From Acidipropionibacterium virtanenii (GTDB taxonomy: Bacteria; Actinomycetota; Actinomycetes; Propionibacteriales; Propionibacteriaceae), in assembly GCF_003325455.1 (NCBI RefSeq), contig NZ_CP025198.1, positions 2,852,001-2,916,000 on the forward strand: a stretch of 64,000 nt of DNA, given 5' to 3'. Position numbers and translations under genes: made by a program. Below the pieces are notes generated by a model, which made no database searches, had not been told where the DNA came from, and saw nothing but the letters and a program-made list of their open reading frames with translations. Below, piece by piece: positions 1-64,000 of the stretch. Positions within the stretch are counted from its first letter, which is position 1. Each line of letters opens with the position of its first letter.

Positions 1-117
1 CATCTGAGGCCGGCGCCGGGGCCCACTCCGTCCGCACCTCTCCCCTCCAGGTCCGGGCCCGTGGCCCGGTCACCCTCTCCTCCAGGCTCCCCTCCAGGCT
101 TCCCCTCCCCTCCGACC

Positions 118-142
118 ATTTTTCTAGTTGTACTAGAAAAAT
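118..142. promoter_or_regulatory. Perfect 25-bp palindrome, probable GntR operator
   Basis: Two 11-base arms (ATTTTTCTAGT and its exact complement) flank a TGT centre, 27 bases before the GntR start codon. It is strikingly AT-rich in a GC-rich setting. YtrA-type GntR repressors usually bind a palindrome in front of their own operon, so this is the likely autoregulatory operator. The palindrome is seen directly; the binding is inferred. Confidence 0.7.
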
Positions 143-168
143 AGTCTTAGTCGATCTACCATGAACCC

Positions 169-525
169 ATGATCTGGACAGTCGATCCCACGGCGGCCGA
201 ACCGCTGTACGCCCAACTGGCGGCTCAGGTCCACGTCGCCCTGAGCCGTGGCGACCTGTCAACCGGCGACCGGCTCCCCTCGGCCAGGGAGCTCGCAGAC
301 TCCCTGGATCTCAATATCCACACGGTGCTGCACGCCTTTCAGCAGCTTCGCGACGAGGGAGTCATCGAACTTCGCCGTGGCAGGGGCGCCGTCGTCACCG
401 CGGCCCGCCCCCCAGGCATGGCCGAGGTGAAGACGGCCCTCAGCAGGTACGTCGAGGCCGGGCGAACCGCAGGCCTGCCGGCACAGGCACTCATCACACT
501 TCTCAAGGAAGCGCTTCGATCATGA
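169..525 (+). CDS. GntR-family (YtrA-like) transcriptional regulator
   Basis: A 118-residue cytoplasmic DNA-binding protein. The N-terminal two thirds form a GntR winged helix (motifs GDRLPSARELA and LDLNIHTVLHAFQQLRDEGVIELRRGRG), followed by a short helical tail of about 40 residues. This is the size expected of the YtrA subfamily, which lacks a large ligand domain. Its stop overlaps the start of the following membrane protein gene (ATGA), the usual two-gene arrangement for YtrA regulators. An ATG at 161 runs into a stop at once, so 169 is the start. The AT-rich palindrome just upstream suggests autorepression. The inducer is unknown; in relatives it is cell-envelope stress. Confidence 0.88.
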   Translation: MIWTVDPTAAEPLYAQLAAQVHVALSRGDLSTGDRLPSARELADSLDLNIHTVLHAFQQLRDEGVIELRRGRGAVVTAARPPGMAEVKTALSRYVEAGRTAGLPAQALITLLKEALRS

Positions 526-1532
526 ACACCCGCACCCCGCACTCCACCGATACACGCGAACCCTGGCGTCGCAGGGCCGTCATCACGACGGTCTGGTCCT
601 CGGCGATCGCACTCGCACTGCTCATCGCGTCGACGGTGATCGCCTGGTCATGGCGCGAGGAACTGCCCGATCCGGTGGCCTCGCACTGGAACGGCGGATC
701 GGTCCCGGACGCCGTCTCCGGTCTCGCGGGGTTCCTCGCGACCATGGGCATCACCGGGATCGGATGCCTCGTGCTCTTCGACGCGATCGCCCTGTTCATG
801 GGACGCACCGCCGGCACACTGCGGATGGCCGCCGCCGGGAACGTCTGGATGGCCGGCCTGCTGGCCACCCTCACCGCGGGCTCGCTGGCACCCCAGCGCG
901 GCCTGGCCGACGCCCATCAGGTCGCGCTCCCCGGCTGGCTGCTGCCGCTGGCACTGCTGGCCCCGCTGGTCCCCGCGGTGATCGCCGCGATCCTGGTACC
1001 CGCGGACCGGCGTCGGCCCGCCACCACAGCCGTGCCCGCCGGAGCCCCCCGGATACCGCTGGGCGAGGCGGCCCGGGCCGTATGGCTGCGCCGCGTCTCC
1101 GGTGGCCCCGGAGCGGCGATCGCGGTGGGCTCGATCCTGCTCATCGTCGTCCTGTCGATCGTGCTGAACACCCCGGGAGTACTCGCGCTCGTGGCGGTAC
1201 TCGTCCTGGTGCTGGGCGCCATGCTCGCCTTCCAGGTCCGCGTGGACGCCACCGGTCTCACGGCGCGTTCCCTGCTCGGCTGGCCACGAACCCGAATCCG
1301 GGCCGATGAGGTCGAACGAGCCTCGGTGATCGACGTCTCCCCGTTCCGCGACTTCGGTGGCTGGGGATGGCGGGTCGGCCACGGAGGACGGACCGGTATC
1401 GTGCTGCGCGCCGGCGAGGCGCTGCTGGTCGAGCAGTCGGGCGGCCGGTCCCTGGTGATCACCGTCGACGATGCCGAACAGGGCGCCGCGCTGCTCAACA
1501 CGATGGCCGCCCGGGCCCGGGATCGACGCTAA
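522..1532 (+). CDS. DUF1648-type integral membrane protein
   Basis: A 336-residue membrane protein. The first segment (about residues 20-45) is followed by the DUF1648 signature in the extracellular loop, with PDPVASHWNGG near residues 50-60, then by several further hydrophobic helices and a cytosolic C-terminal domain of about 100 residues. DUF1648 proteins are commonly encoded beside YtrA-type GntR regulators, and here the two genes overlap by four bases, so they are translationally coupled. The biochemical role is not established for the family. It ends 27 bases before the convergent MFS gene. Confidence 0.8.
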   Translation: MNTRTPHSTDTREPWRRRAVITTVWSSAIALALLIASTVIAWSWREELPDPVASHWNGGSVPDAVSGLAGFLATMGITGIGCLVLFDAIALFMGRTAGTLRMAAAGNVWMAGLLATLTAGSLAPQRGLADAHQVALPGWLLPLALLAPLVPAVIAAILVPADRRRPATTAVPAGAPRIPLGEAARAVWLRRVSGGPGAAIAVGSILLIVVLSIVLNTPGVLALVAVLVLVLGAMLAFQVRVDATGLTARSLLGWPRTRIRADEVERASVIDVSPFRDFGGWGWRVGHGGRTGIVLRAGEALLVEQSGGRSLVITVDDAEQGAALLNTMAARARDRR

Positions 1533-1559
1533 CCCTCGGCGGAATCCGGCGCCCGGCCC

Positions 1560-2990
1560 TCAGCCCTGAGCCCAGTCGGCGGCCCTGCGCGGACGGACGA
1601 AGCACAGGCATGCGATCAGACCAGCTGCAGCCAGACCCACAGACAGCCACATCGAGTCGCCCATCGCGAGGGCCAGATCGTCTCGCACCCCCGCCCGCCA
1701 CGTCATGAGAGTCGCGATACCGGCAGATCCCAGCACGGCGGCCACCTGCTGCATCTCGGAGTAGAGGCCCGCCCCGGCTCCGGCCAGCGTGGGCGACAGA
1801 TTGGCGGTGGCCGCCACCGACAGCGGCGACCAGATGAGGGCGTTGCCGACGCCGATCACCGTCATCGCGGCGAGAACGACCGGGATCGGCGTACGGGGCG
1901 ACATGGCCAGGCTCAGCCAGGACAGGCCGGCGATCATGCATCCGAATCCGGTCAGGGCCATCGGCTTCGGATCGTGGCCGTCGAGCCAGTGCCCCACCGG
2001 GTTCGCCAGCACGATCGACACCACGGCCACCGGAAGGGTCATCAGGGCCGCCCGCGTGGGGCTGAGCATCCTCACGTTCTGCAGGAACATCGTGAGCGGG
2101 TAGTTCTGGGTGAAGACGATGGCCCCCATCGCCGCGATGCCCCCGACCGCGGCACTGAAGTTGCGATCGGCGAACAGTCTCAGCGGCACCAGCGCGTCAT
2201 AGCCCATCCGGGCCTGCCAGAAGACGAATACCACCAGCAGCCCGAGGCCGACGACGATGAGTCGCGGCACCGTCATCACCCCGGCGATGGCCCCCCAGGA
2301 GTAGCGCTGCCCCTCCTGCACGCCGAACACGAGCAGCCCCAGACCTACGGCGCTGAGTAGCGCGCCGGTCCAGTCGAGCCGATTCGCGGAGCCCGCCAGC
2401 GCCGGGACGAACCGGGCGGCTGCGATCATCCCGAGCACACCCACCGGCAGGTTGACGTAGAAGATCCACTGCCAGCCTGGGCCGTCGACCAGCACACCGC
2501 CCAGCAGCGGGCCGATGATATTGGCCACTCCCCCGGTGGCTCCCCAGATCGCCATCGCCCTGCCGCGCCCGTCGGGAGGGAAGATCCGGGTGACCATCGA
2601 CATCGTCTGCGGCGAGACGATCGCGGCCCCTACCCCCTGCAGCGCCCGGGAGGCGATGAGCATCCCGGCCGTGGTGGACAGACCGCACAGCAGGGAGGCG
2701 ACGGTGAACACCCCCAGACCCGTCATGTAGACCCGCTTGAGGCCGAGCCGGTCTCCGAGCCTGCCGGTGATGAGCATGAGAGCGGCGTAGGGCAGCAGAT
2801 AGGCGCTGGTCACCCAGGCCAGCAGGGTCAGATCGGCGTGCAGATCCTTCTGCATCCTCGGCAGCGCGACGGTGACGATGCTGGCGTCGATCATCATCAT
2901 GAAGAAGCCCACCAGGATCGACCACATCGCCGGCCAGGGGCGATTCAGACGCGGGTCCCGGGGCGCCGGGAAGGTCTGGGAATCGCTCAC
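1560..2990 (-). CDS. MFS drug:H+ antiporter, DHA2 (EmrB/QacA) type
   Basis: A 476-residue, probably 14-helix efflux transporter of the plasma membrane. Helix 1 carries the DHA2 signature MMIDASIVTVALP, the loop 2-3 motif A is GRLGDRLGLKR, and antiporter motif C is seen in GPLLGG near helix 5. The family exports lipophilic cations or drugs at the expense of the proton gradient; the substrate cannot be told. I chose the GTG at 2990 because TAGGGT lies exactly seven bases upstream (2998-3003), a leaderless-promoter pattern repeated throughout this window. A GTG at 3026, overlapping the upstream gene's stop by eight bases, is the alternative. Confidence 0.87.
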   Translation of the reverse strand: MSDSQTFPAPRDPRLNRPWPAMWSILVGFFMMMIDASIVTVALPRMQKDLHADLTLLAWVTSAYLLPYAALMLITGRLGDRLGLKRVYMTGLGVFTVASLLCGLSTTAGMLIASRALQGVGAAIVSPQTMSMVTRIFPPDGRGRAMAIWGATGGVANIIGPLLGGVLVDGPGWQWIFYVNLPVGVLGMIAAARFVPALAGSANRLDWTGALLSAVGLGLLVFGVQEGQRYSWGAIAGVMTVPRLIVVGLGLLVVFVFWQARMGYDALVPLRLFADRNFSAAVGGIAAMGAIVFTQNYPLTMFLQNVRMLSPTRAALMTLPVAVVSIVLANPVGHWLDGHDPKPMALTGFGCMIAGLSWLSLAMSPRTPIPVVLAAMTVIGVGNALIWSPLSVAATANLSPTLAGAGAGLYSEMQQVAAVLGSAGIATLMTWRAGVRDDLALAMGDSMWLSVGLAAAGLIACLCFVRPRRAADWAQG

Positions 2991-3018
2991 CCGGCCCACC
3001 CTAGGCCCCGCCCTGGGC

Positions 3019-3954
3019 TCATCCACCGAAGAAGGTGACGAAGAGCCAGGCCACCAGGACGGTCAGCGGCAGCGACAGCACGGTGGTGAGGACGACGGCG
3101 GCCTCGGCGATCCGCTCCCCCACCTTCGCCCGGGTCGCGGCGATGAACGCGTTCTGGGCGGTGGGCAGCCCGGCCATGATGACCACCGCCATGAGAGCGT
3201 GGCCGCCCATGCCCAGCGCCAGTCCGGCCCCCAGGGCGACCAGCGGCTGGATGACGAGCTTGAAGGCGACCGCGAACTCGGTGAGGTGGCCGTCGAGGTC
3301 GTGGAGGGAGAAGGTCTGACCGACCAGGGAGACGCCCAGGGCGATGAGCACGGTGCCGGGGGCGGCCTCCCCGATGAGGTGGGCGGTGGTGCTGATGATC
3401 GAGGGCAGACGGATCCCGGTCGCCGAGACGAGGAAGCCGAGGGCGGCGGCGATCACCATCGGATTGGTGAAGACCCTCCGCAGCACCCCGGCGACGGTGG
3501 GCCGCACGCCGGAGCCCACCAGGTCGGAGAGCACGTAGAACAACGGGGTGAGGAATCCGAGCTGGAAGATCATCACCGGGACGCCGTAGGAGGCGTGCCC
3601 GAGCACGTAGATGCCGATCGGGATGCCGATATAGGCGGCATTGTTGAGTGACGCCGACATCGACCCGAGCACCACCTGGCCGGCATCGGCGTGCATCGCG
3701 AACCGGGCGATGGCCGCGAACAGCGCCGCGGTGACCAGCCCGGACGCCGCGGCAACGACCAGGGGCCGACCGAGCACCTGGGAGATGGGTGTCTCGGCGA
3801 TCGAGTAGAGCAGCAGGGCCGGGGCGGCGGCCCAGTACACGAAGCCGGACAGCACTTTGCCGGCCTCGGGCCCGACGGCTCCGGTGCGGCGCAGCGCCCA
3901 TCCGACGAGGATGACGACGGCCAGGGCCGCGACGTTCTCAGCAATGACGACCAA
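3019..3954 (-). CDS. AEC-family (auxin efflux carrier-like) permease
   Basis: A 311-residue membrane protein with about ten hydrophobic segments in two five-helix halves. Typical AEC features are the N-terminal VGWALRRTG loop, conserved LNNAAYIGIPI in the first half, and AGLPTAQNAFIAATR in the second. Bacterial members move malate, malonate or other organic acids. The start used is TTG; no clear ribosome site is visible, so it is uncertain. The MFS gene follows on the same strand within a few bases but has its own promoter-like element, so co-transcription is possible but not required. Confidence 0.82.
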   Translation of the reverse strand: MVVIAENVAALAVVILVGWALRRTGAVGPEAGKVLSGFVYWAAAPALLLYSIAETPISQVLGRPLVVAAASGLVTAALFAAIARFAMHADAGQVVLGSMSASLNNAAYIGIPIGIYVLGHASYGVPVMIFQLGFLTPLFYVLSDLVGSGVRPTVAGVLRRVFTNPMVIAAALGFLVSATGIRLPSIISTTAHLIGEAAPGTVLIALGVSLVGQTFSLHDLDGHLTEFAVAFKLVIQPLVALGAGLALGMGGHALMAVVIMAGLPTAQNAFIAATRAKVGERIAEAAVVLTTVLSLPLTVLVAWLFVTFFGG

Positions 3955-4047
3955 CAGGGTCTCACCACGTTCAGGATCGGGTTCGGGTACAGGATCCAGT
4001 CAACAACCCGGGCACCCGAGTCGCCCGCGGGGGTCGCTGAGCGGACG

Positions 4048-4650
4048 TCAGGAACGCACCTCGTAGACCTGTCCGGTCTCCTGACGCTCGACGGACCGCA
4101 CGAAGGCCAGCGCGGCGGTGGCCGCCGGCACCCCCGGGTCGCCGGCGAACATCTTCTTGGCGCCGGGCCCGGCCTCGGCGATCACGGTGGGGCTGACGAC
4201 GTTGACCCGGACCGGCGCCAGCTCCTGGGCCGCGGCCTTGGCGAAAGACTCGACGGCACCGTTGGCCGCTGATCCGGCGGCACTGGTGAAGCACGGCTCG
4301 TGGGTGAGCAGACCGGTCACCAGGGTGAAGGAGCCGTTGGGCGAGATGCTGTGCTGCCCCCGCCGGACCACCTCGATCTGCCCCAGCGCCTTGCCCTTGA
4401 GGGTGGTCAGGATGTCCTCAAGGCTGAGCTCAGTCAGGGGGCGGAAGACCGCTGGGCCGGCGGTGACGCACACCGCGTCAACGGTGCCGGTCCGGGTGAA
4501 CAGGGCGTCGATGGACGCCGGTTCGGTGATGTCGACCGGGTACTCGGTGCTGCCGCGGTGGGCTGCGATGACGTCATGGCCGTGGGAGGCGAGCACGGTG
4601 TGGACTGCCGATCCGATGATGCCGGTGGCTCCGATGAGAAGAATGCGCAT
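4048..4650 (-). CDS. Short atypical SDR-family protein
   Basis: A 200-residue Rossmann-fold protein. The nucleotide-binding motif GATGIIG is at residues 7-13, and the family ending VNVVSPT with the SAANGAVESFAKAAAQEL helix is present. The usual catalytic Tyr-x-x-x-Lys is missing: the stretch where Tyr is expected reads GSAANGAVESF. This absence is shared by a known short-SDR subgroup (PRK07578-like), so it is a family feature and not a mutation here. The role may be NAD(P)-dependent binding or a non-canonical reductase. TAGGCT lies six bases before the ATG (4657-4662), suggesting a leaderless mRNA. Confidence 0.8.
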   Translation of the reverse strand: MRILLIGATGIIGSAVHTVLASHGHDVIAAHRGSTEYPVDITEPASIDALFTRTGTVDAVCVTAGPAVFRPLTELSLEDILTTLKGKALGQIEVVRRGQHSISPNGSFTLVTGLLTHEPCFTSAAGSAANGAVESFAKAAAQELAPVRVNVVSPTVIAEAGPGAKKMFAGDPGVPAATAALAFVRSVERQETGQVYEVRS

Positions 4651-4752
4651 GACCCCAGCCTATGGGCGACGCCGACGCAGCCCGGGTGGCGGTCGAGGAT
4701 CGGCCGGGGCAGAGTGGGCAGCGCAGAGTGCACACCGCATCCAGGAGGGGCC

Positions 4753-5739
4753 ATGGCCGCTGTCGACGAATCACTCGACCCGGACCCGTCCGGGCTGATC
4801 CACGGATCCATGGGACTGGGCGGAGGTTGGGACGACAGCCCGCTCGAGCCGTCCCAGGTCGAAGCCGCTGAGGCGGCCCTCGACGCGGCGTCCGGCATCG
4901 GCATCAGCTGGATCGACACGGCCGACATCTACTGCAACGGGAAGTCCGAGAGAGTGCTGGGCGAGGTGCTCCAGAACCGCCCCGACCTGCGCCGGCACTT
5001 CAGCATTCAGACGAAGTTCGGAATCCGGGTGCCCGGCAACACGACCGCCTCAGACGTCGCCCACTACCGACAGGATGCCGACACCGTGCTGGCCTCGGTG
5101 GAAGGCTGCCTGGCACGGCTGCGCACCGATCACCTGGACGCCCTGCTCATCCATCGTCCGAGTCCCCTCATCGACCGTGCCGGCACCGCCCGCGCCCTGG
5201 ACCGCCTCATCGATGAGGGGACGGTCGGCCGGATCGGGGTCTCGAACATGTCTCACCATCAGATGGCCGCCCTTCAGGCCCATCTGAACCATCCGCTGCA
5301 GGTCAACCAGCTGCAGCTGTCCCTGGCCCACCGCGACTTCGTGGAGGTCGAGGTGGGGGTCAATGCCGACCCGGCGGTCTTCCCGGCGGGCACCCTGGAG
5401 TACGCCCTGGCCCATGGCGTGCAGAACCAGGCGTGGAGCCCGCTGGCGGGCGGCCGCTACGACCCCGACCAGCCTGCGGATACCGGGCGGCAGGAGGATC
5501 CGGCCGTTCTGGCGACCCGTACCGAGGTGGCCCGGCAGGCCCGGGCGGGCGGCGTCACTCCCACCGCGATCCTGCTGGCCTGGCTGATGCGCCACCCGTC
5601 CGGCATCGTGCCGGTCATCGGCAGCTCCAGGCCGCAGCGGATCATGGCGGCGGCCGACGCCGCTCGGGCTGCACGGGCGATGAGCGACGAGGACTGGTGG
5701 AAGCTCTTCCTCACCGCCCGCGGCGGAGCCGTTCGCTGA
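4753..5739 (+). CDS. Aldo/keto reductase (YdhF-like)
   Basis: A 328-residue cytosolic (beta/alpha)8 oxidoreductase that should reduce aldehydes or ketones with NADPH. Visible tetrad elements are Asp and Tyr in WIDTADIYCNG, Lys in IQTKFG, and His in LLIHRPSPL. The C-terminal cofactor-phosphate motif is PVIGSSRPQRI. The start is ATG 4753, with a strong ribosome site (AGGAGGGG, 4743-4750). It is divergent from the SDR gene across about 100 bases. The substrate is unknown. It is one of three aldo/keto reductases in the window; the three are not close copies of one another. Confidence 0.88.
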   Translation: MAAVDESLDPDPSGLIHGSMGLGGGWDDSPLEPSQVEAAEAALDAASGIGISWIDTADIYCNGKSERVLGEVLQNRPDLRRHFSIQTKFGIRVPGNTTASDVAHYRQDADTVLASVEGCLARLRTDHLDALLIHRPSPLIDRAGTARALDRLIDEGTVGRIGVSNMSHHQMAALQAHLNHPLQVNQLQLSLAHRDFVEVEVGVNADPAVFPAGTLEYALAHGVQNQAWSPLAGGRYDPDQPADTGRQEDPAVLATRTEVARQARAGGVTPTAILLAWLMRHPSGIVPVIGSSRPQRIMAAADAARAARAMSDEDWWKLFLTARGGAVR

Positions 5740-5844
5740 GTCGCCGTGCGGGTGCGCGGCCCCTGACGATGGGGGGCATGAACACACCCGACCCCGTACG
5801 GCCCGCGCCATACTGGACGGTACTCACACGACAGGAGAACCCCC

Positions 5845-6141
5845 ATGTGGAATGACTTCGGGAAGTCAGGCAGCGGACCCCGACGCTCCAACACCGAACA
5901 CTTCGAAGTGCCCGCCAACCAGCTCCTGTCCAAGGTCAAGTCTCTGGTCAGTCAGGGCAATGTGCGCAGGATCGTCATCCGCCGCCGCGACGGGCGCCGG
6001 CTCTTCTCGGTGCCGTTGAGCGCCGGCGTGGCCGTGGGCGGGGTCACCGTGCTGGCCGCCCCCACCATCGCCGCCATCGGCGCGATCGCGGCCCTCGGCA
6101 CCGGCGTCACCGTCGAGGTGGAGCGCAGAGAGGACCACTGA
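5845..6141 (+). CDS. DUF4342 domain protein
   Basis: A 98-residue small protein. The first half has the DUF4342 pattern ([20 protein letters not shown] then [23 protein letters not shown]). A hydrophobic, glycine/alanine-rich segment ([23 protein letters not shown]) and a charged tail follow. The domain is widespread in Actinobacteria and Firmicutes without a known function; the single hydrophobic stretch suggests membrane association. AGGAG lies eight bases before the ATG. Directly downstream begins a relic of a rhamnose operon, which is unrelated in sequence. Confidence 0.82.
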
Positions 6142-6142
6142 C

Positions 6143-6295
6143 ACGGACGCCTTCAACACCGACGTCCACCCCCTGCGTGCCGAGCAGGGCATCGACCCCG
6201 ATCCCTACGCTGCCTTCCTGTGCTCGGGCTACCTGGAGCAGGTCCGCGAGGAGCGGGGCGGCGGTCAGCAGGCTGGCTGGGGGTCTGATCGATGA
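6143..6295 (+). pseudogene. rhaI: 3-prime remnant of L-rhamnose isomerase gene
   Basis: An open frame of 50 codons, ending at TGA 6293-6295, reads [19 protein letters not shown], then [22 protein letters not shown]. This looks like the C-terminal end of actinobacterial L-rhamnose isomerase, whose last helices have the pattern TDVRPL...DPxAAYRxSGY...VxxERG. There is no start codon and no upstream coding, so only the gene end survives. The identification rests on motif memory and on the rhaB-like start that overlaps its stop by ATGA, the usual rhaI-rhaB junction. Confidence 0.62.
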
Positions 6296-6435
6296 CCGGA
6301 TGCGCCGTCGCAGCGATTGATCTGGGCGCCTCCATCGGAGGCATCCTGCGCGGCACCCTGACGGACGCTCGGCTGTCCGTCGAGGAGTGGCCGAGAGGGC
6401 CGGGCCTCCGGGGCCGAGGGGCTGTGACGTTGTGA
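6292..6435 (+). pseudogene. rhaB: 5-prime remnant of rhamnulokinase gene
   Basis: ATG 6292 opens a 47-codon frame beginning [19 protein letters not shown] and continuing with RLSVEEWPRGP before drifting to a stop. The AAIDLGASSG motif is the first phosphate-binding strand of FGGY rhamnulokinases; here the second Ser of GASSG is Ile. A functional kinase has about 480 residues, so nearly the whole gene is gone. The ATGA overlap with the isomerase remnant preserves the original operon junction. The region was probably left by a deletion of both flanks. Confidence 0.7.
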
Positions 6436-6440
6436 TTGTG

Positions 6441-6486
6441 ACGTTGTGAGGGTGTGGGGCGTCTTCGCCCCACACCCTCACAACGT
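6441..6486. terminator. Long hairpin, 21-bp perfect stem
   Basis: The arms at 6441-6461 and 6466-6486 are exact complements around a TCTT loop. No T-run follows on either strand. It lies between the rhamnose-operon remnant (+) and the convergent small membrane protein gene (-), so it could terminate transcription from both sides. It belongs to the set of long intergenic inverted repeats of this window. Confidence 0.75.
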
Positions 6487-6546
6487 GTGATGCAGGTCTC
6501 TTGATGGCGATCTCGCCCTCGTCGGTCCCGAGGTTCTCGCCAGCAT

Positions 6547-6771
6547 TCAGTGCCGGCGCCCCTTGGCGAGATAGATCAGCGGTACTGCGCCCAGCGAGTT
6601 CACGGTCATCAGCCCGAACGCCCACAGCGCCTTGGGGCCGCGCACCTGATCGGCCGGGCGCCGGACCAGGTCGATGAGGCTCCAGACCTTCAATGCGGCC
6701 TCTGCGCCTCCCGCCGTCACCAGTCCGACCCTTACCGGCCTCGGCAGCTCCTGCCACTTCTTCCCGGACAT
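6547..6771 (-). CDS. Small PLDc_N-like membrane protein
   Basis: A 74-residue protein with two hydrophobic segments (around residues 17-32 and 48-68) separated by the motif DLVRRPADQVRGPKALWAF. That spacer and the closing YLAKGRRH match the phospholipase D N-terminal (PLDc_N) type of short actinobacterial membrane proteins, in which no enzyme domain follows. The function is unknown. It is divergent from the DUF1707 gene at 6851. The start is ATG 6771; no strong ribosome site is seen. Confidence 0.7.
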   Translation of the reverse strand: MSGKKWQELPRPVRVGLVTAGGAEAALKVWSLIDLVRRPADQVRGPKALWAFGLMTVNSLGAVPLIYLAKGRRH

Positions 6772-6850
6772 CGGTCACCCCGTTTCTCCGCGTCGTCGCG
6801 TCCTGACACAAGAGTCTACGGCGCACCCTCCCCGAACTAGGCTGGACGCC

Positions 6851-7501
6851 ATGATCGAGCCATCTCCCGAGGACCGTCACCTGGACATGCGTGTCGGCGA
6901 CATGGACCGCACCCGGGTCGCCGAGCTGCTCGACGAGGCCTACGCCGACGGTCGTCTCGACCGGGAGGAGCACGACGAGCGCGCCGCCTCGGCGATCACG
7001 GCTCGCACCTTCGGGGATCTCGCGGTGCTGACCCGCGATCTCGATCCGGCCGCCGTCTCGCCCCGGGCGTCGGCGTCCTCGGCGATGGTGCCTGCGACCA
7101 GCCGGGTGCCGGTGGTCGCCGGACCTCCCGACGACCGCATCGTCACCATCATGGGAGACGTCACCCGTGGTGCCGGCCATACGCTGGCTGCCCGCACCGA
7201 GATCGTCTCGGGGCTGGGTGACGTCAAGCTCGACCTCACCTCCATGTCGCTGGCCGCCCACGACGTCGTCATCGAGATCAGGTCGGTGATGGGCGACATC
7301 AAGATCATGGTGCCGGAGGGCATGCGGGTGATCGACCAGACCGGACGCTTCCTCGGCGACAGCAAGTTCGACGGGCTGGTGCCCAGCGGCCCCGACGACC
7401 CGACCGTGACCCTCACCGGATTCCTCGCTCTGGGCGACGTCAAGGTCTACGGGCCCGAGCACGTCTCCTTCGCCAAGAAGCTCCGCAAGTGGTTCGGCTG
7501 A
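6851..7501 (+). CDS. DUF1707 protein with LiaF-like C-terminal domain
   Basis: A 216-residue soluble protein. Residues 1-65 form the DUF1707 domain (MRVGDMDRTRVAELLDEAYADGRLDREEHDER). After a linker, residues about 95-216 form a beta-rich repeat domain with recurring MGDV and LGDVK motifs, like the cell-wall-active antibiotic response (LiaF C-terminal) domain. The combination is common in Actinobacteria and is thought to sense or bind at the membrane, but no reaction is known. TAGGCT at 6838-6843 is seven bases from the ATG, with no ribosome site, so the mRNA is probably leaderless. A second DUF1707 protein lies at 42498. Confidence 0.8.
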   Translation: MIEPSPEDRHLDMRVGDMDRTRVAELLDEAYADGRLDREEHDERAASAITARTFGDLAVLTRDLDPAAVSPRASASSAMVPATSRVPVVAGPPDDRIVTIMGDVTRGAGHTLAARTEIVSGLGDVKLDLTSMSLAAHDVVIEIRSVMGDIKIMVPEGMRVIDQTGRFLGDSKFDGLVPSGPDDPTVTLTGFLALGDVKVYGPEHVSFAKKLRKWFG

Positions 7502-7613
7502 CCTGAGCATGCCGCGCGCATATTGCTAGCTGGAAGGCATGATCGGGCCTGTTCTGCTCGAACTCGGGCCTCCAGCGAGTGATCCGCGCACATCGCCCCG
7601 CTACATTGGCTCC

Positions 7614-8102
7614 ATGGACGCCCTCTTCGACCCGCCTGGGGGCCGGTGGCAGCCGGTCTCGCCGCGGTACATCACGGTGAAGAGGCTGTCAGTGCTGCTC
7701 ACCTGGGGAATCCCCACGCTCATCGTCGCCGTGGGCCTGGGCATCATCTGGACGTGGTGGGCCGCGCTGGTGGCAGCCATCGTGGGTCTGGCGATCACCA
7801 TGTGGCGCTGGCTGCGGATGACGAAGATCGTGTCGGCATGGGGCTGGTGCGAGCGCGGCACCGACCTGTGCATCCGATCGGGGCCGATGTTCCGTAACCT
7901 CACGATCGTCCCCTACGGGCGGATGCAGAGCGTCGAGATCAGCTCCGGGCCGGTCGACCGGCACTTCGGCCTGGCCTCGGTGCAGCTGGTCACCGCATCG
8001 CCCCTGTCGGACGCCACCATCCCGGGGATGCCGCATGCCGATGCCGTGGCCCTGCGTGACCGGATCACAGCCATCGCCGAGACATCGGACGCGGGCCTGT
8101 GA
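7614..8102 (+). CDS. Bacterial PH-domain membrane protein, YdbS-like
   Basis: A 162-residue protein. Two hydrophobic helices lie near residues 25-65 (LTWGIPTLIVAVGLGIIWTWW and a second), followed by a bPH2 (DUF304) domain containing TDLCIRSGPMFRNLTIVPYGRMQSVEISSGP. An ATG at 7539 gives 25 extra residues without character. ATG 7614 is preferred because TACATT sits six bases upstream and the protein then starts as its relatives do. Its stop overlaps the start of the next, YdbT-like gene (GTGA). YdbS/YdbT pairs protect against certain bacteriocins in Bacillus; the role here is not shown. Confidence 0.82.
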   Translation: MDALFDPPGGRWQPVSPRYITVKRLSVLLTWGIPTLIVAVGLGIIWTWWAALVAAIVGLAITMWRWLRMTKIVSAWGWCERGTDLCIRSGPMFRNLTIVPYGRMQSVEISSGPVDRHFGLASVQLVTASPLSDATIPGMPHADAVALRDRITAIAETSDAGL

Positions 8103-9655
8103 GCACAGATCCCGGGAGCACGCGCCCAGCCGGGCCGGAACCGACGCCGCCGGACCCGGCCTCGGATCCCGCCCCGTCGGCCCACGCCCCTTCAGATCAA
8201 ACCCCGTCGGATCACAACATGGCCGAGCAGCGGCCGCACTGGGCCACCCCCATCATCCGCGGCTGGATCGTACTGGCGGCGGTGGCCGTCGCGGCCGTCA
8301 AACAGCTCTTCGACGGCTGGCAGTCAGGCGACTCCCTGCCCCCGCTGCGAGCCCTCCTCATCGTCGCCGGGATCGTCGTGGCGGTCGCACTCATCCAGGG
8401 CACCATCGGCTTCTTCCAGTGGCGCACCACCCGCTTCCGCATCGACGATGAGGAGGTCCGCGTCGACCGCCGCTTCATCCAGCACAGCTCAGACCGTCTC
8501 GCCCTCACCAAGATCCAGTCGGTCGACGTCGTCCAGCCCCTGGCGGCGCGCATCTTCGGGCTCGCCCGACTGCACATCGACATCGGCGGCTCCAGACCCA
8601 AGACCATCGAGTACCTGACCCGGGCCGACGCCTACCGCTTCCGCGACTTCCTCACCACCCGCGCCCACGCCGCCGGTGCCGCCGTCGCGGCCGGCGGGGA
8701 GAACCCGGCCGCCCGAGGAGCCGTTCCGGCCCGGGAGCATCCCGGCGGTCCGGTCGCCGCCGGCTCGCGATGGCAGGACCGCCGCATTGACGAGCAGACC
8801 GTCGTCTCGGTCTCCAGCCGCCAGGTCGTGCTGGGCACCTTCGTCTCCGACGGGTTCGGCTTCTCGGTCCTGATGATCGCCGTCGGCATCGCCGTACCGA
8901 TCGCTCTGGGTATCGAGGCGGTGACCATCCCGGTCGTTCTCGGCGGCCTCTTCGCCGCCGGAGGGGTCATCGCCAAGACCCTGGTGAAGTACTGGAGGTT
9001 CACCCTGCTGAGCTCGGCAGGAGGGCTCAAGGCCGTGCACGGCCTCACCACCCTCACCACCCGCACCGTCCCGGTACGGCGGGTTCAGGGAATCGTCATC
9101 TCCCAGCCTCTCCTGTGGCGTCTCACCGGCCTCTACTCGGTCAAGGTGACGGTGCTCGGGGTGGCCGGTGCCGACAAGGACATCGACGCCGGCACCCTGC
9201 TACCGATGGGCTCGGCCGATCAGGTGCGCGACGCCGTGGCCAGTCTGTGGCCGGGCTTCGACATCTCCGCCTGCGCACCGATGAGCCCCGTGCCGATGGG
9301 ACACATCCCCGTCCACGCACGGTGGCTCCGCTGGCTGGACCGGCAGACCTTCACCTGGGGCCTGGACGATCGCGTCATCGTCGCCCACCGGGGCCTGTTG
9401 CGCCGCACCACCTCCGTCGTTCCCCATTCCCGGGCCCAGTCGACCAGGCTGCAGCAGGGGCCTCTGCAACGGCGTCTGGGACTGGCCACTTTCTCCGTCC
9501 ACGTCCCCGGCGGTCCGGTCCGCCTCAGCTGCCCCCACCTGGACTTCCACGACGCCCGCCGGCTGCTGCTCGACGAGATGGACCGATGCCGCGCCGCACG
9601 GGTTCTGGAGCTCGGCGGGGAGACTCCCGGACCGGTAGCGCCGCACGGGAGTTGA
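8099..9655 (+). CDS. Multi-PH-domain membrane protein, YdbT-like
   Basis: A 518-residue membrane protein. A disordered proline-rich N-terminus (about 40 residues) precedes two helices and a bPH2 domain (TRFRIDDEEVRVDRRFIQHSSDRLALTKIQSVDVVQPL). Another helix pair near residues 255-300 leads to a second PH domain (TTRTVPVRRVQGIVISQPL), and a third PH-like segment (GLDDRVIVAHRGLLRRTTSVVPHSRAQSTR) lies near the C-terminus. The repeated KIQSV/RVQGI/RAQST positions are the family hallmark. It is translationally coupled to the YdbS-like gene. Localisation is the inner membrane with cytosolic PH domains; ligands are unknown. Confidence 0.83.
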   Translation: MSTDPGSTRPAGPEPTPPDPASDPAPSAHAPSDQTPSDHNMAEQRPHWATPIIRGWIVLAAVAVAAVKQLFDGWQSGDSLPPLRALLIVAGIVVAVALIQGTIGFFQWRTTRFRIDDEEVRVDRRFIQHSSDRLALTKIQSVDVVQPLAARIFGLARLHIDIGGSRPKTIEYLTRADAYRFRDFLTTRAHAAGAAVAAGGENPAARGAVPAREHPGGPVAAGSRWQDRRIDEQTVVSVSSRQVVLGTFVSDGFGFSVLMIAVGIAVPIALGIEAVTIPVVLGGLFAAGGVIAKTLVKYWRFTLLSSAGGLKAVHGLTTLTTRTVPVRRVQGIVISQPLLWRLTGLYSVKVTVLGVAGADKDIDAGTLLPMGSADQVRDAVASLWPGFDISACAPMSPVPMGHIPVHARWLRWLDRQTFTWGLDDRVIVAHRGLLRRTTSVVPHSRAQSTRLQQGPLQRRLGLATFSVHVPGGPVRLSCPHLDFHDARRLLLDEMDRCRAARVLELGGETPGPVAPHGS

Positions 9656-9744
9656 GCACGGTCGGAGGATGAGCGCGGCCGGGCGATGAGAAAGCCATAC
9701 GAACTGCATGTGCCGGACGACCACGTCCACTACTGTGTGTGGCT

Positions 9745-10590
9745 ATGAGCAATGTGCTGGGCATCGATATCGGCGGCTCCGGAATCAAAGGCGCCCCCGT
9801 CGACCTTGAGGTGGGCGAGTTCGCGGAGCCGCGACTCCGGATCCCCACCCCGACCAAGTCCTCCCCGAAGCATGTGGCCACGGTGCTGCGCAAGATCGTG
9901 AAGAACTTCGCCGGCACCATCGGCGACGGTCCGGTGGGCGTCTCCTTCCCCGCCCCCTCCCGCCACGGCGTCATCCCCTTCATCGCCAATCTGGACCAGG
10001 GCTGGGCGGGGCTCAATGCCGAGGAGTATCTCTCGGAATCCCTCGACAGGCCGGTCACCGTGGTCAACGACGCCGACGCCGCCGGACTCGGCGAGGTGCA
10101 CTACGGTGCGGCCAAGGGCGTGTCGGGGGTGGTCATCCTCACCACCCTGGGCACCGGCATCGGCACCGCGATCCTCAACGACGGCATCCTGCTGCCGAAC
10201 ACCGAGCTCGGGCACCTGGAGATCGACGGCTACGACGCCGAGAAGCGCGCGGCGTCCTCGGTCAAGGACAAGAAGCACATGTCCTACAAGTACTGGGCCC
10301 AGAAGCGGCTGCAGAAGTACTACGACGTCGTCGAGATGCTCTTCACCCCGGACCTGTTCGTGGTCGGAGGCGGGGTGAGCAAGGACCACGAGAAGTTCTT
10401 CAAGTACCTCAAGCTGGAGACCCCGATCGTCCCGGCCACCCTGTTCAACCGCGCCGGCATCATCGGCGCCGCCTTCCAGGCCGACTGGCGCCTCTCCCAC
10501 CCCGACACCGTGACCAAGGAGAAGACGAAGAAGGCCGCCGAGAAGGCGATCGCGGAGGAGAAGAAGTCCGAGAAGAAGTCGGGCAAGTAG
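9745..10590 (+). CDS. ppgK: Polyphosphate glucokinase
   Basis: A 281-residue ROK-like kinase that phosphorylates glucose to glucose-6-phosphate using polyphosphate (and usually ATP). The phosphate motif GIDIGGSGIKGAPVD starts the protein. VNDADAAGLGE carries the catalytic Asp; TTLGTGIGTA and ELGHLEIDG follow. The last 30 residues are lysine-rich (KEKTKKAAEKAIAEEKK), as might suit a polyanion substrate, though that link is inference. TACTGT (9731-9736) is eight bases from the ATG and there is no ribosome site, so a leaderless mRNA is likely. The product feeds pgi (16843) in glycolysis. Confidence 0.93.
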   Translation: MSNVLGIDIGGSGIKGAPVDLEVGEFAEPRLRIPTPTKSSPKHVATVLRKIVKNFAGTIGDGPVGVSFPAPSRHGVIPFIANLDQGWAGLNAEEYLSESLDRPVTVVNDADAAGLGEVHYGAAKGVSGVVILTTLGTGIGTAILNDGILLPNTELGHLEIDGYDAEKRAASSVKDKKHMSYKYWAQKRLQKYYDVVEMLFTPDLFVVGGGVSKDHEKFFKYLKLETPIVPATLFNRAGIIGAAFQADWRLSHPDTVTKEKTKKAAEKAIAEEKKSEKKSGK

Positions 10591-10597
10591 CCGCGAC

Positions 10598-12268
10598 TCA
10601 CATCCGATCGGGGGCGTCGATCCCCAGAAGCTCCAGCCCCGTGCCGATGACCCGACGGGTCGCCGCGCACAGCGCCAACCGGGAGGCCCTCACCTGTCCC
10701 TCGGATTTCAGCACGGGGCACTGCTCGTAGAAGCTGGAGTAGGCGCCTGCCAGATCGTAGAGGTAGGTGCACAGCTTGTGCGGGGTGAGGTCGGCGGCCA
10801 CCGTCTCGACGACCTCGCCGAACCGCGACAGCAGCAGGGCCAGCTGCTGCTCGGCCGGCTGATCCAACACCGTGACCGTCCCCCAGTCCATCCCCGACAG
10901 ATCGGCCTGCGGATCGATGCCGGGATCGGACTGCGCGGCGGCCTTCCGCAGAATCTGGGAGACGCGGGCGTGCGCGTACTGCAGATACGGCCCCGTGTCC
11001 CCGGTGGTCTGCACCATCCGCTCGGCGTCGAAGACGTAGTCCTTCTGCAGCCCGTTCGACAGGTCGGCGTACTTGATCGCCGCCAGCGCGATATTCGGCG
11101 CGGCATGCTCCTCGGCCTCGTCCAGCAGACTGTTCAGCGAGACGGTGCCGCCCTCGCGGGTCTTGAAGGGGTGGCCGTCGGGGCCCAACACCATGCCGTA
11201 GCCGACGTGCTCGGCCGTGACGTCGTCGGGCAGGAAGCCGGCCAGCCGGGCCACCTTGAACACCATGTCGAAGTGGTGGTGCTGGCGCACATCGGTGACG
11301 TAGATGATGCGGTCGGCGTCCAGCCGGCCGACCCGGCGGCGGATCGCAGCCAGGTCGGTGGCGTCGTAGCCGAAGCCGCCGTCCTTCTTCTGCACGATCA
11401 TCGGGGCGTCCTCGCCCTCGACGAAGACGCACAGCGCCCCGGCGTCCTCCACGGCCAGGCCGTCGGCCTTCAGCTCGTCGACCACCTTCGGAAGGTCGTC
11501 GTTGTAGGTGGACTCCCCCGCCAGATCATCATCGGTAAGCTTGATGCCCAGCCGGGCGTAGGTGGCGTTGAACCCCGCCAGCGAGACCGCGATGAGGGCC
11601 CGCCAGGTGGCCAGGGTCTCCTCGTCGCCGGACTGCAGGGCCACCACGCGGCGCCGGGCCCGGTCGGCGAACTCGGCGTCGGCGTCGAACTGCCTCTTGG
11701 AGTCCTTGTACAGCTGCTCGGCGGCGGGCAGATCCAGGGCGGAGACGTCGACGTCGTGCTCGACGATGTACTGCACCAGCATGCCGAACTGGGTGCCCCA
11801 GTCGCCGATGTGGTTCTGCGGGATCACGGTGTGGCCCTGGGCGGTGAGCACCCTGTTGAAGCAGTCGCCGATGATGGTGGAGCGCAGGTGCCCGACGTGC
11901 ATCTGCTTGGCGACGTTGGGGGCCGAGTAGTCGATGACGACCCGCTGCGGGGTCTCCGCCTGGACGATGCCGGCGTGAGGATCGGTGACAAGGGCGGATG
12001 CGACGCCGGCCAGCACGTCGGAACGCAGCCGGAAGTTGATGAACCCGGGGCCGGCGATGTCGGGGGTCTCCACCAGGTCGTCGGCCTTCAGCTTCGCCAC
12101 GATGTCGGTGGCGATCTGGCGCGGCGGACGTCCCTGCGATTTGGCCAGGCGCAGCGCCACATTGGACTGGAAGTGGCCGAACTGGGGCTTGGTGGCCGGG
12201 CGCAGCTCCGGATCGATCCCGGTGACAGATTCGATCCGCGCTGCGAGTTGAGAAGGCAGAGACGACAT
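10598..12268 (-). CDS. argS: Arginyl-tRNA synthetase
   Basis: A 556-residue class I aminoacyl-tRNA synthetase. An N-terminal additional domain (LRPATKPQFGHFQSNVALRLAK) comes first. The catalytic core has the HIGH-type motif HVGHLRSTIIGD, and KKDGGFGYDATDLAAI follows. The C-terminal DALR anticodon domain (GEVVETVAADLTPHKLCTYLYDLA) ends at LELLGIDAPDRM. The length is normal. TAGGAT (12276-12281) lies seven bases before the ATG, suggesting leaderless transcription. It is convergent with ppgK, with seven bases between the two stops. Confidence 0.96.
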   Translation of the reverse strand: MSSLPSQLAARIESVTGIDPELRPATKPQFGHFQSNVALRLAKSQGRPPRQIATDIVAKLKADDLVETPDIAGPGFINFRLRSDVLAGVASALVTDPHAGIVQAETPQRVVIDYSAPNVAKQMHVGHLRSTIIGDCFNRVLTAQGHTVIPQNHIGDWGTQFGMLVQYIVEHDVDVSALDLPAAEQLYKDSKRQFDADAEFADRARRRVVALQSGDEETLATWRALIAVSLAGFNATYARLGIKLTDDDLAGESTYNDDLPKVVDELKADGLAVEDAGALCVFVEGEDAPMIVQKKDGGFGYDATDLAAIRRRVGRLDADRIIYVTDVRQHHHFDMVFKVARLAGFLPDDVTAEHVGYGMVLGPDGHPFKTREGGTVSLNSLLDEAEEHAAPNIALAAIKYADLSNGLQKDYVFDAERMVQTTGDTGPYLQYAHARVSQILRKAAAQSDPGIDPQADLSGMDWGTVTVLDQPAEQQLALLLSRFGEVVETVAADLTPHKLCTYLYDLAGAYSSFYEQCPVLKSEGQVRASRLALCAATRRVIGTGLELLGIDAPDRM

Positions 12269-12343
12269 GGAGGTGATCCTATCCGCAGGGTCGGGGTGGG
12301 TCGCGCGTCCTAGGGTGGAGGAAAAACCACTTGGAGGTCATGC

Positions 12344-13156
12344 ATGGCAGTCCCGAACATCACTCTCAATGACGGCACAACGATCCCCCAGCTCGGCTTC
12401 GGCACCTGGCAGGTGCCCGACGACGTCGCCGAGACCTCGGTCGCCACCGCACTGGCGGCCGGCTACCGGCACATCGACACTGCCGCCGTCTACGGCAATG
12501 AGGACGGCGTCGGACGCGCCCTGGCCGCCTCCGGCATCCCGCGCGAGGAGCTCTTCGTCACCACCAAGCTGTGGAACGACAAGCACGCGAAGGGGGATGC
12601 CCGAAGGGCCATCGAGACCAGCCTCGCCAAGCTGGGTCTGGACCACGTCGACCTGTACCTCATCCACTGGCCCGCCACGAAATTCCCGGGCCTCTACGTC
12701 GAGGCGTGGGACGCCATGCAGGAGTTCAAGGCCGAGGGCCTCACCCGCTCCATCGGCGTCTCCAACTTCAATCAGGAGCATCTGGACGCCCTCAACGGCG
12801 CCGTCCCGGCCATCGACCAGATCGAGATGCATCCGACCTTCGGGCAGCATTCTCTGCGTGAGTCGCTGCTGGCGGCCGGCATCCGCCCCGAGGCCTGGAG
12901 CCCGCTCGGCCAGTCGAAGGACCTCGAGCACCCGGTCATCGCCGGAATCGCCGAAGAGCTGGGCAAAACCCCGGCCCAGGTGATCATCCGCTGGCACCTG
13001 CAGCTCGGCACCGTCGTCATTCCGAAGTCGGTGACGCCGTCGCGGATCACCTCCAACTTCGACGTCTTCGACTTCGAGCTCTCCGACGATCAGGTGGCCG
13101 CCATCAGCGCCGTCGACACGGGGACCCGGCTGGGTGGTAATCCCGAGACCGAGTGA
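12344..13156 (+). CDS. Aldo/keto reductase (AKR5, diketogluconate reductase-like)
   Basis: A 270-residue NADPH-dependent reductase of the AKR5 type. Seen are YRHIDTAAVYGNE (catalytic Asp and Tyr), FVTTKLWND (Lys), YLIHWPA (His), and the C-terminal cofactor motif IPKSVTPSRI. Members reduce 2,5-diketo-D-gluconate, methylglyoxal or similar carbonyls; the substrate cannot be assigned. It has a good ribosome site (TTGGAGG) a few bases before the ATG, with TAGGGT further upstream as a plausible -10. A 42-bp perfect palindrome follows the stop at 13203. Confidence 0.9.
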   Translation: MAVPNITLNDGTTIPQLGFGTWQVPDDVAETSVATALAAGYRHIDTAAVYGNEDGVGRALAASGIPREELFVTTKLWNDKHAKGDARRAIETSLAKLGLDHVDLYLIHWPATKFPGLYVEAWDAMQEFKAEGLTRSIGVSNFNQEHLDALNGAVPAIDQIEMHPTFGQHSLRESLLAAGIRPEAWSPLGQSKDLEHPVIAGIAEELGKTPAQVIIRWHLQLGTVVIPKSVTPSRITSNFDVFDFELSDDQVAAISAVDTGTRLGGNPETE

Positions 13157-13202
13157 ACCGCCTCGCCCGTCCGCGGCCAGCGCCAGGACGGTGATACATG
13201 GT

Positions 13203-13244
13203 TCCGCCCCGTCTCCACCGGATATCCGGTGGAGACGGGGCGGA
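13203..13244. terminator. Perfect 42-bp palindrome between convergent genes
   Basis: Bases 13203-13223 are exactly complementary to 13224-13244, with no intervening loop; in RNA the centre GGATATCC would have to open to form the turn. It sits between the stop of the aldo/keto reductase (+) and that of the polyol-type permease (-), so it may serve as a bidirectional terminator. No T-run is present. Confidence 0.7.
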
Positions 13245-13278
13245 GTCGTGTGTGCGGCCGACCGGGGTCGGCCCGCGA

Positions 13279-14619
13279 TCAACTGGAGGCGGAGTCGGGA
13301 CCTGCCGGAGCCGCTTCCGGAGTGCCGGTTCCGGCACCCGGTTGGTTCCCGTCCCCCTTGCTCGGGTTCAGCGCATAGGTCATACCGCCGCCGACGATGT
13401 GGAGCGCGGCATAGATGATCATCAGCCCGCCGACGCCGAGCGGGCCGGCCAGCGGAGCCAGTGCGGGGCCGGCGAAGTTGGACAGGCCGGCGCCGAGGTT
13501 GAGGATGGCCACCGCCGAGCCCTTACGCTCCGGGGCGAGCAGCGGCATGATCGCCGACAGCGGCACGTAGGCCGCAAGGCCGATGCCGAAGAGGATCCCG
13601 GCGATGAGCTCCGCGGCGAAGTTGGCGCCCCACATGCTCGGGAACCACCACATGAGGAAGACGGCGATGCCGCATCCCAGCCCGCCGAACCAGGCGACGG
13701 TGCGGACCCGTCCGAAGGCGTCGCCGACGTAGCCGAAGACCAGGTTGGCGAACACATTGGCCAGGTTCAGCGTGCCCCAGATGGTCAGCCACTTGCCCTG
13801 ATCCATCCCCACCGTGCTGACGATCCACGGAGCGAAGAAGACCGGGATGCCGTAGAAGGCGGCCTGGTTGATGATACGGACGACGCCGCCGACAGCGGTC
13901 TTCGGATGCTCACCGAGAATGGTGATGCCCTTGACGAGACCGCTCATGGTCTCGCCCGCCGACGGCCTCGAGCCGGTCTCGGCCGCCGTCTGCAGCTCCT
14001 TGGGCCGACGCACCAGGAACAGAGCCAGCAGCCCACCGATGATGACGAAGATGAAGGACGTCCACAGGGTGCCCATCTCGCCGAAGGCCGGGATGAGGAA
14101 CCAGCTGGGAATGTAGGCGCCCAGCGCCCCCATGCCCAAGGACTGGGCGAACCAGAACCAGCCGACGCCCCGGCCCAGGTGCTCCTCCGGGGTGTCCATC
14201 GTGACCCAGGCCAGGAAGCCGTAGCAGAACAATGGGTATCCGAAGCCGCGCAGTGCGTAGCCGATCACCATCACGGCGTAGGAGCCGGTGGTCACACCTC
14301 CCCACAGGAAGACCAGCTCGAAGATCAGCCAGGCTCCGAAGCCCATCATCATGACCCGGCGGGGACCCCAGGCGTCGGCCAGCGATCCGGAGAACCAGGA
14401 GGCGATGGCGATGACGATGCCATAGGCCATCGTCATGGCGGCCACCTGGCCGGAGGTGATGCCGCGATCCTGCAGGAAGCCTGAGTAGAAGCCCAGCTCC
14501 ATGCCGTTGCCGGTCTGGAACAGGATCACCGCGATGAAGCCCCACAACAGGTGCCTGGCGATCCCTTGTCGTTCGAGGAGGCCCGTCGAGGAGCCTCCTC
14601 CGCTCGTCTGAGTGCTCAT
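13279..14619 (-). CDS. MFS permease, polyol (RbtT/DalT/CsbX) type
   Basis: A 446-residue, 12-helix symporter of the plasma membrane. After a serine-rich N-terminus, the first helix (GFIAVILFQTGNGMELGFYSGFLQDRG) and the motif A loop (SGSLADAWGPRR) resemble the ribitol/arabinitol permease group. Conserved ALRGFGYPLFCYGF is seen in the centre. The ATG at 14619 has AGAGGG about ten bases upstream; an earlier start at 14634 lacks one. No polyol dehydrogenase or kinase is nearby, so the substrate is inferred from similarity only. A gap of about 410 bases upstream may hold control sites. Confidence 0.75.
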   Translation of the reverse strand: MSTQTSGGGSSTGLLERQGIARHLLWGFIAVILFQTGNGMELGFYSGFLQDRGITSGQVAAMTMAYGIVIAIASWFSGSLADAWGPRRVMMMGFGAWLIFELVFLWGGVTTGSYAVMVIGYALRGFGYPLFCYGFLAWVTMDTPEEHLGRGVGWFWFAQSLGMGALGAYIPSWFLIPAFGEMGTLWTSFIFVIIGGLLALFLVRRPKELQTAAETGSRPSAGETMSGLVKGITILGEHPKTAVGGVVRIINQAAFYGIPVFFAPWIVSTVGMDQGKWLTIWGTLNLANVFANLVFGYVGDAFGRVRTVAWFGGLGCGIAVFLMWWFPSMWGANFAAELIAGILFGIGLAAYVPLSAIMPLLAPERKGSAVAILNLGAGLSNFAGPALAPLAGPLGVGGLMIIYAALHIVGGGMTYALNPSKGDGNQPGAGTGTPEAAPAGPDSASS

Positions 14620-15033
14620 GTCAACCCTCTCCACCGCGGTCGCGGTGACACATTTCTGTGATGCCCGGGGTCCGGCGGCGTCGACGGAGGGTGTACCGGG
14701 GTTCGATGTTCACTTGAGCGGCGTGTCCCCCGCAGCCGGCGCAGGCAGCGATGCCAAGCGTGATCGAACGCCTCCCCTCCGGCATGTCGTCGGACTCGAC
14801 GGGCCCGATGCGCCCGGTCCGGAGGCCACCAGAAGGTCTCCGTCGGCCGGCACGACAGCGGCGACGTTACGCTCATTCGCTCAATGCCATGCCTCCGAGA
14901 ACCCTGCCATGCACACTTGTGCAAGATCGCGCATCGGCGTCTTGCGCGTCAGACATGATCGAACGCTCACACACGCGAGCGCCAGGACGGGCACCGCCTC
15001 GCTGGCGGGGCCCGTCGCGACTGCGGCCGTCGG
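14620..15033. other. 414-base gap upstream of the polyol-type permease
   Basis: No gene is credible here; the reading frames lack recognisable motifs. The 11-mer TGATCGAACGC occurs twice (14761-14771 and 14956-14966) in the same orientation, and GCAAGA...TCTTGC forms a weak inverted repeat near 14920-14945. These could be regulator sites for the permease, but nothing in the sequence proves it. Confidence 0.4.
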
Positions 15034-16002
15034 CTACTTGATCCAGGAGTCGATGGTCGACTGGTTGGCGGCCACCCAGTCCTTGGCGATCTGCTCGGGC
15101 GAGGCGTCGGAGTTCTGCTGACGGGCCAGCAGCTTCTCGACATCGGTGAGGCTGATGGAGAACTTCTGGAGCATCGCGTAGTACTTCGGCGCCCTATCCT
15201 TCAGATCCTTGCGGGCTCCGACGTGGGCGCTCAGAGTCGGGATGGCGCAGTCATCGCCGGAACCCTCGAAACAGCCGGATCGGTAGGGTTCGGGCTCCTT
15301 GAGCTGCACCAGGTCGTACTTCTGGAACACCCAGTGCGGGTGGTAGAGGTACACCAGCACCGGCTCCTTGCGCTGGTAGGCGCGCTGGATCTGGGCGAGC
15401 ACCGCGGCCTCGCTGGAGGGCTTGTGGGTGATCGCCAGGTTGAAGGCCTTGATGCGCTTGTCATTCTGCTTGGTGGTGACCCAGCCGGCGTCGGCGTCGT
15501 AGAGCTGACTGCCGACGGCGTCGGCCCACTTCTTGTCCTTGAGCTGGTCGACGCTGGTCAGGCCGTCGGCGGCACCGCCCTTGCTCACCAGATATTTCGG
15601 CACGAACCAGCCCTGGGTGGCCCCGCCGTAGGTCTTGCTCACCAGGCTCGCCTCCTTCTTCGCCTTGTCGACGAAGGGCTGCTGGTTGGGCAGGTTCACC
15701 TCGGGCATCACGTCGATGTCGCCGCGCTGCATGCCGATCCAGCCGGGAGCGGGGTCGAGCTGCTTGGACTCCACGGATCCGACGCCCAGTTCGGGATGCT
15801 GCTCGGCGACGAGCTTGAGGATCTCGGTCTGGACTGCGGCGGCCGTCCAGGAGAACTGGCCGATGGTGATCGCCTCCCCCTTGCCGGAACCGGCGCCCGA
15901 GGACTCGGACTGCGAATTGCTGGCCCCGCAGGCCGACACCAGGAGAAGCAGTGCGCAGATGAGCGCCGGCGCGGCGCGTCTGGTACGGGTGGTGAAGGGC
16001 AT
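15034..16002 (-). CDS. Glycine betaine/proline-type ABC substrate-binding lipoprotein
   Basis: A 322-residue exported lipoprotein. A twin-arginine-free signal peptide (TRTRRAAPALICALLLLVSAC) ends in the lipobox LVSAC. The mature part is an OpuAC/ProX-type periplasmic-binding fold (ITIGQFSWTAAAVQTEILKLV near the start, PVLVYLYHPHWVFQKYDLVQL in the second half). The family captures compatible solutes such as glycine betaine or choline for an ABC importer. No permease or ATPase gene is adjacent, which is unusual. ATG 16002 is chosen because it begins the signal peptide; the frame is open to 16215 but without a signal. Confidence 0.87.
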   Translation of the reverse strand: MPFTTRTRRAAPALICALLLLVSACGASNSQSESSGAGSGKGEAITIGQFSWTAAAVQTEILKLVAEQHPELGVGSVESKQLDPAPGWIGMQRGDIDVMPEVNLPNQQPFVDKAKKEASLVSKTYGGATQGWFVPKYLVSKGGAADGLTSVDQLKDKKWADAVGSQLYDADAGWVTTKQNDKRIKAFNLAITHKPSSEAAVLAQIQRAYQRKEPVLVYLYHPHWVFQKYDLVQLKEPEPYRSGCFEGSGDDCAIPTLSAHVGARKDLKDRAPKYYAMLQKFSISLTDVEKLLARQQNSDASPEQIAKDWVAANQSTIDSWIK

Positions 16003-16138
16003 CGTGGCCCCGCCTTCCTGCCGACACGATGGCTCGACGGCCATACTCGGTACCCGGTTCACGGTAACGCGGATGCCGGCTCCCCACGAATGGTCCGGGA
16101 GGATTCTTGGCCCGGGACCCCTGGGCCCGCCAGGTTCC

Positions 16139-16810
16139 TCAGCGGGCCCCGAGGGCGTTGCGGATGCCGTCCTCCTGGACCCCGAGGGTCGGGGTGCGGC
16201 GGGTGACGACGTCATAGATCATCTTCAACCGGGCCCCGAACTCGCGGGACCATCCGTACCACCAGGTCCTGTCGTGGGCGCGCGAGGTGTCGGGGGAGCC
16301 GACGACGTTCATGCCTCCGGTCATCCGGCAGGTCGCCAGCGCCCTGGTCAGGTGGTAGTCCTGGGTGACCAGGGCGGCCGAGGTGACGCCGAAGATCCTG
16401 CGGGCGCGCACACAGGTGTCGTAGGTGTCGAAGCCGGCGTAGTCGGTGACCACTTTCGCGGTGGGGACGCCGCGGCTGTCGACGAGGTAGCGCTTCATGT
16501 TGTCGGGCTCGTTGTAGTTGTGCGTGCTGTTGTCGCCGGAGACCAGGATGGCCCGCACCCTCCCGCTCTCATACAGATCGGCGGCGACGTCGAGGCGACC
16601 GCGCAGGTAGTTCGAGGGGGTGCCGTCGGGCAGCACAGCCGCCCCGAAGACGATCGCGACGTCGCGGGACGGCGTCTGCTCCACGGTGTGGACGCGCCCC
16701 AGCGACAGGCCCTCGGCCAACGCCCAGGGGCCGCCCAGGGCCAGGACGGCCAGGCCGACGCCCCCGATGATCGTGCGCCTCAACCACCGGAAACGCCTGC
16801 GAGTTGTCAT
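16139..16810 (-). CDS. SanA/ElyC-like DUF218 envelope protein
   Basis: A 223-residue protein with one N-terminal transmembrane helix after a basic RRRFRWLRR start, then a DUF218 (YdcF/SanA) domain. That domain has IVFGAAVLPDGTPSNYLRGRLDVAADLY, the LVSGDNSTHNYNEP motif, and SAALVTQDYHLTRALATC. SanA and ElyC relatives act in envelope integrity and polyisoprenoid-linked polymer steps, but the reaction is not known. TAGACT (16817-16822) is six bases before the ATG, so the mRNA is probably leaderless. Same strand as pgi upstream, 32 bases apart. Confidence 0.85.
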   Translation of the reverse strand: MTTRRRFRWLRRTIIGGVGLAVLALGGPWALAEGLSLGRVHTVEQTPSRDVAIVFGAAVLPDGTPSNYLRGRLDVAADLYESGRVRAILVSGDNSTHNYNEPDNMKRYLVDSRGVPTAKVVTDYAGFDTYDTCVRARRIFGVTSAALVTQDYHLTRALATCRMTGGMNVVGSPDTSRAHDRTWWYGWSREFGARLKMIYDVVTRRTPTLGVQEDGIRNALGAR

Positions 16811-16842
16811 GGCCCGAGTCTACGGGCCCGGCGTCCGCCGGA

Positions 16843-18525
16843 TCAGGAACGCCTTGCCCGGTACCAGCTCACCAGCCCCTGGGTGGAGGAGTCCTGGGAG
16901 GCCAGCGCGGCGTCGTCACCGGAGACCGCGGGGGCGATCTCCAGGGCGAGTTTCTTGCCCAGCTCCACACCCCACTGGTCGAAGGAGTCGATGCCCCACA
17001 CCGTGCCCTCGACGAAGGTGATGTGCTCGTAGAGGGCGATGAGCTCGCCGAGGATCTTCGGGGAGAGCTCGTCGGCCAGGATCGAGGTGGTCGGGCGGTC
17101 ACCGGAGAAGACCCGGGCGGGGACGATATTCGCCGGGGTCCCCTCGGCCTCGACCTCGGCTGCGGTCTTGCCGAAGGCCAGGGCCGCGGTCTGGGCGAAG
17201 AAGTTCGACAGGAAGAGTTCGTGGACGTCGGTGCCGCCGTCCTTGGTGGGATGGGTCGGATTGGCCACCGCGATGAAGTCGGCGGGGATCACCCGGGTGC
17301 CCTGGTGGATCAGCTGGTAGAAGGCGTGCTGGCCGTTGGTGCCGGGCTCGCCCCAGAAGATCTCTCCGGTCTGGCAGGTGACGGGGGTGCCGTCCCAGCG
17401 CACCGACTTGCCGTTGGACTCCATGGTGAGCTGCTGCAGGTAGGCCGGGAAGCGGTGCATGTACTGCGAGTAGGGCAGCACGGCGTGGGAGTGGGCGTTC
17501 CAGAAGTTGACGTACCAGATGTTGAGCAGCCCCATCAGCAGGGGCACGTTCTGCTCGGGCGCGGCGGTGGCGAAGTGCTCGTCGATGGCGTGGAAACCCG
17601 ACAGGAAGTCGGCGAACCCCTCGGGGCCGATGGCCACCGCCAGGGCCGTGCCGACCGCCGAGTCGACGGAGTAGCGCCCGCCCACCCAGGACCAGAACCC
17701 GAAGGCGTTTGCCGGGTCGATGCCGAACGCGGCCACCCGGTCCAGGGCGGTGGAGACGGCGACGAAGTGCTTGGCCACCGCAGCGTTGCGAGCCTCCTCG
17801 GTGTCCTCGACGGCGCCGGCCGCGACCAGTCCGTCGAGCAGCCAGGTGCGCACGCAGCGGGCGTTGGTGAGGGTCTCCAGAGTGGTGAAGGTCTTGGAGG
17901 CGACGATCACCAGGGTGGTCTCGGGATCGAGATCCGCGGTCTTGACGGCGGCGTCGGTGGGATCGATGTTGGAGATGAAACGGCACTCCAGGCCGTCCTG
18001 GACGTAGGGCCTGAGGGCCTCGTAGGCCATCACCGGGCCCAGATCCGAGCCGCCGATGCCGATATTGACGATGGTGCGGATCGGCTTGCCGGTGGCACCC
18101 TTCCACTCGCCGGAGCGCACCTGGCGGGCGAAGTCGTAGATCCGCTCGAGCACCTCGTGGACGTCGGCCACGGCGTCCTGCCCGTCGACGGTCAGTGAGT
18201 CGCCGGCCGGACGGCGCAGCGCGGTGTGCAGGACGGCGCGGTCCTCGGTGACGTTGATGTGCTCACCGGAGTACATGGCGTCGCGGCGGGCAGGGATGCG
18301 GACCTGATCGGCCAGCTCGAGCAGAGCGTCGCGCACCTCATCGGTGAGGAGGTTCTTGGACAGGTCGACGTGGAGGTCGGCGGCCTCGAAGGTGTAGCGC
18401 TGCGCGCGACCGGGATCGGCGTCGAACCAGCGGCGCAGCACGTGCGGCCCGTCGACGATGGTGGGCTGGAGCTGGGCGAGCTTGTCCCATGCGGGGGTGG
18501 AGGTGGCATCAACCGGTGTCGTCAT
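16843..18525 (-). CDS. pgi: Glucose-6-phosphate isomerase
   Basis: A 560-residue cytosolic enzyme interconverting glucose-6-phosphate and fructose-6-phosphate, the glycolytic step after ppgK. Signatures are [51 protein letters not shown], and [16 protein letters not shown]. The length matches the long bacterial/eukaryotic PGI form. ATG 18525 is preferred over GTG 18531 because TAGGCT (18532-18537) sits six bases before it, which suggests a leaderless transcript. Confidence 0.97.
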
Positions 18526-18613
18526 GACCACAGCCTAGACAACCCGCGAGCACATCCGGGAGGGTAATGGCGCAGTACTGCCCGGTACGGCATTGGGGGT
18601 GACGCCCGGCGGT

Positions 18614-19270
18614 TCAGGCCCTCTCGTCGGCGATGACCGCCAGCACCGATCGGCAGCGCTCGCGCAGGGCCGGCAGGGCGGCGTCGGTACAGGCGTCGCC
18701 CACCAGGATCTCGTCCAGGCAGGCCGCCGGCGCCCCCGCCGAGATCCACTTGCGCAGCGCGTAGCTGCCGACGCCGCCGCGCGGCAGGCAGGGAACGCCG
18801 GGGACCAGTTCTGCAAGGGCGGGGCCGTAGGTGGCCGAGCCGATGTCGGCGGGAACCACCTGGACGGCGTCCGCGCCGGCGGCCCAGACCGCACGGATCT
18901 CGGTGGGCGTCAGGGCATCGGGAGCGGCGGGGACACCGGCCTCGCGCAGGGCGGCCAGCACAGCCGCGCCGGGGCCGAGTGGCAGGGCGAACTCGATGCC
19001 GGCCGCGATGAGATCGTCGACGCTCCCGGGGTCGACGGGGCCGTGGACGCCGAAGCTGCCGCGGGCCCCGAAGACGGTGCGCAGTGCGATGAGCCGCTCG
19101 AGATCGCCGGCGGGCAGACTGAACACCTGGATGCCCTCCTGGAGCATCACCTCGACCGGGGCCATCATGGTGGCGACCGGCTCGTCGGGCAGGACCGCCA
19201 CGACCTGACTGGACAGCATCCGTGCTGGAAGTGGAAGGCGTCGCGAATCGGATGCCGGCAGCGAACTCAT
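18614..19270 (-). CDS. Degenerate KDPG/KHG aldolase-like protein
   Basis: A 218-residue (beta/alpha)8 protein that follows the Eda fold strand by strand: ARMLSSQVVAVLPDE, GARGSFGVHGPVDPGSVDDLIAAGIEFALPLG, DALTPTEI, LPRGGVG. Two catalytic residues appear lost. Where Eda has the Schiff-base Lys in LKFFPA, this reads VQVVPA, and the Glu of the EVTLR strand is missing (GIQVFSLPAG). It may therefore bind a sugar acid or be a paralog with a new role and not an aldolase. ATG 19270 starts the conserved part. It lies 88 bases upstream of pgi on the same strand. Confidence 0.72.
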   Translation of the reverse strand: MSSLPASDSRRLPLPARMLSSQVVAVLPDEPVATMMAPVEVMLQEGIQVFSLPAGDLERLIALRTVFGARGSFGVHGPVDPGSVDDLIAAGIEFALPLGPGAAVLAALREAGVPAAPDALTPTEIRAVWAAGADAVQVVPADIGSATYGPALAELVPGVPCLPRGGVGSYALRKWISAGAPAACLDEILVGDACTDAALPALRERCRSVLAVIADERA

Positions 19271-19356
19271 GGTCACATCATGCCCACCCGGGGACGCGCC
19301 CCCCAACTGAGCCCGTCGGATACCGTGGGCCCGTTACCGCAATGTGAGGAGACACC

Positions 19357-21951
19357 GTGCGACTGGCCGAGGCACTGGACGACATGCTGGACGGCCGCCC
19401 GCCCGTCGAGGCCGACCGGGGACGCAGGCCCGCCGGCTGGGACTCCCCCGGCGCCCGGCCGATCGACCCGGACATGGCCCTGGATCACATCGAGAGGGCG
19501 GTGTCCCGCGACGGCCTGACGATGTACGACCACCAGGAGGAGGCGATCCTGGAGATCCTCACCGGGTCCCACGTCATCGTCACCACCCCGACCGGCTCGG
19601 GAAAGTCCCTCATCGCCGCGGTCGCGCACTTCGCCTGCGTGGCCGGAGGGGGTCGCTCCTACTACACCGCACCCATCAAGGCCCTGGTCAGCGAGAAGTT
19701 CTTCGACCTGTGCGGGATATTCGGCGCCGCCCGGGTCGGCATGGTCACCGGGGACGCCTCGGTGAACGCCGACGCCCCGATCATCTGCTGCACCGCCGAG
19801 ATCCTCGCCAACATCGCGCTGCGCGAGGGCCGCCGCGCCGCCGTCGACCAGGTCGTGATGGACGAGTTCCACTTCATCGGCGACCCAGATCGCGGCTGGG
19901 CCTGGCAGGTGCCGCTCTCGGAGCTGCCCCAGGCCCAGCAGGTCATCATGAGCGCCACCCTGGGCGACGTCTCTCAACTCGCCGAGGACCTCACGTCGGC
20001 CACCGGGCGCCCGACCACCGTCATCGCCGGGGTCACCCGGCCGGTGCCGCTGATCTACGAGTGGTCGATCGAGTCCGACCACGACACCGTCGAGCAGCTC
20101 GTTGAGGAGCAGAAGGCCCCGGTCTACATCGTCCACCCCTCTCAGAAGGCGGCCCTGGAACGCGCCCAGTCGCTGACCTCGATGAAGCTGGTGAGCACCG
20201 AGGAACGTCACGGGATCGCCGCCGAGATCGCCGACTTCCGGTTCTCCAAGGGGTTCGGCTCCACGGTGCGCAAATTCATCACCTCGGGGATCGGCGTCCA
20301 TCACGCCGGGATGCTGCCCAAGTACCGCCGGCTGGTGGAGACCCTGGCCCAGCAGGGGCGTCTCAAGGTGATCTGCGGCACCGACACCCTCGGCGTGGGC
20401 ATCAACGTGCCGATCCGCACCGTGATGTTCATCGCCCTCACCAAGTTCGACGGGCGCCGGATGAGAGTGCTCAAGTCCCGCGAGTTCCACCAGATTGCGG
20501 GCCGGGCCGGGCGCGCCGGCTTCGACTCCGTCGGGTACGTGGTAGCCGAGGCCCCCGAGCACGTCGTCGCCAACGCGAAGGCCCTCGCCAAGGCCGGGGA
20601 TGATCCCAAGAAGCAGCGCAAGGTCAAGAAGCAGAAGGCCCCCGAGGGATTCATCAACTACGACGAGGAGACCTTCAAGAGGCTCATCGCCTCGACCCCC
20701 GAGACGCTGCACGCCCGGATGCGGATCACCGACGCCATGCTGCTCAATCTTCTGTCGCGCGACGAGGACACCGTCGTCGCCGTCCGACACCTGGTCGACG
20801 CCGCCACCTCCAGTCCGGCCGAGCGCAAGCGTCTCTACCGCCGGGCCGTCCAGCTGGGCCGGGCCCTGCTGCGCTCCGGGGTGGTGCATCGTCTGGACGA
20901 GCCGACGCCGGGCGGGCGGCGCTACGCCATGAACGAGGACCTCCAGGAGGACTTCGCCCTCAATCAGCCGCTCTCCGCCTTCGCCGCCGAGGCCATCGAG
21001 ACCCTCGATCCGGAATCGGCCACCCACGCCCTGGACGTCGTCTCGGTGATCGAGGCGACCCTCGACAACCCGATGACCATCCTCTACGCCCAGCAGCGGC
21101 TGGCCCGCGGAGAGGCCATCGGCGAGCTGAAGGCCGAGGGCTACGACTACGAGGACCGGATGGCCGCCGTCGAGGATGTCGAATGGCCCCGGCCGCTGGG
21201 CGAGACCCTCGACGCGCTCTTCGAGATCTTTGCACCGTCCCACCCCTGGGTGCCCGCCGACGCCCTGTCGCCGAAGTCGATCGTCCGCGACATGTACGAG
21301 CGGGCCATGACCTTCGGGGAGTTCTGCGCCTTCTACAAGGTGCAGCGCTCCGAGGGGCTGGTGCTGCGCTACCTCACCGACGCCTACCGGGCGCTGCGAC
21401 AGACCGTGCCGGAGGCCGAGCGCACTGAGGAGCTGAGTGATCTCATCTCCTGGCTGGGCGAGGTGATCCGGACCACCGACTCGTCACTCATCGACGAGTG
21501 GGAGGCGCTCACCCATCCCGAGGAGGCCGACGAGCCCGAGGAGGTGCGCCCGGCCCACACCTTCACCTCCAACCAGCGGGCCTTCCGGGTGGCGCTGCGC
21601 AATGCGATGTTCCGCAAGGTGATCCTGGCCGCCGACGACGACTTCGAGGGGCTGGCCGCTCTGGAACCCGAGGGATCACCGATGAAGGCCCGTGACTGGG
21701 AGGAGGCGCTGGGCTCCTACTGGGACGAGCACGAGGAGATCAACGACGGGCCAGACGCCCGCGCTCCGGCGATGCTGGTGATCGAGAACGAGTCGGGACG
21801 CCGGGACTCCCGAATCAGGCTGGTGCGCCAGATCATCGACGATCCCGCGGGCAATCACGACTGGTCGATCACCGCCACCGTCGATCTGGACGAGTGCGAC
21901 GAGGCCGACGACCTGGTGCTGCGCACCCGCGCGTTCTCAAGGCTGGATTGA
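19357..21951 (+). CDS. Ski2-like superfamily 2 RNA helicase with DUF3516
   Basis: An 864-residue ATP-dependent helicase. Walker A is TPTGSGKS (Lys about residue 83) and Walker B is DEFH (169-172), a variant of DEVH. Motif III is MSATLGD. The C-terminal RecA lobe has GVHHAGMLPKYRR and the QIAGRAGRAGFD motif. The remaining 400 residues form the DUF3516 region typical of actinobacterial members. Relatives unwind structured RNA. GTG start, with GAGGAG about seven bases upstream. A 2H-phosphoesterase gene follows after one base. Confidence 0.9.
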   Translation: MRLAEALDDMLDGRPPVEADRGRRPAGWDSPGARPIDPDMALDHIERAVSRDGLTMYDHQEEAILEILTGSHVIVTTPTGSGKSLIAAVAHFACVAGGGRSYYTAPIKALVSEKFFDLCGIFGAARVGMVTGDASVNADAPIICCTAEILANIALREGRRAAVDQVVMDEFHFIGDPDRGWAWQVPLSELPQAQQVIMSATLGDVSQLAEDLTSATGRPTTVIAGVTRPVPLIYEWSIESDHDTVEQLVEEQKAPVYIVHPSQKAALERAQSLTSMKLVSTEERHGIAAEIADFRFSKGFGSTVRKFITSGIGVHHAGMLPKYRRLVETLAQQGRLKVICGTDTLGVGINVPIRTVMFIALTKFDGRRMRVLKSREFHQIAGRAGRAGFDSVGYVVAEAPEHVVANAKALAKAGDDPKKQRKVKKQKAPEGFINYDEETFKRLIASTPETLHARMRITDAMLLNLLSRDEDTVVAVRHLVDAATSSPAERKRLYRRAVQLGRALLRSGVVHRLDEPTPGGRRYAMNEDLQEDFALNQPLSAFAAEAIETLDPESATHALDVVSVIEATLDNPMTILYAQQRLARGEAIGELKAEGYDYEDRMAAVEDVEWPRPLGETLDALFEIFAPSHPWVPADALSPKSIVRDMYERAMTFGEFCAFYKVQRSEGLVLRYLTDAYRALRQTVPEAERTEELSDLISWLGEVIRTTDSSLIDEWEALTHPEEADEPEEVRPAHTFTSNQRAFRVALRNAMFRKVILAADDDFEGLAALEPEGSPMKARDWEEALGSYWDEHEEINDGPDARAPAMLVIENESGRRDSRIRLVRQIIDDPAGNHDWSITATVDLDECDEADDLVLRTRAFSRLD

Positions 21952-21952
21952 G

Positions 21953-22477
21953 ATGTCCCTGTCGGTGTGCCTGCTCTTCGATCAGCGGACCGACCGCGCG
22001 CTGAGGGCCCTGTGGGGACGGCTGGAGTCGATCGGCGTCTCCACCCTGCTCACCCACACCCATGAGAAGCACCTGCCGCACCTGTCCTACGCCGTGCTGC
22101 GGAGCTGGGACATCGACCGGGTGATCGAGGCCGTGGCGTCACTGCCGGCCAGCACCCCGATCCCGCTTCACTTCGACACCGTGGGGCACTTCCACCGCGG
22201 CAGGGCTGCGCTGATCGCCGCGCCGTGCACCGACCTGCTGGACCGTCAGAAGAGGATGGTGTCCGCGCTGACGAGCACCGGCGCCGACCTGCACCACTAC
22301 TACCTGCCAGGACGCTGGGTGCCGCACACCGGCCTGGCCACCCACGTGAGAGCCGCCCAACTGGCCAGGATGACCTCCCTGGCCCACGACGTCCTGCCTT
22401 TGGACGCCACCGCGACAGGCGCCGCCATCATCGACTCCGGGACGGGCCTGCGCCATGATCTCGCGATCATCCCCTGA
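21953..22477 (+). CDS. 2H phosphoesterase (2'-5' RNA ligase family)
   Basis: A 174-residue protein with the two His motifs of the 2H superfamily: HLPHLSY near residue 41 and WVPHTGLA near residue 121, about 80 residues apart as expected. Family members open 2',3'-cyclic phosphates or 2'-5' links in RNA, or ligate tRNA halves. It begins one base after the helicase stop (TGAGATG), so the two are co-translated, and a joint RNA-processing or repair role is a reasonable inference. No partner kinase or ligase is seen. Confidence 0.83.
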   Translation: MSLSVCLLFDQRTDRALRALWGRLESIGVSTLLTHTHEKHLPHLSYAVLRSWDIDRVIEAVASLPASTPIPLHFDTVGHFHRGRAALIAAPCTDLLDRQKRMVSALTSTGADLHHYYLPGRWVPHTGLATHVRAAQLARMTSLAHDVLPLDATATGAAIIDSGTGLRHDLAIIP

Positions 22478-22518
22478 AGTGGGCATGATGGGAGGACTCG
22501 TGGAAAGGATGATTCGTC

Positions 22519-22980
22519 GTGGAACTCACCAGTACCTCCATCGCCGACGGCCAGCCGATCGACAGCCGTTACGCCCACCCCAATGTGGGCGGCGCCAATG
22601 TGATCCCCGAGCTCTCGTGGACCCGGGGACCGGTCGGCACCAAGTCGTACGCCATCACCATCTACGATCCCGACGCCCCCACCGGATCGGGATTCTGGCA
22701 CTGGATCCTCGCCGACATCCCGGCCGACGTCACCGGGATACCTGAGGGCGGACCACTGCCCGAGGGGGTGCGGCAGTGGGTCAATGATGCGCAGGAGAAG
22801 GGCTACTCCGGTCCCTTCCCGCCCCCCGGCCCCTCCCACCGCTACATCCACACCGTCCATGCCATGCCCGTCGAGCACCTGCCTGTCGACGACGACGCCG
22901 CCAACGTCCAGGTGAGGTTCGCCATCCACACCTCCGAAGTGGCACGGGCCGGCGTGACCGGCACCTATCAGGTCGACTGA
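22519..22980 (+). CDS. YbhB/YbcL-type PEBP-like protein
   Basis: A 153-residue phosphatidylethanolamine-binding-protein fold. The family signature DPDAPTGSGFWHW is near residues 54-66, and GPFPPPGPSHRYIHTVHA follows with the ligand-pocket His. Bacterial YbhB members are cytosolic with no known reaction. The GTG start at 22519 has AAAGGA about ten bases upstream. It follows the helicase/2H pair by 41 bases and may be in the same transcript. Confidence 0.88.
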   Translation: MELTSTSIADGQPIDSRYAHPNVGGANVIPELSWTRGPVGTKSYAITIYDPDAPTGSGFWHWILADIPADVTGIPEGGPLPEGVRQWVNDAQEKGYSGPFPPPGPSHRYIHTVHAMPVEHLPVDDDAANVQVRFAIHTSEVARAGVTGTYQVD

Positions 22981-23003
22981 CGCGGCCCTGACAGACTGGG
23001 GTC

Positions 23004-24206
23004 ATGACACCTCCCCGACGCCGCGGATCCGTACGCGCCCTCCCGGCACTGATCGTGGCACTGCTGCTGATGCTCTCCGGCGCCCCGATCGCGACGGCGG
23101 CCTCCCCGACTCCCGAGGCTCAGAACCTGCGCGGGCCGGGAGTGGGCTGGAAGGCCGATCCGGTGGCGTCGGGGAAGGCGTCCACCCAGCCCTGCGCCTC
23201 GGTGCTCTTCATCGGGGTGCGCGGATCGGGCGAGGAGAAGCCCTACGGGAAGACCATCACCGGGGTGCGCGACGGCCTGGCCGCGCGCTGGGCCGGCCGC
23301 GGATCGGTGCGTCAGGTGTGGCTGGACTACCCGGCCGTCGACCCTCACACCCTCAAGGACGACTCGCTGAGCGCCCTACTCTTCGACGAGAAGATGCCCT
23401 CCACCAAGTACTTCGACTCGGCCGACATCGGCGCCACCAGACTCGCCTCACTGCTTCGCTCGCAGGGGAAGCGCTGCCCCTCCGAATGGGTGGTGCTCGC
23501 CGGCTACTCCCAGGGCGCCCAGGCCATCACATCGGCCCTCGCCCAGACCGATGTGAGCGCCCGTCTGGCCGGGGCGATCCTGGCCGGGAACCCGTCGCAC
23601 TACCCGGGGCAGAACGTTCAGGAGCTCTCGGGCAGCGCCCCGCTCACCGCCGTCGGACTGGCCGCCCTGCTCTACGACCTGCGCGCCCACGCGGCTGCTG
23701 TCGGGGGCAGCCGCGACGAGCAGGTCAAGGAGCTCATCCAGGCCACCATCGATCTCCACAACGGCGACCAGAACCTCATCGAGCTGCGCAGCGCCATGAA
23801 CCGGGCGAAGGCCGTGGTGCCGGCGGGCGCCTATCCCGCCACCTATTCAATCTGCCAGAGCGGTGATCCGGTCTGCGACGCCGCCCCGGCGATGACGCGC
23901 ATCCTCTCGGTGCAGAGCACCTGGGAGGAGGAGCTCCGCAAGGCCAGCAGTGCGCACGCCGTCTACACCCCGGCGGTCATGAAGTCCTCGCTCAACGCCA
24001 CCGCGAACAGGATGAACGCCGTCGCCCGGGCCGCGTCCAAGGGCCATCCGGTGCCCCGGGGCCAGCAGGTGCGGGTCGCGGTGGGTCGCTGGGGACCGCT
24101 GCAGATCGGGGTCGCGGTGGGCGCGGGCGTCGTCGGAGTGGCGCTGGGCTTCGGGGCGGCGACGCTGAAGGGACGATGCCGGCGCAAGTCTCTCGCCAGA
24201 TCCTGA
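23004..24206 (+). CDS. Secreted, membrane-anchored cutinase-family hydrolase
   Basis: A 400-residue exported serine esterase. A signal peptide (residues 1-33, ending ATAA) leads into the cutinase domain with oxyanion region FIGVRGSGE, nucleophile GYSQG (Ser in VVLAGYSQGAQ), catalytic Asp in GDPVCDA, and a His candidate in SSAHAVYTP. A C-terminal transmembrane helix (QIGVAVGAGVVGVALGFGA) and basic tail would anchor it. Actinobacterial cutinase-like enzymes cleave lipids and esters; the substrate is unknown. An insertion of about 70 residues between the Ser and Asp motifs makes it longer than typical (about 220 residues). Confidence 0.85.
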   Translation: MTPPRRRGSVRALPALIVALLLMLSGAPIATAASPTPEAQNLRGPGVGWKADPVASGKASTQPCASVLFIGVRGSGEEKPYGKTITGVRDGLAARWAGRGSVRQVWLDYPAVDPHTLKDDSLSALLFDEKMPSTKYFDSADIGATRLASLLRSQGKRCPSEWVVLAGYSQGAQAITSALAQTDVSARLAGAILAGNPSHYPGQNVQELSGSAPLTAVGLAALLYDLRAHAAAVGGSRDEQVKELIQATIDLHNGDQNLIELRSAMNRAKAVVPAGAYPATYSICQSGDPVCDAAPAMTRILSVQSTWEEELRKASSAHAVYTPAVMKSSLNATANRMNAVARAASKGHPVPRGQQVRVAVGRWGPLQIGVAVGAGVVGVALGFGAATLKGRCRRKSLARS

Positions 24207-24215
24207 GACTCGCTC

Positions 24216-24911
24216 TCACAGGGTGAACAGCCAGGATCCGGTGGCGACCGCCACCCCGGCGTCGGTCAGCAGCAGTGCTCCGAAGAGACCGGCGACGACC
24301 GCGACGGTGCGCCGCACGGCCAGGGCGTGCCGGTTCATCACATCGTCGACGAGACGGCCCACCCGGGCCGGGCCGGCCGCCAGGTATCCGACCACCAGGA
24401 CGATGAGCAGGCTGTGGCTGCACACCACCCAGATCGACGCCTCCAGGGCGGCCCAGCTGGCCCTCGGCCATCTCGCGGCGTGGACCACCATCGCCCAGAA
24501 GGCGGGATCGGCCAACGAGGACAGCCCGACGATCAGGCCACTGAGAGCCAGCGCCGGGACCGCCCCGGACCGTGGCCGGGCCCGGCCGGGCTCCTCCTTG
24601 CGGGTCTGGAGACGCGGATAGACCAGTGCCCAGATCACCAGAGCAGCACCGACCAGCGCGACCGCCACGAGCCAGACGGGATGCGGCACATGGGGCGGGT
24701 GGATGCCGGCTTCACGGCCCAGGGCCGCCAACCCGAGCGGACCTGCCAGAGCGAAGACCTCGGAGGTGAGCACCGCGGCGGCCCCGAGGGAGACGACCCC
24801 CCGGCGTCCGGCCCCCAACCCCAGGGCCGCCACCAGCGCGACGGAGCCGAGCGGGTCGAACCCCGCGATGCCGAGCGCCAGAGCCCCGATGAGCAGATGG
24901 ATCACCGACAC
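24216..24911 (-). CDS. GAP/Sap-type (LysE-like) membrane protein
   Basis: A 231-residue integral membrane protein with about six helices. The N-terminal helix IHLLIGALALGIAGFDPLGSVALVAALG matches the start of the GAP (peptidoglycolipid addressing) proteins, LysE-superfamily relatives common in Actinobacteria. A charged loop (YPRLQTRKEEPGRARPRSG) separates helices 3 and 4. In mycobacteria the family is involved in exporting lipids. It is convergent with the cutinase gene (nine bases apart), so a joint lipid role is conceivable but unsupported. Start GTG 24911. Confidence 0.7.
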   Translation of the reverse strand: MSVIHLLIGALALGIAGFDPLGSVALVAALGLGAGRRGVVSLGAAAVLTSEVFALAGPLGLAALGREAGIHPPHVPHPVWLVAVALVGAALVIWALVYPRLQTRKEEPGRARPRSGAVPALALSGLIVGLSSLADPAFWAMVVHAARWPRASWAALEASIWVVCSHSLLIVLVVGYLAAGPARVGRLVDDVMNRHALAVRRTVAVVAGLFGALLLTDAGVAVATGSWLFTL

Positions 24912-25114
24912 ACTGTCCCACGCGGCAGCCTCGCGCGACGACCGGGCGCGGCGGTGTGTCCCGTCGTCAGGGGCGTGCTCGGAGGTCTCGGGCGCCCGAC
25001 GCGGGGGCTCCGGGGCCCGGTCGGCGTCGACGGGCGCCTCATGCGGTCCCGATTTTTCACGACCGCTCCGGTTGTGCTATTTTTTCCGGGTTGGATTCGC
25101 CCGGCGGGTCCGAT

Positions 25115-25197
25115 GCGCGAGTGGCGGAATGGCAGACGCGCTGGCTTCAGGTGCCAGTGTCCCTTGGGACGTGGAGGTTCAACTCCTCTCTCGCGCA
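25115..25197 (+). tRNA. tRNA-Leu (anticodon CAG)
   Basis: A class II tRNA of 83 bases with a long variable arm. The acceptor stem is GCGCGAG paired with CTCGCGC, the anticodon stem is CTGGC/GCCAG, and the seven-base loop TTCAGGT puts CAG at 34-36. The variable arm is GTCCCTTGGGAC. The T arm is GGAGG-TTCAACT-CCTCT, and the discriminator is A. The CCA end is not encoded. A classic terminator follows. Confidence 0.96.
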
Positions 25198-25205
25198 CAG
25201 CAGCG

Positions 25206-25245
25206 AAACCCCGCTGACGAGGATGAACACCCGTCAGCGGGGTTT
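25206..25245 (+). terminator. Rho-independent terminator of tRNA-Leu
   Basis: A 14-bp perfect stem (25206-25219 with 25232-25245) around a 12-base loop. The right arm ends in GGGGTTT and is followed by CTCATTTC. It ends the tRNA transcript nine bases after the gene. Confidence 0.88.
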
Positions 25246-25320
25246 CTCATTTCTACGGTCATCCTCGGGCGGGCCCGCGCGTAGGCTCGACGACGAGACC
25301 CACGACGTCAGGAGGATCCG

Positions 25321-26181
25321 TTGAAGTACCGCAATCTCGGCCCCTACAAGGCCAGCGCCATCTCCTACGGCAATATGCCGCTGTCGATCGAGGGACGTCC
25401 CGACCGCGCCACCGCCATCGACGTCATCCACGCCGCCCTGGATGCCGGCGTCACCCATATCGACACCGCCTGGGCCTACTACCCTTCGGGCGAGGAGCCG
25501 CAGTACGGCGAGGGACTTGCCGCGGAGGCCCTGGCCAGCTGGGACGGCGACCGGTCGGAGATCACCATCGCCACCAAGGTGGGCCACTACCGCAACTTCA
25601 CCGACGGCGAGCCCACCTGGGGCGTCGACGACGAGCCCGACCACCTCAAGCAGAACGCCCACGAGTCCGCCCGAGCGCTGGGCGTCGACACTATCGATCT
25701 GCTGTACTCCCACCGCCCCTCCCCCGACGTCCCCTACGAGAAGGTGATCGGCGCGCTGGCCGACCTGCTCGACGAGGGATTCGCCAGGGTCGTCGGCATC
25801 TCCAACGCCAACGAGGAGCAGATCCGGCTCGCGCACCGGATCCTCGGCGACCGGCTGGTCGCGGTCCAGAACCAGTTCTCCCCCGGTTTCCGCAGCTCCG
25901 AGCCGGAGATCGACGTCACCGGTGAGCTGGGCCTGGCCTTCGTGGCCTGGAGCCCGTTGGGCGGTTACCGCAAACCCCTCGACGAGCCGAAGTTCGCCCC
26001 CTTCCAGCAGGTGGCCGACGCCCGCGGCATCTCCCGCGCGCAGGTGATCCTGGCATGGGAGCTGGCCAAGGCACCCCATGTGATCCCGATCCCCGGATCG
26101 CACCGCAGCGCCACCATCCTGGACTCCCTCAAGGCCGCCGATCTGGACCTGACCGATGAGGAGCTCGCCCTCCTCGGCTGA
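25321..26181 (+). CDS. Aldo/keto reductase
   Basis: A 286-residue NADP-dependent oxidoreductase with a complete tetrad: Asp and Tyr in HIDTAWAYY, Lys in IATKVGHYR, His in LYSHRPSP. The cofactor motif is IPIPGSHRSATI. It begins at TTG 25321 with a strong GGAGG site (25311-25315), which decides the unusual start. Of the three aldo/keto reductases in the window this one resembles the YajO/perakine-reductase side of the family. A strong terminator follows the stop. The substrate is not assignable. Confidence 0.9.
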   Translation: MKYRNLGPYKASAISYGNMPLSIEGRPDRATAIDVIHAALDAGVTHIDTAWAYYPSGEEPQYGEGLAAEALASWDGDRSEITIATKVGHYRNFTDGEPTWGVDDEPDHLKQNAHESARALGVDTIDLLYSHRPSPDVPYEKVIGALADLLDEGFARVVGISNANEEQIRLAHRILGDRLVAVQNQFSPGFRSSEPEIDVTGELGLAFVAWSPLGGYRKPLDEPKFAPFQQVADARGISRAQVILAWELAKAPHVIPIPGSHRSATILDSLKAADLDLTDEELALLG

Positions 26182-26200
26182 GGCACATCGGACCCACAAG

Positions 26201-26232
26201 AACCGCCCGGTCGTCTGGACCGGGCGGTTTTT
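26201..26232 (+). terminator. Rho-independent terminator
   Basis: A 12-bp perfect stem (26201-26212 with 26218-26229), a five-base loop and a TTTTT run at 26228-26232. It lies 20 bases after the aldo/keto reductase stop. Confidence 0.93.
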
Positions 26233-26447
26233 CATGCCTTCATGAAGGGAAGTTCTTGCTGTTCACATTTGGTTCACTCAATCTCTGAACCCTCAAGTCT
26301 CACGTGAGGTTTAGGGTTATGTCGCCTAGTCAGCGGCACATTCAGAAGTCTCTCCTGAGTCTTCTCAAACGAAGCCGTAGCATCGGCAAAGCCATTAGGA
26401 ATAGCCAGGTCGTGGCTCATGCGCCGCGGCGAACAGAAAGGTCGACA

Positions 26448-28136
26448 ATGCGTCTTCCCCGCAGCAGCCAGCCATTGTCGCGTCGCCTTCGCCGGGCCAT
26501 CGGTGGATCGGTCGTGCTCGCCCTGATCGCAGGAGGCGCGGCGACCAGCACCGCCAGAGCCGAGACTCTCGACGAGAAGCAGCAGCGCCTGCAACAGGCG
26601 CTGGATGTGTCCAAGGCCTCCCTGCGGAACAGCAGGGACGAGGCCGCCAGCAGCCAGGTGGACCTCACCACCTCACAGACCCGGCTCGCCACCCAGCAGC
26701 AGCTGCTCAGCCAGGCGACCGCCGACGCCGATGCCGCCAGATCCCGGGACCAGCTCCTCGGCACCCGGCTGAAGACCGCCCAGAACGCACTGGCGAAGGC
26801 CGACAAGGACGTCGCCGACGGCAAGACCCGCCTGGCCACCGAGAGACGGCATTACACGACGTCGATGAACCGACTCGTCCAGCAGTCCAGCCCACTCCAG
26901 AGCCTGGCCCTCATCACCACCAACACCGACGCCGCCACCATGGCCCAGCGGGCCCAGTGGTCGCGGGTGGCGGTCAACGTCAGCCACGATCAGGTCGACA
27001 AGGTCTCACGCCTGGTCACCCGCCTCCAGACCGCCCAGAAGACACAGGCCGCCGCCACCAAGCAGGCGGCCCAGCGCAAGAAGGAGTCCGCCGACCACCT
27101 GCGCACCACCACCAGCATTGAGGCGGAGGCGTCCGACGCCGCGGATGCCGTCGCAGCGACCGTCGCCCTCAACACCGCAGCGGCCGAGAACGCCCAGGCC
27201 CAGCTGGAGGCCGACCAGGACGCCACCACGACGATCCAGACCCAGATCGACACCACCACCCGGCAGATCGCCGAGGCCAAGGCCGAGGCCGCCCGCAAGG
27301 CCGCCGAGGAACGGGCCGCCAAGGCAGCCGCCGAGAAGGCGGCCAGGCAGAAGGCAGAGGCCGCCGAGAAGGCGGCCAGGCAGAAGGCGGAGGCCGCCCG
27401 CAAGGCCGCCGAGGAACGGGCCGCCAAGGCAGCCGCCGCCCAGAAGGCCGCCGCCGCGAGGGCGGCGAAGCTCGAGGCTCAGAAGGCCGCCCAGGAGAAG
27501 GCTCGGAAGGCCGCCGCGGCGAGGACCGCGGCCCAGAAGGCCGCTGCCCGAGCTGCTGCCGCGAAGGCCGCCGCCAAGGAGAAGGCGGCGCGCCAGAAGG
27601 CCGTCGCCGCCTCCAACAAGGCCGCCAGGGCGGCGGCCAGCTCCGAGCGCCGCAAGAACACCAGCACCAAGAAGTCCAGCTCCTCCAAGAAGTCGAGTTC
27701 GTCGAGCTCGAGAGCCAAGAGGTCCTCCTACACCGCGGGCTCCTACTCCGCCGTCGCCAACTACAACGGCGTCGACCCATGGGGCTTCTACTGGGGCCAG
27801 TGCGTCTCGTACGCCGCCTGGAAGGTCCGCACCACCACCTCCTGGTCGAACTTCCAGAACTACACCAACGGGGTACATTTCGGGAACGCCGTGAACTGGG
27901 GATACGCCGCCCGCCAGATCGGCGTGCGGGTGGACACCAGCCCGTCGGTGGGTTCGGTCGCCTGGCGCACCAGCGGCTCCGCCGGGCACGTCGCCTGGGT
28001 CACCGCGGTACACGGCGACGGGACGATCGACGTCGCCGAGTACAACTACCTGGTGTCCAGCGGCTTCGACACCCGCACCAGGGTGAACTGGAGCGCCGGA
28101 GGCTCCCAGGGGTTCGTCGGATTCATCCACTTCTGA
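26448..28136 (+). CDS. Secreted coiled-coil CHAP-domain peptidoglycan hydrolase
   Basis: A 562-residue exported protein. A signal peptide (residues 1-36, RRLRRAIGGSVVLALIAGG) precedes a coiled coil of about 200 residues, then an alanine/lysine/glutamate-rich helical stretch with internal repeats (units like KAAEERAAKAAAEKAARQKAE), then a Ser/Lys linker. The C-terminal CHAP domain has catalytic Cys about residue 452 (WGQCVSYAAW) and His about residue 514 (SAGHVAWV). This is the RipC/PcsB-like layout of division hydrolases, in which the coil holds the enzyme off until activated. ATG 26448 begins the signal; the frame is open to 26304. The AT-richer 215-base leader before it holds no recognisable riboswitch. 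Confidence 0.9.
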   Translation: MRLPRSSQPLSRRLRRAIGGSVVLALIAGGAATSTARAETLDEKQQRLQQALDVSKASLRNSRDEAASSQVDLTTSQTRLATQQQLLSQATADADAARSRDQLLGTRLKTAQNALAKADKDVADGKTRLATERRHYTTSMNRLVQQSSPLQSLALITTNTDAATMAQRAQWSRVAVNVSHDQVDKVSRLVTRLQTAQKTQAAATKQAAQRKKESADHLRTTTSIEAEASDAADAVAATVALNTAAAENAQAQLEADQDATTTIQTQIDTTTRQIAEAKAEAARKAAEERAAKAAAEKAARQKAEAAEKAARQKAEAARKAAEERAAKAAAAQKAAAARAAKLEAQKAAQEKARKAAAARTAAQKAAARAAAAKAAAKEKAARQKAVAASNKAARAAASSERRKNTSTKKSSSSKKSSSSSSRAKRSSYTAGSYSAVANYNGVDPWGFYWGQCVSYAAWKVRTTTSWSNFQNYTNGVHFGNAVNWGYAARQIGVRVDTSPSVGSVAWRTSGSAGHVAWVTAVHGDGTIDVAEYNYLVSSGFDTRTRVNWSAGGSQGFVGFIHF

Positions 28137-28179
28137 GTTCCTGAGGCTTCTGAGCTCCTGAGGCAGGGGTCTGGCGTTC

Positions 28180-28267
28180 TGTGTGTTCGCTTTGCGCCTC
28201 CAATACCGGCGTTGGCCCTCTAGCAGGAGGGCCAACGCCGGTATTGGAGGCGCAAAGCAAACACACA
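28180..28267. repeat. Very long inverted repeat, 41-bp stem
   Basis: Arms at 28180-28220 and 28227-28267 pair with one mismatch around the six-base loop TAGCAG. It lies between the CHAP gene (+) and the crcB genes (-). The outer 20 bases (TGTTCGCTTTGCGCCTCCA) recur, with one change, in the imperfect inverted repeat at 58421-58542. Confidence 0.85.
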
Positions 28268-28325
28268 GGTGGCCGACTGCCCCGGGTCCTCGGCCGACCG
28301 GGTTCGCGGAGGGCGGCGGCCGACG

Positions 28326-28379
28326 TCACCCCAGGAGCATGCCGAAGGCGGCGGCCACTACAGTGCAGAGGACGAGCAG
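28326..28379 (-). pseudogene. Relic of a crcB C-terminal end
   Basis: On the minus strand the last 18 codons read LLVLCTVVAAAFGMLLG and stop, followed by CGTCGGCCG. The adjacent intact crcB ends MLVLGTAAAGLGMLIG and stop, followed by the same CGTCGGCCG. The two tails are clearly homologous but diverged, and the rest of the second copy is missing. A recombination or an old tandem duplication would explain it. The 28268-28325 stretch beside it shows nothing recognisable. Confidence 0.65.
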
Positions 28380-28389
28380 CCGGCCGACG

Positions 28390-28749
28390 TCACCCGATGA
28401 GCATCCCCAGGCCGGCCGCCGCAGTGCCCAGCACGAGCATCCCGCCCGCATGCACCAGGCCCGCCCGGGCCCGACCCGACAGGAACAGCCGCGCCCCTTC
28501 TACTGACGCCGTGCTGAAGGTCGAGTAGCCCCCGCAGAACCCGGTGCCGATGACCGCCGTCCATGACGCCGTCATCGTGTGGTCCAGCCCCAGGCCCGTC
28601 GCCACGCCCAGGATGAAGCACGCGGTCACGTTGATGACGATCGTCCCCAACGGTGTGTTGAGACGATTGTGCCGTGCGATCACGGTGTCCATCAGGAAGC
28701 GGCTGGCGGCCCCCACTCCCCCGGCCAGCGCAACGACCAGCCAGATCAT
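28390..28749 (-). CDS. crcB: Fluoride exporter CrcB/Fluc, distal copy
   Basis: A 119-residue, four-helix fluoride channel subunit. Conserved features are GGVGAASRFLMD in helix 1, PLGTIVINVTACFILG (the family Asn) in helix 2, and the GFCGGYSTFSTASVE break motif with the Phe-box residues in helix 3. ATG 28749 overlaps the stop of the other crcB gene (ATGA), so the two are coupled and probably form a heterodimeric dual-topology channel, as small Fluc pairs do. The gene is under the minus-strand fluoride riboswitch at 29875-29948. Confidence 0.93.
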   Translation of the reverse strand: MIWLVVALAGGVGAASRFLMDTVIARHNRLNTPLGTIVINVTACFILGVATGLGLDHTMTASWTAVIGTGFCGGYSTFSTASVEGARLFLSGRARAGLVHAGGMLVLGTAAAGLGMLIG

Positions 28750-29222
28750 CGGCCCTCCCCCTCCATCGGTCGCGTCTTGAAGATCCCGCGGGCGCAGAGG
28801 ATCCCGGCGGCGGCGCACACCAGCCCTGCGGATACGGAGACCACGGCGTAGACGAGACCGAGCACGGGCGAACCGCCTCCCAGCAGCCGGTCGGTCTCCA
28901 CGGCGAAGGTCGAGTAGGTGGTGAACCCGCCGATCACACCGGTTCCGACGCCGAGCCGGACGGCCTTGCGGATCCCGGCGTCCTCACCGGTCCGGGCCAG
29001 CCCCTCCAGCAGCAGGCCGAGCACCGCGGATCCGACCAGGTTGATCGCCAGGGTCATCGCCGGGAAGTGGCCGTGCCCGGCCCCGAAGGCCCCTTCCAGA
29101 AGCGCCCTGACAAGGGTGCCGAGGCATCCCCCCGCCCCCACCAGCAGCGCCAGAGCCCACATCGAGGCCGTACTGCGCCGACCATGGCGGCGTCCACGGC
29201 CTCGCCCCGCCCCTCTTCTCAC
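28746..29222 (-). CDS. crcB: Fluoride exporter CrcB/Fluc, proximal copy
   Basis: A four-helix Fluc subunit, 158 residues from GTG 29222. The motifs are GGCLGTLVRALLE, LAINLVGSAVLGLLLE (Asn), and GVIGGFTTYSTFAVETDRLL. GTG 29222 gives a strongly basic N-terminal extension (RRGAGRGRGRRHGRR), which would hold that end in the cytosol and help set opposite topology to its partner. GGGAG precedes it within the 14-base gap after the stress-protein gene. ATG 29162 (138 residues) is the alternative and would remove the extension. Confidence 0.9.
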   Translation of the reverse strand: MRRGAGRGRGRRHGRRSTASMWALALLVGAGGCLGTLVRALLEGAFGAGHGHFPAMTLAINLVGSAVLGLLLEGLARTGEDAGIRKAVRLGVGTGVIGGFTTYSTFAVETDRLLGGGSPVLGLVYAVVSVSAGLVCAAAGILCARGIFKTRPMEGEGR

Positions 29223-29236
29223 GGATCTCCCGGTAT

Positions 29237-29794
29237 TCACGGTCTCCACGGTGTACGGGCGTCCTTCCAGTCGACGACCTCGATGGGCACGGTGAGCACC
29301 GGCCGGTGCTGATGGTGGGCCAGGTGGTTGGACACCGACCCCTCCGCCAACTCCCGGAACCGGCGTCCAGGCTTGTGGGAGCGCGATCCGACGACGAACA
29401 CCGAGGCGTCCAGGGCCCGTGCCAGGTGGGTCAGGGAGCGGTCCGGACGACCGGCCAGATACCACAGTCTCCAGTCGATCCCCACGCCCGAATCGGCGAA
29501 CACCGCCGCGGCCTGATCCTCCAGCTCTTCACGGATGGAACGCCAGTCCCGGGCCTCGGCGTCGGGGTCGATCGGGGCGTGACGGACCGTTCCGTCGCCG
29601 AACTCCTCGACGGTGTAGCGGTTCGTGTCGACGAAGGCCAGATGGACGACGTCGCCACCCAGCGACTCCGCCAGCCTCGCCGCCGTCACCGCCACCAGCG
29701 GATGCTGGCCCGGGGAGAACCCGGCGATCACCGGCCCGGACCTGAAATCGACCAGCCGCTCAAGTCCCGGCTGCGGGACGGACCGCTCTGCCAT
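29237..29794 (-). CDS. Universal stress protein family, fluoride operon
   Basis: A 185-residue UspA-fold protein. The first strand is PVIAGFSPGQHPLVAVTAARLAESL, and the nucleotide-loop region is VVGSRSHKPGRRFRELAEGSVSNHLAHHQHRPVLTVP, which keeps the G-S-V-S-x-x-L end of the ATP-binding motif. It is the first gene of the minus-strand unit, directly behind a fluoride riboswitch, and is followed by two crcB genes. Usp genes are among those known to sit under fluoride riboswitches. ATG 29794, with GGAAGGTGG about ten bases upstream. Confidence 0.88.
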   Translation of the reverse strand: MAERSVPQPGLERLVDFRSGPVIAGFSPGQHPLVAVTAARLAESLGGDVVHLAFVDTNRYTVEEFGDGTVRHAPIDPDAEARDWRSIREELEDQAAAVFADSGVGIDWRLWYLAGRPDRSLTHLARALDASVFVVGSRSHKPGRRFRELAEGSVSNHLAHHQHRPVLTVPIEVVDWKDARTPWRP

Positions 29795-29874
29795 GCGAGA
29801 CCCACCTTCCGCGGGCAGGATGCGCCCGCCTCACCGAGGACTGCGACAAGCATGGACGCCACAGCCCTTCACGA

Positions 29875-29948
29875 GACAGGGCCCATCAGCCGTACGGCGG
29901 TTCGGGGCCGGGATGCTCACCTCCGGTCCCGGGCGGGGTCCATCGCCC
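29875..29948 (-). promoter_or_regulatory. Fluoride (crcB-motif) riboswitch, minus strand
   Basis: Read on the minus strand it has the conserved blocks of the fluoride aptamer in order: GGGCGATGGACCCCGCC, then CCGAACCGCC, then GGCTGATGGGCCCTG. It is followed after about 80 bases by the Usp-crcB-crcB unit, which is the expected cargo. A GCGGGC...GCCCGC hairpin (29811-29829) lies just before the ribosome site and could be the expression platform. Confidence 0.9.
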
Positions 29949-30083
29949 AGGTCTCGCGCGGGCCTGTTCCTCCCGTCGCGATCCTTGCGCCAGCGTATAC
30001 GAGACCAACGGATCCTCCTTCCACCGTCCACGGCCGGCTCTGTTCCTCACACCTGCGCATGCCTGCGCCTGCTACTGTCGGAC

Positions 30084-30156
30084 GTGGCGATGGAACCCGC
30101 CTGGGACCGATGTCAGATGGCCCCGAACCGCCGTCCGGCTGATGGTCCCTGCACGT
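30084..30156 (+). promoter_or_regulatory. Fluoride (crcB-motif) riboswitch, plus strand
   Basis: The same blocks occur on the plus strand: GGCGATGGAACCCGCC (from 30086), CCGAACCGCC (30124-30133), GGCTGATGGTCCCTGC (30137-30152). TACTGT (30073-30078) would put the RNA start at about the first aptamer base. A 9-bp hairpin (30148-30156 with 30163-30171) overlaps the aptamer end and may be the switch. Enolase begins at 30204. Confidence 0.9.
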
Positions 30157-30203
30157 CATGGCACGTGCGGGAGACGCCGTGCACGTCAGCCAAGGAGCAC
30201 ACG

Positions 30204-31472
30204 ATGCCCACCATCACCACCCTGAACGCCCTGGAGATCCTTGACTCCCGGAGCCGCCCGACGGTCAAGGTCGTCCTGACCCTGGACGACGGCACCCGCG
30301 CACAGGCCCAGGTGCCCTCCGGAGCCTCGACCGGCACCCGCGAGGCCGTGGAACTGCGCGACGGCGACCAGTCCCGGTACCGGGGCCTGGGCGTCCGGAC
30401 GGCCGTCGCCAACGTCACCGGCCCCATCGCCCGGGAGATCATCGGGCGGCCGTTCGACTCGCTCGAGACGCTGGACCGGGCCCTCATCGCCCTGGACGGC
30501 ACCGAGCACAAGTCCGGGCTCGGCGCCAACGCGATCCTGGGGGTCTCGATGGCCTTCGCCCGCGCCCTGGCGACATCCGCCGGGCAGGAGCTGTTCGAGT
30601 TCCTGCCGTCCGTCGGCTCCCAGACGCCGCGCATGCCCGTGCCGTGCTTCAACGTTCTCAACGGCGGGGTCCACGCCGCCAATCCGCTGGACTTCCAGGA
30701 GTTCATGATCTGCCCGCTGGGAGCCCCGACGATGGCCGAGGCGGTCCGGGCGGGCTCTGAGATCTACGGGGCTCTCAGATCGCAGCTGGCCGACGCCGGC
30801 CACCCGGTCGGTCTGGGCGACGAGGGCGGCTTCGCCCCCGACATCGCCCAGCCCGAGGAGGTGCTCGACGTCATCGTGGCGGCCATCCGCGCGGCCGGCT
30901 ACACGCCGGGCCGCGACGGTGTGGCGATCGCCATGGACCCGGCCTCCTCGGAGTTCCGCGCCGACGACGGCACGTACGTGGTGGCCGGGGAGCACTTCAC
31001 CTCCGATCAGATGATCGACCGCTACCAGGCCATCGTCGACAGCTACCCGGTCTGGCTGCTGGAGGACGGGCTGGCGGAGGACGACTGGGACGGCTGGGCC
31101 CGTCTCACCGGTCGGCTGGGAGACCGGATCGAGCTGGTCGGCGACGACATCTTCTGCACCAATCCGGCCATCATCGGGCAGGGCATCGAGAAGGGCGTGG
31201 CCAGCGCCTCGCTGATCAAGCTCAACCAGATCGGCTCGGTCTCCGAGACCCTCGAGGCCATGCGGGTCTGCGCGGATGCGGGATACCGGCAGTTCATGTC
31301 GCACCGCTCGGGAGAGACTCCCGACACCTTCATCGCCGACCTGGCAGTCGCCACCGGATGCGGGCACATCAAGGCCGGGGCGCCGGCCCGAGGAGAGCGG
31401 GTGGCCAAGTACAACCGGCTCATCGAGATCTCCGCCGCCCATCCGGAGCTGCCCTACGGCCTCCCCGACTGA
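30204..31472 (+). CDS. eno: Enolase under fluoride control
   Basis: A 422-residue enolase (2-phosphoglycerate to phosphoenolpyruvate). Present are GLGANAILGVSMA, catalytic Glu about residue 207 in LGDEGGFAP, metal ligands in LEDGLAEDDWDG and VGDDIFCTN, catalytic Lys about 339 in ASLIKLNQIG, and SHRSGETPDTFIADLAV. Near the C-terminus the usual IKTGSxxRSDR is IKAGAPARGER, a difference from housekeeping enolases. Fluoride inhibits enolase, and enolase genes under fluoride riboswitches are known; this is probably a second, fluoride-induced copy. AAGGAG (30192-30197) is six bases before the ATG. Confidence 0.93.
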   Translation: MPTITTLNALEILDSRSRPTVKVVLTLDDGTRAQAQVPSGASTGTREAVELRDGDQSRYRGLGVRTAVANVTGPIAREIIGRPFDSLETLDRALIALDGTEHKSGLGANAILGVSMAFARALATSAGQELFEFLPSVGSQTPRMPVPCFNVLNGGVHAANPLDFQEFMICPLGAPTMAEAVRAGSEIYGALRSQLADAGHPVGLGDEGGFAPDIAQPEEVLDVIVAAIRAAGYTPGRDGVAIAMDPASSEFRADDGTYVVAGEHFTSDQMIDRYQAIVDSYPVWLLEDGLAEDDWDGWARLTGRLGDRIELVGDDIFCTNPAIIGQGIEKGVASASLIKLNQIGSVSETLEAMRVCADAGYRQFMSHRSGETPDTFIADLAVATGCGHIKAGAPARGERVAKYNRLIEISAAHPELPYGLPD

Positions 31473-31590
31473 TTCCCGGGCCGTTCCCCGACGAGTTCTG
31501 CCATCTGAGGGCCGCCGACGGCGATATCCGTCCGGCGACGCCGACGTGGCAGGACTCAGCCCGGACCGCCCGCACGGCTAGGGTGAGGCA

Positions 31591-32892
31591 ATGACCTCCT
31601 GGCCGGCAGAAGCGATCGCCGGGACCGTGCTCCTCGTGGTCCTGGTGTTCGCGGTCGTTCGTCCGAAGGATCTTCCCGAGGCGGTGCCGGCGGTGCCGGG
31701 AGCGCTCCTGCTGTGCCTGGTGGGCGCCATCAGCTGGACGGAGGCCTGGTCCCAGGTGACCCGGATGCTGCCGACCGTGCTCTTCCTGGCCGGGGTGCTC
31801 ATGCTGGCCAGCCTGTGCCGGGCCGAGGGGATGTTCGACGCCGCCGGCCGGCTGATGGCCAGGGGTTCCCGGGACAGCCCGGTGCGACTGCTGGGGCTGG
31901 TCTTCCTCGTCGCCTCGACGACCACCGCCCTGCTGAGCCTGGACGCCACCATCGTGCTGCTGACTCCGGTGATCTTCACCACCGCCGCGAAGGTCGGCGC
32001 GCGTCCCAAACCTTTCATCTACGGCACCGCGCACCTGTCCAACTCGGCCTCCCTGCTGCTGCCGGTCTCCAACCTCACCAATCTGCTGGCACTGAGCGCG
32101 GCGGGGATCTCCTTCCCCAGGTTCGCGGCGCTGATGGTCGGCCCCTGGCTGGTCGCGATCGGCGTCGAATACGTCGCGCACCGCCGCTATTTCGCCACGG
32201 AGCTGTCGGTCTCCTCGGGCTCAGTCCCGGCGGGCCGGGGCTCGTCGCAGGGCTCTGGGGATGACGCCGGCACGGCGGTCCCGGTCTTCTCCCTGGTGGT
32301 GCTCGGGTTGACGCTGGCCGGTTTCGTCGTGCTGTCGGTACTGGGGGCCGAACCCTTCTGGGCGGCTCTGGCCGGCGTCGCGGTGATCGGCGCGAAACGT
32401 CTCATTCGCGGCAGGACCTCCCGGAGCGCCGAGCTGAAGGATCTCGGTGCGGCCGCCAACCCGTTCTTCCTGCTCTTCGTGCTGAGTCTGTCCATCATCG
32501 TCGCGGCCGTCGTCGATCACGGCGTCGCCGCAGCGATGCGTGCGGTCATCCCGGGGGGCCAGAGCCTGGCCAGCCTGCTGATCCTGGCCCTGATCGCCGC
32601 CGTGCTGGCCAATCTGGTCAACAATCTGCCGGCCGTGCTGGTGATGCTGCCCCTGGTGGCCCCGATCGGGCCGGTGGCCGTGCTGGCAGTACTCATCGGG
32701 GTCAACGTCGGCCCGAACCTCACCTATGTCGGCTCCCTGGCGACCCTGCTCTGGCGCCGCATCGTGGCAGCCCACGATCACCGCACCGACACCGGGGAAT
32801 TCACCAGGCTGGGCCTCATCACTGTTCCCGCCTGCCTGGTGCTGTGCACAATGGCCCTGAGCGCTGCCGCTTCACTGATGGGAGTGAGTTGA
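31591..32892 (+). CDS. ArsB/NhaD-like (SLC13 superfamily) permease
   Basis: A 433-residue membrane protein with about eleven helices in two halves. Conserved spots include STTTALLSLDATIVLLTPVIF and HLSNSASLLLPVSNLTNLLALS in the first half, and NLVNNLPAVLVMLPL with NVGPNLTYVGSLATLLWRR in the second; these are the paired SNLTN/NxxGPN-type loops of the ArsB/NhaD ion-transporter group. It follows enolase by about 120 bases with its own TAGGGT six bases before the ATG, so it may be transcribed both with enolase and alone. A role in anion or sodium/proton balance during fluoride stress is inference. Confidence 0.8.
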   Translation: MTSWPAEAIAGTVLLVVLVFAVVRPKDLPEAVPAVPGALLLCLVGAISWTEAWSQVTRMLPTVLFLAGVLMLASLCRAEGMFDAAGRLMARGSRDSPVRLLGLVFLVASTTTALLSLDATIVLLTPVIFTTAAKVGARPKPFIYGTAHLSNSASLLLPVSNLTNLLALSAAGISFPRFAALMVGPWLVAIGVEYVAHRRYFATELSVSSGSVPAGRGSSQGSGDDAGTAVPVFSLVVLGLTLAGFVVLSVLGAEPFWAALAGVAVIGAKRLIRGRTSRSAELKDLGAAANPFFLLFVLSLSIIVAAVVDHGVAAAMRAVIPGGQSLASLLILALIAAVLANLVNNLPAVLVMLPLVAPIGPVAVLAVLIGVNVGPNLTYVGSLATLLWRRIVAAHDHRTDTGEFTRLGLITVPACLVLCTMALSAAASLMGVS

Positions 32893-32894
32893 CC

Positions 32895-33404
32895 ATGAGA
32901 GTCCTCGCCTGGATCGCCCCCGCCACCTGGCCGGCGGTCGTCGATGCCCTCCTCGACCACCACGGGGACGATGAGATCACGCTGGTCGCCGCCGCCGACG
33001 CCTACGCCGATTTCCCGGCCGGGCGCCTCGGCGGCCTGCTGGGGCGCCGACACCGCGACGTCGACGCCCAGGACTCCGGACTGGTCCAGGAGATGGCCCG
33101 CGATGTGCTGGCGCAGGCGGCGGGGAAGCTGGGCGACGACGTCGGCACCACGGTCCTCATCGGGCCGACCGAACGGGTGATCACCGAGGCCGCCGCCGAT
33201 GCCGACCACCTGGTGATGGCCCGCGACGGGGATCGGAGCCGACTGGGCCCGCCGAGCCTGGGAGCGCACACGAGATTCGTCATCGACCACGCCCCCTGCA
33301 CCGTCGAGCTGGTCTGGCCCGGCCAGGCACCCGGCCTGAGCACCATCCCGCCTCCCCCCGACGACGCCAGGCAGCGTCAGCCCCGCGGGCGCAGCGACGC
33401 ATAG
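32895..33404 (+). CDS. Universal stress protein family, distal fluoride arm
   Basis: A 169-residue UspA-like protein (start MRVLAWIAPATWPAVVDALL). The centre has DEITLVAAADAYADF, then VLIGPTERVITEAAADADHLVMARDGD and a closing FVIDHAPCTVELVWP. The glycine-rich ATP loop is weak, so nucleotide binding is doubtful. It starts two bases after the permease stop and so belongs to the enolase-side operon, mirroring the Usp gene on the other arm. ATG 32895 is chosen at the first strand; the frame runs back to 32844 inside the permease gene. Confidence 0.75.
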   Translation: MRVLAWIAPATWPAVVDALLDHHGDDEITLVAAADAYADFPAGRLGGLLGRRHRDVDAQDSGLVQEMARDVLAQAAGKLGDDVGTTVLIGPTERVITEAAADADHLVMARDGDRSRLGPPSLGAHTRFVIDHAPCTVELVWPGQAPGLSTIPPPPDDARQRQPRGRSDA

Positions 33405-33449
33405 GCGTGGGCGCAGCGGCGCATCGGGGAGGTCAGGAGAGATCGCTGC

Positions 33450-34340
33450 CTATCTCCCAGAACTGAGCACGGCCCTCGCGCTGTCGAGGAAGAGACCGGG
33501 GGTCGACGCCGGCTCCTGGCCGGCGCGCCAGATCAGCCCCACCTCGCGGCTGCGGGAGGTGGCCAGGGGGATGAACACGGTCCCCGGCAGCTGGAGGTAC
33601 GGATCGTCGGCGGGCAGCAGGGCGACGCCGACGCCGGAGACCACCAGTCCAGCGACGGTGGACAGTTCGTCGGACTCGAAGGCGACGTTCACCTCGACGC
33701 CCTCGTCGGCCGCCACCTCCTCCAGAAGGTCACGGGAGTTGAAGCCGCCGGGAGTGGAGATGAACGGTTCGGCTGCGACGTCGGCAAGCCGTATCCGGCT
33801 GAGCCGGGCCAACCTGTGGTCGGAGGGCAGGCACAGGGCCAGGGGCTGGCGCAGCACCTCCAGCCATCTGAGATCGTCATGGTCGGGGCGGGGCGAACAC
33901 AGTGCGACATCGGCCTCGTCGTCGCGGATCCGGGCGATGAGATCACGGCCGGTGCCCTGGTGCAGGTGGATGTCGGCGCGGGGATGGTCGTCGACGAAGC
34001 CGTGGATGAGGCGCGGCGCCAGCCAGGTCCCCAACGAGTGCATGAAATCGAAGCGCACCAGTCCGGTCTCGGGATCCAGCAGCCGTCGGACCTCGCTCTC
34101 CCCCAGGTCCAGCTGGGTGACGGCGGCGCGCAGCCGCCGCCCCAGCGCGGCTCCGCGGGTGTTGAGCGCCAGCGATCGGCCGTGACGATCGAACAGGGTG
34201 GTGCCGAGGCGCCGCTCCAGGCGTCCCAGCCACCGCGACAGGGTGGACTGCGGCATGCGCAGCTCGGCGGCCGCCTCCCCGATGTGTTCACTCTCGGCGA
34301 GGATCAGGAACCAGGACAGATCGTCTGACAGCACAGCCAC
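33450..34340 (-). CDS. LysR-family transcriptional regulator
   Basis: A 296-residue regulator. The N-terminal winged helix (residues about 5-65) shows HIGEAAAELRMPQSTLSRWLGRLERRLGTTLFDR, and a two-lobe effector domain follows (LVRFDFMHSLGTWLAPRLI, VALCSPRPDHDDL, STPGGFNSRDLLEEV). It is divergent from the MFS gene at 34420 with only 79 bases between, the standard layout for a LysR regulator and its target, so it probably controls that efflux pump and itself. GTG start. TAATGCAGATAGTGCAT in the gap is a candidate site. Confidence 0.9.
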   Translation of the reverse strand: MAVLSDDLSWFLILAESEHIGEAAAELRMPQSTLSRWLGRLERRLGTTLFDRHGRSLALNTRGAALGRRLRAAVTQLDLGESEVRRLLDPETGLVRFDFMHSLGTWLAPRLIHGFVDDHPRADIHLHQGTGRDLIARIRDDEADVALCSPRPDHDDLRWLEVLRQPLALCLPSDHRLARLSRIRLADVAAEPFISTPGGFNSRDLLEEVAADEGVEVNVAFESDELSTVAGLVVSGVGVALLPADDPYLQLPGTVFIPLATSRSREVGLIWRAGQEPASTPGLFLDSARAVLSSGR

Positions 34341-34419
34341 CAGGCTAATGCAGATAGTGCATCAGAATGAGCGTTCATATGCACTTCCATTCGTGCAGAC
34401 TACGGTTCACTGTTAAGGA

Positions 34420-35691
34420 GTGACGACGACCACCGCACCTCCGTCCACCCTCAGACCGGCCACCGGTGTCCCCTCCTCAGGGGACACGACCGCCGAGGAT
34501 CCGGGCGGACTGGTCAGCGGCAGGCCGGGATACGCCAGGGCCTCGCTGGCCCTGCTGGCCGCCGGCCTCGCCTCCTTCAACGCCCTGTACTGCACCCAGG
34601 CCCTCATGCCGACCCTCACCGCCCAGATGGGAGCGACCCCGGCACAGGCCTCGCTGACAGTCAGCGCCGCCACCGGCGTCCTGGCGATCGCCATCCTGCC
34701 GGTCTCGGTGCTCTCGGAGCACTTCGGGCGCGGACGGCTCATGACCATCTCCGCGATGGCGGCGGTGATCGTCGGGCTGCTGCTCCCGCTCTCCCCCAGC
34801 CTGGGCTGGCTGGTCGCCGGACGTGCTCTCCAGGGCCTGCTCGTGGCGGGCGTCCCCGCCACCGCGATGGCCTGGCTCAGCCAGGAGATCCATCCCCGAT
34901 GCCTGCCCAGGGCGATGGGCCTGTACGTCGCGGGCAACACGGTGGGCGGGCTGCTGGGCCGGCTCATCCCCTCGGGGGTGCTGCAGTTCGCCGGATGGCG
35001 CCCGGCACTGGGCATCGATATGGCCTTCGCGCTGGCCTGCACGGTGGCGATGGTGACCCTCATGCCGGCCGAGAGGCGGTTTCGTCCCAAGGCCCTGCGA
35101 CTGGGACCCGAGCTGCGCACCATGGCCCGCCAGTGGGCCGATCATCGGCTCGCCGGACTGTTCGGCATCGGATTCATCTTCATGGGGGTCTTCGTCTCCC
35201 TCTACGACTTCCTCGGCTATCGCCTCACGGCCCGCTTCGGCCTGCCCCCGTCCCTCATCGGCCTGATCTTCCTCCTGTACCTGTTCGGGACGCTGGCCTC
35301 CGCCCGTGCCGGCCACCTCAGCGCCCAGCGCGGACGCGGCACGGCGATGCTCATCGGTGCCGCGATGGCCGTGATCGGAATGCCGCTGGCGGCGTCGGGC
35401 CTGCTCTGGCTGGCGCTGCCCGGTGTGGCGCTGTTCACCTACGGCTTCTTCACCGTCCACTCCGTGGCCTCGGGGTGGGTCGGCGCCCTGGCCCCGATGG
35501 CGCGCGGCGAGGCGTCGGGCACCTATCTGGCCTGCTACTACCTGGGCTCCTCGATCCTCGGCTACCTGTCAGGGCATGTGATGCACACCTTCGGCTGGTC
35601 CGGCCTGGTGATGTGGCTCGTCCTCCTCATCCTTGTCGGATGCGCTCTGGCGGCCATGGTGGCCCACTCGGCCCGTGAGGCGCGCGCCTGA
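34420..35691 (+). CDS. MFS transporter, YnfM/arabinose-efflux type
   Basis: A 423-residue, 12-helix transporter. The first helix reads ASLALLAAGLASFNALYCTQALMPTLT, motif A is VLSEHFGRGRLM, and RALQGLLVAGVPATAMAWLSQEI marks helix 4-5. This pattern matches the YnfM/YdhP branch of MFS efflux proteins. The N-terminus has about 35 unstructured residues. The start is GTG 34420, with AAGGA abutting it, too close for normal initiation; a start further inside cannot be excluded. Regulation by the divergent LysR protein is likely. Confidence 0.85.
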   Translation: MTTTTAPPSTLRPATGVPSSGDTTAEDPGGLVSGRPGYARASLALLAAGLASFNALYCTQALMPTLTAQMGATPAQASLTVSAATGVLAIAILPVSVLSEHFGRGRLMTISAMAAVIVGLLLPLSPSLGWLVAGRALQGLLVAGVPATAMAWLSQEIHPRCLPRAMGLYVAGNTVGGLLGRLIPSGVLQFAGWRPALGIDMAFALACTVAMVTLMPAERRFRPKALRLGPELRTMARQWADHRLAGLFGIGFIFMGVFVSLYDFLGYRLTARFGLPPSLIGLIFLLYLFGTLASARAGHLSAQRGRGTAMLIGAAMAVIGMPLAASGLLWLALPGVALFTYGFFTVHSVASGWVGALAPMARGEASGTYLACYYLGSSILGYLSGHVMHTFGWSGLVMWLVLLILVGCALAAMVAHSAREARA

Positions 35692-35705
35692 CCTGCGGGT
35701 CCCGG

Positions 35706-35765
35706 ATTCCCGCTCAAGAGGGGTTTTCGGCTCTGTCGGGACGAAAAGGGCCGTTGAGCGGGAAT
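35706..35765. repeat. Dispersed inverted-repeat element, copy 1
   Basis: The outer arms ATTCCCGCTCAA (35706-35717) and TTGAGCGGGAAT (35754-35765) are exact complements; the inside pairs only partly. Its reverse complement matches the element at 50847-50899 along most of its length, so both are copies of one element in opposite orientation. It follows the MFS gene. The 180 bases from here to terC hold only the terC ribosome site. Confidence 0.8.
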
Positions 35766-35945
35766 TCCGAGCGGTACCGAACCGGCTCACAGACCCCACG
35801 GCAGACACCTACATTCTCGGTGAGGGGTCAGCGTGCCCTGGCGAGCGCAGGGGGTCGTTCCTCCTGTTGAGGGAATGGAACCGATCTCGGCCCGGCTACG
35901 TCTCATCGAGGTACTGCGCCCGCGCACCCTCCTGAGGAGTCTCCG

Positions 35946-36995
35946 TTGAGCCCGATCGTCTGGACGCTGACCATTGTCGGCCTGCTCGCCCTGTTGGCCG
36001 TCGATTTCATGGCCCATGTCCGCAAAGCTCATGCTCCGACTCTCAAGGAGGCGGGCGTCTGGTCCGCGATCTTCGTGGCGGTGGCGCTGATATTCGGCGC
36101 CGGGGTCTGGTTCCTCGGCGGCGCGGAGCTCGGCAAGGAGTACTTCGCCGGCTACGTCACGGAGAAAGCCCTCAGCGTCGACAACCTCTTCCTCTTCCTG
36201 GTCATCATGACCAGCTTCGCGGTACCGCGGGCCAATCAGCAGAAGGTGCTGATGTTCGGCGTCATCTTCTCCCTCATCGCCCGCACCGGGCTCATCCTGG
36301 CCGGCGCCGCTCTGGTGAACTCCTTCTCCTGGGTCTTCTACCTCTTCGGCATCATCCTGCTCCTGACCGCCGCGAGCATGGTCAAGGGCCACAACAAGGA
36401 CGAGGATCCGGAGGCCGGCGACAACGTCATGGTGCGCCTGGCCCGGCGTTTCATCCACTCCACCGACTACTACGACGGCGACCGGATGACGACGATGCAC
36501 CAGGGCCGCCGGGCCATGACCCCGATGATGCTGGTGATGGTGGCGATCGCCGGCACCGACGTGCTCTTCGCGGTCGACTCGATCCCGGCGATCTTCGGCC
36601 TCACCCAGAACGCCTACATCGTCTTCACCGCCACTGCCTTCTCCCTGCTCGGGCTGCGCCAGCTGTACTTCCTGCTCGACGGGCTGCTCGACCGTCTGGT
36701 CCACCTGTCCATCGGCCTGTCGGTGATCCTCGGCTTCATCGGGGTCAAGCTGATCCTCCACGCTCTGCACGAGAACCGGATCCCCTTCATCAATGGCGGC
36801 GATCCCCTGCACGTCCCCGAGGTCTCCACGAACCTGTCGCTGCTGGTGATCCTCGGCGTGCTGATCGTCACCGTCATCACCTCGCTGATCAGTACGCGCC
36901 GCTCGCGCCCTCACGACGGGGCCGGGGATGACGATGCGGACGCCGGCGCCGCCTCCTCCAGCGACGCCGCGCAGGGCGTCAGCTCACCGTCCTGA
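35946..36995 (+). CDS. TerC-family membrane protein
   Basis: A 349-residue integral membrane protein with about nine helices. TerC signatures are KEYFAGYVTEKALSVDNLFLFLVIM and the GTDVLFAVDSIPAIFGLTQNAYIVFTATAFSLLGLRQLYFLL block, whose paired acidic residues are thought to bind metal. Members are linked to tellurite resistance and, more recently, to manganese export and metal loading of secreted proteins. TTG 35946 is supported by GAGGAG (about 35934-35939). The Ser/Asp-rich tail is cytosolic. A strong hairpin follows. Confidence 0.9.
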   Translation: MSPIVWTLTIVGLLALLAVDFMAHVRKAHAPTLKEAGVWSAIFVAVALIFGAGVWFLGGAELGKEYFAGYVTEKALSVDNLFLFLVIMTSFAVPRANQQKVLMFGVIFSLIARTGLILAGAALVNSFSWVFYLFGIILLLTAASMVKGHNKDEDPEAGDNVMVRLARRFIHSTDYYDGDRMTTMHQGRRAMTPMMLVMVAIAGTDVLFAVDSIPAIFGLTQNAYIVFTATAFSLLGLRQLYFLLDGLLDRLVHLSIGLSVILGFIGVKLILHALHENRIPFINGGDPLHVPEVSTNLSLLVILGVLIVTVITSLISTRRSRPHDGAGDDDADAGAASSSDAAQGVSSPS

Positions 36996-37030
36996 CACTC
37001 TCCCCGACGCGCTGTACGGCGCGGCGACCC

Positions 37031-37057
37031 GTCCCGTCCCGCTCATCGGGACGGGAC
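37031..37057 (+). terminator. Hairpin after terC
   Basis: An 11-bp perfect stem (37031-37041 with 37047-37057) and a five-base loop CTCAT, 36 bases after the terC stop. The T-run is missing, as with many high-GC terminators. Confidence 0.7.
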
Positions 37058-37125
37058 GGACGGCTTCCCGATGCTCGGACGGGCCGTGTTCTGCTTGTAG
37101 ACCTCCGCAACGTAATCTGTGTGCC

Positions 37126-38739
37126 GTGAACGTGACGCGTCGTGGCTTCATCGGGGCGAGTACTGGTGTGCTCGCCGCCCTCTCGCTGTCGGCCTGCAAC
37201 GGATCCTCCGGCGGCCCCGGAGGATCCGGCGGGGGGAAGAAGGGATCGAACGGGACGCCGGCCCCGGCGGCCATGACGAAGGCCGATCCGGGCCTCATCA
37301 CGGGCGCGATCGCCACCAGTCTGAAGGCCTCGGAACCACGCAAGGTCAGCGCCGCGGTGCCTCAGATCCCCAAGGCCCGCAACCTCACCCAGGCCCTGGA
37401 GGTGGTGCGCGAACGCACCCTGCGCCAGGCCGCCTGGGACAAGGCCACCGCGGTCGAGATCTCCACCAGCTACCTCGCCGCCTCGACCGACGTCATCGGG
37501 GTGCTCGTCACGTCGACCACGACGACCGCGGGAAAGGCGACGACGGCCCTCACGTCGCTGTGGTACGACGCCCAGCTCTCCCAGACCTTCTCCCCGTCCG
37601 CCCTCATCTCCTGGCCGGGCTGGGCCGCCTTCGCCAAGGCCGTCGGACAGGCCGCCGCCGACGCGGGCCTCGACAAGGCCAAGGCCCTCAAGGCCCTCCA
37701 GGACACCCCGGCCCCCTACGGCACGGGACCGGCCATCTCCTTCGACACCTCAGGCGGCCTGGTCGTCGATTTCCCGCCCGGCGCGGTGAAAGCGGACCCG
37801 ACCCAGGTGAGGGTCACGAAGAAGGTGGCCTCCCCGCTGCTGTCGGACTTCGGCACGATGGCGGAGGGAGCCTCCACCCATCCGAGCACCTTCACCGGCA
37901 CCCCGACCGCGACCAGGACCTGGTGGACGCCGGGCCAGAACCATCCCAAGGCCGCCGCATCACCGAATGTGCGCCCGCTGCCCGGCGACTCGACGGCACC
38001 GGTCGCCACCGCGTCGGCGAGCCCGTCCGCCTCCGCATCGGCCGCTTCGTCGGGCCCCGAGCATCCGAGCACCGCCATCGGCATCGACTGCGTGGTCCAC
38101 AAGGCGGTGGCCCTCACCTATGACGACGGTCCGGGACCCGAGACGGGCACGGTGCTCGCGGCGCTGGCGAAGCACAAGGGTGCCGCGACCTTCTTCGAGA
38201 TGGGCAACTCGATCGACACCTACCCGAAGACCACGGTGCTGGTCGCCGCCTCCGGTTACGAGATCGGCTCCCACACCGTCACCCATCCGGATCTCGCCTC
38301 GCTGGGCTCCGAGCGCCTCGCCCAGGAGATCACCGGCAACAACACCCGGATCAAGAAGCTCATCGGGCGCTCGCCCCTCCTGCTGCGCCCGCCCTACGGC
38401 TCCCACAACGAGTCCGCCGACGCGGTGGCCAGCGCCGACAACCTGGCCATCGTCAACTGGAGCGTGGACACCGAGGACTGGAAGACGAAGAGCACCAGCG
38501 CCACCGAGGCGAAGGTGTTCAGCGACGTCTCGGTCTACACCGAGCCGATCATCCTGATGCACGACATCCACGACTTCACCGTCGCGGCCGCGGAGCCGAT
38601 CATCGAGAAGCTCACCGCCGAGGGGTACAAACTCGTCACCGTCTCGGAGATGACGCTGAACACAGGAGGCTTCCGCACCGGTCACGGCTACTGCCGAGGA
38701 ACCTCACTGGTGCAGGACGGCTACCTGTGCAAGGGATGA
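37126..38739 (+). CDS. PdaC-like polysaccharide deacetylase lipoprotein
   Basis: A 537-residue exported lipoprotein. The signal TRRGFIGASTGVLAALSLSAC combines a twin-arginine-like start with a lipobox. After a Gly/Ser linker, a domain of about 230 residues ends like DUF3298 (AISFDTSGGLVVDFPPGAV). Then comes a NodB deacetylase: TYDDGPG with Asp at about 333 and 334, SHTVTH with metal His at about 383 and 387, and LLRPPYGSHN. It probably removes acetyl groups from peptidoglycan or another wall polymer, as Bacillus PdaC does. GTG 37126 has TAATCT seven bases upstream (leaderless pattern). Confidence 0.88.
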   Translation: MNVTRRGFIGASTGVLAALSLSACNGSSGGPGGSGGGKKGSNGTPAPAAMTKADPGLITGAIATSLKASEPRKVSAAVPQIPKARNLTQALEVVRERTLRQAAWDKATAVEISTSYLAASTDVIGVLVTSTTTTAGKATTALTSLWYDAQLSQTFSPSALISWPGWAAFAKAVGQAAADAGLDKAKALKALQDTPAPYGTGPAISFDTSGGLVVDFPPGAVKADPTQVRVTKKVASPLLSDFGTMAEGASTHPSTFTGTPTATRTWWTPGQNHPKAAASPNVRPLPGDSTAPVATASASPSASASAASSGPEHPSTAIGIDCVVHKAVALTYDDGPGPETGTVLAALAKHKGAATFFEMGNSIDTYPKTTVLVAASGYEIGSHTVTHPDLASLGSERLAQEITGNNTRIKKLIGRSPLLLRPPYGSHNESADAVASADNLAIVNWSVDTEDWKTKSTSATEAKVFSDVSVYTEPIILMHDIHDFTVAAAEPIIEKLTAEGYKLVTVSEMTLNTGGFRTGHGYCRGTSLVQDGYLCKG

Positions 38740-38806
38740 CATCGCGAGATGTGGACGGGCGTCCTCCCTGGCCGGATGGTCATCTGTTCACGTGCGGCTG
38801 ACACGA

Positions 38807-38948
38807 TTGACCCGTTAATCATTGAGCGTCTACGCTGAGAAGCACCGCGGGAACTCCCCCCAGATCCCGCGAAGGGCCCAACAATGCCACCCCCTCCCCC
38901 GGCGGTGGCGGGCCGCGGGAGGCCCGATCCTCGGATCGGGCCTCCCGC
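38807..38948 (+). ncRNA. Candidate short RNA with promoter and terminator
   Basis: TTGACC (38807-38812) and TACGCT (38831-38836) are 18 bases apart, a good housekeeping promoter on the plus strand. About 80-110 bases downstream the strong hairpin 38915-38948 ends any transcript. Between them is a GCGGGA...TCCCGC hairpin and no convincing gene (a short frame from ATG 38884 runs into murJ). A small RNA of about 105 bases, or an antisense transcript to the murJ end, would fit. Expression is not shown by sequence. Confidence 0.35.
38915..38948. terminator. Bidirectional hairpin at the murJ end
   Basis: A 16-bp perfect stem (38915-38930 with 38933-38948) and a two-base loop TC, just two bases beyond the murJ stop. 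On the plus strand it is followed by CTTCTAT. Confidence 0.8.
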
Positions 38949-38950
38949 TT

Positions 38951-40777
38951 CTATCTCGCCAGGTGCAGACGTCGCAGGATCGGGTCGAGCAGGCTGCCGA
39001 CCTCGTCGATCTTCAGCAGCTTCGCCGCCGCCAGGAAGACGCCGACGAAGAGGCAACCGCCGACCGCCAGGGTGAGCAGGCTCATCAGTCGGCCCTCGCC
39101 GAGCAGTCCCATCGCCCACACGGCGACGGCGGTCGGGACCCCGCTGATGACCGAGGCCGCGAGCAGCCGCAGCCAGCTGAGGGCCACCGACCTCATGCCC
39201 AGGCCGTTCATCTGACGTGAGGCCGCCACGATCCAGACCACCGAGACCACGGCATTGCCGACGGTCTGCGCGGCCGCCACGGTCCACAGCGCACCGCCGG
39301 CCGGCACCACGAAGACCAGGCTCACCAGCACCAGCTGGGTGCCCGACAGGATGGCCTGCATGATGAGATTCTGCCGGCCGTCCTCGCGGGCGAAGCAGTA
39401 GCGCTGCTGGAGGGTCGAGATCCCGAAGGGCAGCAGCCCGATCCCCATGATCGCCACAGCCCCGGCCAGCGGCATCACCTGGTCCGACTGCAGACTCCAG
39501 ATCGTCTGGACGCCGGGCCGGGCCAGCACCACCATCGCGATCGAGCACGGGATCACCGCCACCGCCGGCGACGTCAGCCCCCTGCGCACCAGGGACCGCA
39601 GCCCGTCGGTGTCGCCGTCGGCGTGGGCCGAACTCATCCGCGGAAAGAGGGCGGTGAGGATCGACACCGTGATGAGCCCGTGGGGCAGCATGAAGATGAG
39701 GAAGGCGTTGTCGTAGGCGCTGATCGAGGACACCTCGGGATGGTGCACCCGCACCCACGACAGCATCTTCTTGGTGGCGATACCCACCATCTGGGCGATG
39801 AGCAGGGCCGAGAAGGTCCATACCGTCAACCGGGCCGCGGCGCCCAGGCCGTAGCCCCGGATCCCCCACCGGGGACGCCAGCGGAATCCGCCGCGCCACA
39901 GCGGGATGATGAGGAACAGACCCTGGACCGCAATGCCCGCAGTGGTGGTCCCGGCGACCACCCACACCATGGACGCGGTCCAGGTCGCCGGGTCGCCGTG
40001 GGCCCCGAACTGGACGAGGAACCACACCAGTCCGCTGATCTGGATGACGTTGGCCAGCACCGGGCTCCACATGAAGGCGGCGAACTGCCCCCGTGCATTG
40101 AGGACCTGCCCGAGGATCGCGTAGAGGCCGTAGAAGAGGATCTGCGGCATGCAGATGAAACCGAAGAAGGTGGTCAGTGTCCGGGCCGGGCCCGAGCCCG
40201 AGAAGTAGATGTGCAGCAACCAGGGCGAGGTGAGGGTGGCGAGCACCGTGATGAGCAGCACCGCGGCGAAGGAGACCGTCAGAAGCCGGTCGACGAACTC
40301 CCGACCGCCGTCCTTGCGCTTCATCGCCTTGACGATCTGCGGAATGAGGATGGCGTTGAGGACGCCCGCGGACAGCAGGTTGAAGATGACATTCGGCAGC
40401 GTGTTGGCGGCCTGGAAGGTGTCGAGGGCCAGCGAGGTGCCCAGCATGGCGGTGGTGAGCAGGGAGCTGCGCACCAGGCCCAGGACGCGCGAGATGAGAG
40501 TCCCGGCGGCCATGATCGAGCTCTCCCGCTTGAGCGACGCCGTCTGCTCGGCCTCGCTCCTGGCGGCCTCGCCGGGCAGGGCCCCGGCGGCGGCCTCGGT
40601 ACCGTCGGCGGGGACCGGTGCCCCGAGAGCCGGGAGGCCCATCCCCGTCTCGGCCGACTCCGGGGAGGCGGCGCGCCTGGGGCCGCGAGCGGCCTCGCGT
40701 CGCAGCCGGGCCCGGCGCTCCTCGTCCTCGGCCCGCTCCATGGCGTGGATGCGCGCCGCCAGATCGGAGCGCAGCAT
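38951..40777 (-). CDS. murJ: Lipid II flippase MurJ
   Basis: A 608-residue membrane protein. A hydrophilic N-terminal region of about 90 residues precedes the MATE-like fold beginning SLKRESSIMAAGTLISRVLGLVRSSLL, with 13-14 helices. Family motifs such as LDTFQAANTLPNVIFNLLSAGVLNAILIPQIV and ALFPRMSSAHADGD are clear. It moves the peptidoglycan precursor across the membrane. The start is uncertain: ATG 40777 has no ribosome site, yet the same frame upstream reads a coding-looking DVYDLL...FFDVYDSLD with no ATG, GTG or TTG before the lysC stop. It lies downstream of lysC. Confidence 0.9.
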   Translation of the reverse strand: MLRSDLAARIHAMERAEDEERRARLRREAARGPRRAASPESAETGMGLPALGAPVPADGTEAAAGALPGEAARSEAEQTASLKRESSIMAAGTLISRVLGLVRSSLLTTAMLGTSLALDTFQAANTLPNVIFNLLSAGVLNAILIPQIVKAMKRKDGGREFVDRLLTVSFAAVLLITVLATLTSPWLLHIYFSGSGPARTLTTFFGFICMPQILFYGLYAILGQVLNARGQFAAFMWSPVLANVIQISGLVWFLVQFGAHGDPATWTASMVWVVAGTTTAGIAVQGLFLIIPLWRGGFRWRPRWGIRGYGLGAAARLTVWTFSALLIAQMVGIATKKMLSWVRVHHPEVSSISAYDNAFLIFMLPHGLITVSILTALFPRMSSAHADGDTDGLRSLVRRGLTSPAVAVIPCSIAMVVLARPGVQTIWSLQSDQVMPLAGAVAIMGIGLLPFGISTLQQRYCFAREDGRQNLIMQAILSGTQLVLVSLVFVVPAGGALWTVAAAQTVGNAVVSVVWIVAASRQMNGLGMRSVALSWLRLLAASVISGVPTAVAVWAMGLLGEGRLMSLLTLAVGGCLFVGVFLAAAKLLKIDEVGSLLDPILRRLHLAR

Positions 40778-40968
40778 CGTGGCGTCGATGTCCAGGGAGT
40801 CGTAGACATCGAAGAATCCGGTGGAACTGCGCGGCTCCTCGGGGACCGTCAGCAGGTCGTAGACGTCGCTCGTGGCATGAGGCTGCCCGGCCCCCGGCGG
40901 ACCGTCATTGGTCCGCCGGGGCGCCCGATCGTCGCCGGGCGGGTTGGCGCCCGCCCCTCTGCGGGGAG

Positions 40969-42243
40969 TCAGCGGCCCGTCCCCCCGTAGACGACGGCTT
41001 CGCCCTCGGCATCCAACCCGAAGGCGGTGTGGGCCACCCGCACCGCCTGATCGACCTGGTCGGCGGCGACCACGACCGAGATGCGGATCTCCGAAGTGGA
41101 GATCATCTGAAGATTGATGCCGGCCCCGGCCAGTGCGTTGAAATAGGTGGAGGTGACGCCGGGGTGGGAACGCATACCGACCCCGATCACCGACACCTTG
41201 CCGACCTGGTCGTCGTAGAGGAGCTGCTCGAAGCCGATGGACTCCCGGGCGCTGTTGAGGGCCTTCACCGCGGTGCGGCCGTCGGACATCGGCAGGGTGA
41301 AGGACAGATCGGTGCGGCCGTTCATCACCCGCGACGCGTTCTGGACGATCATGTCGATGTTGATGTCGGCGTCCGCGATGATCTGGAAGATCTGCGCGGC
41401 CCGGCCGATGGCGTCCGGAATGCCGGCGACAGTGATCTTCGCCTCGGAGCGGTCGTGGGCGACCCCGGAGATGATGGCCTCTTCCACAGCTGATCCCTTC
41501 GTGATGTCTGCAAGGTCTCTGACCCAGGTGCCGGGCCTGTCGGAGAAGGAGGAGCGGACGTGGACGGGCACATCCTCGCGGCGGGCGTACTCGACGCACC
41601 GCAGATGCAGGATCTTGGCGCCGCAGGCGGCCATCTCCAGCATCTCCTCGTAACTGATCTCGGGAATCCGCCGTGCTCCGGGCACGATCCGCGGATCGGC
41701 GGTGAAGACGCCGTCGACGTCGGAGTAGATCTCGCAGTACTCGGCACCCAGTGCGCTCGCCAGCGCGACGGCGGTGGTGTCGGAGGCGCCGCGGCCCAGG
41801 GTGGTGACGTCCTTGGTGGTCTGCGAGACCCCCTGGAATCCGCACACGATGACCACGTTGCCGGCGTCCAGGGACTTCTCGACCCGGCCGGGGGTGATGT
41901 CGATGATGCGGGCGTTGCCGTGCGCGGCGGTGGTGATGACGCCGGCCTGCGATCCGGTGTAGCTGCGGGCCGGCACGCCCAGATCGGACAATGCCATCGC
42001 CAGCAGCGACGCCGACTGCCGCTCACCGGTGGTGAGCAGCATGTCGAGTTCTCGGGGGGCGGGCTGAGGGGAGACCTGGAGGGCCAGGTCCATCAGGTCG
42101 TCGGTGGAATCGCCCATCGCCGAGATGACGATGACCACCTCGTTCCCGGCCTGCCTGGTGGCGGCGATCCTCTTGGCCACCCGCTTGATGGAGCCGGCGT
42201 CGGCCACCGAGGACCCACCGAACTTCTGGACGACGCGCGTCAT
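40969..42243 (-). CDS. lysC: Aspartate kinase
   Basis: A 424-residue aspartokinase, the first step of Lys/Thr/Met and diaminopimelate synthesis. The kinase domain opens with [13 protein letters not shown] and has [21 protein letters not shown] and [16 protein letters not shown]. Two C-terminal ACT domains (from about residue 260) carry feedback control ([33 protein letters not shown]). ATG 42243 has GGGAGGG directly before it. The usual downstream partner asd is absent and murJ follows instead. The promoter region holds an 83-bp tandem repeat. Confidence 0.95.
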
Positions 42244-42287
42244 CAACCCTCCCGTGAATGCGGACACTGCAGTCTAACCGAGCGAAA

Positions 42288-42466
42288 GGGACGACCCCTT
42301 CGAACCCCGTAGCGGCGGCTCTGACGGTGCTGCGGTCCGCGTCGCTGGCCTCTTCGTCGCACGTAGGGGCGGGACGACCCCTTCGAACCCCGTAGCGGCG
42401 GCTCTGACGGTGCTGCGGTCCGCGTCGCTGGCCTCTTCGTCGCAAGTAGGGGCGGGACGACCCCTT
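42288..42466. repeat. 83-bp tandem repeat, about 2.2 copies
   Basis: The unit starting GGGACGACCCC runs 42288-42370 and again 42371-42453 with one base changed, then a third partial copy (GGGACGACCCCTT) stops at 42466. It fills the space between the divergent lysC (-) and DUF1707 (+) genes, so it may affect promoters of both. No coding sense is seen. Confidence 0.9.
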
Positions 42467-42497
42467 GAATGGTCTCGGCCGTCCTACTCTGGTGGTC

Positions 42498-42989
42498 ATG
42501 GATCCCAGTGAGCAGCGCATCGGCGACGCGGAGCGTGACGCCGCGGTGGAGGCGCTGCGCGATCACCACGTCGCCGGACGGCTGACCCCCGAGGAGTTCG
42601 ACGAGCGGATGGCGGCGGCACTGTCGGCCCGCACCCGCGGCGATCTCGCGCCGCTCTTCGACGACCTTCCCGCAGACGCCCCGGCGGCCCGGATGAGTAT
42701 GGAGAAGGCGTCGTCGGCCAAGGAGGTGGCCGCCGGCGAAGGCCGCTACCACCGGCTGGTCGAGATCCTCAGCGCGATCGCCTGGCCGGCGGCGCTCATC
42801 ATCAACTTCGCCACCGGATGGCAGTGGTGGTGGATCATCTTCATCCCGATATTCCTCGTCCCCGCACTGGTCGGCGAGGACCGCGGCCGCCGGCGTCGGC
42901 TCGAGCGGGGCCCGGGTTCCAGGCAGCGTCGCGGCGAGATCGGGAATGGTGACGACGGCGACGGGCAGGAGCCTCCCCGAACCCGCTAG
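42498..42989 (+). CDS. DUF1707 protein with two transmembrane helices
   Basis: A 163-residue protein. Residues 4-55 form the DUF1707 domain (QRIGDAERDAAVEALRDHHVAGRLTPEEFDERM). A linker leads to a 2TM segment (LVEILSAIAWPAALIINFATGWQWWWIIFIPIFLVPAL) and a basic tail, giving a cytosolic N-terminal domain anchored by a hairpin. The function is unknown. TACTCT (42485-42490) is seven bases before the ATG without a ribosome site, a leaderless pattern. The tandem repeat ends 32 bases before it. Confidence 0.82.
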   Translation: MDPSEQRIGDAERDAAVEALRDHHVAGRLTPEEFDERMAAALSARTRGDLAPLFDDLPADAPAARMSMEKASSAKEVAAGEGRYHRLVEILSAIAWPAALIINFATGWQWWWIIFIPIFLVPALVGEDRGRRRRLERGPGSRQRRGEIGNGDDGDGQEPPRTR

Positions 42990-43089
42990 CAGCCTCGTGA
43001 ACGGCGACCGCCGGAGTGATCGGACATATCGCTTCGACAAGTTCCCGCGACTACCGGACGGGCGGGGCCAGGGAGCCTAGAGTTCTGCC

Positions 43090-44109
43090 ATGGCTCCGAT
43101 CGGATGGGGCATCGCGGGAACCGGGCGGATCGCCCGGACCGTCCTGCCCGACTTCATCCATGTACCCGACGCGCATGTGGCGGCGGTGGCTTCGCGCACC
43201 CGGGAGCACGCGGAGTCGTTCGCCGACCTGGCATTCTCGACCCTGCCCGATCATCCTCGGCCGAGGGCCTACGCCTCCTACGCGGAGATGCTCGAGGACC
43301 CCGACGTCGACGTCGTCTACGTCGCCACCCCGCACCCCCAGCACAAGCCGATCGCGCTGGCGGCCCTCGCGGCCGGCAAGGCGATTCTGGTGGAGAAGTC
43401 CTTCGCCGCCACCCATGCCGGTGCCAGTGAGATCGTCGAGGCCGCCCGGGCCAAGGGGCTGTTCGCGATGGAGGGGATCTGGAGCCGCTTCCTGCCGGTG
43501 ATCCGGGAGATGGATCTGGCGGTGGCGGCCGGCGAGATCGGCGAGGTGACGTCGGTCCAGGGGGATCTCTTCGCGCTGCGGGATTTCGACCCCGAGGACC
43601 GTCTCTTCAACCCCGAGCTCGGCGGCGGCGCCACCCTGGATCTGGGCGTCTACGCCATCAACTTCGCGGTCGGCCGGCTCGGCAGCCCTACCAGGGTGAC
43701 GGCGGCGGGAAGCCTCTTCCCCAACGGCGTCGACGCCGACGTGGCGATGCTGCTGGAGCACCGCGGGGAGCGCACCGCCACCCTGGCCGTCTCGCTGCGG
43801 GCCGACGGGCCGGGGCGAATGGCCATCCACGGCACCCACGGATGGATCGAGGTGGAGCCGCGATTCCACCACCCCAGCCGCATCGTGGTGCACCGCCGCG
43901 GCGTCATCCCGCAGGTCCACGAGGCCCCGCAGTCGGGCCGCGGCTACTCCCATGAACTCATCGAGGTGGGCCAGTGCCTGCGCGACGGCCGCACCGAGAG
44001 CACCATCATGCCGCTGGACGACACCCTGGAGGTGTCGCGGGTGATGCAGTCCGTACTTGAACAGGTGGGGGTCACCCACCATGACGACGAGGAACTTCCC
44101 CATGGTTGA
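43090..44109 (+). CDS. Gfo/Idh/MocA-family oxidoreductase
   Basis: A 339-residue NAD(P)-dependent sugar or cyclitol dehydrogenase. The Rossmann motif is GIAGTGRIARTVLPDF at the N-terminus. The conserved EKP is EKS here (LVEKSFAATHAGA), and MEGIWSRFLPVIREMDLAV and LGGGATLDLGVYAINFAV belong to the substrate domain. These residues resemble the trans-1,2-dihydrobenzenediol dehydrogenase-like branch. The substrate is unknown. TAGAGT (43078-43083) six bases before the ATG suggests a leaderless mRNA. The next gene overlaps its end by eight bases. Confidence 0.9.
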   Translation: MAPIGWGIAGTGRIARTVLPDFIHVPDAHVAAVASRTREHAESFADLAFSTLPDHPRPRAYASYAEMLEDPDVDVVYVATPHPQHKPIALAALAAGKAILVEKSFAATHAGASEIVEAARAKGLFAMEGIWSRFLPVIREMDLAVAAGEIGEVTSVQGDLFALRDFDPEDRLFNPELGGGATLDLGVYAINFAVGRLGSPTRVTAAGSLFPNGVDADVAMLLEHRGERTATLAVSLRADGPGRMAIHGTHGWIEVEPRFHHPSRIVVHRRGVIPQVHEAPQSGRGYSHELIEVGQCLRDGRTESTIMPLDDTLEVSRVMQSVLEQVGVTHHDDEELPHG

Positions 44110-44419
44110 TCTCCACCACGATCTGAGGGTCCGGTGGGATCGCTCGGCCACGGCCGTCAACGGCGACCGGACCGGCGAATTCGTTCTCACGGTGGCCGAG
44201 TCCGAGGCCGCCGGCATCGCCCTGGAACAGGTCGAGCCAGGGGTCGTGAAGCTGCCGGCCGCCTATGTGCACCCCCGATTCGGATCGGGAATGCGCTCGG
44301 TGCTGCTCAAGGCCACCCTGGACCTGCTGCGCGACGACGGCTACCAGGTGATCCCGGTATCGCCCTATGTGACGTCCTGGATCCAGGACCATCCCGGCTA
44401 CGCCGACCTGGTGAAGTAG
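44102..44419 (+). CDS. YjdJ-type GNAT acetyltransferase-like protein
   Basis: A 105-residue minimal GNAT fold (COG2388 type). Typical strands are RTGEFVLTVAE, GVVKLPAAYVHPRFGSGMRSVLLKATLDLLRDDG, and VIPVSPYVTSWIQDHPGYADLVK; the family ending (P-Y-V-x-x-W-I-x-x-H-P-x-Y) is kept. The acetyl-CoA loop of the family is here G-S-G-M. The biological substrate is unknown. It starts eight bases before the stop of the oxidoreductase gene, so translation is coupled. Confidence 0.85.
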   Translation: MVDLHHDLRVRWDRSATAVNGDRTGEFVLTVAESEAAGIALEQVEPGVVKLPAAYVHPRFGSGMRSVLLKATLDLLRDDGYQVIPVSPYVTSWIQDHPGYADLVK

Positions 44420-44451
44420 GGCTTCGCGAAGTAGGGATAGGGATACATCTG

Positions 44452-44505
44452 CTCCCAACATGCCGTTGCGGCGCCCGTCCGGGCTGCCCGACGGCGTGTT
44501 GGGAG
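44452..44505. repeat. 54-bp inverted-repeat element, copy A
   Basis: The arms CTCCCAACATGCCGT and ACGGCGTGTTGGGAG pair with one mismatch. Copies B (46299-46352) and C (50052-50105) have the same length and arms. Copies A and B are also followed by the same AGATTCCTCGC, so they form direct repeats around the 44.5-46.3 kb islet. Confidence 0.88.
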
Positions 44506-44716
44506 TAGATTCCTCGCGCTCGAGCCTCACTCGGTGATCCTCGCACGGAGATGATGACGTCTACGCACCAAGGGTATCGAGTTCGTCCAGATGCTCTGTC
44601 TCTAGCACCTCATTCAGCATGGCAACAGTCCTGGTGTCCCGTGCGACGAAGCACGCTGGCTCAGAAAGCCCGTAAGTTACTTTCCATCCTGGCAAGCCAG
44701 TGCTAGGCTCCCCTGC

Positions 44717-45193
44717 ATGGACATACAAGAACAAGAGCCAAGCCCTGCCGAGGCCACCCAACACCTGACCAATCTCGTATCCGATCGCAGGAAGTTCGCA
44801 GACGATGTCAGCACACCGTGGCCCATACGATGTTCAGTCGCGCTTGTGATGGCTTTCTGGGTCGCGGAGTCCGCTCTTAACAAGATGCATGGCTACGACT
44901 CGATGACTGAGACCATTTGTTCTGCACTTCTCCCGCTCGCGCTTCTCTCAGTGCTCGTTTATCTAGTTGACGATCGCATAGGTATTCGTGCGAGGCGACT
45001 TGGCGCTATCGGAACAACGGCAGTCGTTATCTACGGAGCCGCTTTTGGTTGGATTCTCACGTTGGCCATGGAAGCCGCGAGCCACGAGAAAACATGGACT
45101 ATTCTATGGCTGTGCATCGCGACTCTAGTAGTGACAATCGGCATGTTTATCGCCGTCGAGTACGCTATAGCACGGAAGATCAAACATGGATGA
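44717..45193 (+). CDS. Unrecognised four-helix membrane protein
   Basis: A 158-residue protein with a hydrophilic N-terminus (about 35 residues) and four hydrophobic segments (about 38-55, 66-84, 96-115, 127-150), ending IARKIKHG. I do not recognise a family. It overlaps the following winged-helix regulator by eight bases, and such membrane protein/HTH_34 pairs are common in Actinobacteria. Base composition is lower in GC than the neighbours (32 of 60 in 44881-44940), a sign of transfer. TAGGCT (44704-44709) seven bases before the ATG supports the start. Confidence 0.75.
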   Translation: MDIQEQEPSPAEATQHLTNLVSDRRKFADDVSTPWPIRCSVALVMAFWVAESALNKMHGYDSMTETICSALLPLALLSVLVYLVDDRIGIRARRLGAIGTTAVVIYGAAFGWILTLAMEAASHEKTWTILWLCIATLVVTIGMFIAVEYAIARKIKHG

Positions 45194-45491
45194 TGCGGAC
45201 ATCAATCCAATCATCCATCAGCTGATGAACTTTCGAGTCTGCGGGCTTCTGAGACGGGTAGATCAGGCGCAGTTCAGTGCCCTTAGGGATACACTGCAAG
45301 TGTCAGACGCGACACTTTCGAAACACATCAAGTCGCTCATTAGAGTTGGCTATGTATCCGCCTCAAAGGTCGCCAACAAAGAACGCGCCGACAGCCGCAG
45401 GATCATGTGGCTGACGCTGACCCCGGCGGGTCGCAAAGCCTTCGATTCACATATCAGGGCCCTCCGACAGATTGCCGACCAATGGTCATAG
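45186..45491 (+). CDS. Winged-helix (HTH_34/MarR-like) regulator
   Basis: A 101-residue DNA-binding protein. The recognition region is FSALRDTLQVSDATLSKHIKSLIRVGYVSASKV, and the wing and end (SRRIMWLTLTPAGRKAFDSHIRAL) match the PF13601-type winged helix. It lacks any ligand domain. The gene starts inside the end of the membrane protein gene, so the two are coupled; it probably represses the pair. Its codon use is less GC-rich than that of the flanking chromosome, like its partner. Confidence 0.85.
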   Translation: MDDADINPIIHQLMNFRVCGLLRRVDQAQFSALRDTLQVSDATLSKHIKSLIRVGYVSASKVANKERADSRRIMWLTLTPAGRKAFDSHIRALRQIADQWS

Positions 45492-45554
45492 GAACCGCAG
45501 CGTCAGCCACATGGGCTTAGAGTCGTCCGCCTCGTGAGCGTCAGACGCCAAGCC

Positions 45555-46061
45555 TCATGATCCGACAGCTTCACATTTATACGAGTTTCCACTCCCCGAA
45601 TTTCTTGCAGCGATCCTCAACTGCTGATTATTGGGGCAGACCCCCACATCATTGATCGCTTTCGCGGCCACTCCACCGACGAGCGTTCCGATCGCAGCAC
45701 CGCCAGCGCCACCGATTCTTGCACCAATGTAGGACCCGGCCGCGGACGCAGTCAGCGGCCCCATGTTATGGAGCGCAACCTGCTCGGCATGAGTCAGGAC
45801 AACCCAGCCACACCCTGAGCTCATCCCTCCATCGATGAGCACGTGCGCATTCCCCGACTCGGCTGCCATGAAATCACAACCACTCGCAGCAGCGGCGGCG
45901 CCATCGGGTGCTGATCCGGTATCTGGTGTGACTTGGACGTGACTTGCGGCTGGCCTAGGAGCGGCGACCGCTGGAGTTGCCACGAGCGCTCCACCCTCGA
46001 TAATCGAAGCGACCGCAATCGCACACGCCCTGATCCTCAAACGCTTCTTTCCGTACATCAT
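45555..46061 (-). CDS. Secreted glycine-zipper protein, bacteriocin-like
   Basis: A 168-residue exported protein I do not recognise. The signal peptide (residues 1-34) ends at VAA. A Cys-containing middle (SGCDFMAAESGNAH, GGMSSGCGWVVLTHAEQVAL) is followed by a glycine-zipper helix (GSYIGARIGGAGGAAIGTLVGGVAAKAI) and a C-terminal CPNNQQLRIAARNSGSG...KCEAVGS. Four cysteines could form two disulfides. Small-xxx-small helices of this kind occur in class II bacteriocins and pore formers, but also in envelope proteins. ATG 46061 is chosen because AGGAGG is then seven bases upstream; ATG 46067 abuts it. No immunity or export gene is obvious. Confidence 0.6.
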   Translation of the reverse strand: MMYGKKRLRIRACAIAVASIIEGGALVATPAVAAPRPAASHVQVTPDTGSAPDGAAAAASGCDFMAAESGNAHVLIDGGMSSGCGWVVLTHAEQVALHNMGPLTASAAGSYIGARIGGAGGAAIGTLVGGVAAKAINDVGVCPNNQQLRIAARNSGSGNSYKCEAVGS

Positions 46062-46298
46062 TGTCATCCCTCCTATTCAGAGGACTCGGATCGGACCTCT
46101 TGTCCCCGGAGGTTACCTATTCCCCCCCCTGATCTCGTCAAGCGGATTCGGCAAGATCTGGCCGATTGGCCATAGTCACGGGGGCAAGACCCAACTTTTG
46201 GTCAGCCCTCATATCCAGCCCATCTGGTCACCAAGCCACTATTGCCACTCACGCCCTACACCCGGCCACGTCATTCCCGGGGAGATGAGAAGCAGACA

Positions 46299-46352
46299 CT
46301 CCCAACACGCCGTCGTGGCTCCCGTGGGGGCTGCCCGACGGCGTGTTGGGAG
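46299..46352. repeat. 54-bp inverted-repeat element, copy B
   Basis: The arms CTCCCAACACGCCGTC and GACGGCGTGTTGGGAG are exact complements. It lies 12 bases beyond the ileS stop and probably acts as its terminator. See copies A and C. Confidence 0.9.
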
Positions 46353-46364
46353 CAGATTCCTCGC

Positions 46365-49300
46365 TCAGGCCTTGACGACGCTGATCGACAGGCCCAGATC
46401 GGGCTCGGCGGCCCAGCCGTCGTCGGGGGTCCCCTCCCCCATCGAGGTGGCCAGCACCTCCTCGGCGATCTCGCCAGCGTGGTCGCGGATCGCCCCGGCC
46501 AGGTCGCCGGTAGCATGCCAGGTCAGCGAGATCCGGTCGGAGACCTCCAGACCGACGTGCTTGCGGGTGTCCTGGATGAACCGCACCGCCTCACGTGCCA
46601 GCCCCGCCCTGGCCAGCTCGGGGGTGATCTCCAGATCCAGGGCCACGGTCTCGCCCTGCTCGTTGACCACGCTCCAGCCCTCCCGGGGCCTCTCGGAGAT
46701 GATGACGTCGGCGGCGCCGATGGTGGCCTTCCCACCCTCGGCCTCGGGCACCTCGAGAGTCACCTCGTGGCCCGCGGCCAGTTCGGCGGCCAGCATGGAG
46801 GCATCACAGGCCGCCACCGCAGCAGCCACCTTCGGGGTCGCCTTGCCGAACCGCTTGCCCAGGGAACGGAAGTTGCCCTTGGCGGAGTGGTCGACGAGGT
46901 CGCCGGAGGAGCCGAAGGCCTCAAGTGCGCCGATGTTGAGCTCGGCGCGGATCTCGGCCTGCAGCGGCTCGTCCAGCTTGGCCAGAGCCGAACCGGCGAT
47001 GAGGGCCCGGCTCAGTGGCTGGCGCACCTTCATCTTCGCCTCGGCGCGGGCCCCGCGTCCCAGCTCGACGACGCGGCGGGCCAGATCCATCGCGTGGTCC
47101 AGATCCTCGTCGATGACCGACTCGTCGGCCACCGGCCAGGCCGCCAGGTGCACCGACTCGGGGGCCTTGGGATCGGTGGGGACGAAGAGGTCCTGCCAGA
47201 CCCGCTCGGTGATGAACGGGACCATCGGAGCCATCAGCCGGGTGAGCACGTTCAGCGTCTCGTGGAGGGTCCACAGGGCGCTGGGATCCCCGTCCCAGAA
47301 GCGGCGGCGGGACCGGCGGACGTACCAGTTCGACAGCTCGTCGATGAACTCCTGGATCAGAGCCCCGGCGCGCTGGGTGTTGAAATCGCTGAGGGAGGCG
47401 GTGACGTCGCGGACCAGCACATTCGTCGCCGACGTCAGCCACCGATCCAGCACGTGTCGCTGTGCCACAGGGGGCGCAGCGGTGGCCACCGCAGCGATAT
47501 CCGGACCCCCACCGACCTGTTCGCCGAGGGGGCTCGGGGGGGTCGTCCCCCCCGCTTGGCACGGAACCCACCGGTTCGCATTCGCGTACAGGGCGTGGAA
47601 GGAGACGGTGTTCCAGTAGGTCAGCAGCACCTTGCGGACCGTCTCCTGGATGGTGTCGTCACCCACCCGCCGGGCGCTCCACGGGGAGCCGTCGGCGGCC
47701 ATGAACCAGCGCACGGCGTCGGCCCCGTGCTTGTCCATCAGCGGGATGGGCAGCAGGATATTGCCCAGATGCTTGCTCATCTTGCGGCCGTCGGCCGCCA
47801 GGATGTGGCCCAGGCAGAGCACGTTCTTGTAGGACGACTGGTCGAAGACCAGGGTGCCGACCGCCATCAGCGTGTAGAACCAGCCCCGGGTCTGGTCGAT
47901 GGCCTCGCAGATGAAGTCGGCCGGGTAATGGGCCAGGAACTTCTCCTCCGAACCCGGCACGTGCGGGTAGCCCCACTGCGCGAAGGGCATCGAACCTGAG
48001 TCCAGCCAGGCGTCGGCCACCTCGGGAACCCGGTGGTAGGTGTGGCCGTTCCTCTCGAAGGTGATCTCGTCGATGAAGGGCCGGTGCGGATCCAGATCCG
48101 AGAGATCCCGGCCGACGTACCCCGACAGCTCCGCGAGCGAGCCGACGCAGATGACGTCGTCGCGGTCGTCGTCATTGCGCCACAGCGGCAGCGGCGTCCC
48201 CCAGTAGCGGGTGCGCGAGACCGCCCAGTCGATGTTGTTCTCCAGCCAGTCGCCGTAGCGGCCGTGCTTGATGGTCTCCGGGTACCAGGTGGTGGCCTCG
48301 TTCTGGGCCAGCAGCTGCTCCTTGATCTGCGTGGTGCGGATGTACCAGGAGGGCTGGGCGTAGTAGATGAGCGGAGTGTCGCAGCGCCAGCAGTGCGGGT
48401 AGGAGTGCCAGTGCATCTCCAGGCGCCACAGGATGCCGCGCTTCTCGAGGTCCTCGCAGAGCGCCTTGTCGGCGGTCTTGAAGAAGACCCCGCCGACGAT
48501 CGGCAGGTCGGCCTCGAAGGTGCCGTCGGGGCGCACCGGGTTCACCAGCGGCAGCCCGTAGGCGCGGCAGGTGGCGAAGTCGTCGGCGCCGAAGGCAGGA
48601 GCCTGATGCACCAGGCCGGTGCCGTCCTCGACGGTGACGTAATCGGCCAGGATGACGAAGTTCGCGTCGGCGGGGGTTTCGCGTCCGTCGAGTGTGCGGT
48701 GCTCGATGGCCGGCCATTTCACCCAGTCGTAGGGGCGCTCATAGGTCCAGAACTCCATCTCGGTGCCCTGGAAGGTCTCCCCGGTGCGCGACCACTCGTC
48801 GCCCAGCACGGCGTCGAAGAGAGGATCGGCGATGACGATATCCTCTCCCGGACCGGCCTCGGCGGTGGTCTCTGAGGCGTCGTCGGTCTGGGGGGCGGGG
48901 TTGCGATGGGCGACGACGTAGGTGACGTCGGGATGGACGGCCACAGCGGTGTTGGAGACCAGGGTCCACGGGGTGGTGGTCCACACCAGCAGCTTCGCCC
49001 GACCGGCCAGCGGACCCGAGGTGATCGGGAACTGCACGTAGATGGAGGGGTCGCGATCGTCCTGGTAGCCCTGGGCCAGCTCGTGATCGGACAGGGTGGT
49101 GCCGCAGCGCGGGCAGTACGGGGCGACGCGGTAGTCCTCGCCGAGCAGGCCCTTGTCGAAGACCTGCTTGAGGCCCCACCACACCGATTCGACGTACTGG
49201 GGGTGCATCGTCCAGTAGGCCTCGTCCATGTTCACCCAGTAGCCCATCCGCTCGGTGAGCTCGGCGAAGGCGTCGACGTGGCGGGTCACCGACTCGCGGC

Positions 49301-49709
49301 ACCTGGCGTTGAAGGGTTCGACGCCGTACTTCTCGATGTCCGGCTTGCCGGAGAACCCGAGCTCCCGCTCGACGGCGAGCTCGACGGGCAGGCCGTGGCA
49401 GTCCCAGCCGGCCTTGCGGTCCACCCGATAGCCCTGCATGGACTTGAAACGGGGGAAGACGTCCTTGAACACCCGCGCCTCGATGTGGTGGGTGCCGGGC
49501 TGGCCGTTGGCGGTCGGGGGACCCTCGAAGAAGGTCCACGGCTCGCCGTCGGAGGTCTGCTCCAGGGACTTCTCGAAGGTGCGGTTCTGGTGCCACAGGT
49601 CGATGATCTCGTGCTCCATCGCCGGCAGATCGATCTGCGGCGGGACGGCATGGTAGGTCCCCGGATGATCAGTGTCGGGGTTCTGCTGTGCGCTGGTGGC
49701 GTCGCTCAT
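46365..49709 (-). CDS. ileS: Isoleucyl-tRNA synthetase, actinobacterial/eukaryote-like type
   Basis: A 1114-residue class I synthetase. The HIGH-equivalent is GTHH at residues 72-75 (ANGQPGTHHIEARVFKD), not the usual HxGH. The editing (CP1) domain contains LLVWTTTPWTLVSNTAVAV, the KMSKS loop is KMSKHLGN, and the C-terminal anticodon region is of the long IleRS2 type. The GxHH variant is reported to make IleRS2 strongly resistant to mupirocin. ATG 49709 begins the conserved part; the frame is open to 49934, but that region is the T-box leader. Expression should rise when tRNA-Ile is uncharged. Confidence 0.95.
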   Translation of the reverse strand: MSDATSAQQNPDTDHPGTYHAVPPQIDLPAMEHEIIDLWHQNRTFEKSLEQTSDGEPWTFFEGPPTANGQPGTHHIEARVFKDVFPRFKSMQGYRVDRKAGWDCHGLPVELAVERELGFSGKPDIEKYGVEPFNARCRESVTRHVDAFAELTERMGYWVNMDEAYWTMHPQYVESVWWGLKQVFDKGLLGEDYRVAPYCPRCGTTLSDHELAQGYQDDRDPSIYVQFPITSGPLAGRAKLLVWTTTPWTLVSNTAVAVHPDVTYVVAHRNPAPQTDDASETTAEAGPGEDIVIADPLFDAVLGDEWSRTGETFQGTEMEFWTYERPYDWVKWPAIEHRTLDGRETPADANFVILADYVTVEDGTGLVHQAPAFGADDFATCRAYGLPLVNPVRPDGTFEADLPIVGGVFFKTADKALCEDLEKRGILWRLEMHWHSYPHCWRCDTPLIYYAQPSWYIRTTQIKEQLLAQNEATTWYPETIKHGRYGDWLENNIDWAVSRTRYWGTPLPLWRNDDDRDDVICVGSLAELSGYVGRDLSDLDPHRPFIDEITFERNGHTYHRVPEVADAWLDSGSMPFAQWGYPHVPGSEEKFLAHYPADFICEAIDQTRGWFYTLMAVGTLVFDQSSYKNVLCLGHILAADGRKMSKHLGNILLPIPLMDKHGADAVRWFMAADGSPWSARRVGDDTIQETVRKVLLTYWNTVSFHALYANANRWVPCQAGGTTPPSPLGEQVGGGPDIAAVATAAPPVAQRHVLDRWLTSATNVLVRDVTASLSDFNTQRAGALIQEFIDELSNWYVRRSRRRFWDGDPSALWTLHETLNVLTRLMAPMVPFITERVWQDLFVPTDPKAPESVHLAAWPVADESVIDEDLDHAMDLARRVVELGRGARAEAKMKVRQPLSRALIAGSALAKLDEPLQAEIRAELNIGALEAFGSSGDLVDHSAKGNFRSLGKRFGKATPKVAAAVAACDASMLAAELAAGHEVTLEVPEAEGGKATIGAADVIISERPREGWSVVNEQGETVALDLEITPELARAGLAREAVRFIQDTRKHVGLEVSDRISLTWHATGDLAGAIRDHAGEIAEEVLATSMGEGTPDDGWAAEPDLGLSISVVKA

Positions 49710-49761
49710 CGCGATGGTCGCGTCCTTCGTCGTCGTGCTCTCGACGAGGGACGAGCCGCCG

Positions 49762-49949
49762 GAACGTCTCCGGGCCACCCGCGGTACCACCCTCATTGCA
49801 TCTGGACGCCCCTGTGACGGGACCCGATGCCGCTTCCTTGACGCCGCTGCCGGTTCTAGTGAGGCCCTGTGCCCATGCGGATTGTTCCCAGGGGCGTGCC
49901 CGTTCTTCCGACGGCTCCGAGGTGATGGCCCCATCTGCGCCGTGCGACG
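49762..49949 (-). promoter_or_regulatory. T-box leader of ileS
   Basis: On the minus strand the T-box core AGGGTGGTACCGCGGGTGG (49794-49776) is unmistakable, 70 bases before the ileS start. Upstream, a short stem (GCCCCTG...CAGGGC) holds ATC in the loop CAATCCGC, a plausible isoleucine specifier. TAGAAT (49961-49956) would start the RNA near 49949. Actinobacterial ileS T-boxes control translation and not termination. Confidence 0.88.
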
Positions 49950-50051
49950 CAGGAGATTCTACGACGTCTTTCAATTGGCGTGTCCTCGTGTCCACCTGCG
50001 CTCCGGCCGCCCGCCGGCGTCAATCAGCCGCACCGGCCCCGGGGGATTCCG

Positions 50052-50105
50052 CTCCCAACACGCCGTCGTGGCGCTCGCCAGGGCTGTGGGACGGCGTGTT
50101 GGGAG
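50052..50105. repeat. 54-bp inverted-repeat element, copy C
   Basis: Same arms as copies A and B. The pairing extends outward (GGGGGATTC left, GAATCCCCC right), giving about 70 bases of inverted repeat. It lies between the ileS leader and the toxin-antitoxin pair. Confidence 0.88.
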
Positions 50106-50163
50106 CAGAATCCCCCAACTGCACCGATCCTCCGACTGGACCGATCGCAGACGCTACGCAAGA

Positions 50164-50177
50164 GCTACATTTGTAGC
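50164..50177. promoter_or_regulatory. Palindrome over the Phd promoter, probable operator
   Basis: GCTACA-TT-TGTAGC abuts the antitoxin ATG and contains TACATT, the likely -10, six bases before the start codon. Phd/YefM antitoxins repress their own promoters by binding such palindromes. Confidence 0.65.
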
Positions 50178-50426
50178 ATGACGACGATCAGTCAACGCGA
50201 ACTGCGCAACGAGAGCGGCCGGGTGCTGCGCGAGGTGGAAAACGGCCAGGAATTCATCATCACCCGCCGAGGCGTGCCCACCGCCAGGATCGCACCGCTG
50301 CGGCAGACCGATGAACCCCTGCCTCACCGCCCGGCGCGGCGTCCCGCGGTGTTCTCCACCGACGAGCTGGTGAGTTCTCCGGTGCCGACCGGGAAGATCC
50401 TCGACGAGCTTCGCGAGGAGCGATGA
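50178..50426 (+). CDS. Phd/YefM-family antitoxin
   Basis: An 82-residue antitoxin. The N-terminal DNA-binding part (ISQRELRNESGRVLREVENGQEFIITRRGVPTARIAPL) is the canonical Phd/YefM fold; the C-terminal half (SSPVPTGKILDELREER) should wrap the toxin. Its stop overlaps the toxin ATG (ATGA). It should repress its own promoter through the palindrome at 50164-50177, more tightly when in complex with the toxin. The mRNA is probably leaderless. Confidence 0.92.
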   Translation: MTTISQRELRNESGRVLREVENGQEFIITRRGVPTARIAPLRQTDEPLPHRPARRPAVFSTDELVSSPVPTGKILDELREER

Positions 50427-50812
50427 GCACCTGGTATCTCGACATCTCGGCGGCCCTCAAACTCGTCGTCGACGAGGCCGAGTCACGGGCGCTCATCGCC
50501 GAAATCGACGCGGACCGTCCCGCACTGGCGTCCTGCACACTCCTGGAGACCGAGATGCGACGAGCGGCCCACCGGATCCCGGCACTCACTCAGCGTCACG
50601 TCACCGAGCTGCTCGACCGGATCGACCTCTACACGCCGTCGGCGGTGGTCTTCGCCCAGGCCGGACTGCTGCCGGGCACTCACCTCAGGTCATTGGACGC
50701 CATCCATCTGGCTGTCGCCATGCAGATCGGCGTGGACAATCTGATCAGCTACGACAGGCGAATGGTCGAGGCCGCCCGGGACGTCGGCCTGGCCGTCTCG
50801 GCCCCCCGATGA
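50423..50812 (+). CDS. VapC-type PIN-domain toxin
   Basis: A 129-residue PIN nuclease. The acidic active-site residues are visible: Asp in YLDISAALKLV near residue 5, Glu in LLETEMRRAA near residue 40, and the Asp pair in SLDAIHLAVAM and LISYDRRMVEAA near residues 93 and 112. VapC toxins cut tRNA or rRNA when freed from their antitoxin. It is translationally coupled to the Phd-type antitoxin. A repeat element follows 34 bases after the stop. Confidence 0.92.
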   Translation: MSTWYLDISAALKLVVDEAESRALIAEIDADRPALASCTLLETEMRRAAHRIPALTQRHVTELLDRIDLYTPSAVVFAQAGLLPGTHLRSLDAIHLAVAMQIGVDNLISYDRRMVEAARDVGLAVSAPR

Positions 50813-50846
50813 GGACGCTTGGCCCCAGTCTCAGGCCCCGGATTCA

Positions 50847-50899
50847 CCGCTCAACGGCCTTTTCCGTCTCCGTGGAGCCGAAAACCCCCGTTGAGCGGG
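50847..50899. repeat. Dispersed inverted-repeat element, copy 2
   Basis: The arms CCGCTCAACGG and CCGTTGAGCGG bracket a partly paired core. It matches the reverse complement of 35706-35765 over most positions, including the outer GGATTC and GGAATT flanks. Confidence 0.82.
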
Positions 50900-50933
50900 A
50901 ATTTCGCGCGCGACCCTCAGGCGCGCACGGCCC

Positions 50934-51752
50934 TCAGGCGACCGTCTCGTCCCGTTCGGCCAGCAACTGCTCGATGACCTGCGCCACCCCGTCCTCGGTG
51001 TTCGGCCGGGCGATGCTCCCGGCAGCCTCCCGGGCGGCCGGCACCGCGTTGGCCACCGCCCACGACCGGCCCGCCCACCGGAGCATCTCGACGTCGTTGT
51101 CCCCGTCCCCGAAAGCCACCGCATCGGCGCTGGTCATGCCGAGGCGGTCGGCCAGTATCTGCAGCCCGGCGGACTTCGTGACCCCGGCGGCGCTGATCTC
51201 CAGCATCCCGGCCCCGGAGCTCGTGATATGCACCCGCCCGGCGCTGGGCAGCCGACGGGCCACCGCGGCCAGCTCGTGGACCGACAGGCCCGGGTGGCGG
51301 GCCACCAGCTTGAGGGTGGGCGCCCCGACCACCTCGTCGAGGCCGAGACGGGGCATGTCGGCGGGGTCGCGGTGATGATCGGTGAAGACGCACAGATCGG
51401 CGTACCCGGCCTGGGAGGCGAAGTAGGCGCCGTCGCGCTGGATGGAGGCGAAACGGGTCCGCGGCTCGACGTCCAGCAGTTCCCGGGCGAAGGCCGAGGC
51501 CACCTCGGCGCTGGTCTCCAGGTGGAAGAGCACCGTCTCGGCATGCAGATCCCAGCACACCGCGCCATTGCTGCACAGCGCCCAGCGCCCCAGCCGGTCG
51601 CGCAGCTCGTCGAGGCCGTAGAGCTGGCGGGCGGTCACCGGCACCACCGGCACACCGGCCTCCTCGGCCGCGGCGATGGCCGCCGCCGACCGCGCCGAGA
51701 TGGTTCCGGACGGGGTGAGCAGGGTGCCGTCGAGATCGGTGGCGATGAACAT
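50934..51752 (-). CDS. HAD-superfamily Cof-type phosphatase (distal)
   Basis: A 272-residue phosphatase. Motif I is FIATDLDGTLL, motif II is PVTARQLYGL, and motif III/IV is ADAVAFGDGDNDVEML, with a C2 cap domain between. Cof-type enzymes dephosphorylate sugar phosphates, phosphorylated cofactors or FMN. Its ATG overlaps the stop of the upstream paralog by one base (TGATG), so the two are co-translated. The pair is a tandem duplication, diverged in the cap domain. Confidence 0.9.
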   Translation of the reverse strand: MFIATDLDGTLLTPSGTISARSAAAIAAAEEAGVPVVPVTARQLYGLDELRDRLGRWALCSNGAVCWDLHAETVLFHLETSAEVASAFARELLDVEPRTRFASIQRDGAYFASQAGYADLCVFTDHHRDPADMPRLGLDEVVGAPTLKLVARHPGLSVHELAAVARRLPSAGRVHITSSGAGMLEISAAGVTKSAGLQILADRLGMTSADAVAFGDGDNDVEMLRWAGRSWAVANAVPAAREAAGSIARPNTEDGVAQVIEQLLAERDETVA

Positions 51753-52555
51753 CAGAGGGACTCCAGAAGGGATTCGACGACCCGGGCGAAGCCGTCCTCG
51801 GCGGCCGACGGGGCGATATCGGTGGCTGCGTCCTTGGCCACCTGCTGGCCGTCGGCCATCGCGAAGGAGCGCCCGGCCCAGCTCAGCATCTCGACGTCGT
51901 TGCCGCCGTCCCCCAGGGCCACGACGTCGGCGCTGGTCATCCCCAGGAGGCCGGTGAGACGGCCCAGGCCGGTCGCCTTGGTGAGCCCCTCGGCGCACAT
52001 CTCGACCATCGGGAAGCCAGACCAGGAGGTGTGGGCCCCGGGAACCGTCAGCGCCAGGGTGCGCGCGACGAACTCCTCCAGCGGCAGTTCCGCGCTGCGC
52101 ACCATGAGCTTCATGCAGTCGTGCGCACCGATCTCGGCGACCTCGACCCGCCGGTAGTCGGCCGGGTCCTTGATCAGCTCGTCCGGGCGGGTGAGTTCAA
52201 GGTAGCCGTCGGTGTATGCGAAGACCCGGCCCTCCTCGCGCACCGAGGCGAAGGAGGCGTTCGGGGAGTACCCCCGGACGGCATCGACGAATGCGGCGAC
52301 GGTGGCGGCCGGGGTGGTCTCGCAGAACATCGTCCGCGCTCCGTCGGCCAGGTCGACGCCCATCGATCCGTTGTTGACCAGGGCGTAGCGGGAGAAGGCA
52401 CCCAGGATGTCGCTCAGCCCTCCGAACTGACGCCCGGTCACCGGCACCACCGGCACCCCCGCCTCCTCGGCCGCGGCGATCGCAGCACGGGCACGCGGTG
52501 AGATGGTGTTGTCGTGGCGGACGAGGGTCCCGTCGAGGTCGGTGGCGATGAGCAC
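51752..52555 (-). CDS. HAD-superfamily Cof-type phosphatase (proximal)
   Basis: A 267-residue phosphatase with motif I LIATDLDGTLV, PVTGRQFGGL, and ADVVALGDGGNDVEML. In motif IV the second residue pair is GDGGND, a normal variant. The cap domain differs from that of the downstream paralog, so substrates probably differ. It starts at GTG 52555, with TAGGCT (52562-52567) six bases upstream, a leaderless pattern, and is divergent from the ThrE-type exporter. Confidence 0.9.
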   Translation of the reverse strand: MLIATDLDGTLVRHDNTISPRARAAIAAAEEAGVPVVPVTGRQFGGLSDILGAFSRYALVNNGSMGVDLADGARTMFCETTPAATVAAFVDAVRGYSPNASFASVREEGRVFAYTDGYLELTRPDELIKDPADYRRVEVAEIGAHDCMKLMVRSAELPLEEFVARTLALTVPGAHTSWSGFPMVEMCAEGLTKATGLGRLTGLLGMTSADVVALGDGGNDVEMLSWAGRSFAMADGQQVAKDAATDIAPSAAEDGFARVVESLLESL

Positions 52556-52645
52556 GCCGACAGCCTATCGGGCCCCTCGGTGACGGCGCGCCGAACCGGT
52601 TTGGAGGGCCGGTCCGGATGTGCTGAAGTGTCGTGCTGGAATGAC

Positions 52646-54313
52646 GTGGTGATACCTCCCGGACGCCGTAGGACGCGGCGCGCGGGGAGATCGGAAGGGG
52701 TGGCGGCGGTGTCGGGGCAACGGGGCGGGACGCCGCGCAGCGGGCGGGGATGGCGAGGGCCCCTGAACAGGTATTTGCGCGACGGCCACCCCCTCTCCCC
52801 CAGCCGCGACCTCGCCTCGGTGCGCGAGGACGAGATGGCCGCCGCCCAGGCCCGGGAGGTCTTCGACCTCATCATGCGGATCACCGTGATGGCGGTCTCG
52901 GTGGGCGCCTCGTCGGCCGAGGCCATCGCCATGGGGCTGCGGATCGCCGACGCCTACGGCATCAACGTCCACGTCGACATCACCAACACCTCGGTCATCG
53001 TCACCCAGCACCGCTCTCTGGACGACGACCCCATCACGGCACTGCGGGTGGTCCGCACCCGCACCGCCGACTACCAGCGCCTGGGCCGTCTCGAGCAGCT
53101 GGTCGACGACGTCAGCCACCGGCGAGGCGAGCCGGCCGGGGCCCGGGAGCGGCTCAACGACCTGATGACCGCCCCCAGGCTGTACAAGAAGTGGTTCGTC
53201 ACGGTGAACATGGGCGTGATGGGCGCCGCCATGGCTGCCCTCTACGGCGCATCGGTGCTCGACGTCCTCATCGCCTTCCTGGCCACCTGCCTGGTCGACG
53301 TCGCCGTCCAGGGTCTGGCCCGGCGTCGGGTGGCCAACTTCTTCGTGCAGGCCGTCGGCGGCGCCATCCCGACCGCCGTCGCACTCGGCATGATGCTGCT
53401 GCGCACCGCCACCGGGATGAGACTGGACCTGTCGCCCTCGCTGGTGGTGGCCGCCGGGATGATCTCCCTGCTGGCGGGCACCGGGGCGGTGGCCGCCGCC
53501 CAGGACGCGCTGGACGGCTACTACGTCACCAGCTCCGGGCGCTTCCTCGAGGTCATCATGCAGACCGGAGGCATCGCCTTCGGGGTGATGACCACACTGT
53601 GGCTCGGGCTCAAGCTCGGTGTCCCCGGATACATCTCGCCCACTCTGGTGTGGACCAGCGCCCCATGGGTGCAGATCGTCGCCTCCGCCATCGCCTCGAT
53701 CGCCTTCGGGGCCACCTCGCACTCCGGACCCCGCACCCTGGGGGTCACCGGGCTCCTGGGAGCTCTCGGCTGGGCCGGCTACCTCGTCGGGATGCGGCTC
53801 ACCGACTCGATGGTCATCGCCTCGGGCTTCGGCGCCTGCCTCATCGGCCTGGTGTCGGCCTCGGCGGCCAAGCGCTGGCGGGTGCCCCAGGTGGCGCTGG
53901 TGACAATCGCCGTCGTCCCGTTGATGCCCGGCATGATGCTCTACCGCGGCCTGTACATGGTGATGGCCGGGCAGCTGGGCATTCCCGCCCCCGACGACGG
54001 CACCCAGGTACTGGCCCAGTCCCTGCTCGTCGGCGTGGCGCTGGCGGCCGGATCGAGCCTCGGAGCGCTGGCCGCCCGACCGATCGCGATCCCGGCCGAC
54101 CACCGCACCCGGCGCGCGGTGATGGCGTCCTGGTTCCGCGGCTCGGCGGTGCCGCGCGACTGGGTGCCCCGGCGTCACCGCCGCCGGACCCCGCGCCCCG
54201 CACCCGAAACCGCCTCAGTCCCGGCGGCGCAGGACGGGTCCGGCGGCCGGGACGACGATCCGGACGACCACCGTCATCGACAGCACCGCGGCCAGCCCGG
54301 CGCACCAGCGTAG
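52646..54313 (+). CDS. ThrE-family threonine/serine exporter
   Basis: A membrane protein of about 555 residues with both family halves: the cytosolic N-terminal ThrE domain (VFDLIMRITVMAVSVGASSAEAIAMGLRIADAYG ... VTNTSV-like VDITNTSVIVTQHR) and about ten helices, the last block (VPQVALVTIAVVPLMPGMMLYRGLY) being the ThrE_2 signature. It should export threonine or serine. The C-terminal tail is hydrophilic and Arg/Asp-rich. The start is unsure: GTG 52646 or 52700 are candidates, neither with a good ribosome site. Confidence 0.88.
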   Translation: MVIPPGRRRTRRAGRSEGVAAVSGQRGGTPRSGRGWRGPLNRYLRDGHPLSPSRDLASVREDEMAAAQAREVFDLIMRITVMAVSVGASSAEAIAMGLRIADAYGINVHVDITNTSVIVTQHRSLDDDPITALRVVRTRTADYQRLGRLEQLVDDVSHRRGEPAGARERLNDLMTAPRLYKKWFVTVNMGVMGAAMAALYGASVLDVLIAFLATCLVDVAVQGLARRRVANFFVQAVGGAIPTAVALGMMLLRTATGMRLDLSPSLVVAAGMISLLAGTGAVAAAQDALDGYYVTSSGRFLEVIMQTGGIAFGVMTTLWLGLKLGVPGYISPTLVWTSAPWVQIVASAIASIAFGATSHSGPRTLGVTGLLGALGWAGYLVGMRLTDSMVIASGFGACLIGLVSASAAKRWRVPQVALVTIAVVPLMPGMMLYRGLYMVMAGQLGIPAPDDGTQVLAQSLLVGVALAAGSSLGALAARPIAIPADHRTRRAVMASWFRGSAVPRDWVPRRHRRRTPRPAPETASVPAAQDGSGGRDDDPDDHRHRQHRGQPGAPA

Positions 54314-54372
54314 ACAGGTCAACGCGCTGCGGTCCGGCCCGGCGGGCACGGCCGATCCCCTATCCTTCAGTC

Positions 54373-56237
54373 ATGGCCGAAGACCCCGCCCCCACGAGGG
54401 CAGATGGCGCCCTGCTGCGCATCACCGACGACGGCGCGCTCACTCGTGGAGGCGCGCCCCACCGGATCCTCTCCGGCGCGATGCACTACTTCCGCGTCCA
54501 CCCCGGCCAGTGGCGCGACCGGATCCGCCGGCTCGTCGACATGGGGCTCAACACCGTCGACACCTACATCGCCTGGAACTTCCACCAGCCCGACGAGGGC
54601 CGTCCGGCCGACTTCGGCGGCTGGCGCGACGTCGAGGAGTTCATCTCGCTGGCAGGCCAGGAGGGTCTCGACGTCATCGTGCGCCCCGGCCCCTATATCT
54701 GCGCCGAGTGGACGAACGGTGGCCTGCCGAGCTGGTTCACCCGCCGCACCGCCGCCGAGAACGGCGTCGGCCGGCGCCGCCTGGCGCTGCGCAGCAGCGA
54801 CCCGGGCTTCACCGGACCGGTGGCCCGCTGGTTCGACGAACTCATCCCCCGCATCGCCGCCCTGCAGGCGTCCCAGGGCGGACCGGTGGTCGCCGTCCAG
54901 GTGGAGAACGAGTACGGCTCCTACGGCGACGACGCCGGCTATCTCACCTGGCTGCGCACCGTCCTGATCGAGCGTGGCATCAACGAACTCCTGTACACCG
55001 CCGACGGACCCACCGAACTGATGCTCGACGGCGGCACCCTCGACGGCACGCTGGCCGCCGTGACACTGGGTTCCGGGGCCGCCGCCGCCCGCGAACTGCA
55101 ACGCTCGCGCCGGCCCGGCGAGCCCTTCCTGGCCGCGGAGTTCTGGGGCGGATGGTTCGACCACTGGGGCGAGAAGCATCACGTGCGCGACGCCGCCTCG
55201 GCGTCGGCCGCCCTCTCGGAGATCCTCGACGCCGGTTCGGTGAGCATCTACATGGCCCATGGAGGCACGAACTTCGGCCTGTGGGCCGGCTCCAACGAGG
55301 ATCACGGGCGCATCCAGCCCACGGTGACCAGCTACGACTCCGACGCCCCGATCGGCGAGGACGGGAGGCTGACGCCGAAGTTCGACGCCTTCCGGGAGGC
55401 GCTCGGCGCCACCGGGCCGGTGCGCTCCCGGACCCCACGGTTCCTGCCCGAGACCTCCGCACCGCTGCTGGCCGCCTCGGACCTGCTCGGCGGCCTGCTG
55501 GTCACCGGGATGCCGACCGCCCGGACCCCGGCGCCGGCCTCCTTCGAGCAGCTACGACTGAACGCGGGGATCTCGGTGCATCTCAGCCGCCCCGTACTGC
55601 CCCACGGCCGGGTGCCCCTGCGCCTGACCGACCTGGCGGATCGCGCCACGCTCTTCGTCGACGGGCAACGGGTCGGCTCCCTGGAGGGGCCCGGGGAGAT
55701 CACCGTCGAGGGGCACGGCGCCCGGGTCGACCTCCACCTGGTGGTCGGGCCTACGGTCGGATCAACTACGGCCCCCTGCTGGGAGCGCCGAAGGGCCTGC
55801 TGGGGCCGGTGCTGGTGGATCGCAGGATGATCCACGGCTGGCGGAACTGGGCGGTGCCGCTGCAGGACTGGGGTCGACGAGAACTGGCTCGGGCGGTAGC
55901 CTCCGGCGGCGGCGTGGCGGATCCGGCCGGAGCCGGGACCGGGACCGGAGCCGGGACTGGGGCCGGCTTCGCCACGGCGTCCTTCCACGTCGAGGAGCCC
56001 GCCGACACCCATATCCTGTTGCCCGGCTCCGGCCGGGGCTACTGCTGGATCAACGACTTCCTGCTGGGGCGGTACGACGAGGGCGGCCCCCAGCGCAGCC
56101 TGTACTGCCCGGCACCCCTGCTGCAGGCCGGCGAGAACACCGTCACGATCCTGGAGACCGAGCATCTGGGTGCGACTCTGGAGCTGCGGGAGCGGCCCGA
56201 TCTGGGGTCTGCGGAGGAGTACATCGAACAGTTCTGA
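54373..56237 (+). pseudogene. GH35 beta-galactosidase, apparent frameshift
   Basis: A glycoside hydrolase family 35 enzyme interrupted by a single-base loss. Frame 1 runs from ATG 54373 (TATCCT six bases before it) and holds the catalytic barrel: acid/base Glu about residue 180 in VENEYGSYG and nucleophile Glu about 256 in AAEFWGGWFDHWG. Near 55747-55754, in TCGGGCCTAC, the conserved sequence jumps to another frame (AYGRINYGPLLG, WRNWAVPLQDW) and continues to 56237. Restored length is about 620 residues, normal for GH35. The barrel is intact, so the truncated product could retain folding but lacks the C-terminal beta domains. A sequencing error is possible. Confidence 0.85.
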
Positions 56238-56264
56238 AGCCGCTCTCCGACCACGGGCGACAAA

Positions 56265-56278
56265 TTCTGGTTCCAGAA
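56265..56278. promoter_or_regulatory. Small palindrome upstream of MFS permease
   Basis: TTCTGG-TT-CCAGAA, in the 145-base gap between the GH35 gene and the permease; a related TTCTGGAAC follows about 45 bases later. It may be an operator, but there is no regulator gene beside it. Confidence 0.35.
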
Positions 56279-56382
56279 CCCCTGATCCGGCGTCGTCGAC
56301 ATCATTCGAGGACTTCTGGAACGAGTTCTTGCCGTCACCCGGCGATGCCCGGGCCCGCGATGAGGCCGTAGGCTGGTCCGCT

Positions 56383-57612
56383 GTGACCTCCGCCGCCTCC
56401 CCCACCCGTTTCACCCCACCCCGCCAGGCGGTGAGAGCCCGGATGGGCACCTTGCTGCTCTTCGCCACCAACGGCCTCACCTTCGCCTCGTTGATCCCGC
56501 GCTACCCCGAGATCAAGGCGGATCTGGGGGCCTCCCAGACGATCTGGGGGCTGGCGATCGGTCTGGGGCCCGTCGGCGGGCTGGCCCTGGGTCTGGCAAC
56601 CGCCCGACTGATGGCCCGGCTGGGATCGCGGAATGTGGCGGCCTGGCCGCAGATCCTCTCCACAGCCGGCCTGCTGGTGATGGCCAACGCGCCCCATGTG
56701 GGGTGGATCTTCGTGGCGATGATCGCCATGAGCGCCTTCGACGCCGTCACCGACACCGCGATGAACTACCAGGCGCTGCGGGTCCAGGAGATGTACCGGC
56801 GCTCCATCATCAACACCTTCCACGGCTGGTGGTCGGTGGGCGCGGTGCTCGGCGGATTCATCGGGTCGGCGATGGCCCAGTGGAAGGTCGACATCAACCT
56901 GCAGGCGAGCATCACCCTGGTGGCGCTCGCCCTGGTGTGCGCCCTGTCCTGGTCGCTCATGCTCCCAGGCCGCGACACCGGAACCGGGCGTCCCGACGCC
57001 GGCGGTCGCGGGAACCACGGCAGGGTCCCGGCCCCCACCTGGCTTCTCATCATCGGTCTGGGACTGCTGGGGGCGGTGGCCGGCGGCATCGAGATCGGCG
57101 GTTCCACCTGGGCCCCGCTCTACATGGACGCCCAGTTCGACCCGACCCCGTTCATCGCCGGAATGGGATTCACCATCCTGATGATCGCCGAGACCGCCGG
57201 GAGGCTCGTCGGGGACGGCATCGTCAACCGGTTCGGACAGCCGCTCGCGGTGGCCCAGGGCTCGGTGGTCTGCCTGGTCGGGATGTCGGCGGCGATCGCC
57301 TGGCCGAGCACGACGTCCACTCTCATCGGATTCGCTGCGGCCGGCTGGGGCGTGGCCACCATCATCCCGCTGGCGATGGACGTCGCCGACAGCCTACCGG
57401 GGGTGCGCGCCGGGGTGGGCCTGACCGTCGCCACCTGGGTGATGCGTCTCGGCTTCATGCTCTTCCCCATCGGGATCGGGGCTCTGGGCGACGCCGTCAG
57501 CCTGCGCTGGGCGCTGCTCAGCCTGCCCGCCGGGGCGCTCGTCATGCTGGCCCTGGTGCCCCTGGTCAGGGCCGGGGGACGACGTCGAACCCCTGACCCG
57601 GAGACCGCCTGA
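56383..57612 (+). CDS. MFS permease, fucose-permease/YbjJ-like
   Basis: A 409-residue, 12-helix transporter. Helix 1 reads MGTLLLFATNGLTFASLIPRYPEIKADLG, characteristic of the YbjJ/FucP-like MFS group; FHGWWSVGAVLGGFIGSAMAQW marks helix 5, and AETAGRLVGDGIVNRFG the second motif A. The substrate could be a sugar or a drug; its position behind a GH35 galactosidase suggests a sugar, by inference. The start is GTG 56383 with TAGGCT (56369-56374) eight bases upstream, another probable leaderless mRNA. A weaker frame extends back to 56170. Confidence 0.83.
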   Translation: MTSAASPTRFTPPRQAVRARMGTLLLFATNGLTFASLIPRYPEIKADLGASQTIWGLAIGLGPVGGLALGLATARLMARLGSRNVAAWPQILSTAGLLVMANAPHVGWIFVAMIAMSAFDAVTDTAMNYQALRVQEMYRRSIINTFHGWWSVGAVLGGFIGSAMAQWKVDINLQASITLVALALVCALSWSLMLPGRDTGTGRPDAGGRGNHGRVPAPTWLLIIGLGLLGAVAGGIEIGGSTWAPLYMDAQFDPTPFIAGMGFTILMIAETAGRLVGDGIVNRFGQPLAVAQGSVVCLVGMSAAIAWPSTTSTLIGFAAAGWGVATIIPLAMDVADSLPGVRAGVGLTVATWVMRLGFMLFPIGIGALGDAVSLRWALLSLPAGALVMLALVPLVRAGGRRRTPDPETA

Positions 57613-57731
57613 ACCTGCCCGGACCCTATGGAACCCTGACCAGGAGACCGCCAGAGACGCTGAAACCGCCTTGACGCCTGCCGCCCCCTGATACCCCGAT
57701 CCCCTGAGCCCGGCGTCCGATTCGACTTCGG

Positions 57732-57785
57732 CAGTGAGTTTTCACTTCGGCAGCGGTATACCGCTGCCGAAGTGAAAACTCACTG
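57732..57785. repeat. Perfect 54-bp palindrome
   Basis: 27 bases (57732-57758) followed at once by their exact complement (57759-57785), with no loop. It lies in a 450-base gap between convergent genes (57613-58063) that also holds the next repeat and otherwise nothing recognisable. Confidence 0.9.
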
Positions 57786-57943
57786 ACAGGGTGGCACGTC
57801 ACTGAGCTGCGGGACTGGACGGGGTTGTCGGTGGCGAGGTGACAGTGTCGCCGGTAGCGGACTGGGGGCAGAGCTGGGTCGGACTTCGACGGACAGACGC
57901 ATCTGGCGAGGGCCTTCTTCAGGGCCTTTCATGCCACATCCCG

Positions 57944-58013
57944 CACGCAGCGCCAGAGTGTGAACGCAGCGCCTGAAATTCCTGGCGCTACGTTCACACT
58001 CTGGCGCTGCGTG
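57944..58013. repeat. Long inverted repeat, 30-bp stem
   Basis: Arms 57944-57973 and 57984-58013 pair with one mismatch around a ten-base loop. It lies next to the end of the MTH1187-like gene (-). Confidence 0.88.
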
Positions 58014-58063
58014 GATTCTGGCGGGTTGGGGGTGTGGGCCAGGGCCGGGGTGGCCGGAGGCCG

Positions 58064-58378
58064 TCAGGCCTTCTTGGCGATCTCGGCCTCGAGGCGTTCC
58101 AGCTTGCCGGTCATCTCACCGGTGCGCCCGGGACGGATGTCGGCCTTGAGCACCAGGGACACCCGGGTGCCGTATGCGGCGACCGCCTCGGTGGCCTGCT
58201 TGACGACGTCCATGCACTCCTCCCAGCTGCCCTCGATCTCGGTGAACATCGAGTTCGTGCGGTTCGGCAGACCGGATTCGCGGATCACCGCGACAGCTGC
58301 GGCCACCGCCTCGGCGACACCGCCGTCCTCCCGGGAGGCCCGTCCACCACTGGGTACCAGACTGAATGCTGCGATCAT
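58064..58378 (-). CDS. MTH1187/UPF0045-type thiamine-binding-like protein
   Basis: A 104-residue ferredoxin-like fold protein. The family pattern AAFSLVPSGG at the N-terminus, SMFTEIEGSWEECMDVVKQATEAV in the centre and VSLVLKADIRPGRTGEMTGKLERLEAEI at the end are all present. Relatives (YkoF-like) bind thiamine or related pyrimidines as oligomers; no reaction is established. TAGGAT (58385-58390) lies six bases before the ATG, a leaderless arrangement. It is isolated between repeat elements on both sides. Confidence 0.88.
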   Translation of the reverse strand: MIAAFSLVPSGGRASREDGGVAEAVAAAVAVIRESGLPNRTNSMFTEIEGSWEECMDVVKQATEAVAAYGTRVSLVLKADIRPGRTGEMTGKLERLEAEIAKKA

Positions 58379-58420
58379 GAGGCAATCCTAGTCAACCGGG
58401 TGACGACCCCCGAGATACCT

Positions 58421-58542
58421 TGTGCCTTCGCTTTGCCATGTGTTCGCTTTGCGTCTCCAGCTCTGGCAGGGAGCGAGCACGAGCGCGAGGATGCATCCAG
58501 AGTTGCTGTCGCAAAGCCGAAACACAGCAAAGCTTGGGCACA
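58421..58542. repeat. Imperfect long inverted repeat
   Basis: The outer arms begin TGTGCC and end GGGCACA and pair over about 30 bases with gaps; the left arm contains TGTTCGCTTTGCGTCTCCA, shared with the 28180-28267 repeat. It is upstream of the MTH1187-like gene and past the end of recR; 58543-58620 shows nothing else. Confidence 0.75.
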
Positions 58543-58620
58543 GGTCCCTGCTAGTGGCTGACGGAGAGGTCATCCGCTCAGTGACGCCATCCTCCAGACC
58601 CGTCAGGGCTCGCCGCTGCC

Positions 58621-59241
58621 TCAGGCGGTGCGGGCGTCGGGCTCCGAGCTGACATAGCGCCGACCCTCGAAGGCACGGCCGAGAGTCACCTCGTCGGCAT
58701 ACTCCAGGTCGCCGCCGACCGGAAGACCCGACGCGAGCCGTGACACCTTGACCCCCATCGGAGAGAGCAGCCGGGAGAGGTATGACGCCGTCGCCTCGCC
58801 CTCGAGATTCGGATTCGTGGCCAGGATCACCTCGGTGACGACGCCGTCGGCCAGCCGCGTACACAGTTCCCGGATGTGAAGATCCGCCGGGCCCCTGCCG
58901 TCCAGCGGGGAGATCGCCCCGCCGAGGACGTGATACAGCCCCCGGAACTCCCGGGTGCGCTCCACCGCGATGACATCCTTGGACTCCTCCACGACGCAGA
59001 TCACCGACTGGTCGCGCCGGGAGTCACGGCAGTAACGACAGGTCTCGTCGGCCGATACGTTGAAGCACACCGAGCAGAACTTCGCCTTCTCCTTGACCTC
59101 GCGCAGGGTGTCGGCGAGGGCGTCCACCTCCTCGTCCGACGCGTCGAGAATGTGGAACGCGATGCGCTGCGCCCCCTTCGGGCCGATCCCGGGCAGCCGG
59201 GAGAGGGCGTCGATGAGGTCTTGCAGCGGACCGTCGTACAT
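58621..59241 (-). CDS. recR: Recombination protein RecR
   Basis: A 206-residue RecFOR-pathway protein that loads RecA at gaps. The helix-hairpin-helix ([20 protein letters not shown]) is followed by a zinc finger ([16 protein letters not shown]), a Toprim domain ([19 protein letters not shown] and [14 protein letters not shown]), and the terminal [13 protein letters not shown]. Full length. The ATG has AAGGAG about nine bases upstream. It is the last gene of the dnaX-ybaB-recR order common to many bacteria, but is separated from ybaB by 290 bases holding a repeat. Confidence 0.96.
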
Positions 59242-59298
59242 CTGGGCTCCTTCCGATGGCCGTCCCCGACCACCACAGCAATGCTACGGCGCCCCACA

Positions 59299-59408
59299 GA
59301 CAATACTGTCAATGGAGGGAGCGACCCCTCCACGCTCGCCAGGGCTCGCTTCCTCCCCGAGCCCGGTCAGGTCCGCGTCCGTGTTCAGCGCAGCCCCTCC
59401 ATGCTCGC
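59299..59408. repeat. Duplicated 110-bp block, copy before recR
   Basis: Starts GACA....TGTC and continues CCCCTCCACGCTCGCCAGGG; nearly the same sequence stands at 62943-63052 before dnaX. It contains TTGACA (minus strand 59312-59307), a possible -35 of recR. The rest of 59242-59534 shows no gene. Confidence 0.85.
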
Positions 59409-59534
59409 GCAGGCGCTCACCGCCTTCCCGAGCGAGAGTTCCGTCATCGGTCCGGTCAGCGTCGCCGGCCCGCCGCAGCGGCTCGGGTCCGCAGGCGCTC
59501 GCCGCCTCCCCGGACAGGTCGGGCCCGCGACCGC

Positions 59535-59864
59535 TCAGAATCCCAGGCCGGGAATCTTCGGAACCAGATCGGCCTGCTTGGCCGTGGCCTTCGCCGAGGC
59601 GTCCCGCACCGCGGCGACGATGAGATCGGACAGCGTCTCGACGTCCTCCGGATCGACGACCTCGGGCTTGATGCTGAGTGACTGGAGCTCCCCCGACCCG
59701 TTCACAGTGGCCGTCACCACGCCACCACCGGCACTGCCGTCGAAGGTCGCGGCGGCGAGCTCCTGCTGGGCCTGCGCCAACTGGGCCTGCACCGCCTGAG
59801 CCTGGGCCAGCAGGCCGTTCATATCGAAGCCGCTCATGTCGAAGCCGCCCTCGGGAGTGGTCAT
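59535..59864 (-). CDS. YbaB/EbfC nucleoid-associated protein
   Basis: A 109-residue DNA-binding protein. The N-terminal coil (NGLLAQAQAVQAQLAQAQQELAAATFDGSAGGGVVTATVNGSGELQSLSI) is the family hallmark, and ETLSDLIVAAVRDASAKA follows. The dimer binds DNA with little sequence preference. Conserved between dnaX and recR. GAGGGGAACCGC precedes the ATG. The segment between it and dnaX (59865-59977) contains no gene. Confidence 0.95.
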   Translation of the reverse strand: MTTPEGGFDMSGFDMNGLLAQAQAVQAQLAQAQQELAAATFDGSAGGGVVTATVNGSGELQSLSIKPEVVDPEDVETLSDLIVAAVRDASAKATAKQADLVPKIPGLGF

Positions 59865-59977
59865 GCGGTTCCCCTCACAGCCCCCGGGCGAACCGCGGGG
59901 ACGTCGTCATCCAATATGCCAATGAAACTACCCGACAGGCCGCACGCATCCCAGCCGCCCGGTCTCCGGCCGGGCGT

Positions 59978-62917
59978 CTACTGCTGTACGAGCGGGTCGT
60001 CGATCACCACTCCGCCCAGCTCCGCCATGATCAGCTGCGCCGGGGACTGGCTGGGCGACTCCACGATCTCCGAGTCCGTCCAGTCCGCCTCCTCCGGAAC
60101 CTCATCCGGAGACGGCGGCTCCTCGACGTGGTGGGACATCGCGCGGATGCGCTCCTTGGCGCGCTCCGACCACCTGTGGGTCATGGCGCGGCGGGCCGCC
60201 TCGTCAATCGCGCCGGCATCACCCCCGGTAACCGGGTCTCCCACCTCCTGCTCGGGCGGGGTCGATGTGCTCGCCGGGCTCGGTGCGCTCGGTGGCGTCA
60301 CCGCAGCGGGCGGAGTCCCCCGACCTGTTGACGCCGCCTCCGGGCCTCCGGGAACCGGGCCGGCCGGATTCTCGGGCCGACCCGGCACCGCACCAGCAGG
60401 CACAACACCGTCAGGGCCGAAAGCTCCCGGCACAACACCGTCAGGGCCGACCGGTACGTCCACCGCCCGGTCACGATCGGTCTGCTCGCGGCCGGGCTCA
60501 GAAGGGCCCGGGGGCTCTCCCTGTGGGTCGCCCGGCTCCGGTCCCGGGCCGTATCCGGGATCGTTGTCCGGCCCGTATCCTCCTCCGGGTCCGGGGGGAC
60601 CCGGCCGGTCAGGATCGGGCCGGGACGGTCCAGGCTGAGCCGGACCGGTCGGCCCCTGCCCCCCACCGAGCACCGGGGTGAAGGTGAGATCGGCCCCCAG
60701 CACGTCCATCACCGCGTCGTGGAGCATGGCCTGCCCCGGACCGCTCTCGAACATCTCACGGGCGCCCGGGTTGGCGAAGGCGACGGTCGCGGTGCGCCCG
60801 TGCACCTCGATCACCTGCGCGTACTGGGACAGCACCATCCCGGCCACTTTCCGCTTCGCCCGGACGGCGTCGAGGACCTGCGGCCAGGCCCGACGCACCA
60901 TCGCGATATCGACATGCCCCCGGCCCGAGGAGCCCCCCCCTGACGGGGCCGTCCCCCCCTCGCTCTGAGCACCGGCGACCGCGTCGGGCCGTGGCGCGGA
61001 CGGACGCTCCGCAGCCTGTCGCCGATCCTGCTGGGGCTGGCGCTGCTGCGGCTGTTCCTGCGGGGGCTGCTCCCCTCGGGACTGCTCCTGGCGGGGTTCG
61101 GGAGACCGCCCGCCGGGGGCATAGTCCTGGCTGCTCGGCCGTGGCCGACGACGCGTCCGCGGGGCGGAGGACTGGGTGGAAGGCTGGGAGGAGGGCGCAG
61201 TGATTCCGGACGGCTGTTCGGCGGACGGCTGTCCGGTGGCGGGTTCGGCGACAGCCCGGTCGCCAGCCCCTTGGGAGGGCTGCTGGAAGGACTGCCGGGG
61301 CTGCGGCGTCTCCACCGGCTCAGTGTTCGGCGCGGCAACCGCGTCCTGAACCTCCGGCCCAGGTGCGGGAATCTCGGGAGCCCCTTCAGGCCCGCCATCA
61401 TCCATCCCCATCCGGCGCTCCAGGCGATCCAGACGAGCGCTGTATCCGCGATCCCCGGCGTCGGCCCCGGGCAGCAGAATCCGCGAGCACATCAGCTCCA
61501 GGTGGAGCCGCGGCGCCGTCGTCCCCCTCATCTGGGTGAGCCCGGTCGCCAGCACCTCCGCGGCCCGGGTGAGCTCCCCGGACCCCAGCCCGGCGACCTG
61601 ATGGGACAGCCGGGTGGCCTGCTCGGGGGAGACGTCGATCAGCCCGCTCGTGCAGGCGTCCGGCACCGCCGCCAGGATCACCAGATCGCGCATCCGGCGC
61701 AGCAGATCCTCGGCGAACCGCCGCGGATCCTGACCGACCTCGATCACCTTGTCGATGGTGGCGAAGACCTCGTGGGCATCGCCCGCCGCGAAGGCGTCGA
61801 CGATCTGGTCGAGCAGCGCATCGGGGGTGTACCCCAGCAGCGCCGCCGCCTGCTCGTAGGAGACGCCGTCGGCCTGCGCCCCGCCCAGCAGCTGGTCGAG
61901 CACCGACAGGGAGTCGCGCACCGATCCGCCGCCGGCGCGGACCACCAGGGGCAGCACCGCATGATCGACGGCGATGCCCTCCTGGTGGCAGATCTGCTCC
62001 AGATAGGTCACCAGCGTCTTCGGCGGCACCAGCCGGAACGGGTAGTGATGGGTGCGCGAACGGATGGTCCCGATGACCTTCTCGGGCTCGGTGGTCGCGA
62101 AGATGAATTTGACGTGCGGCGGGGGCTCCTCGACGAGCTTCAGCAGGGCGTTGAAGCCCTGCGTGGTGACCATATGGGCCTCGTCGATGATGTAGATCTT
62201 GTAGCGGGAGGCGACCGGGGCGAAGAAGGCCCGCTCCCGCAGGTCACGGGCGTCGTCGACGCCGCCGTGGGAGGCCGCGTCGATCTCGATGACGTCGATC
62301 GATCCGGAGCCTCCCCGGGCCAGATCGCGACAGGACTGGCAGACACCGCACGGCGTGGGCGTCGGTCCCTTCTCGCAGTTGAGTGCTCTGGCGAGGATCC
62401 GGGCGCTGGTGGTCTTGCCGCAGCCTCGCGGCCCGGAGAACAGGTAGGCGTGATTGACGCGGTTGTTGATGATGGCGCGCTTGAGCGGCTCGGTGACGTG
62501 CTCCTGGCCGATGACCTCGTCGAAGGTCTCGGGCCGGTAACGCCGGTAGAGAGCCAGCGGCGGTTCGGGGACGTCATCGGCCGGCTCCGGCCCGGGAACG
62601 TCCACCTCGGGCTCCGGCTCTGTCTCCTCGATCTCTGTCTCCTCGACCGGGGGAAGCGGAAGGTCTCCGGGCTCGGCATCCTCCTCGGACTCCAGTCCCT
62701 CGGACTCGATCGGGGTCTCGGGGCCGCCGTACGCGGCGTCGGCATCCTCACCGATGCCGTCGTCGACGTCATCGGCGGGAACGGGCTCGGCATCGGGGTC
62801 CGGTTCGGGAATCGGCCCGGACTCGCCACCGAAGAGGTCGGGCCCGTCCTGGACGTAGTCGTCGAGACGATCGTCCTCACTCGGCTCGCCGGCCGTCGGG
62901 TCGTAGTCCTCGTCCAC
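59978..62917 (-). CDS. dnaX: DNA polymerase III subunit gamma/tau with acidic N-terminal extension
   Basis: A 979-residue clamp-loader ATPase. Unusually, residues 1-120 form a highly acidic, Pro/Glu/Asp-rich tail before the conserved start LALYRRYRPETFDEVIG. Walker A is GPRGCGKT (162-169), the zinc site CGVCQSC follows, Walker B is IYIIDEAHM, and SRC-type sensor residues lie in FATTEPEKV. Domain III ends near residue 480; beyond it are Pro/Gln/Gly-rich linkers and a tau-like part (VDIAMVRRAWPQVLDAVRAKRKVAG). GTG 62917 has TAGGGT (62930-62925) seven bases before it, a leaderless start. It lies downstream of ffs. Confidence 0.95.
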   Translation of the reverse strand: MDEDYDPTAGEPSEDDRLDDYVQDGPDLFGGESGPIPEPDPDAEPVPADDVDDGIGEDADAAYGGPETPIESEGLESEEDAEPGDLPLPPVEETEIEETEPEPEVDVPGPEPADDVPEPPLALYRRYRPETFDEVIGQEHVTEPLKRAIINNRVNHAYLFSGPRGCGKTTSARILARALNCEKGPTPTPCGVCQSCRDLARGGSGSIDVIEIDAASHGGVDDARDLRERAFFAPVASRYKIYIIDEAHMVTTQGFNALLKLVEEPPPHVKFIFATTEPEKVIGTIRSRTHHYPFRLVPPKTLVTYLEQICHQEGIAVDHAVLPLVVRAGGGSVRDSLSVLDQLLGGAQADGVSYEQAAALLGYTPDALLDQIVDAFAAGDAHEVFATIDKVIEVGQDPRRFAEDLLRRMRDLVILAAVPDACTSGLIDVSPEQATRLSHQVAGLGSGELTRAAEVLATGLTQMRGTTAPRLHLELMCSRILLPGADAGDRGYSARLDRLERRMGMDDGGPEGAPEIPAPGPEVQDAVAAPNTEPVETPQPRQSFQQPSQGAGDRAVAEPATGQPSAEQPSGITAPSSQPSTQSSAPRTRRRPRPSSQDYAPGGRSPEPRQEQSRGEQPPQEQPQQRQPQQDRRQAAERPSAPRPDAVAGAQSEGGTAPSGGGSSGRGHVDIAMVRRAWPQVLDAVRAKRKVAGMVLSQYAQVIEVHGRTATVAFANPGAREMFESGPGQAMLHDAVMDVLGADLTFTPVLGGGQGPTGPAQPGPSRPDPDRPGPPGPGGGYGPDNDPGYGPGPEPGDPQGEPPGPSEPGREQTDRDRAVDVPVGPDGVVPGAFGPDGVVPAGAVPGRPENPAGPVPGGPEAASTGRGTPPAAVTPPSAPSPASTSTPPEQEVGDPVTGGDAGAIDEAARRAMTHRWSERAKERIRAMSHHVEEPPSPDEVPEEADWTDSEIVESPSQSPAQLIMAELGGVVIDDPLVQQ

Positions 62918-62942
62918 GGACCGAACCCTAGTTGACCCGGCC

Positions 62943-63052
62943 GACAGTTTTGTCAGCGGAGGGGCCGACCCCTCCACGCTCGCCAGGGCTCGCTTCCTCC
63001 CCGAACCCGGTCAGGTCCGCGTCCGTGCTCGGCACAGCCCCTCCACGCTCGC
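62943..63052. repeat. Duplicated 110-bp block, copy before dnaX
   Basis: Matches 59299-59408 with few changes. It fills the space between dnaX and the upstream small membrane protein gene, so it is part of the dnaX promoter region. Confidence 0.85.
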
Positions 63053-63055
63053 CAG

Positions 63056-63412
63056 TCACCCGAAGAACCACAGCAGCAGGGCGATCGCCGCGACCAGTCC
63101 GAAGACTCCCCAGGAACCCGCGACCACGCCTTTGACCCGATGACCGAGACGCTTGGCCTTCTTGTTGCTGAGGGTCACGACCACCGCCGGGATCGCGAAC
63201 ACGAGAATGTCCAGGACCAGCACGAGCCGATTGAGCCAGACCGGGATCCCCGCCGGCGCATCAAGCTGCGGATACCCCAGGTTCGCAGGGAGCAGGGTCT
63301 GCATGGCCATCGAGGCAAGCCCCGCGGGAAGGAAGAGCAGGACGCAGGCCCACGTGATCCCGCTCCAGATCACCCCGGCCCGATTGCTGGTGATGATGCG
63401 GCTTTCGGTCAT
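63056..63412 (-). CDS. Unrecognised three-helix membrane protein
   Basis: A 118-residue protein with three hydrophobic segments (about residues 13-35, 56-80 and 96-117) and a basic loop (NKKAKRLGHRVKG). The N-terminus MTESRIITSNRAGVIW is hydrophilic. I do not recognise a family. ATG 63412 is chosen because AGGAG lies seven bases upstream; the frame runs back to 63646 through the SRP RNA gene. It stands between ffs and dnaX on the same strand. Confidence 0.72.
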   Translation of the reverse strand: MTESRIITSNRAGVIWSGITWACVLLFLPAGLASMAMQTLLPANLGYPQLDAPAGIPVWLNRLVLVLDILVFAIPAVVVTLSNKKAKRLGHRVKGVVAGSWGVFGLVAAIALLLWFFG

Positions 63413-63506
63413 TGGATCTCCTGAAGACGTCACGCCCACGCTATGCGTCCGCGCAAACCCATCACCGAGGGCACCGTGCGGAGTCGGGTGCGCAGGCCGT
63501 GAACGC

Positions 63507-63600
63507 AAAAAGGGCTCCCCGCGCACCCGGTAGAGCCGACCTACCCTTGCTACCTCTCGGTCCTGGGGGGGTTCGGACGGATGCCGCCGCACGGGGAACC
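63507..63600 (-). ncRNA. ffs: Small signal recognition particle RNA
   Basis: On the minus strand the conserved domain IV is clear: CATCCGTCCGAACC, then CCAGGACCGAGAGGTAGCA, then GGGTAGGTCGG. The ends GGTTCCCCG and CGGGGAGCC close the long stem, and a TTTTT run follows at once. TATACT (63612-63607) is seven bases before the first base. Position beside dnaX is typical of this gene. Confidence 0.9.
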
Positions 63601-63714
63601 ACCTGCAGTATATATCAACTGACGACCCCTCCGCTCCTGCCGACACCCGCCGTCACCCGGAGCGGGGCGGTGGCAGAATCGGGCCCACCGTTGTGGACGC
63701 CCGAAGGAGGACCG

Positions 63715-64000
63715 ATGACCAGGATCGATGTCTGGCTGTGGTCGGTACGAGCCTTCAAGACCCGATCGCTGGCCACCAATGCCGTCAAGGGCGGTCACAT
63801 CCGCCTCAACGACGACCCGGTGAAGCCCGCCAAGGAGGTCAGACCGGGCGACCTCGTGACCATCAAGACTCCCGGTTGGGACCGGGTGCTCAAAGTGGTG
63901 AACCCGATCAGCAAGCGGGTCGGCGCCAGGATCGCCGTCGACGCCTACGAGGACATCTCGGCGCCCCGTCCCGAATGGCTCTCGGCACCGATGGCCCGTC
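63715..64000 (+). CDS. S4-domain RNA-binding protein (Hsp15-like), partial
   Basis: The first 95 codons of a protein cut by the window end. The S4 domain is complete: MTRIDVWLWSVRAFKTRSLATNAVKGGHIRLNDDPVKPAKEVRPGDLVTIK. This matches Hsp15/YlmH-type heat-shock proteins that bind stalled 50S subunits or structured RNA. GAAGGAGG (63703-63710) lies four bases before the ATG. It is divergent from ffs across about 110 bases. Confidence 0.88.
   Translation, partial: MTRIDVWLWSVRAFKTRSLATNAVKGGHIRLNDDPVKPAKEVRPGDLVTIKTPGWDRVLKVVNPISKRVGARIAVDAYEDISAPRPEWLSAPMAR

Follow-up and report, generated by a model that had tools for sequence, protein, structure and literature searches.

In a 64,000-nucleotide stretch of the Acidipropionibacterium virtanenii chromosome (hereafter the window), one intergenic gap (29875-30153) contains two fluoride (crcB) aptamers, one on each strand and both pointing outward. 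The gap is flanked by a Usp-crcB-crcB operon on the minus strand and an enolase-permease-Usp operon on the plus strand. Gene order and family searches place each aptamer in the 5' leader of a gene with a link to fluoride, in agreement with a sequence-only reading of this DNA, which held that one switch faces Usp-crcB-crcB and the other enolase. The first gene of the export operon encodes a universal stress protein (Usp; 29237..29794, minus strand; Pfam PF00582, 39.7 bits), and two genes for CrcB (Fluc) fluoride channel subunits lie on the same strand (28746..29465 for the ORF as listed, Pfam PF02537, 75.9 bits; 28390..28818, Pfam PF02537, 75.3 bits). Because the CrcB domain of the first CrcB ORF is confined to residues 107-222, the true start of this gene, read by eye, is probably near 29162. 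On the plus strand, a second, fluoride-linked enolase (30204..31472; TIGR01060, 525.8 bits) is followed by an ArsB/CitMHS-type ion permease (31591..32892; PF03600 and PF02040, both above cut-off) and by a second Usp (32844..33404; PF00582, 33.4 bits), which overlaps the permease gene. The permease, located between the fluoride-linked enolase and a Usp, probably belongs to the enolase operon. Its relatives adjoin the locus in other Acidipropionibacterium genomes, and it is possible that it is an unrecognised ion transporter of the fluoride response. Another enolase in the same genome (C1:2507711-2508928), which is taken as the housekeeping copy, has 55% identity to the switch-linked enolase. 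In a tree of 19 enolases, the four fluoride-linked enolases of Acidipropionibacterium clustered (100/100) apart from the 15 others; these 15 were taken from loci that had been retrieved on account of a switch or a Usp relative, which keeps the sample from being unbiased, and the root serves for drawing only.

The plus-strand aptamer (30083..30153) contains, in order, GGCGATGG (at 30086), GAACCGCC and GGCTGATGG-CCCTG, and the same block set runs from 29947 downward in the minus-strand aptamer (29875..29950). The sequence-only reading had claimed a full block set on both strands, facing outward, and every block that it named was located on both; its distance of 135 bases between the aptamers is corrected to 138 nt, measured between the GGCGATGG cores. 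P1 and P2 helices with the conserved GGCGAUGG, AACCGCC and GGCUGAUGG blocks are present in both aptamers. The two copies form inverted repeats, with 33-nt arms that are 94% complementary and 24-nt arms that are 92% complementary. A match to the Rfam crcB model (RF01734) on both strands, which the same reading had proposed as a check, was borne out for the plus strand and fell short for the minus strand: in cmscan, the plus element (30077-30158) scored 39.3 bits, above the gathering cut-off of 34, and the minus element (29870-29956) scored 20.8 bits, below it, with an E value of 0.002 in a 511-base search. Because a match below the cut-off could be due to chance, models were built from relatives. 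R1 and R2 were trained on sets that include the window's own sequences, so that only R3 and Rfam count as tests for the window. R3 was made from 41 aptamers, all from actinobacteria outside Acidipropionibacterium, with its rows picked and aligned by R2. This leave-genus-out model gave 66.7 bits for the plus and 62.8 bits for the minus aptamer, the next best match in the window scoring 18.1 bits. That next match (51669-51711, plus strand) is probably due to chance. A block scan allowing up to three mismatches found 91 matches in 1.39 Mb and none on a reversed (non-complemented) control, the sample being the window plus loci, some overlapping, that had been retrieved on account of a switch or a Usp relative. 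The four-mismatch level is uninformative, because it gave 34 matches against 20 on the reversed control. The block scan against its control and the R3 score rule out a chance likeness of the minus strand. Thus, it takes a model fitted to aptamers of actinobacteria to recover the minus copy, and judged from its sequence it is a fluoride aptamer by features other than curated membership of RF01734. This shows that, at its cut-off, RF01734 passes over some GC-rich members from actinobacteria in which the insert is long. The assignment of both elements as fluoride aptamers is supported by the genus-free model and by genus-wide conservation.

Across 49 aligned aptamers, 98.8% of cells pair, six of ten pairs change on both sides and none of 500 shuffles reached any of these measures, where seven to nine of the aptamers are from Acidipropionibacterium, relatedness inflates the values and the structure was used to fit the alignment. 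In this set, each of the three pairs of an additional helix, located between P1 and P2, changes on both sides. Among four distinct orthologues of the minus aptamer, two insert-helix pairs change on both sides, which is weak by itself: in this test, 108 of 500 shuffles reached the two-sided pair count and 23 of 500 the covariation score. With four to five orthologues, covariation within either leader taken singly is weak. By eye, the putative pseudoknot between the P1 loop and the 3' tail has four of five pairs in both aptamers, the third position being an A.C mismatch, and its fourth pair is A-U in one aptamer and C-G in the other. The A.C mismatch is common to both copies (29875-29950 and 30083-30153) and to orthologues, and several other actinobacterial copies have U.U at the fourth pair instead of A.C at the third. 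If protonated, an A.C pair would be sensitive to pH. A stem that would enclose each aptamer from outside is perfect here by eye (GACGUG/CACGUC and CGAGAC/GUCUCG); it was rejected, as orthologues do not clearly preserve it and, for enolase, it would precede the likely transcription start.

The pair between enolase and Usp-crcB-crcB was found in four of five Acidipropionibacterium genomes, namely that of the window, A. thoenii, A. jensenii and a metagenome-assembled genome (MAG), which carries a head-to-head pair on two contigs. Core spacings in the four are 138, 490, 521, 375 and 373 nt. In the fifth genome, the two switches occupy different loci, each accompanied by its gene, and the permease and the second Usp are still beside the Usp-crcB operon. 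The enolase of this fifth genome (L036:6434-7644), outside a pair, has kept its own switch, and its frame appears to be broken near codon 59, unless it is mis-sequenced. A copy of the switch precedes Usp-crcB-crcB in all five genomes. For A. thoenii and A. jensenii, the Usp-side copies were absent from the RF01734 matches at E 0.05 and were found by the block pattern and by R1/R2. The enolase-side copy of A. thoenii has one core change (GGCAGATGG). The MAG also has a third fluoride switch (L041:6108-6178, 53.3 bits), by eye before a MutS-like gene. In genome G019, a weak switch-like element (17.3 bits) lies ahead of enolase, Usp, crcB and crcB, all in one direction.

Head-to-head pairs also occur beyond the genus. 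A survey with R2 of 198 genomes of the family gave 72 matches in 45 genomes, and 16 of these matches (eight pairs in seven genomes) were head to head with less than 600 nt between them. The seven are the four Acidipropionibacterium genomes, G106, G108 and G113. In G106, which shares another genus with G108, the pair again stands between enolase and Usp-crcB-crcB; in G108, one side of the pair runs off the contig. Among 391 genomes of the order, many of them the same as in the family set, 47 had a match and none added a new pair. Among 394 genomes of the class, 15 had a match and one, G425, had a new pair. In another family (301 genomes), 56 matches were found in 48 genomes, with one pair, in G782, flanked by crcB-crcB and, 367 nt downstream on the other side, by a Usp gene. 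In a named collection, Xylanimicrobium pachnodae and Luteimicrobium xylanilyticum, found among Usp relatives, have pairs that both stand between enolase and MutS-like genes. A partner switch in G566 was detected only with filters off and was found again with R3. Head-to-head pairs are thus present in about eight actinobacterial genera with various partner genes, a count in which genomes of the surveys may overlap those of the named collection. The blocks were inspected in five of these genera, where both members keep the core with at most two mismatches, and in G113 and G425, where one member lacks part of the conserved core. Other arrangements were observed in the same material: in G566 (L150:3450-6292), a switch precedes genes for an inorganic pyrophosphatase, a phosphoglycerate mutase-like protein and enolase in a row; in G425 (L146:2679-4889), a fluoride switch is directly ahead of an acetyl-CoA synthetase-like gene; and Actinomyces provencensis (L066:6892-9504) has a tandem repeat of switch-Usp-crcB in which both switches score the same. 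Only 13-27 candidates were scored per genome in the R2 surveys, and the filters were strict, which means that switches and partners of low score are missed. At 40 hand-chosen single-switch loci in 39 genomes, picked from the surveys of the family and the other family whatever genes they carry, a search for overlooked partners with filters off at E 0.05 found no second switch within about 1.2 kb. As none of the 40 had a missed partner, the pairs are real but a minority. One weak partner of a single switch (L068, four mismatches) was not counted as a pair, because this level is common on the control. Outside Acidipropionibacterium, a switch precedes Usp in 39 of 76 Usp-bearing loci. By these genome comparisons, the arrangement is not unique to the window's genome.

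Both switches have a leader and a promoter-like -10 box of their own. For the enolase promoter, an extended -10 box is likely at TGC-TACTGT (30070..30078, plus strand), which was recognized by eye, and TACTGT or TAATGT with TG ahead was seen 7-9 nt before the aptamer core in all five Acidipropionibacterium genomes. The enolase transcript would start at about 30085, directly at the aptamer. The likely -10 box of the Usp-crcB promoter (TACGCT; 29992..29997, minus strand) was also read by eye, with TACGCT, TAGGCT or TAAGGT at the matching place in the five genomes and a TAnnnT about 50 nt ahead of the aptamer recurring in orthologues. This transcript would start near 29985, about 38 nt before the aptamer core. 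A sigma-70 consensus scan found no site, and neither -10 box passes it. Downstream, free folds of the enolase leader form an anti-aptamer hairpin (30147..30171, plus strand), in which the aptamer 3' strand CCCUGCACGU pairs with ACGUGCGGG, ahead of a Shine-Dalgarno-like AAGGAG (30192..30197). The 3' strand pairs with the downstream strand in the free minimum-energy fold of all five orthologues, with 98.2% of cells paired; all changes are one-sided and no pair is two-sided, so there is no covariation in this pairing. In the Usp leader, folds show a GC-rich hairpin (29811..29829, minus strand) directly before the ribosome-binding site, a Shine-Dalgarno-like GGAAGGTGG (29802..29810, minus strand), and the left arm of this hairpin can instead pair with the aptamer 3' strand. 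Hairpins resembling it were seen by eye in other actinobacterial leaders.

The alternative pairing was compared with shuffles in 37 actinobacterial leaders, one of which (L067) was mis-parsed. On average it was stronger than in the shuffles (mean z -1.37), and 11 of 37 leaders reached p<0.05, the other 26 not being significant individually; the values for the window were p 0.02 (enolase) and 0.06 (Usp). None of the 37 leaders has a U-tract, and a terminator consensus scan found no terminator. When the aptamer was imposed in a thermodynamic model, opening of the ribosome site rose in all five Usp leaders of the genus, and opening of the Usp start codon fell from 0.40 to 0.17 in A. thoenii and from 0.85 to 0.11 in A. 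jensenii. In the five enolase leaders, ribosome-site opening went down in two, up in two and was unchanged in one. Because no U-tract is present, translational control appears somewhat likelier than intrinsic termination. We lean to translational control for the Usp side only, since the modelled ribosome site opens in five of five Usp leaders and the enolase leaders are inconsistent.

We consider it likely that two separate ON-type fluoride riboswitches occupy the gap and that each begins a divergent transcript of its own or lies close to its 5' end. Computation shows the two aptamers, the gene order, the conservation, the recurrence and a possible alternative pairing. Fluoride on the minus-strand aptamer would give more Usp-CrcB-CrcB and hence export, and fluoride on the plus-strand aptamer would give more of the second enolase, the permease and Usp, where the extra enolase would make up for the fluoride-poisoned step. 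In each leader, the 3' (pseudoknot) strand of the aptamer would be able to pair with a downstream strand; fluoride would keep the 3' strand in the pseudoknot, so that the downstream strand forms its own hairpin beside the ribosome-binding site. Here we infer fluoride binding, the direction of control, the promoters and the translational block, the last since no U-tract is present. A 'target protection' role of the enolase, as a second copy with the permease and the second Usp, is presumed in this model. One fluoride signal probably turns on both defences, because the layout is kept in relatives and recurs in other actinobacteria; to this extent the interpretation given by the sequence-only reading is largely upheld.

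The mode of control is where a rival explanation weighs most. The pair could be real and act on transcription, with the anti-aptamer hairpin as a U-less actinobacterial or Rho-assisted terminator, and we regard this as a serious possibility of below-even probability. A terminator overlaps the crcB motif in many known cases, according to excerpts of PMC2864571, and the ribosome site of the enolase leader is unresponsive in the model; against this stand the lack of a U-tract in all 37 leaders and, by eye, the hairpin directly before the ribosome-binding site in Usp leaders. Two other explanations are improbable. It might be that only the plus (enolase) element works and that the minus copy is a decaying inverted duplicate, as its RF01734 score under the cut-off and the incomplete core of one pair member in G113 and G425 would suggest. 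However, the minus copy has its named core blocks intact, R3 scores it at 62.8 bits, a copy stands before Usp-crcB-crcB in five of five genomes of the genus, a switch is ahead of Usp at 39 of 76 Usp loci outside the genus, and there are some two-sided changes, which are weak evidence. Least probable of all is that the inverted repeat works mainly at the DNA level, as a cruciform, an invertible promoter segment or a regulator site, with the riboswitch likeness incidental or secondary. The 33- and 24-nt arms (94% and 92% complementary) do flank the likely promoters, but the same aptamers occur singly in many genomes, and the enolase-side -10 motif is on the enolase side in the four paired genomes and in the split one. 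As this motif is fixed there in all five genomes of the genus, no inversion of the promoter segment was seen.

The two riboswitches of the preferred reading may also exchange sequence. The ends of the window's enolase aptamer are identical to four orthologues (16/16 and 13/13), and its interior matches them at 11-12 of 23 insert positions and 0-1 of 4 P2-loop positions. Against the neighbouring Usp aptamer in the same genome, the same interior matches at 20 of 28 and 3 of 4 positions, and for other Usp copies the counts are 14-18 of 28 and 0-2 of 4. In the pair of the MAG, the P2 loop is common to both members, and both members of the G782 pair have GATAG, which is absent from the others among 26 elements compared. 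We tentatively suggest that the window's enolase aptamer is a mosaic, with enolase-type ends and an interior (insert helix and P2 loop) nearer to the type of its neighbour. With five genomes, gene conversion is tentatively preferred as the source of the mosaic; the alternative is a long insert retained from an ancestor, since insert length differs between lineages. It is conceivable, with somewhat less than even chances, that head-to-head switches recur as a module in which gene conversion from one inverted copy to the other keeps the two aptamers alike.

In the literature, the crcB motif was described with mutS, transporters and other genes downstream and with overlapping terminators noted (Weinberg et al. 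2010; excerpts of PMC2864571), and enolase is often under fluoride switches (excerpts of PMC11139923). The locus shares with this motif (RF01734) the aptamer blocks, the helices and the downstream gene classes (crcB, enolase, mutS), and differs from it in having a head-to-head pair within a single gap, an additional helix located between P1 and P2, and a leader with a hairpin beside the ribosome-binding site and no U-tract. Contiguous riboswitches are treated in PMC12452182, whose excerpts name fluoride once and contain neither 'divergent' nor 'head-to-head'. Tandem switches as presented there are likewise two switches close together; they act on one gene, whereas those of the window are on opposite strands and serve different operons. 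Single switches before Usp-crcB-crcB (L108, L110 and Cellulosimicrobium loci) have the same gene order and switch and, unlike the pair in the window, no head-to-head partner. Excerpts of PMC13273304 and PMC7266159 make no mention of head-to-head fluoride pairs. The sequence-only reading knew of no described pair, and there was likewise none among the matches listed in the open-licence PMC literature. Thus, the riboswitch family is known and the head-to-head arrangement is apparently undescribed.

The locus suggests that one ion signal is probably wired through two RNA switches into divergent operons, one for export and one for a spare copy of the enzyme that fluoride poisons; the layout recurs with other partner genes. 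The pair lends itself naturally to a two-reporter test of whether riboswitches are tuned to match, and it draws attention to a lineage of fluoride-linked enolases in which sensitivity to fluoride can be measured. If gene conversion does match the aptamers, the two divergent operons would keep a matched response to one ion.
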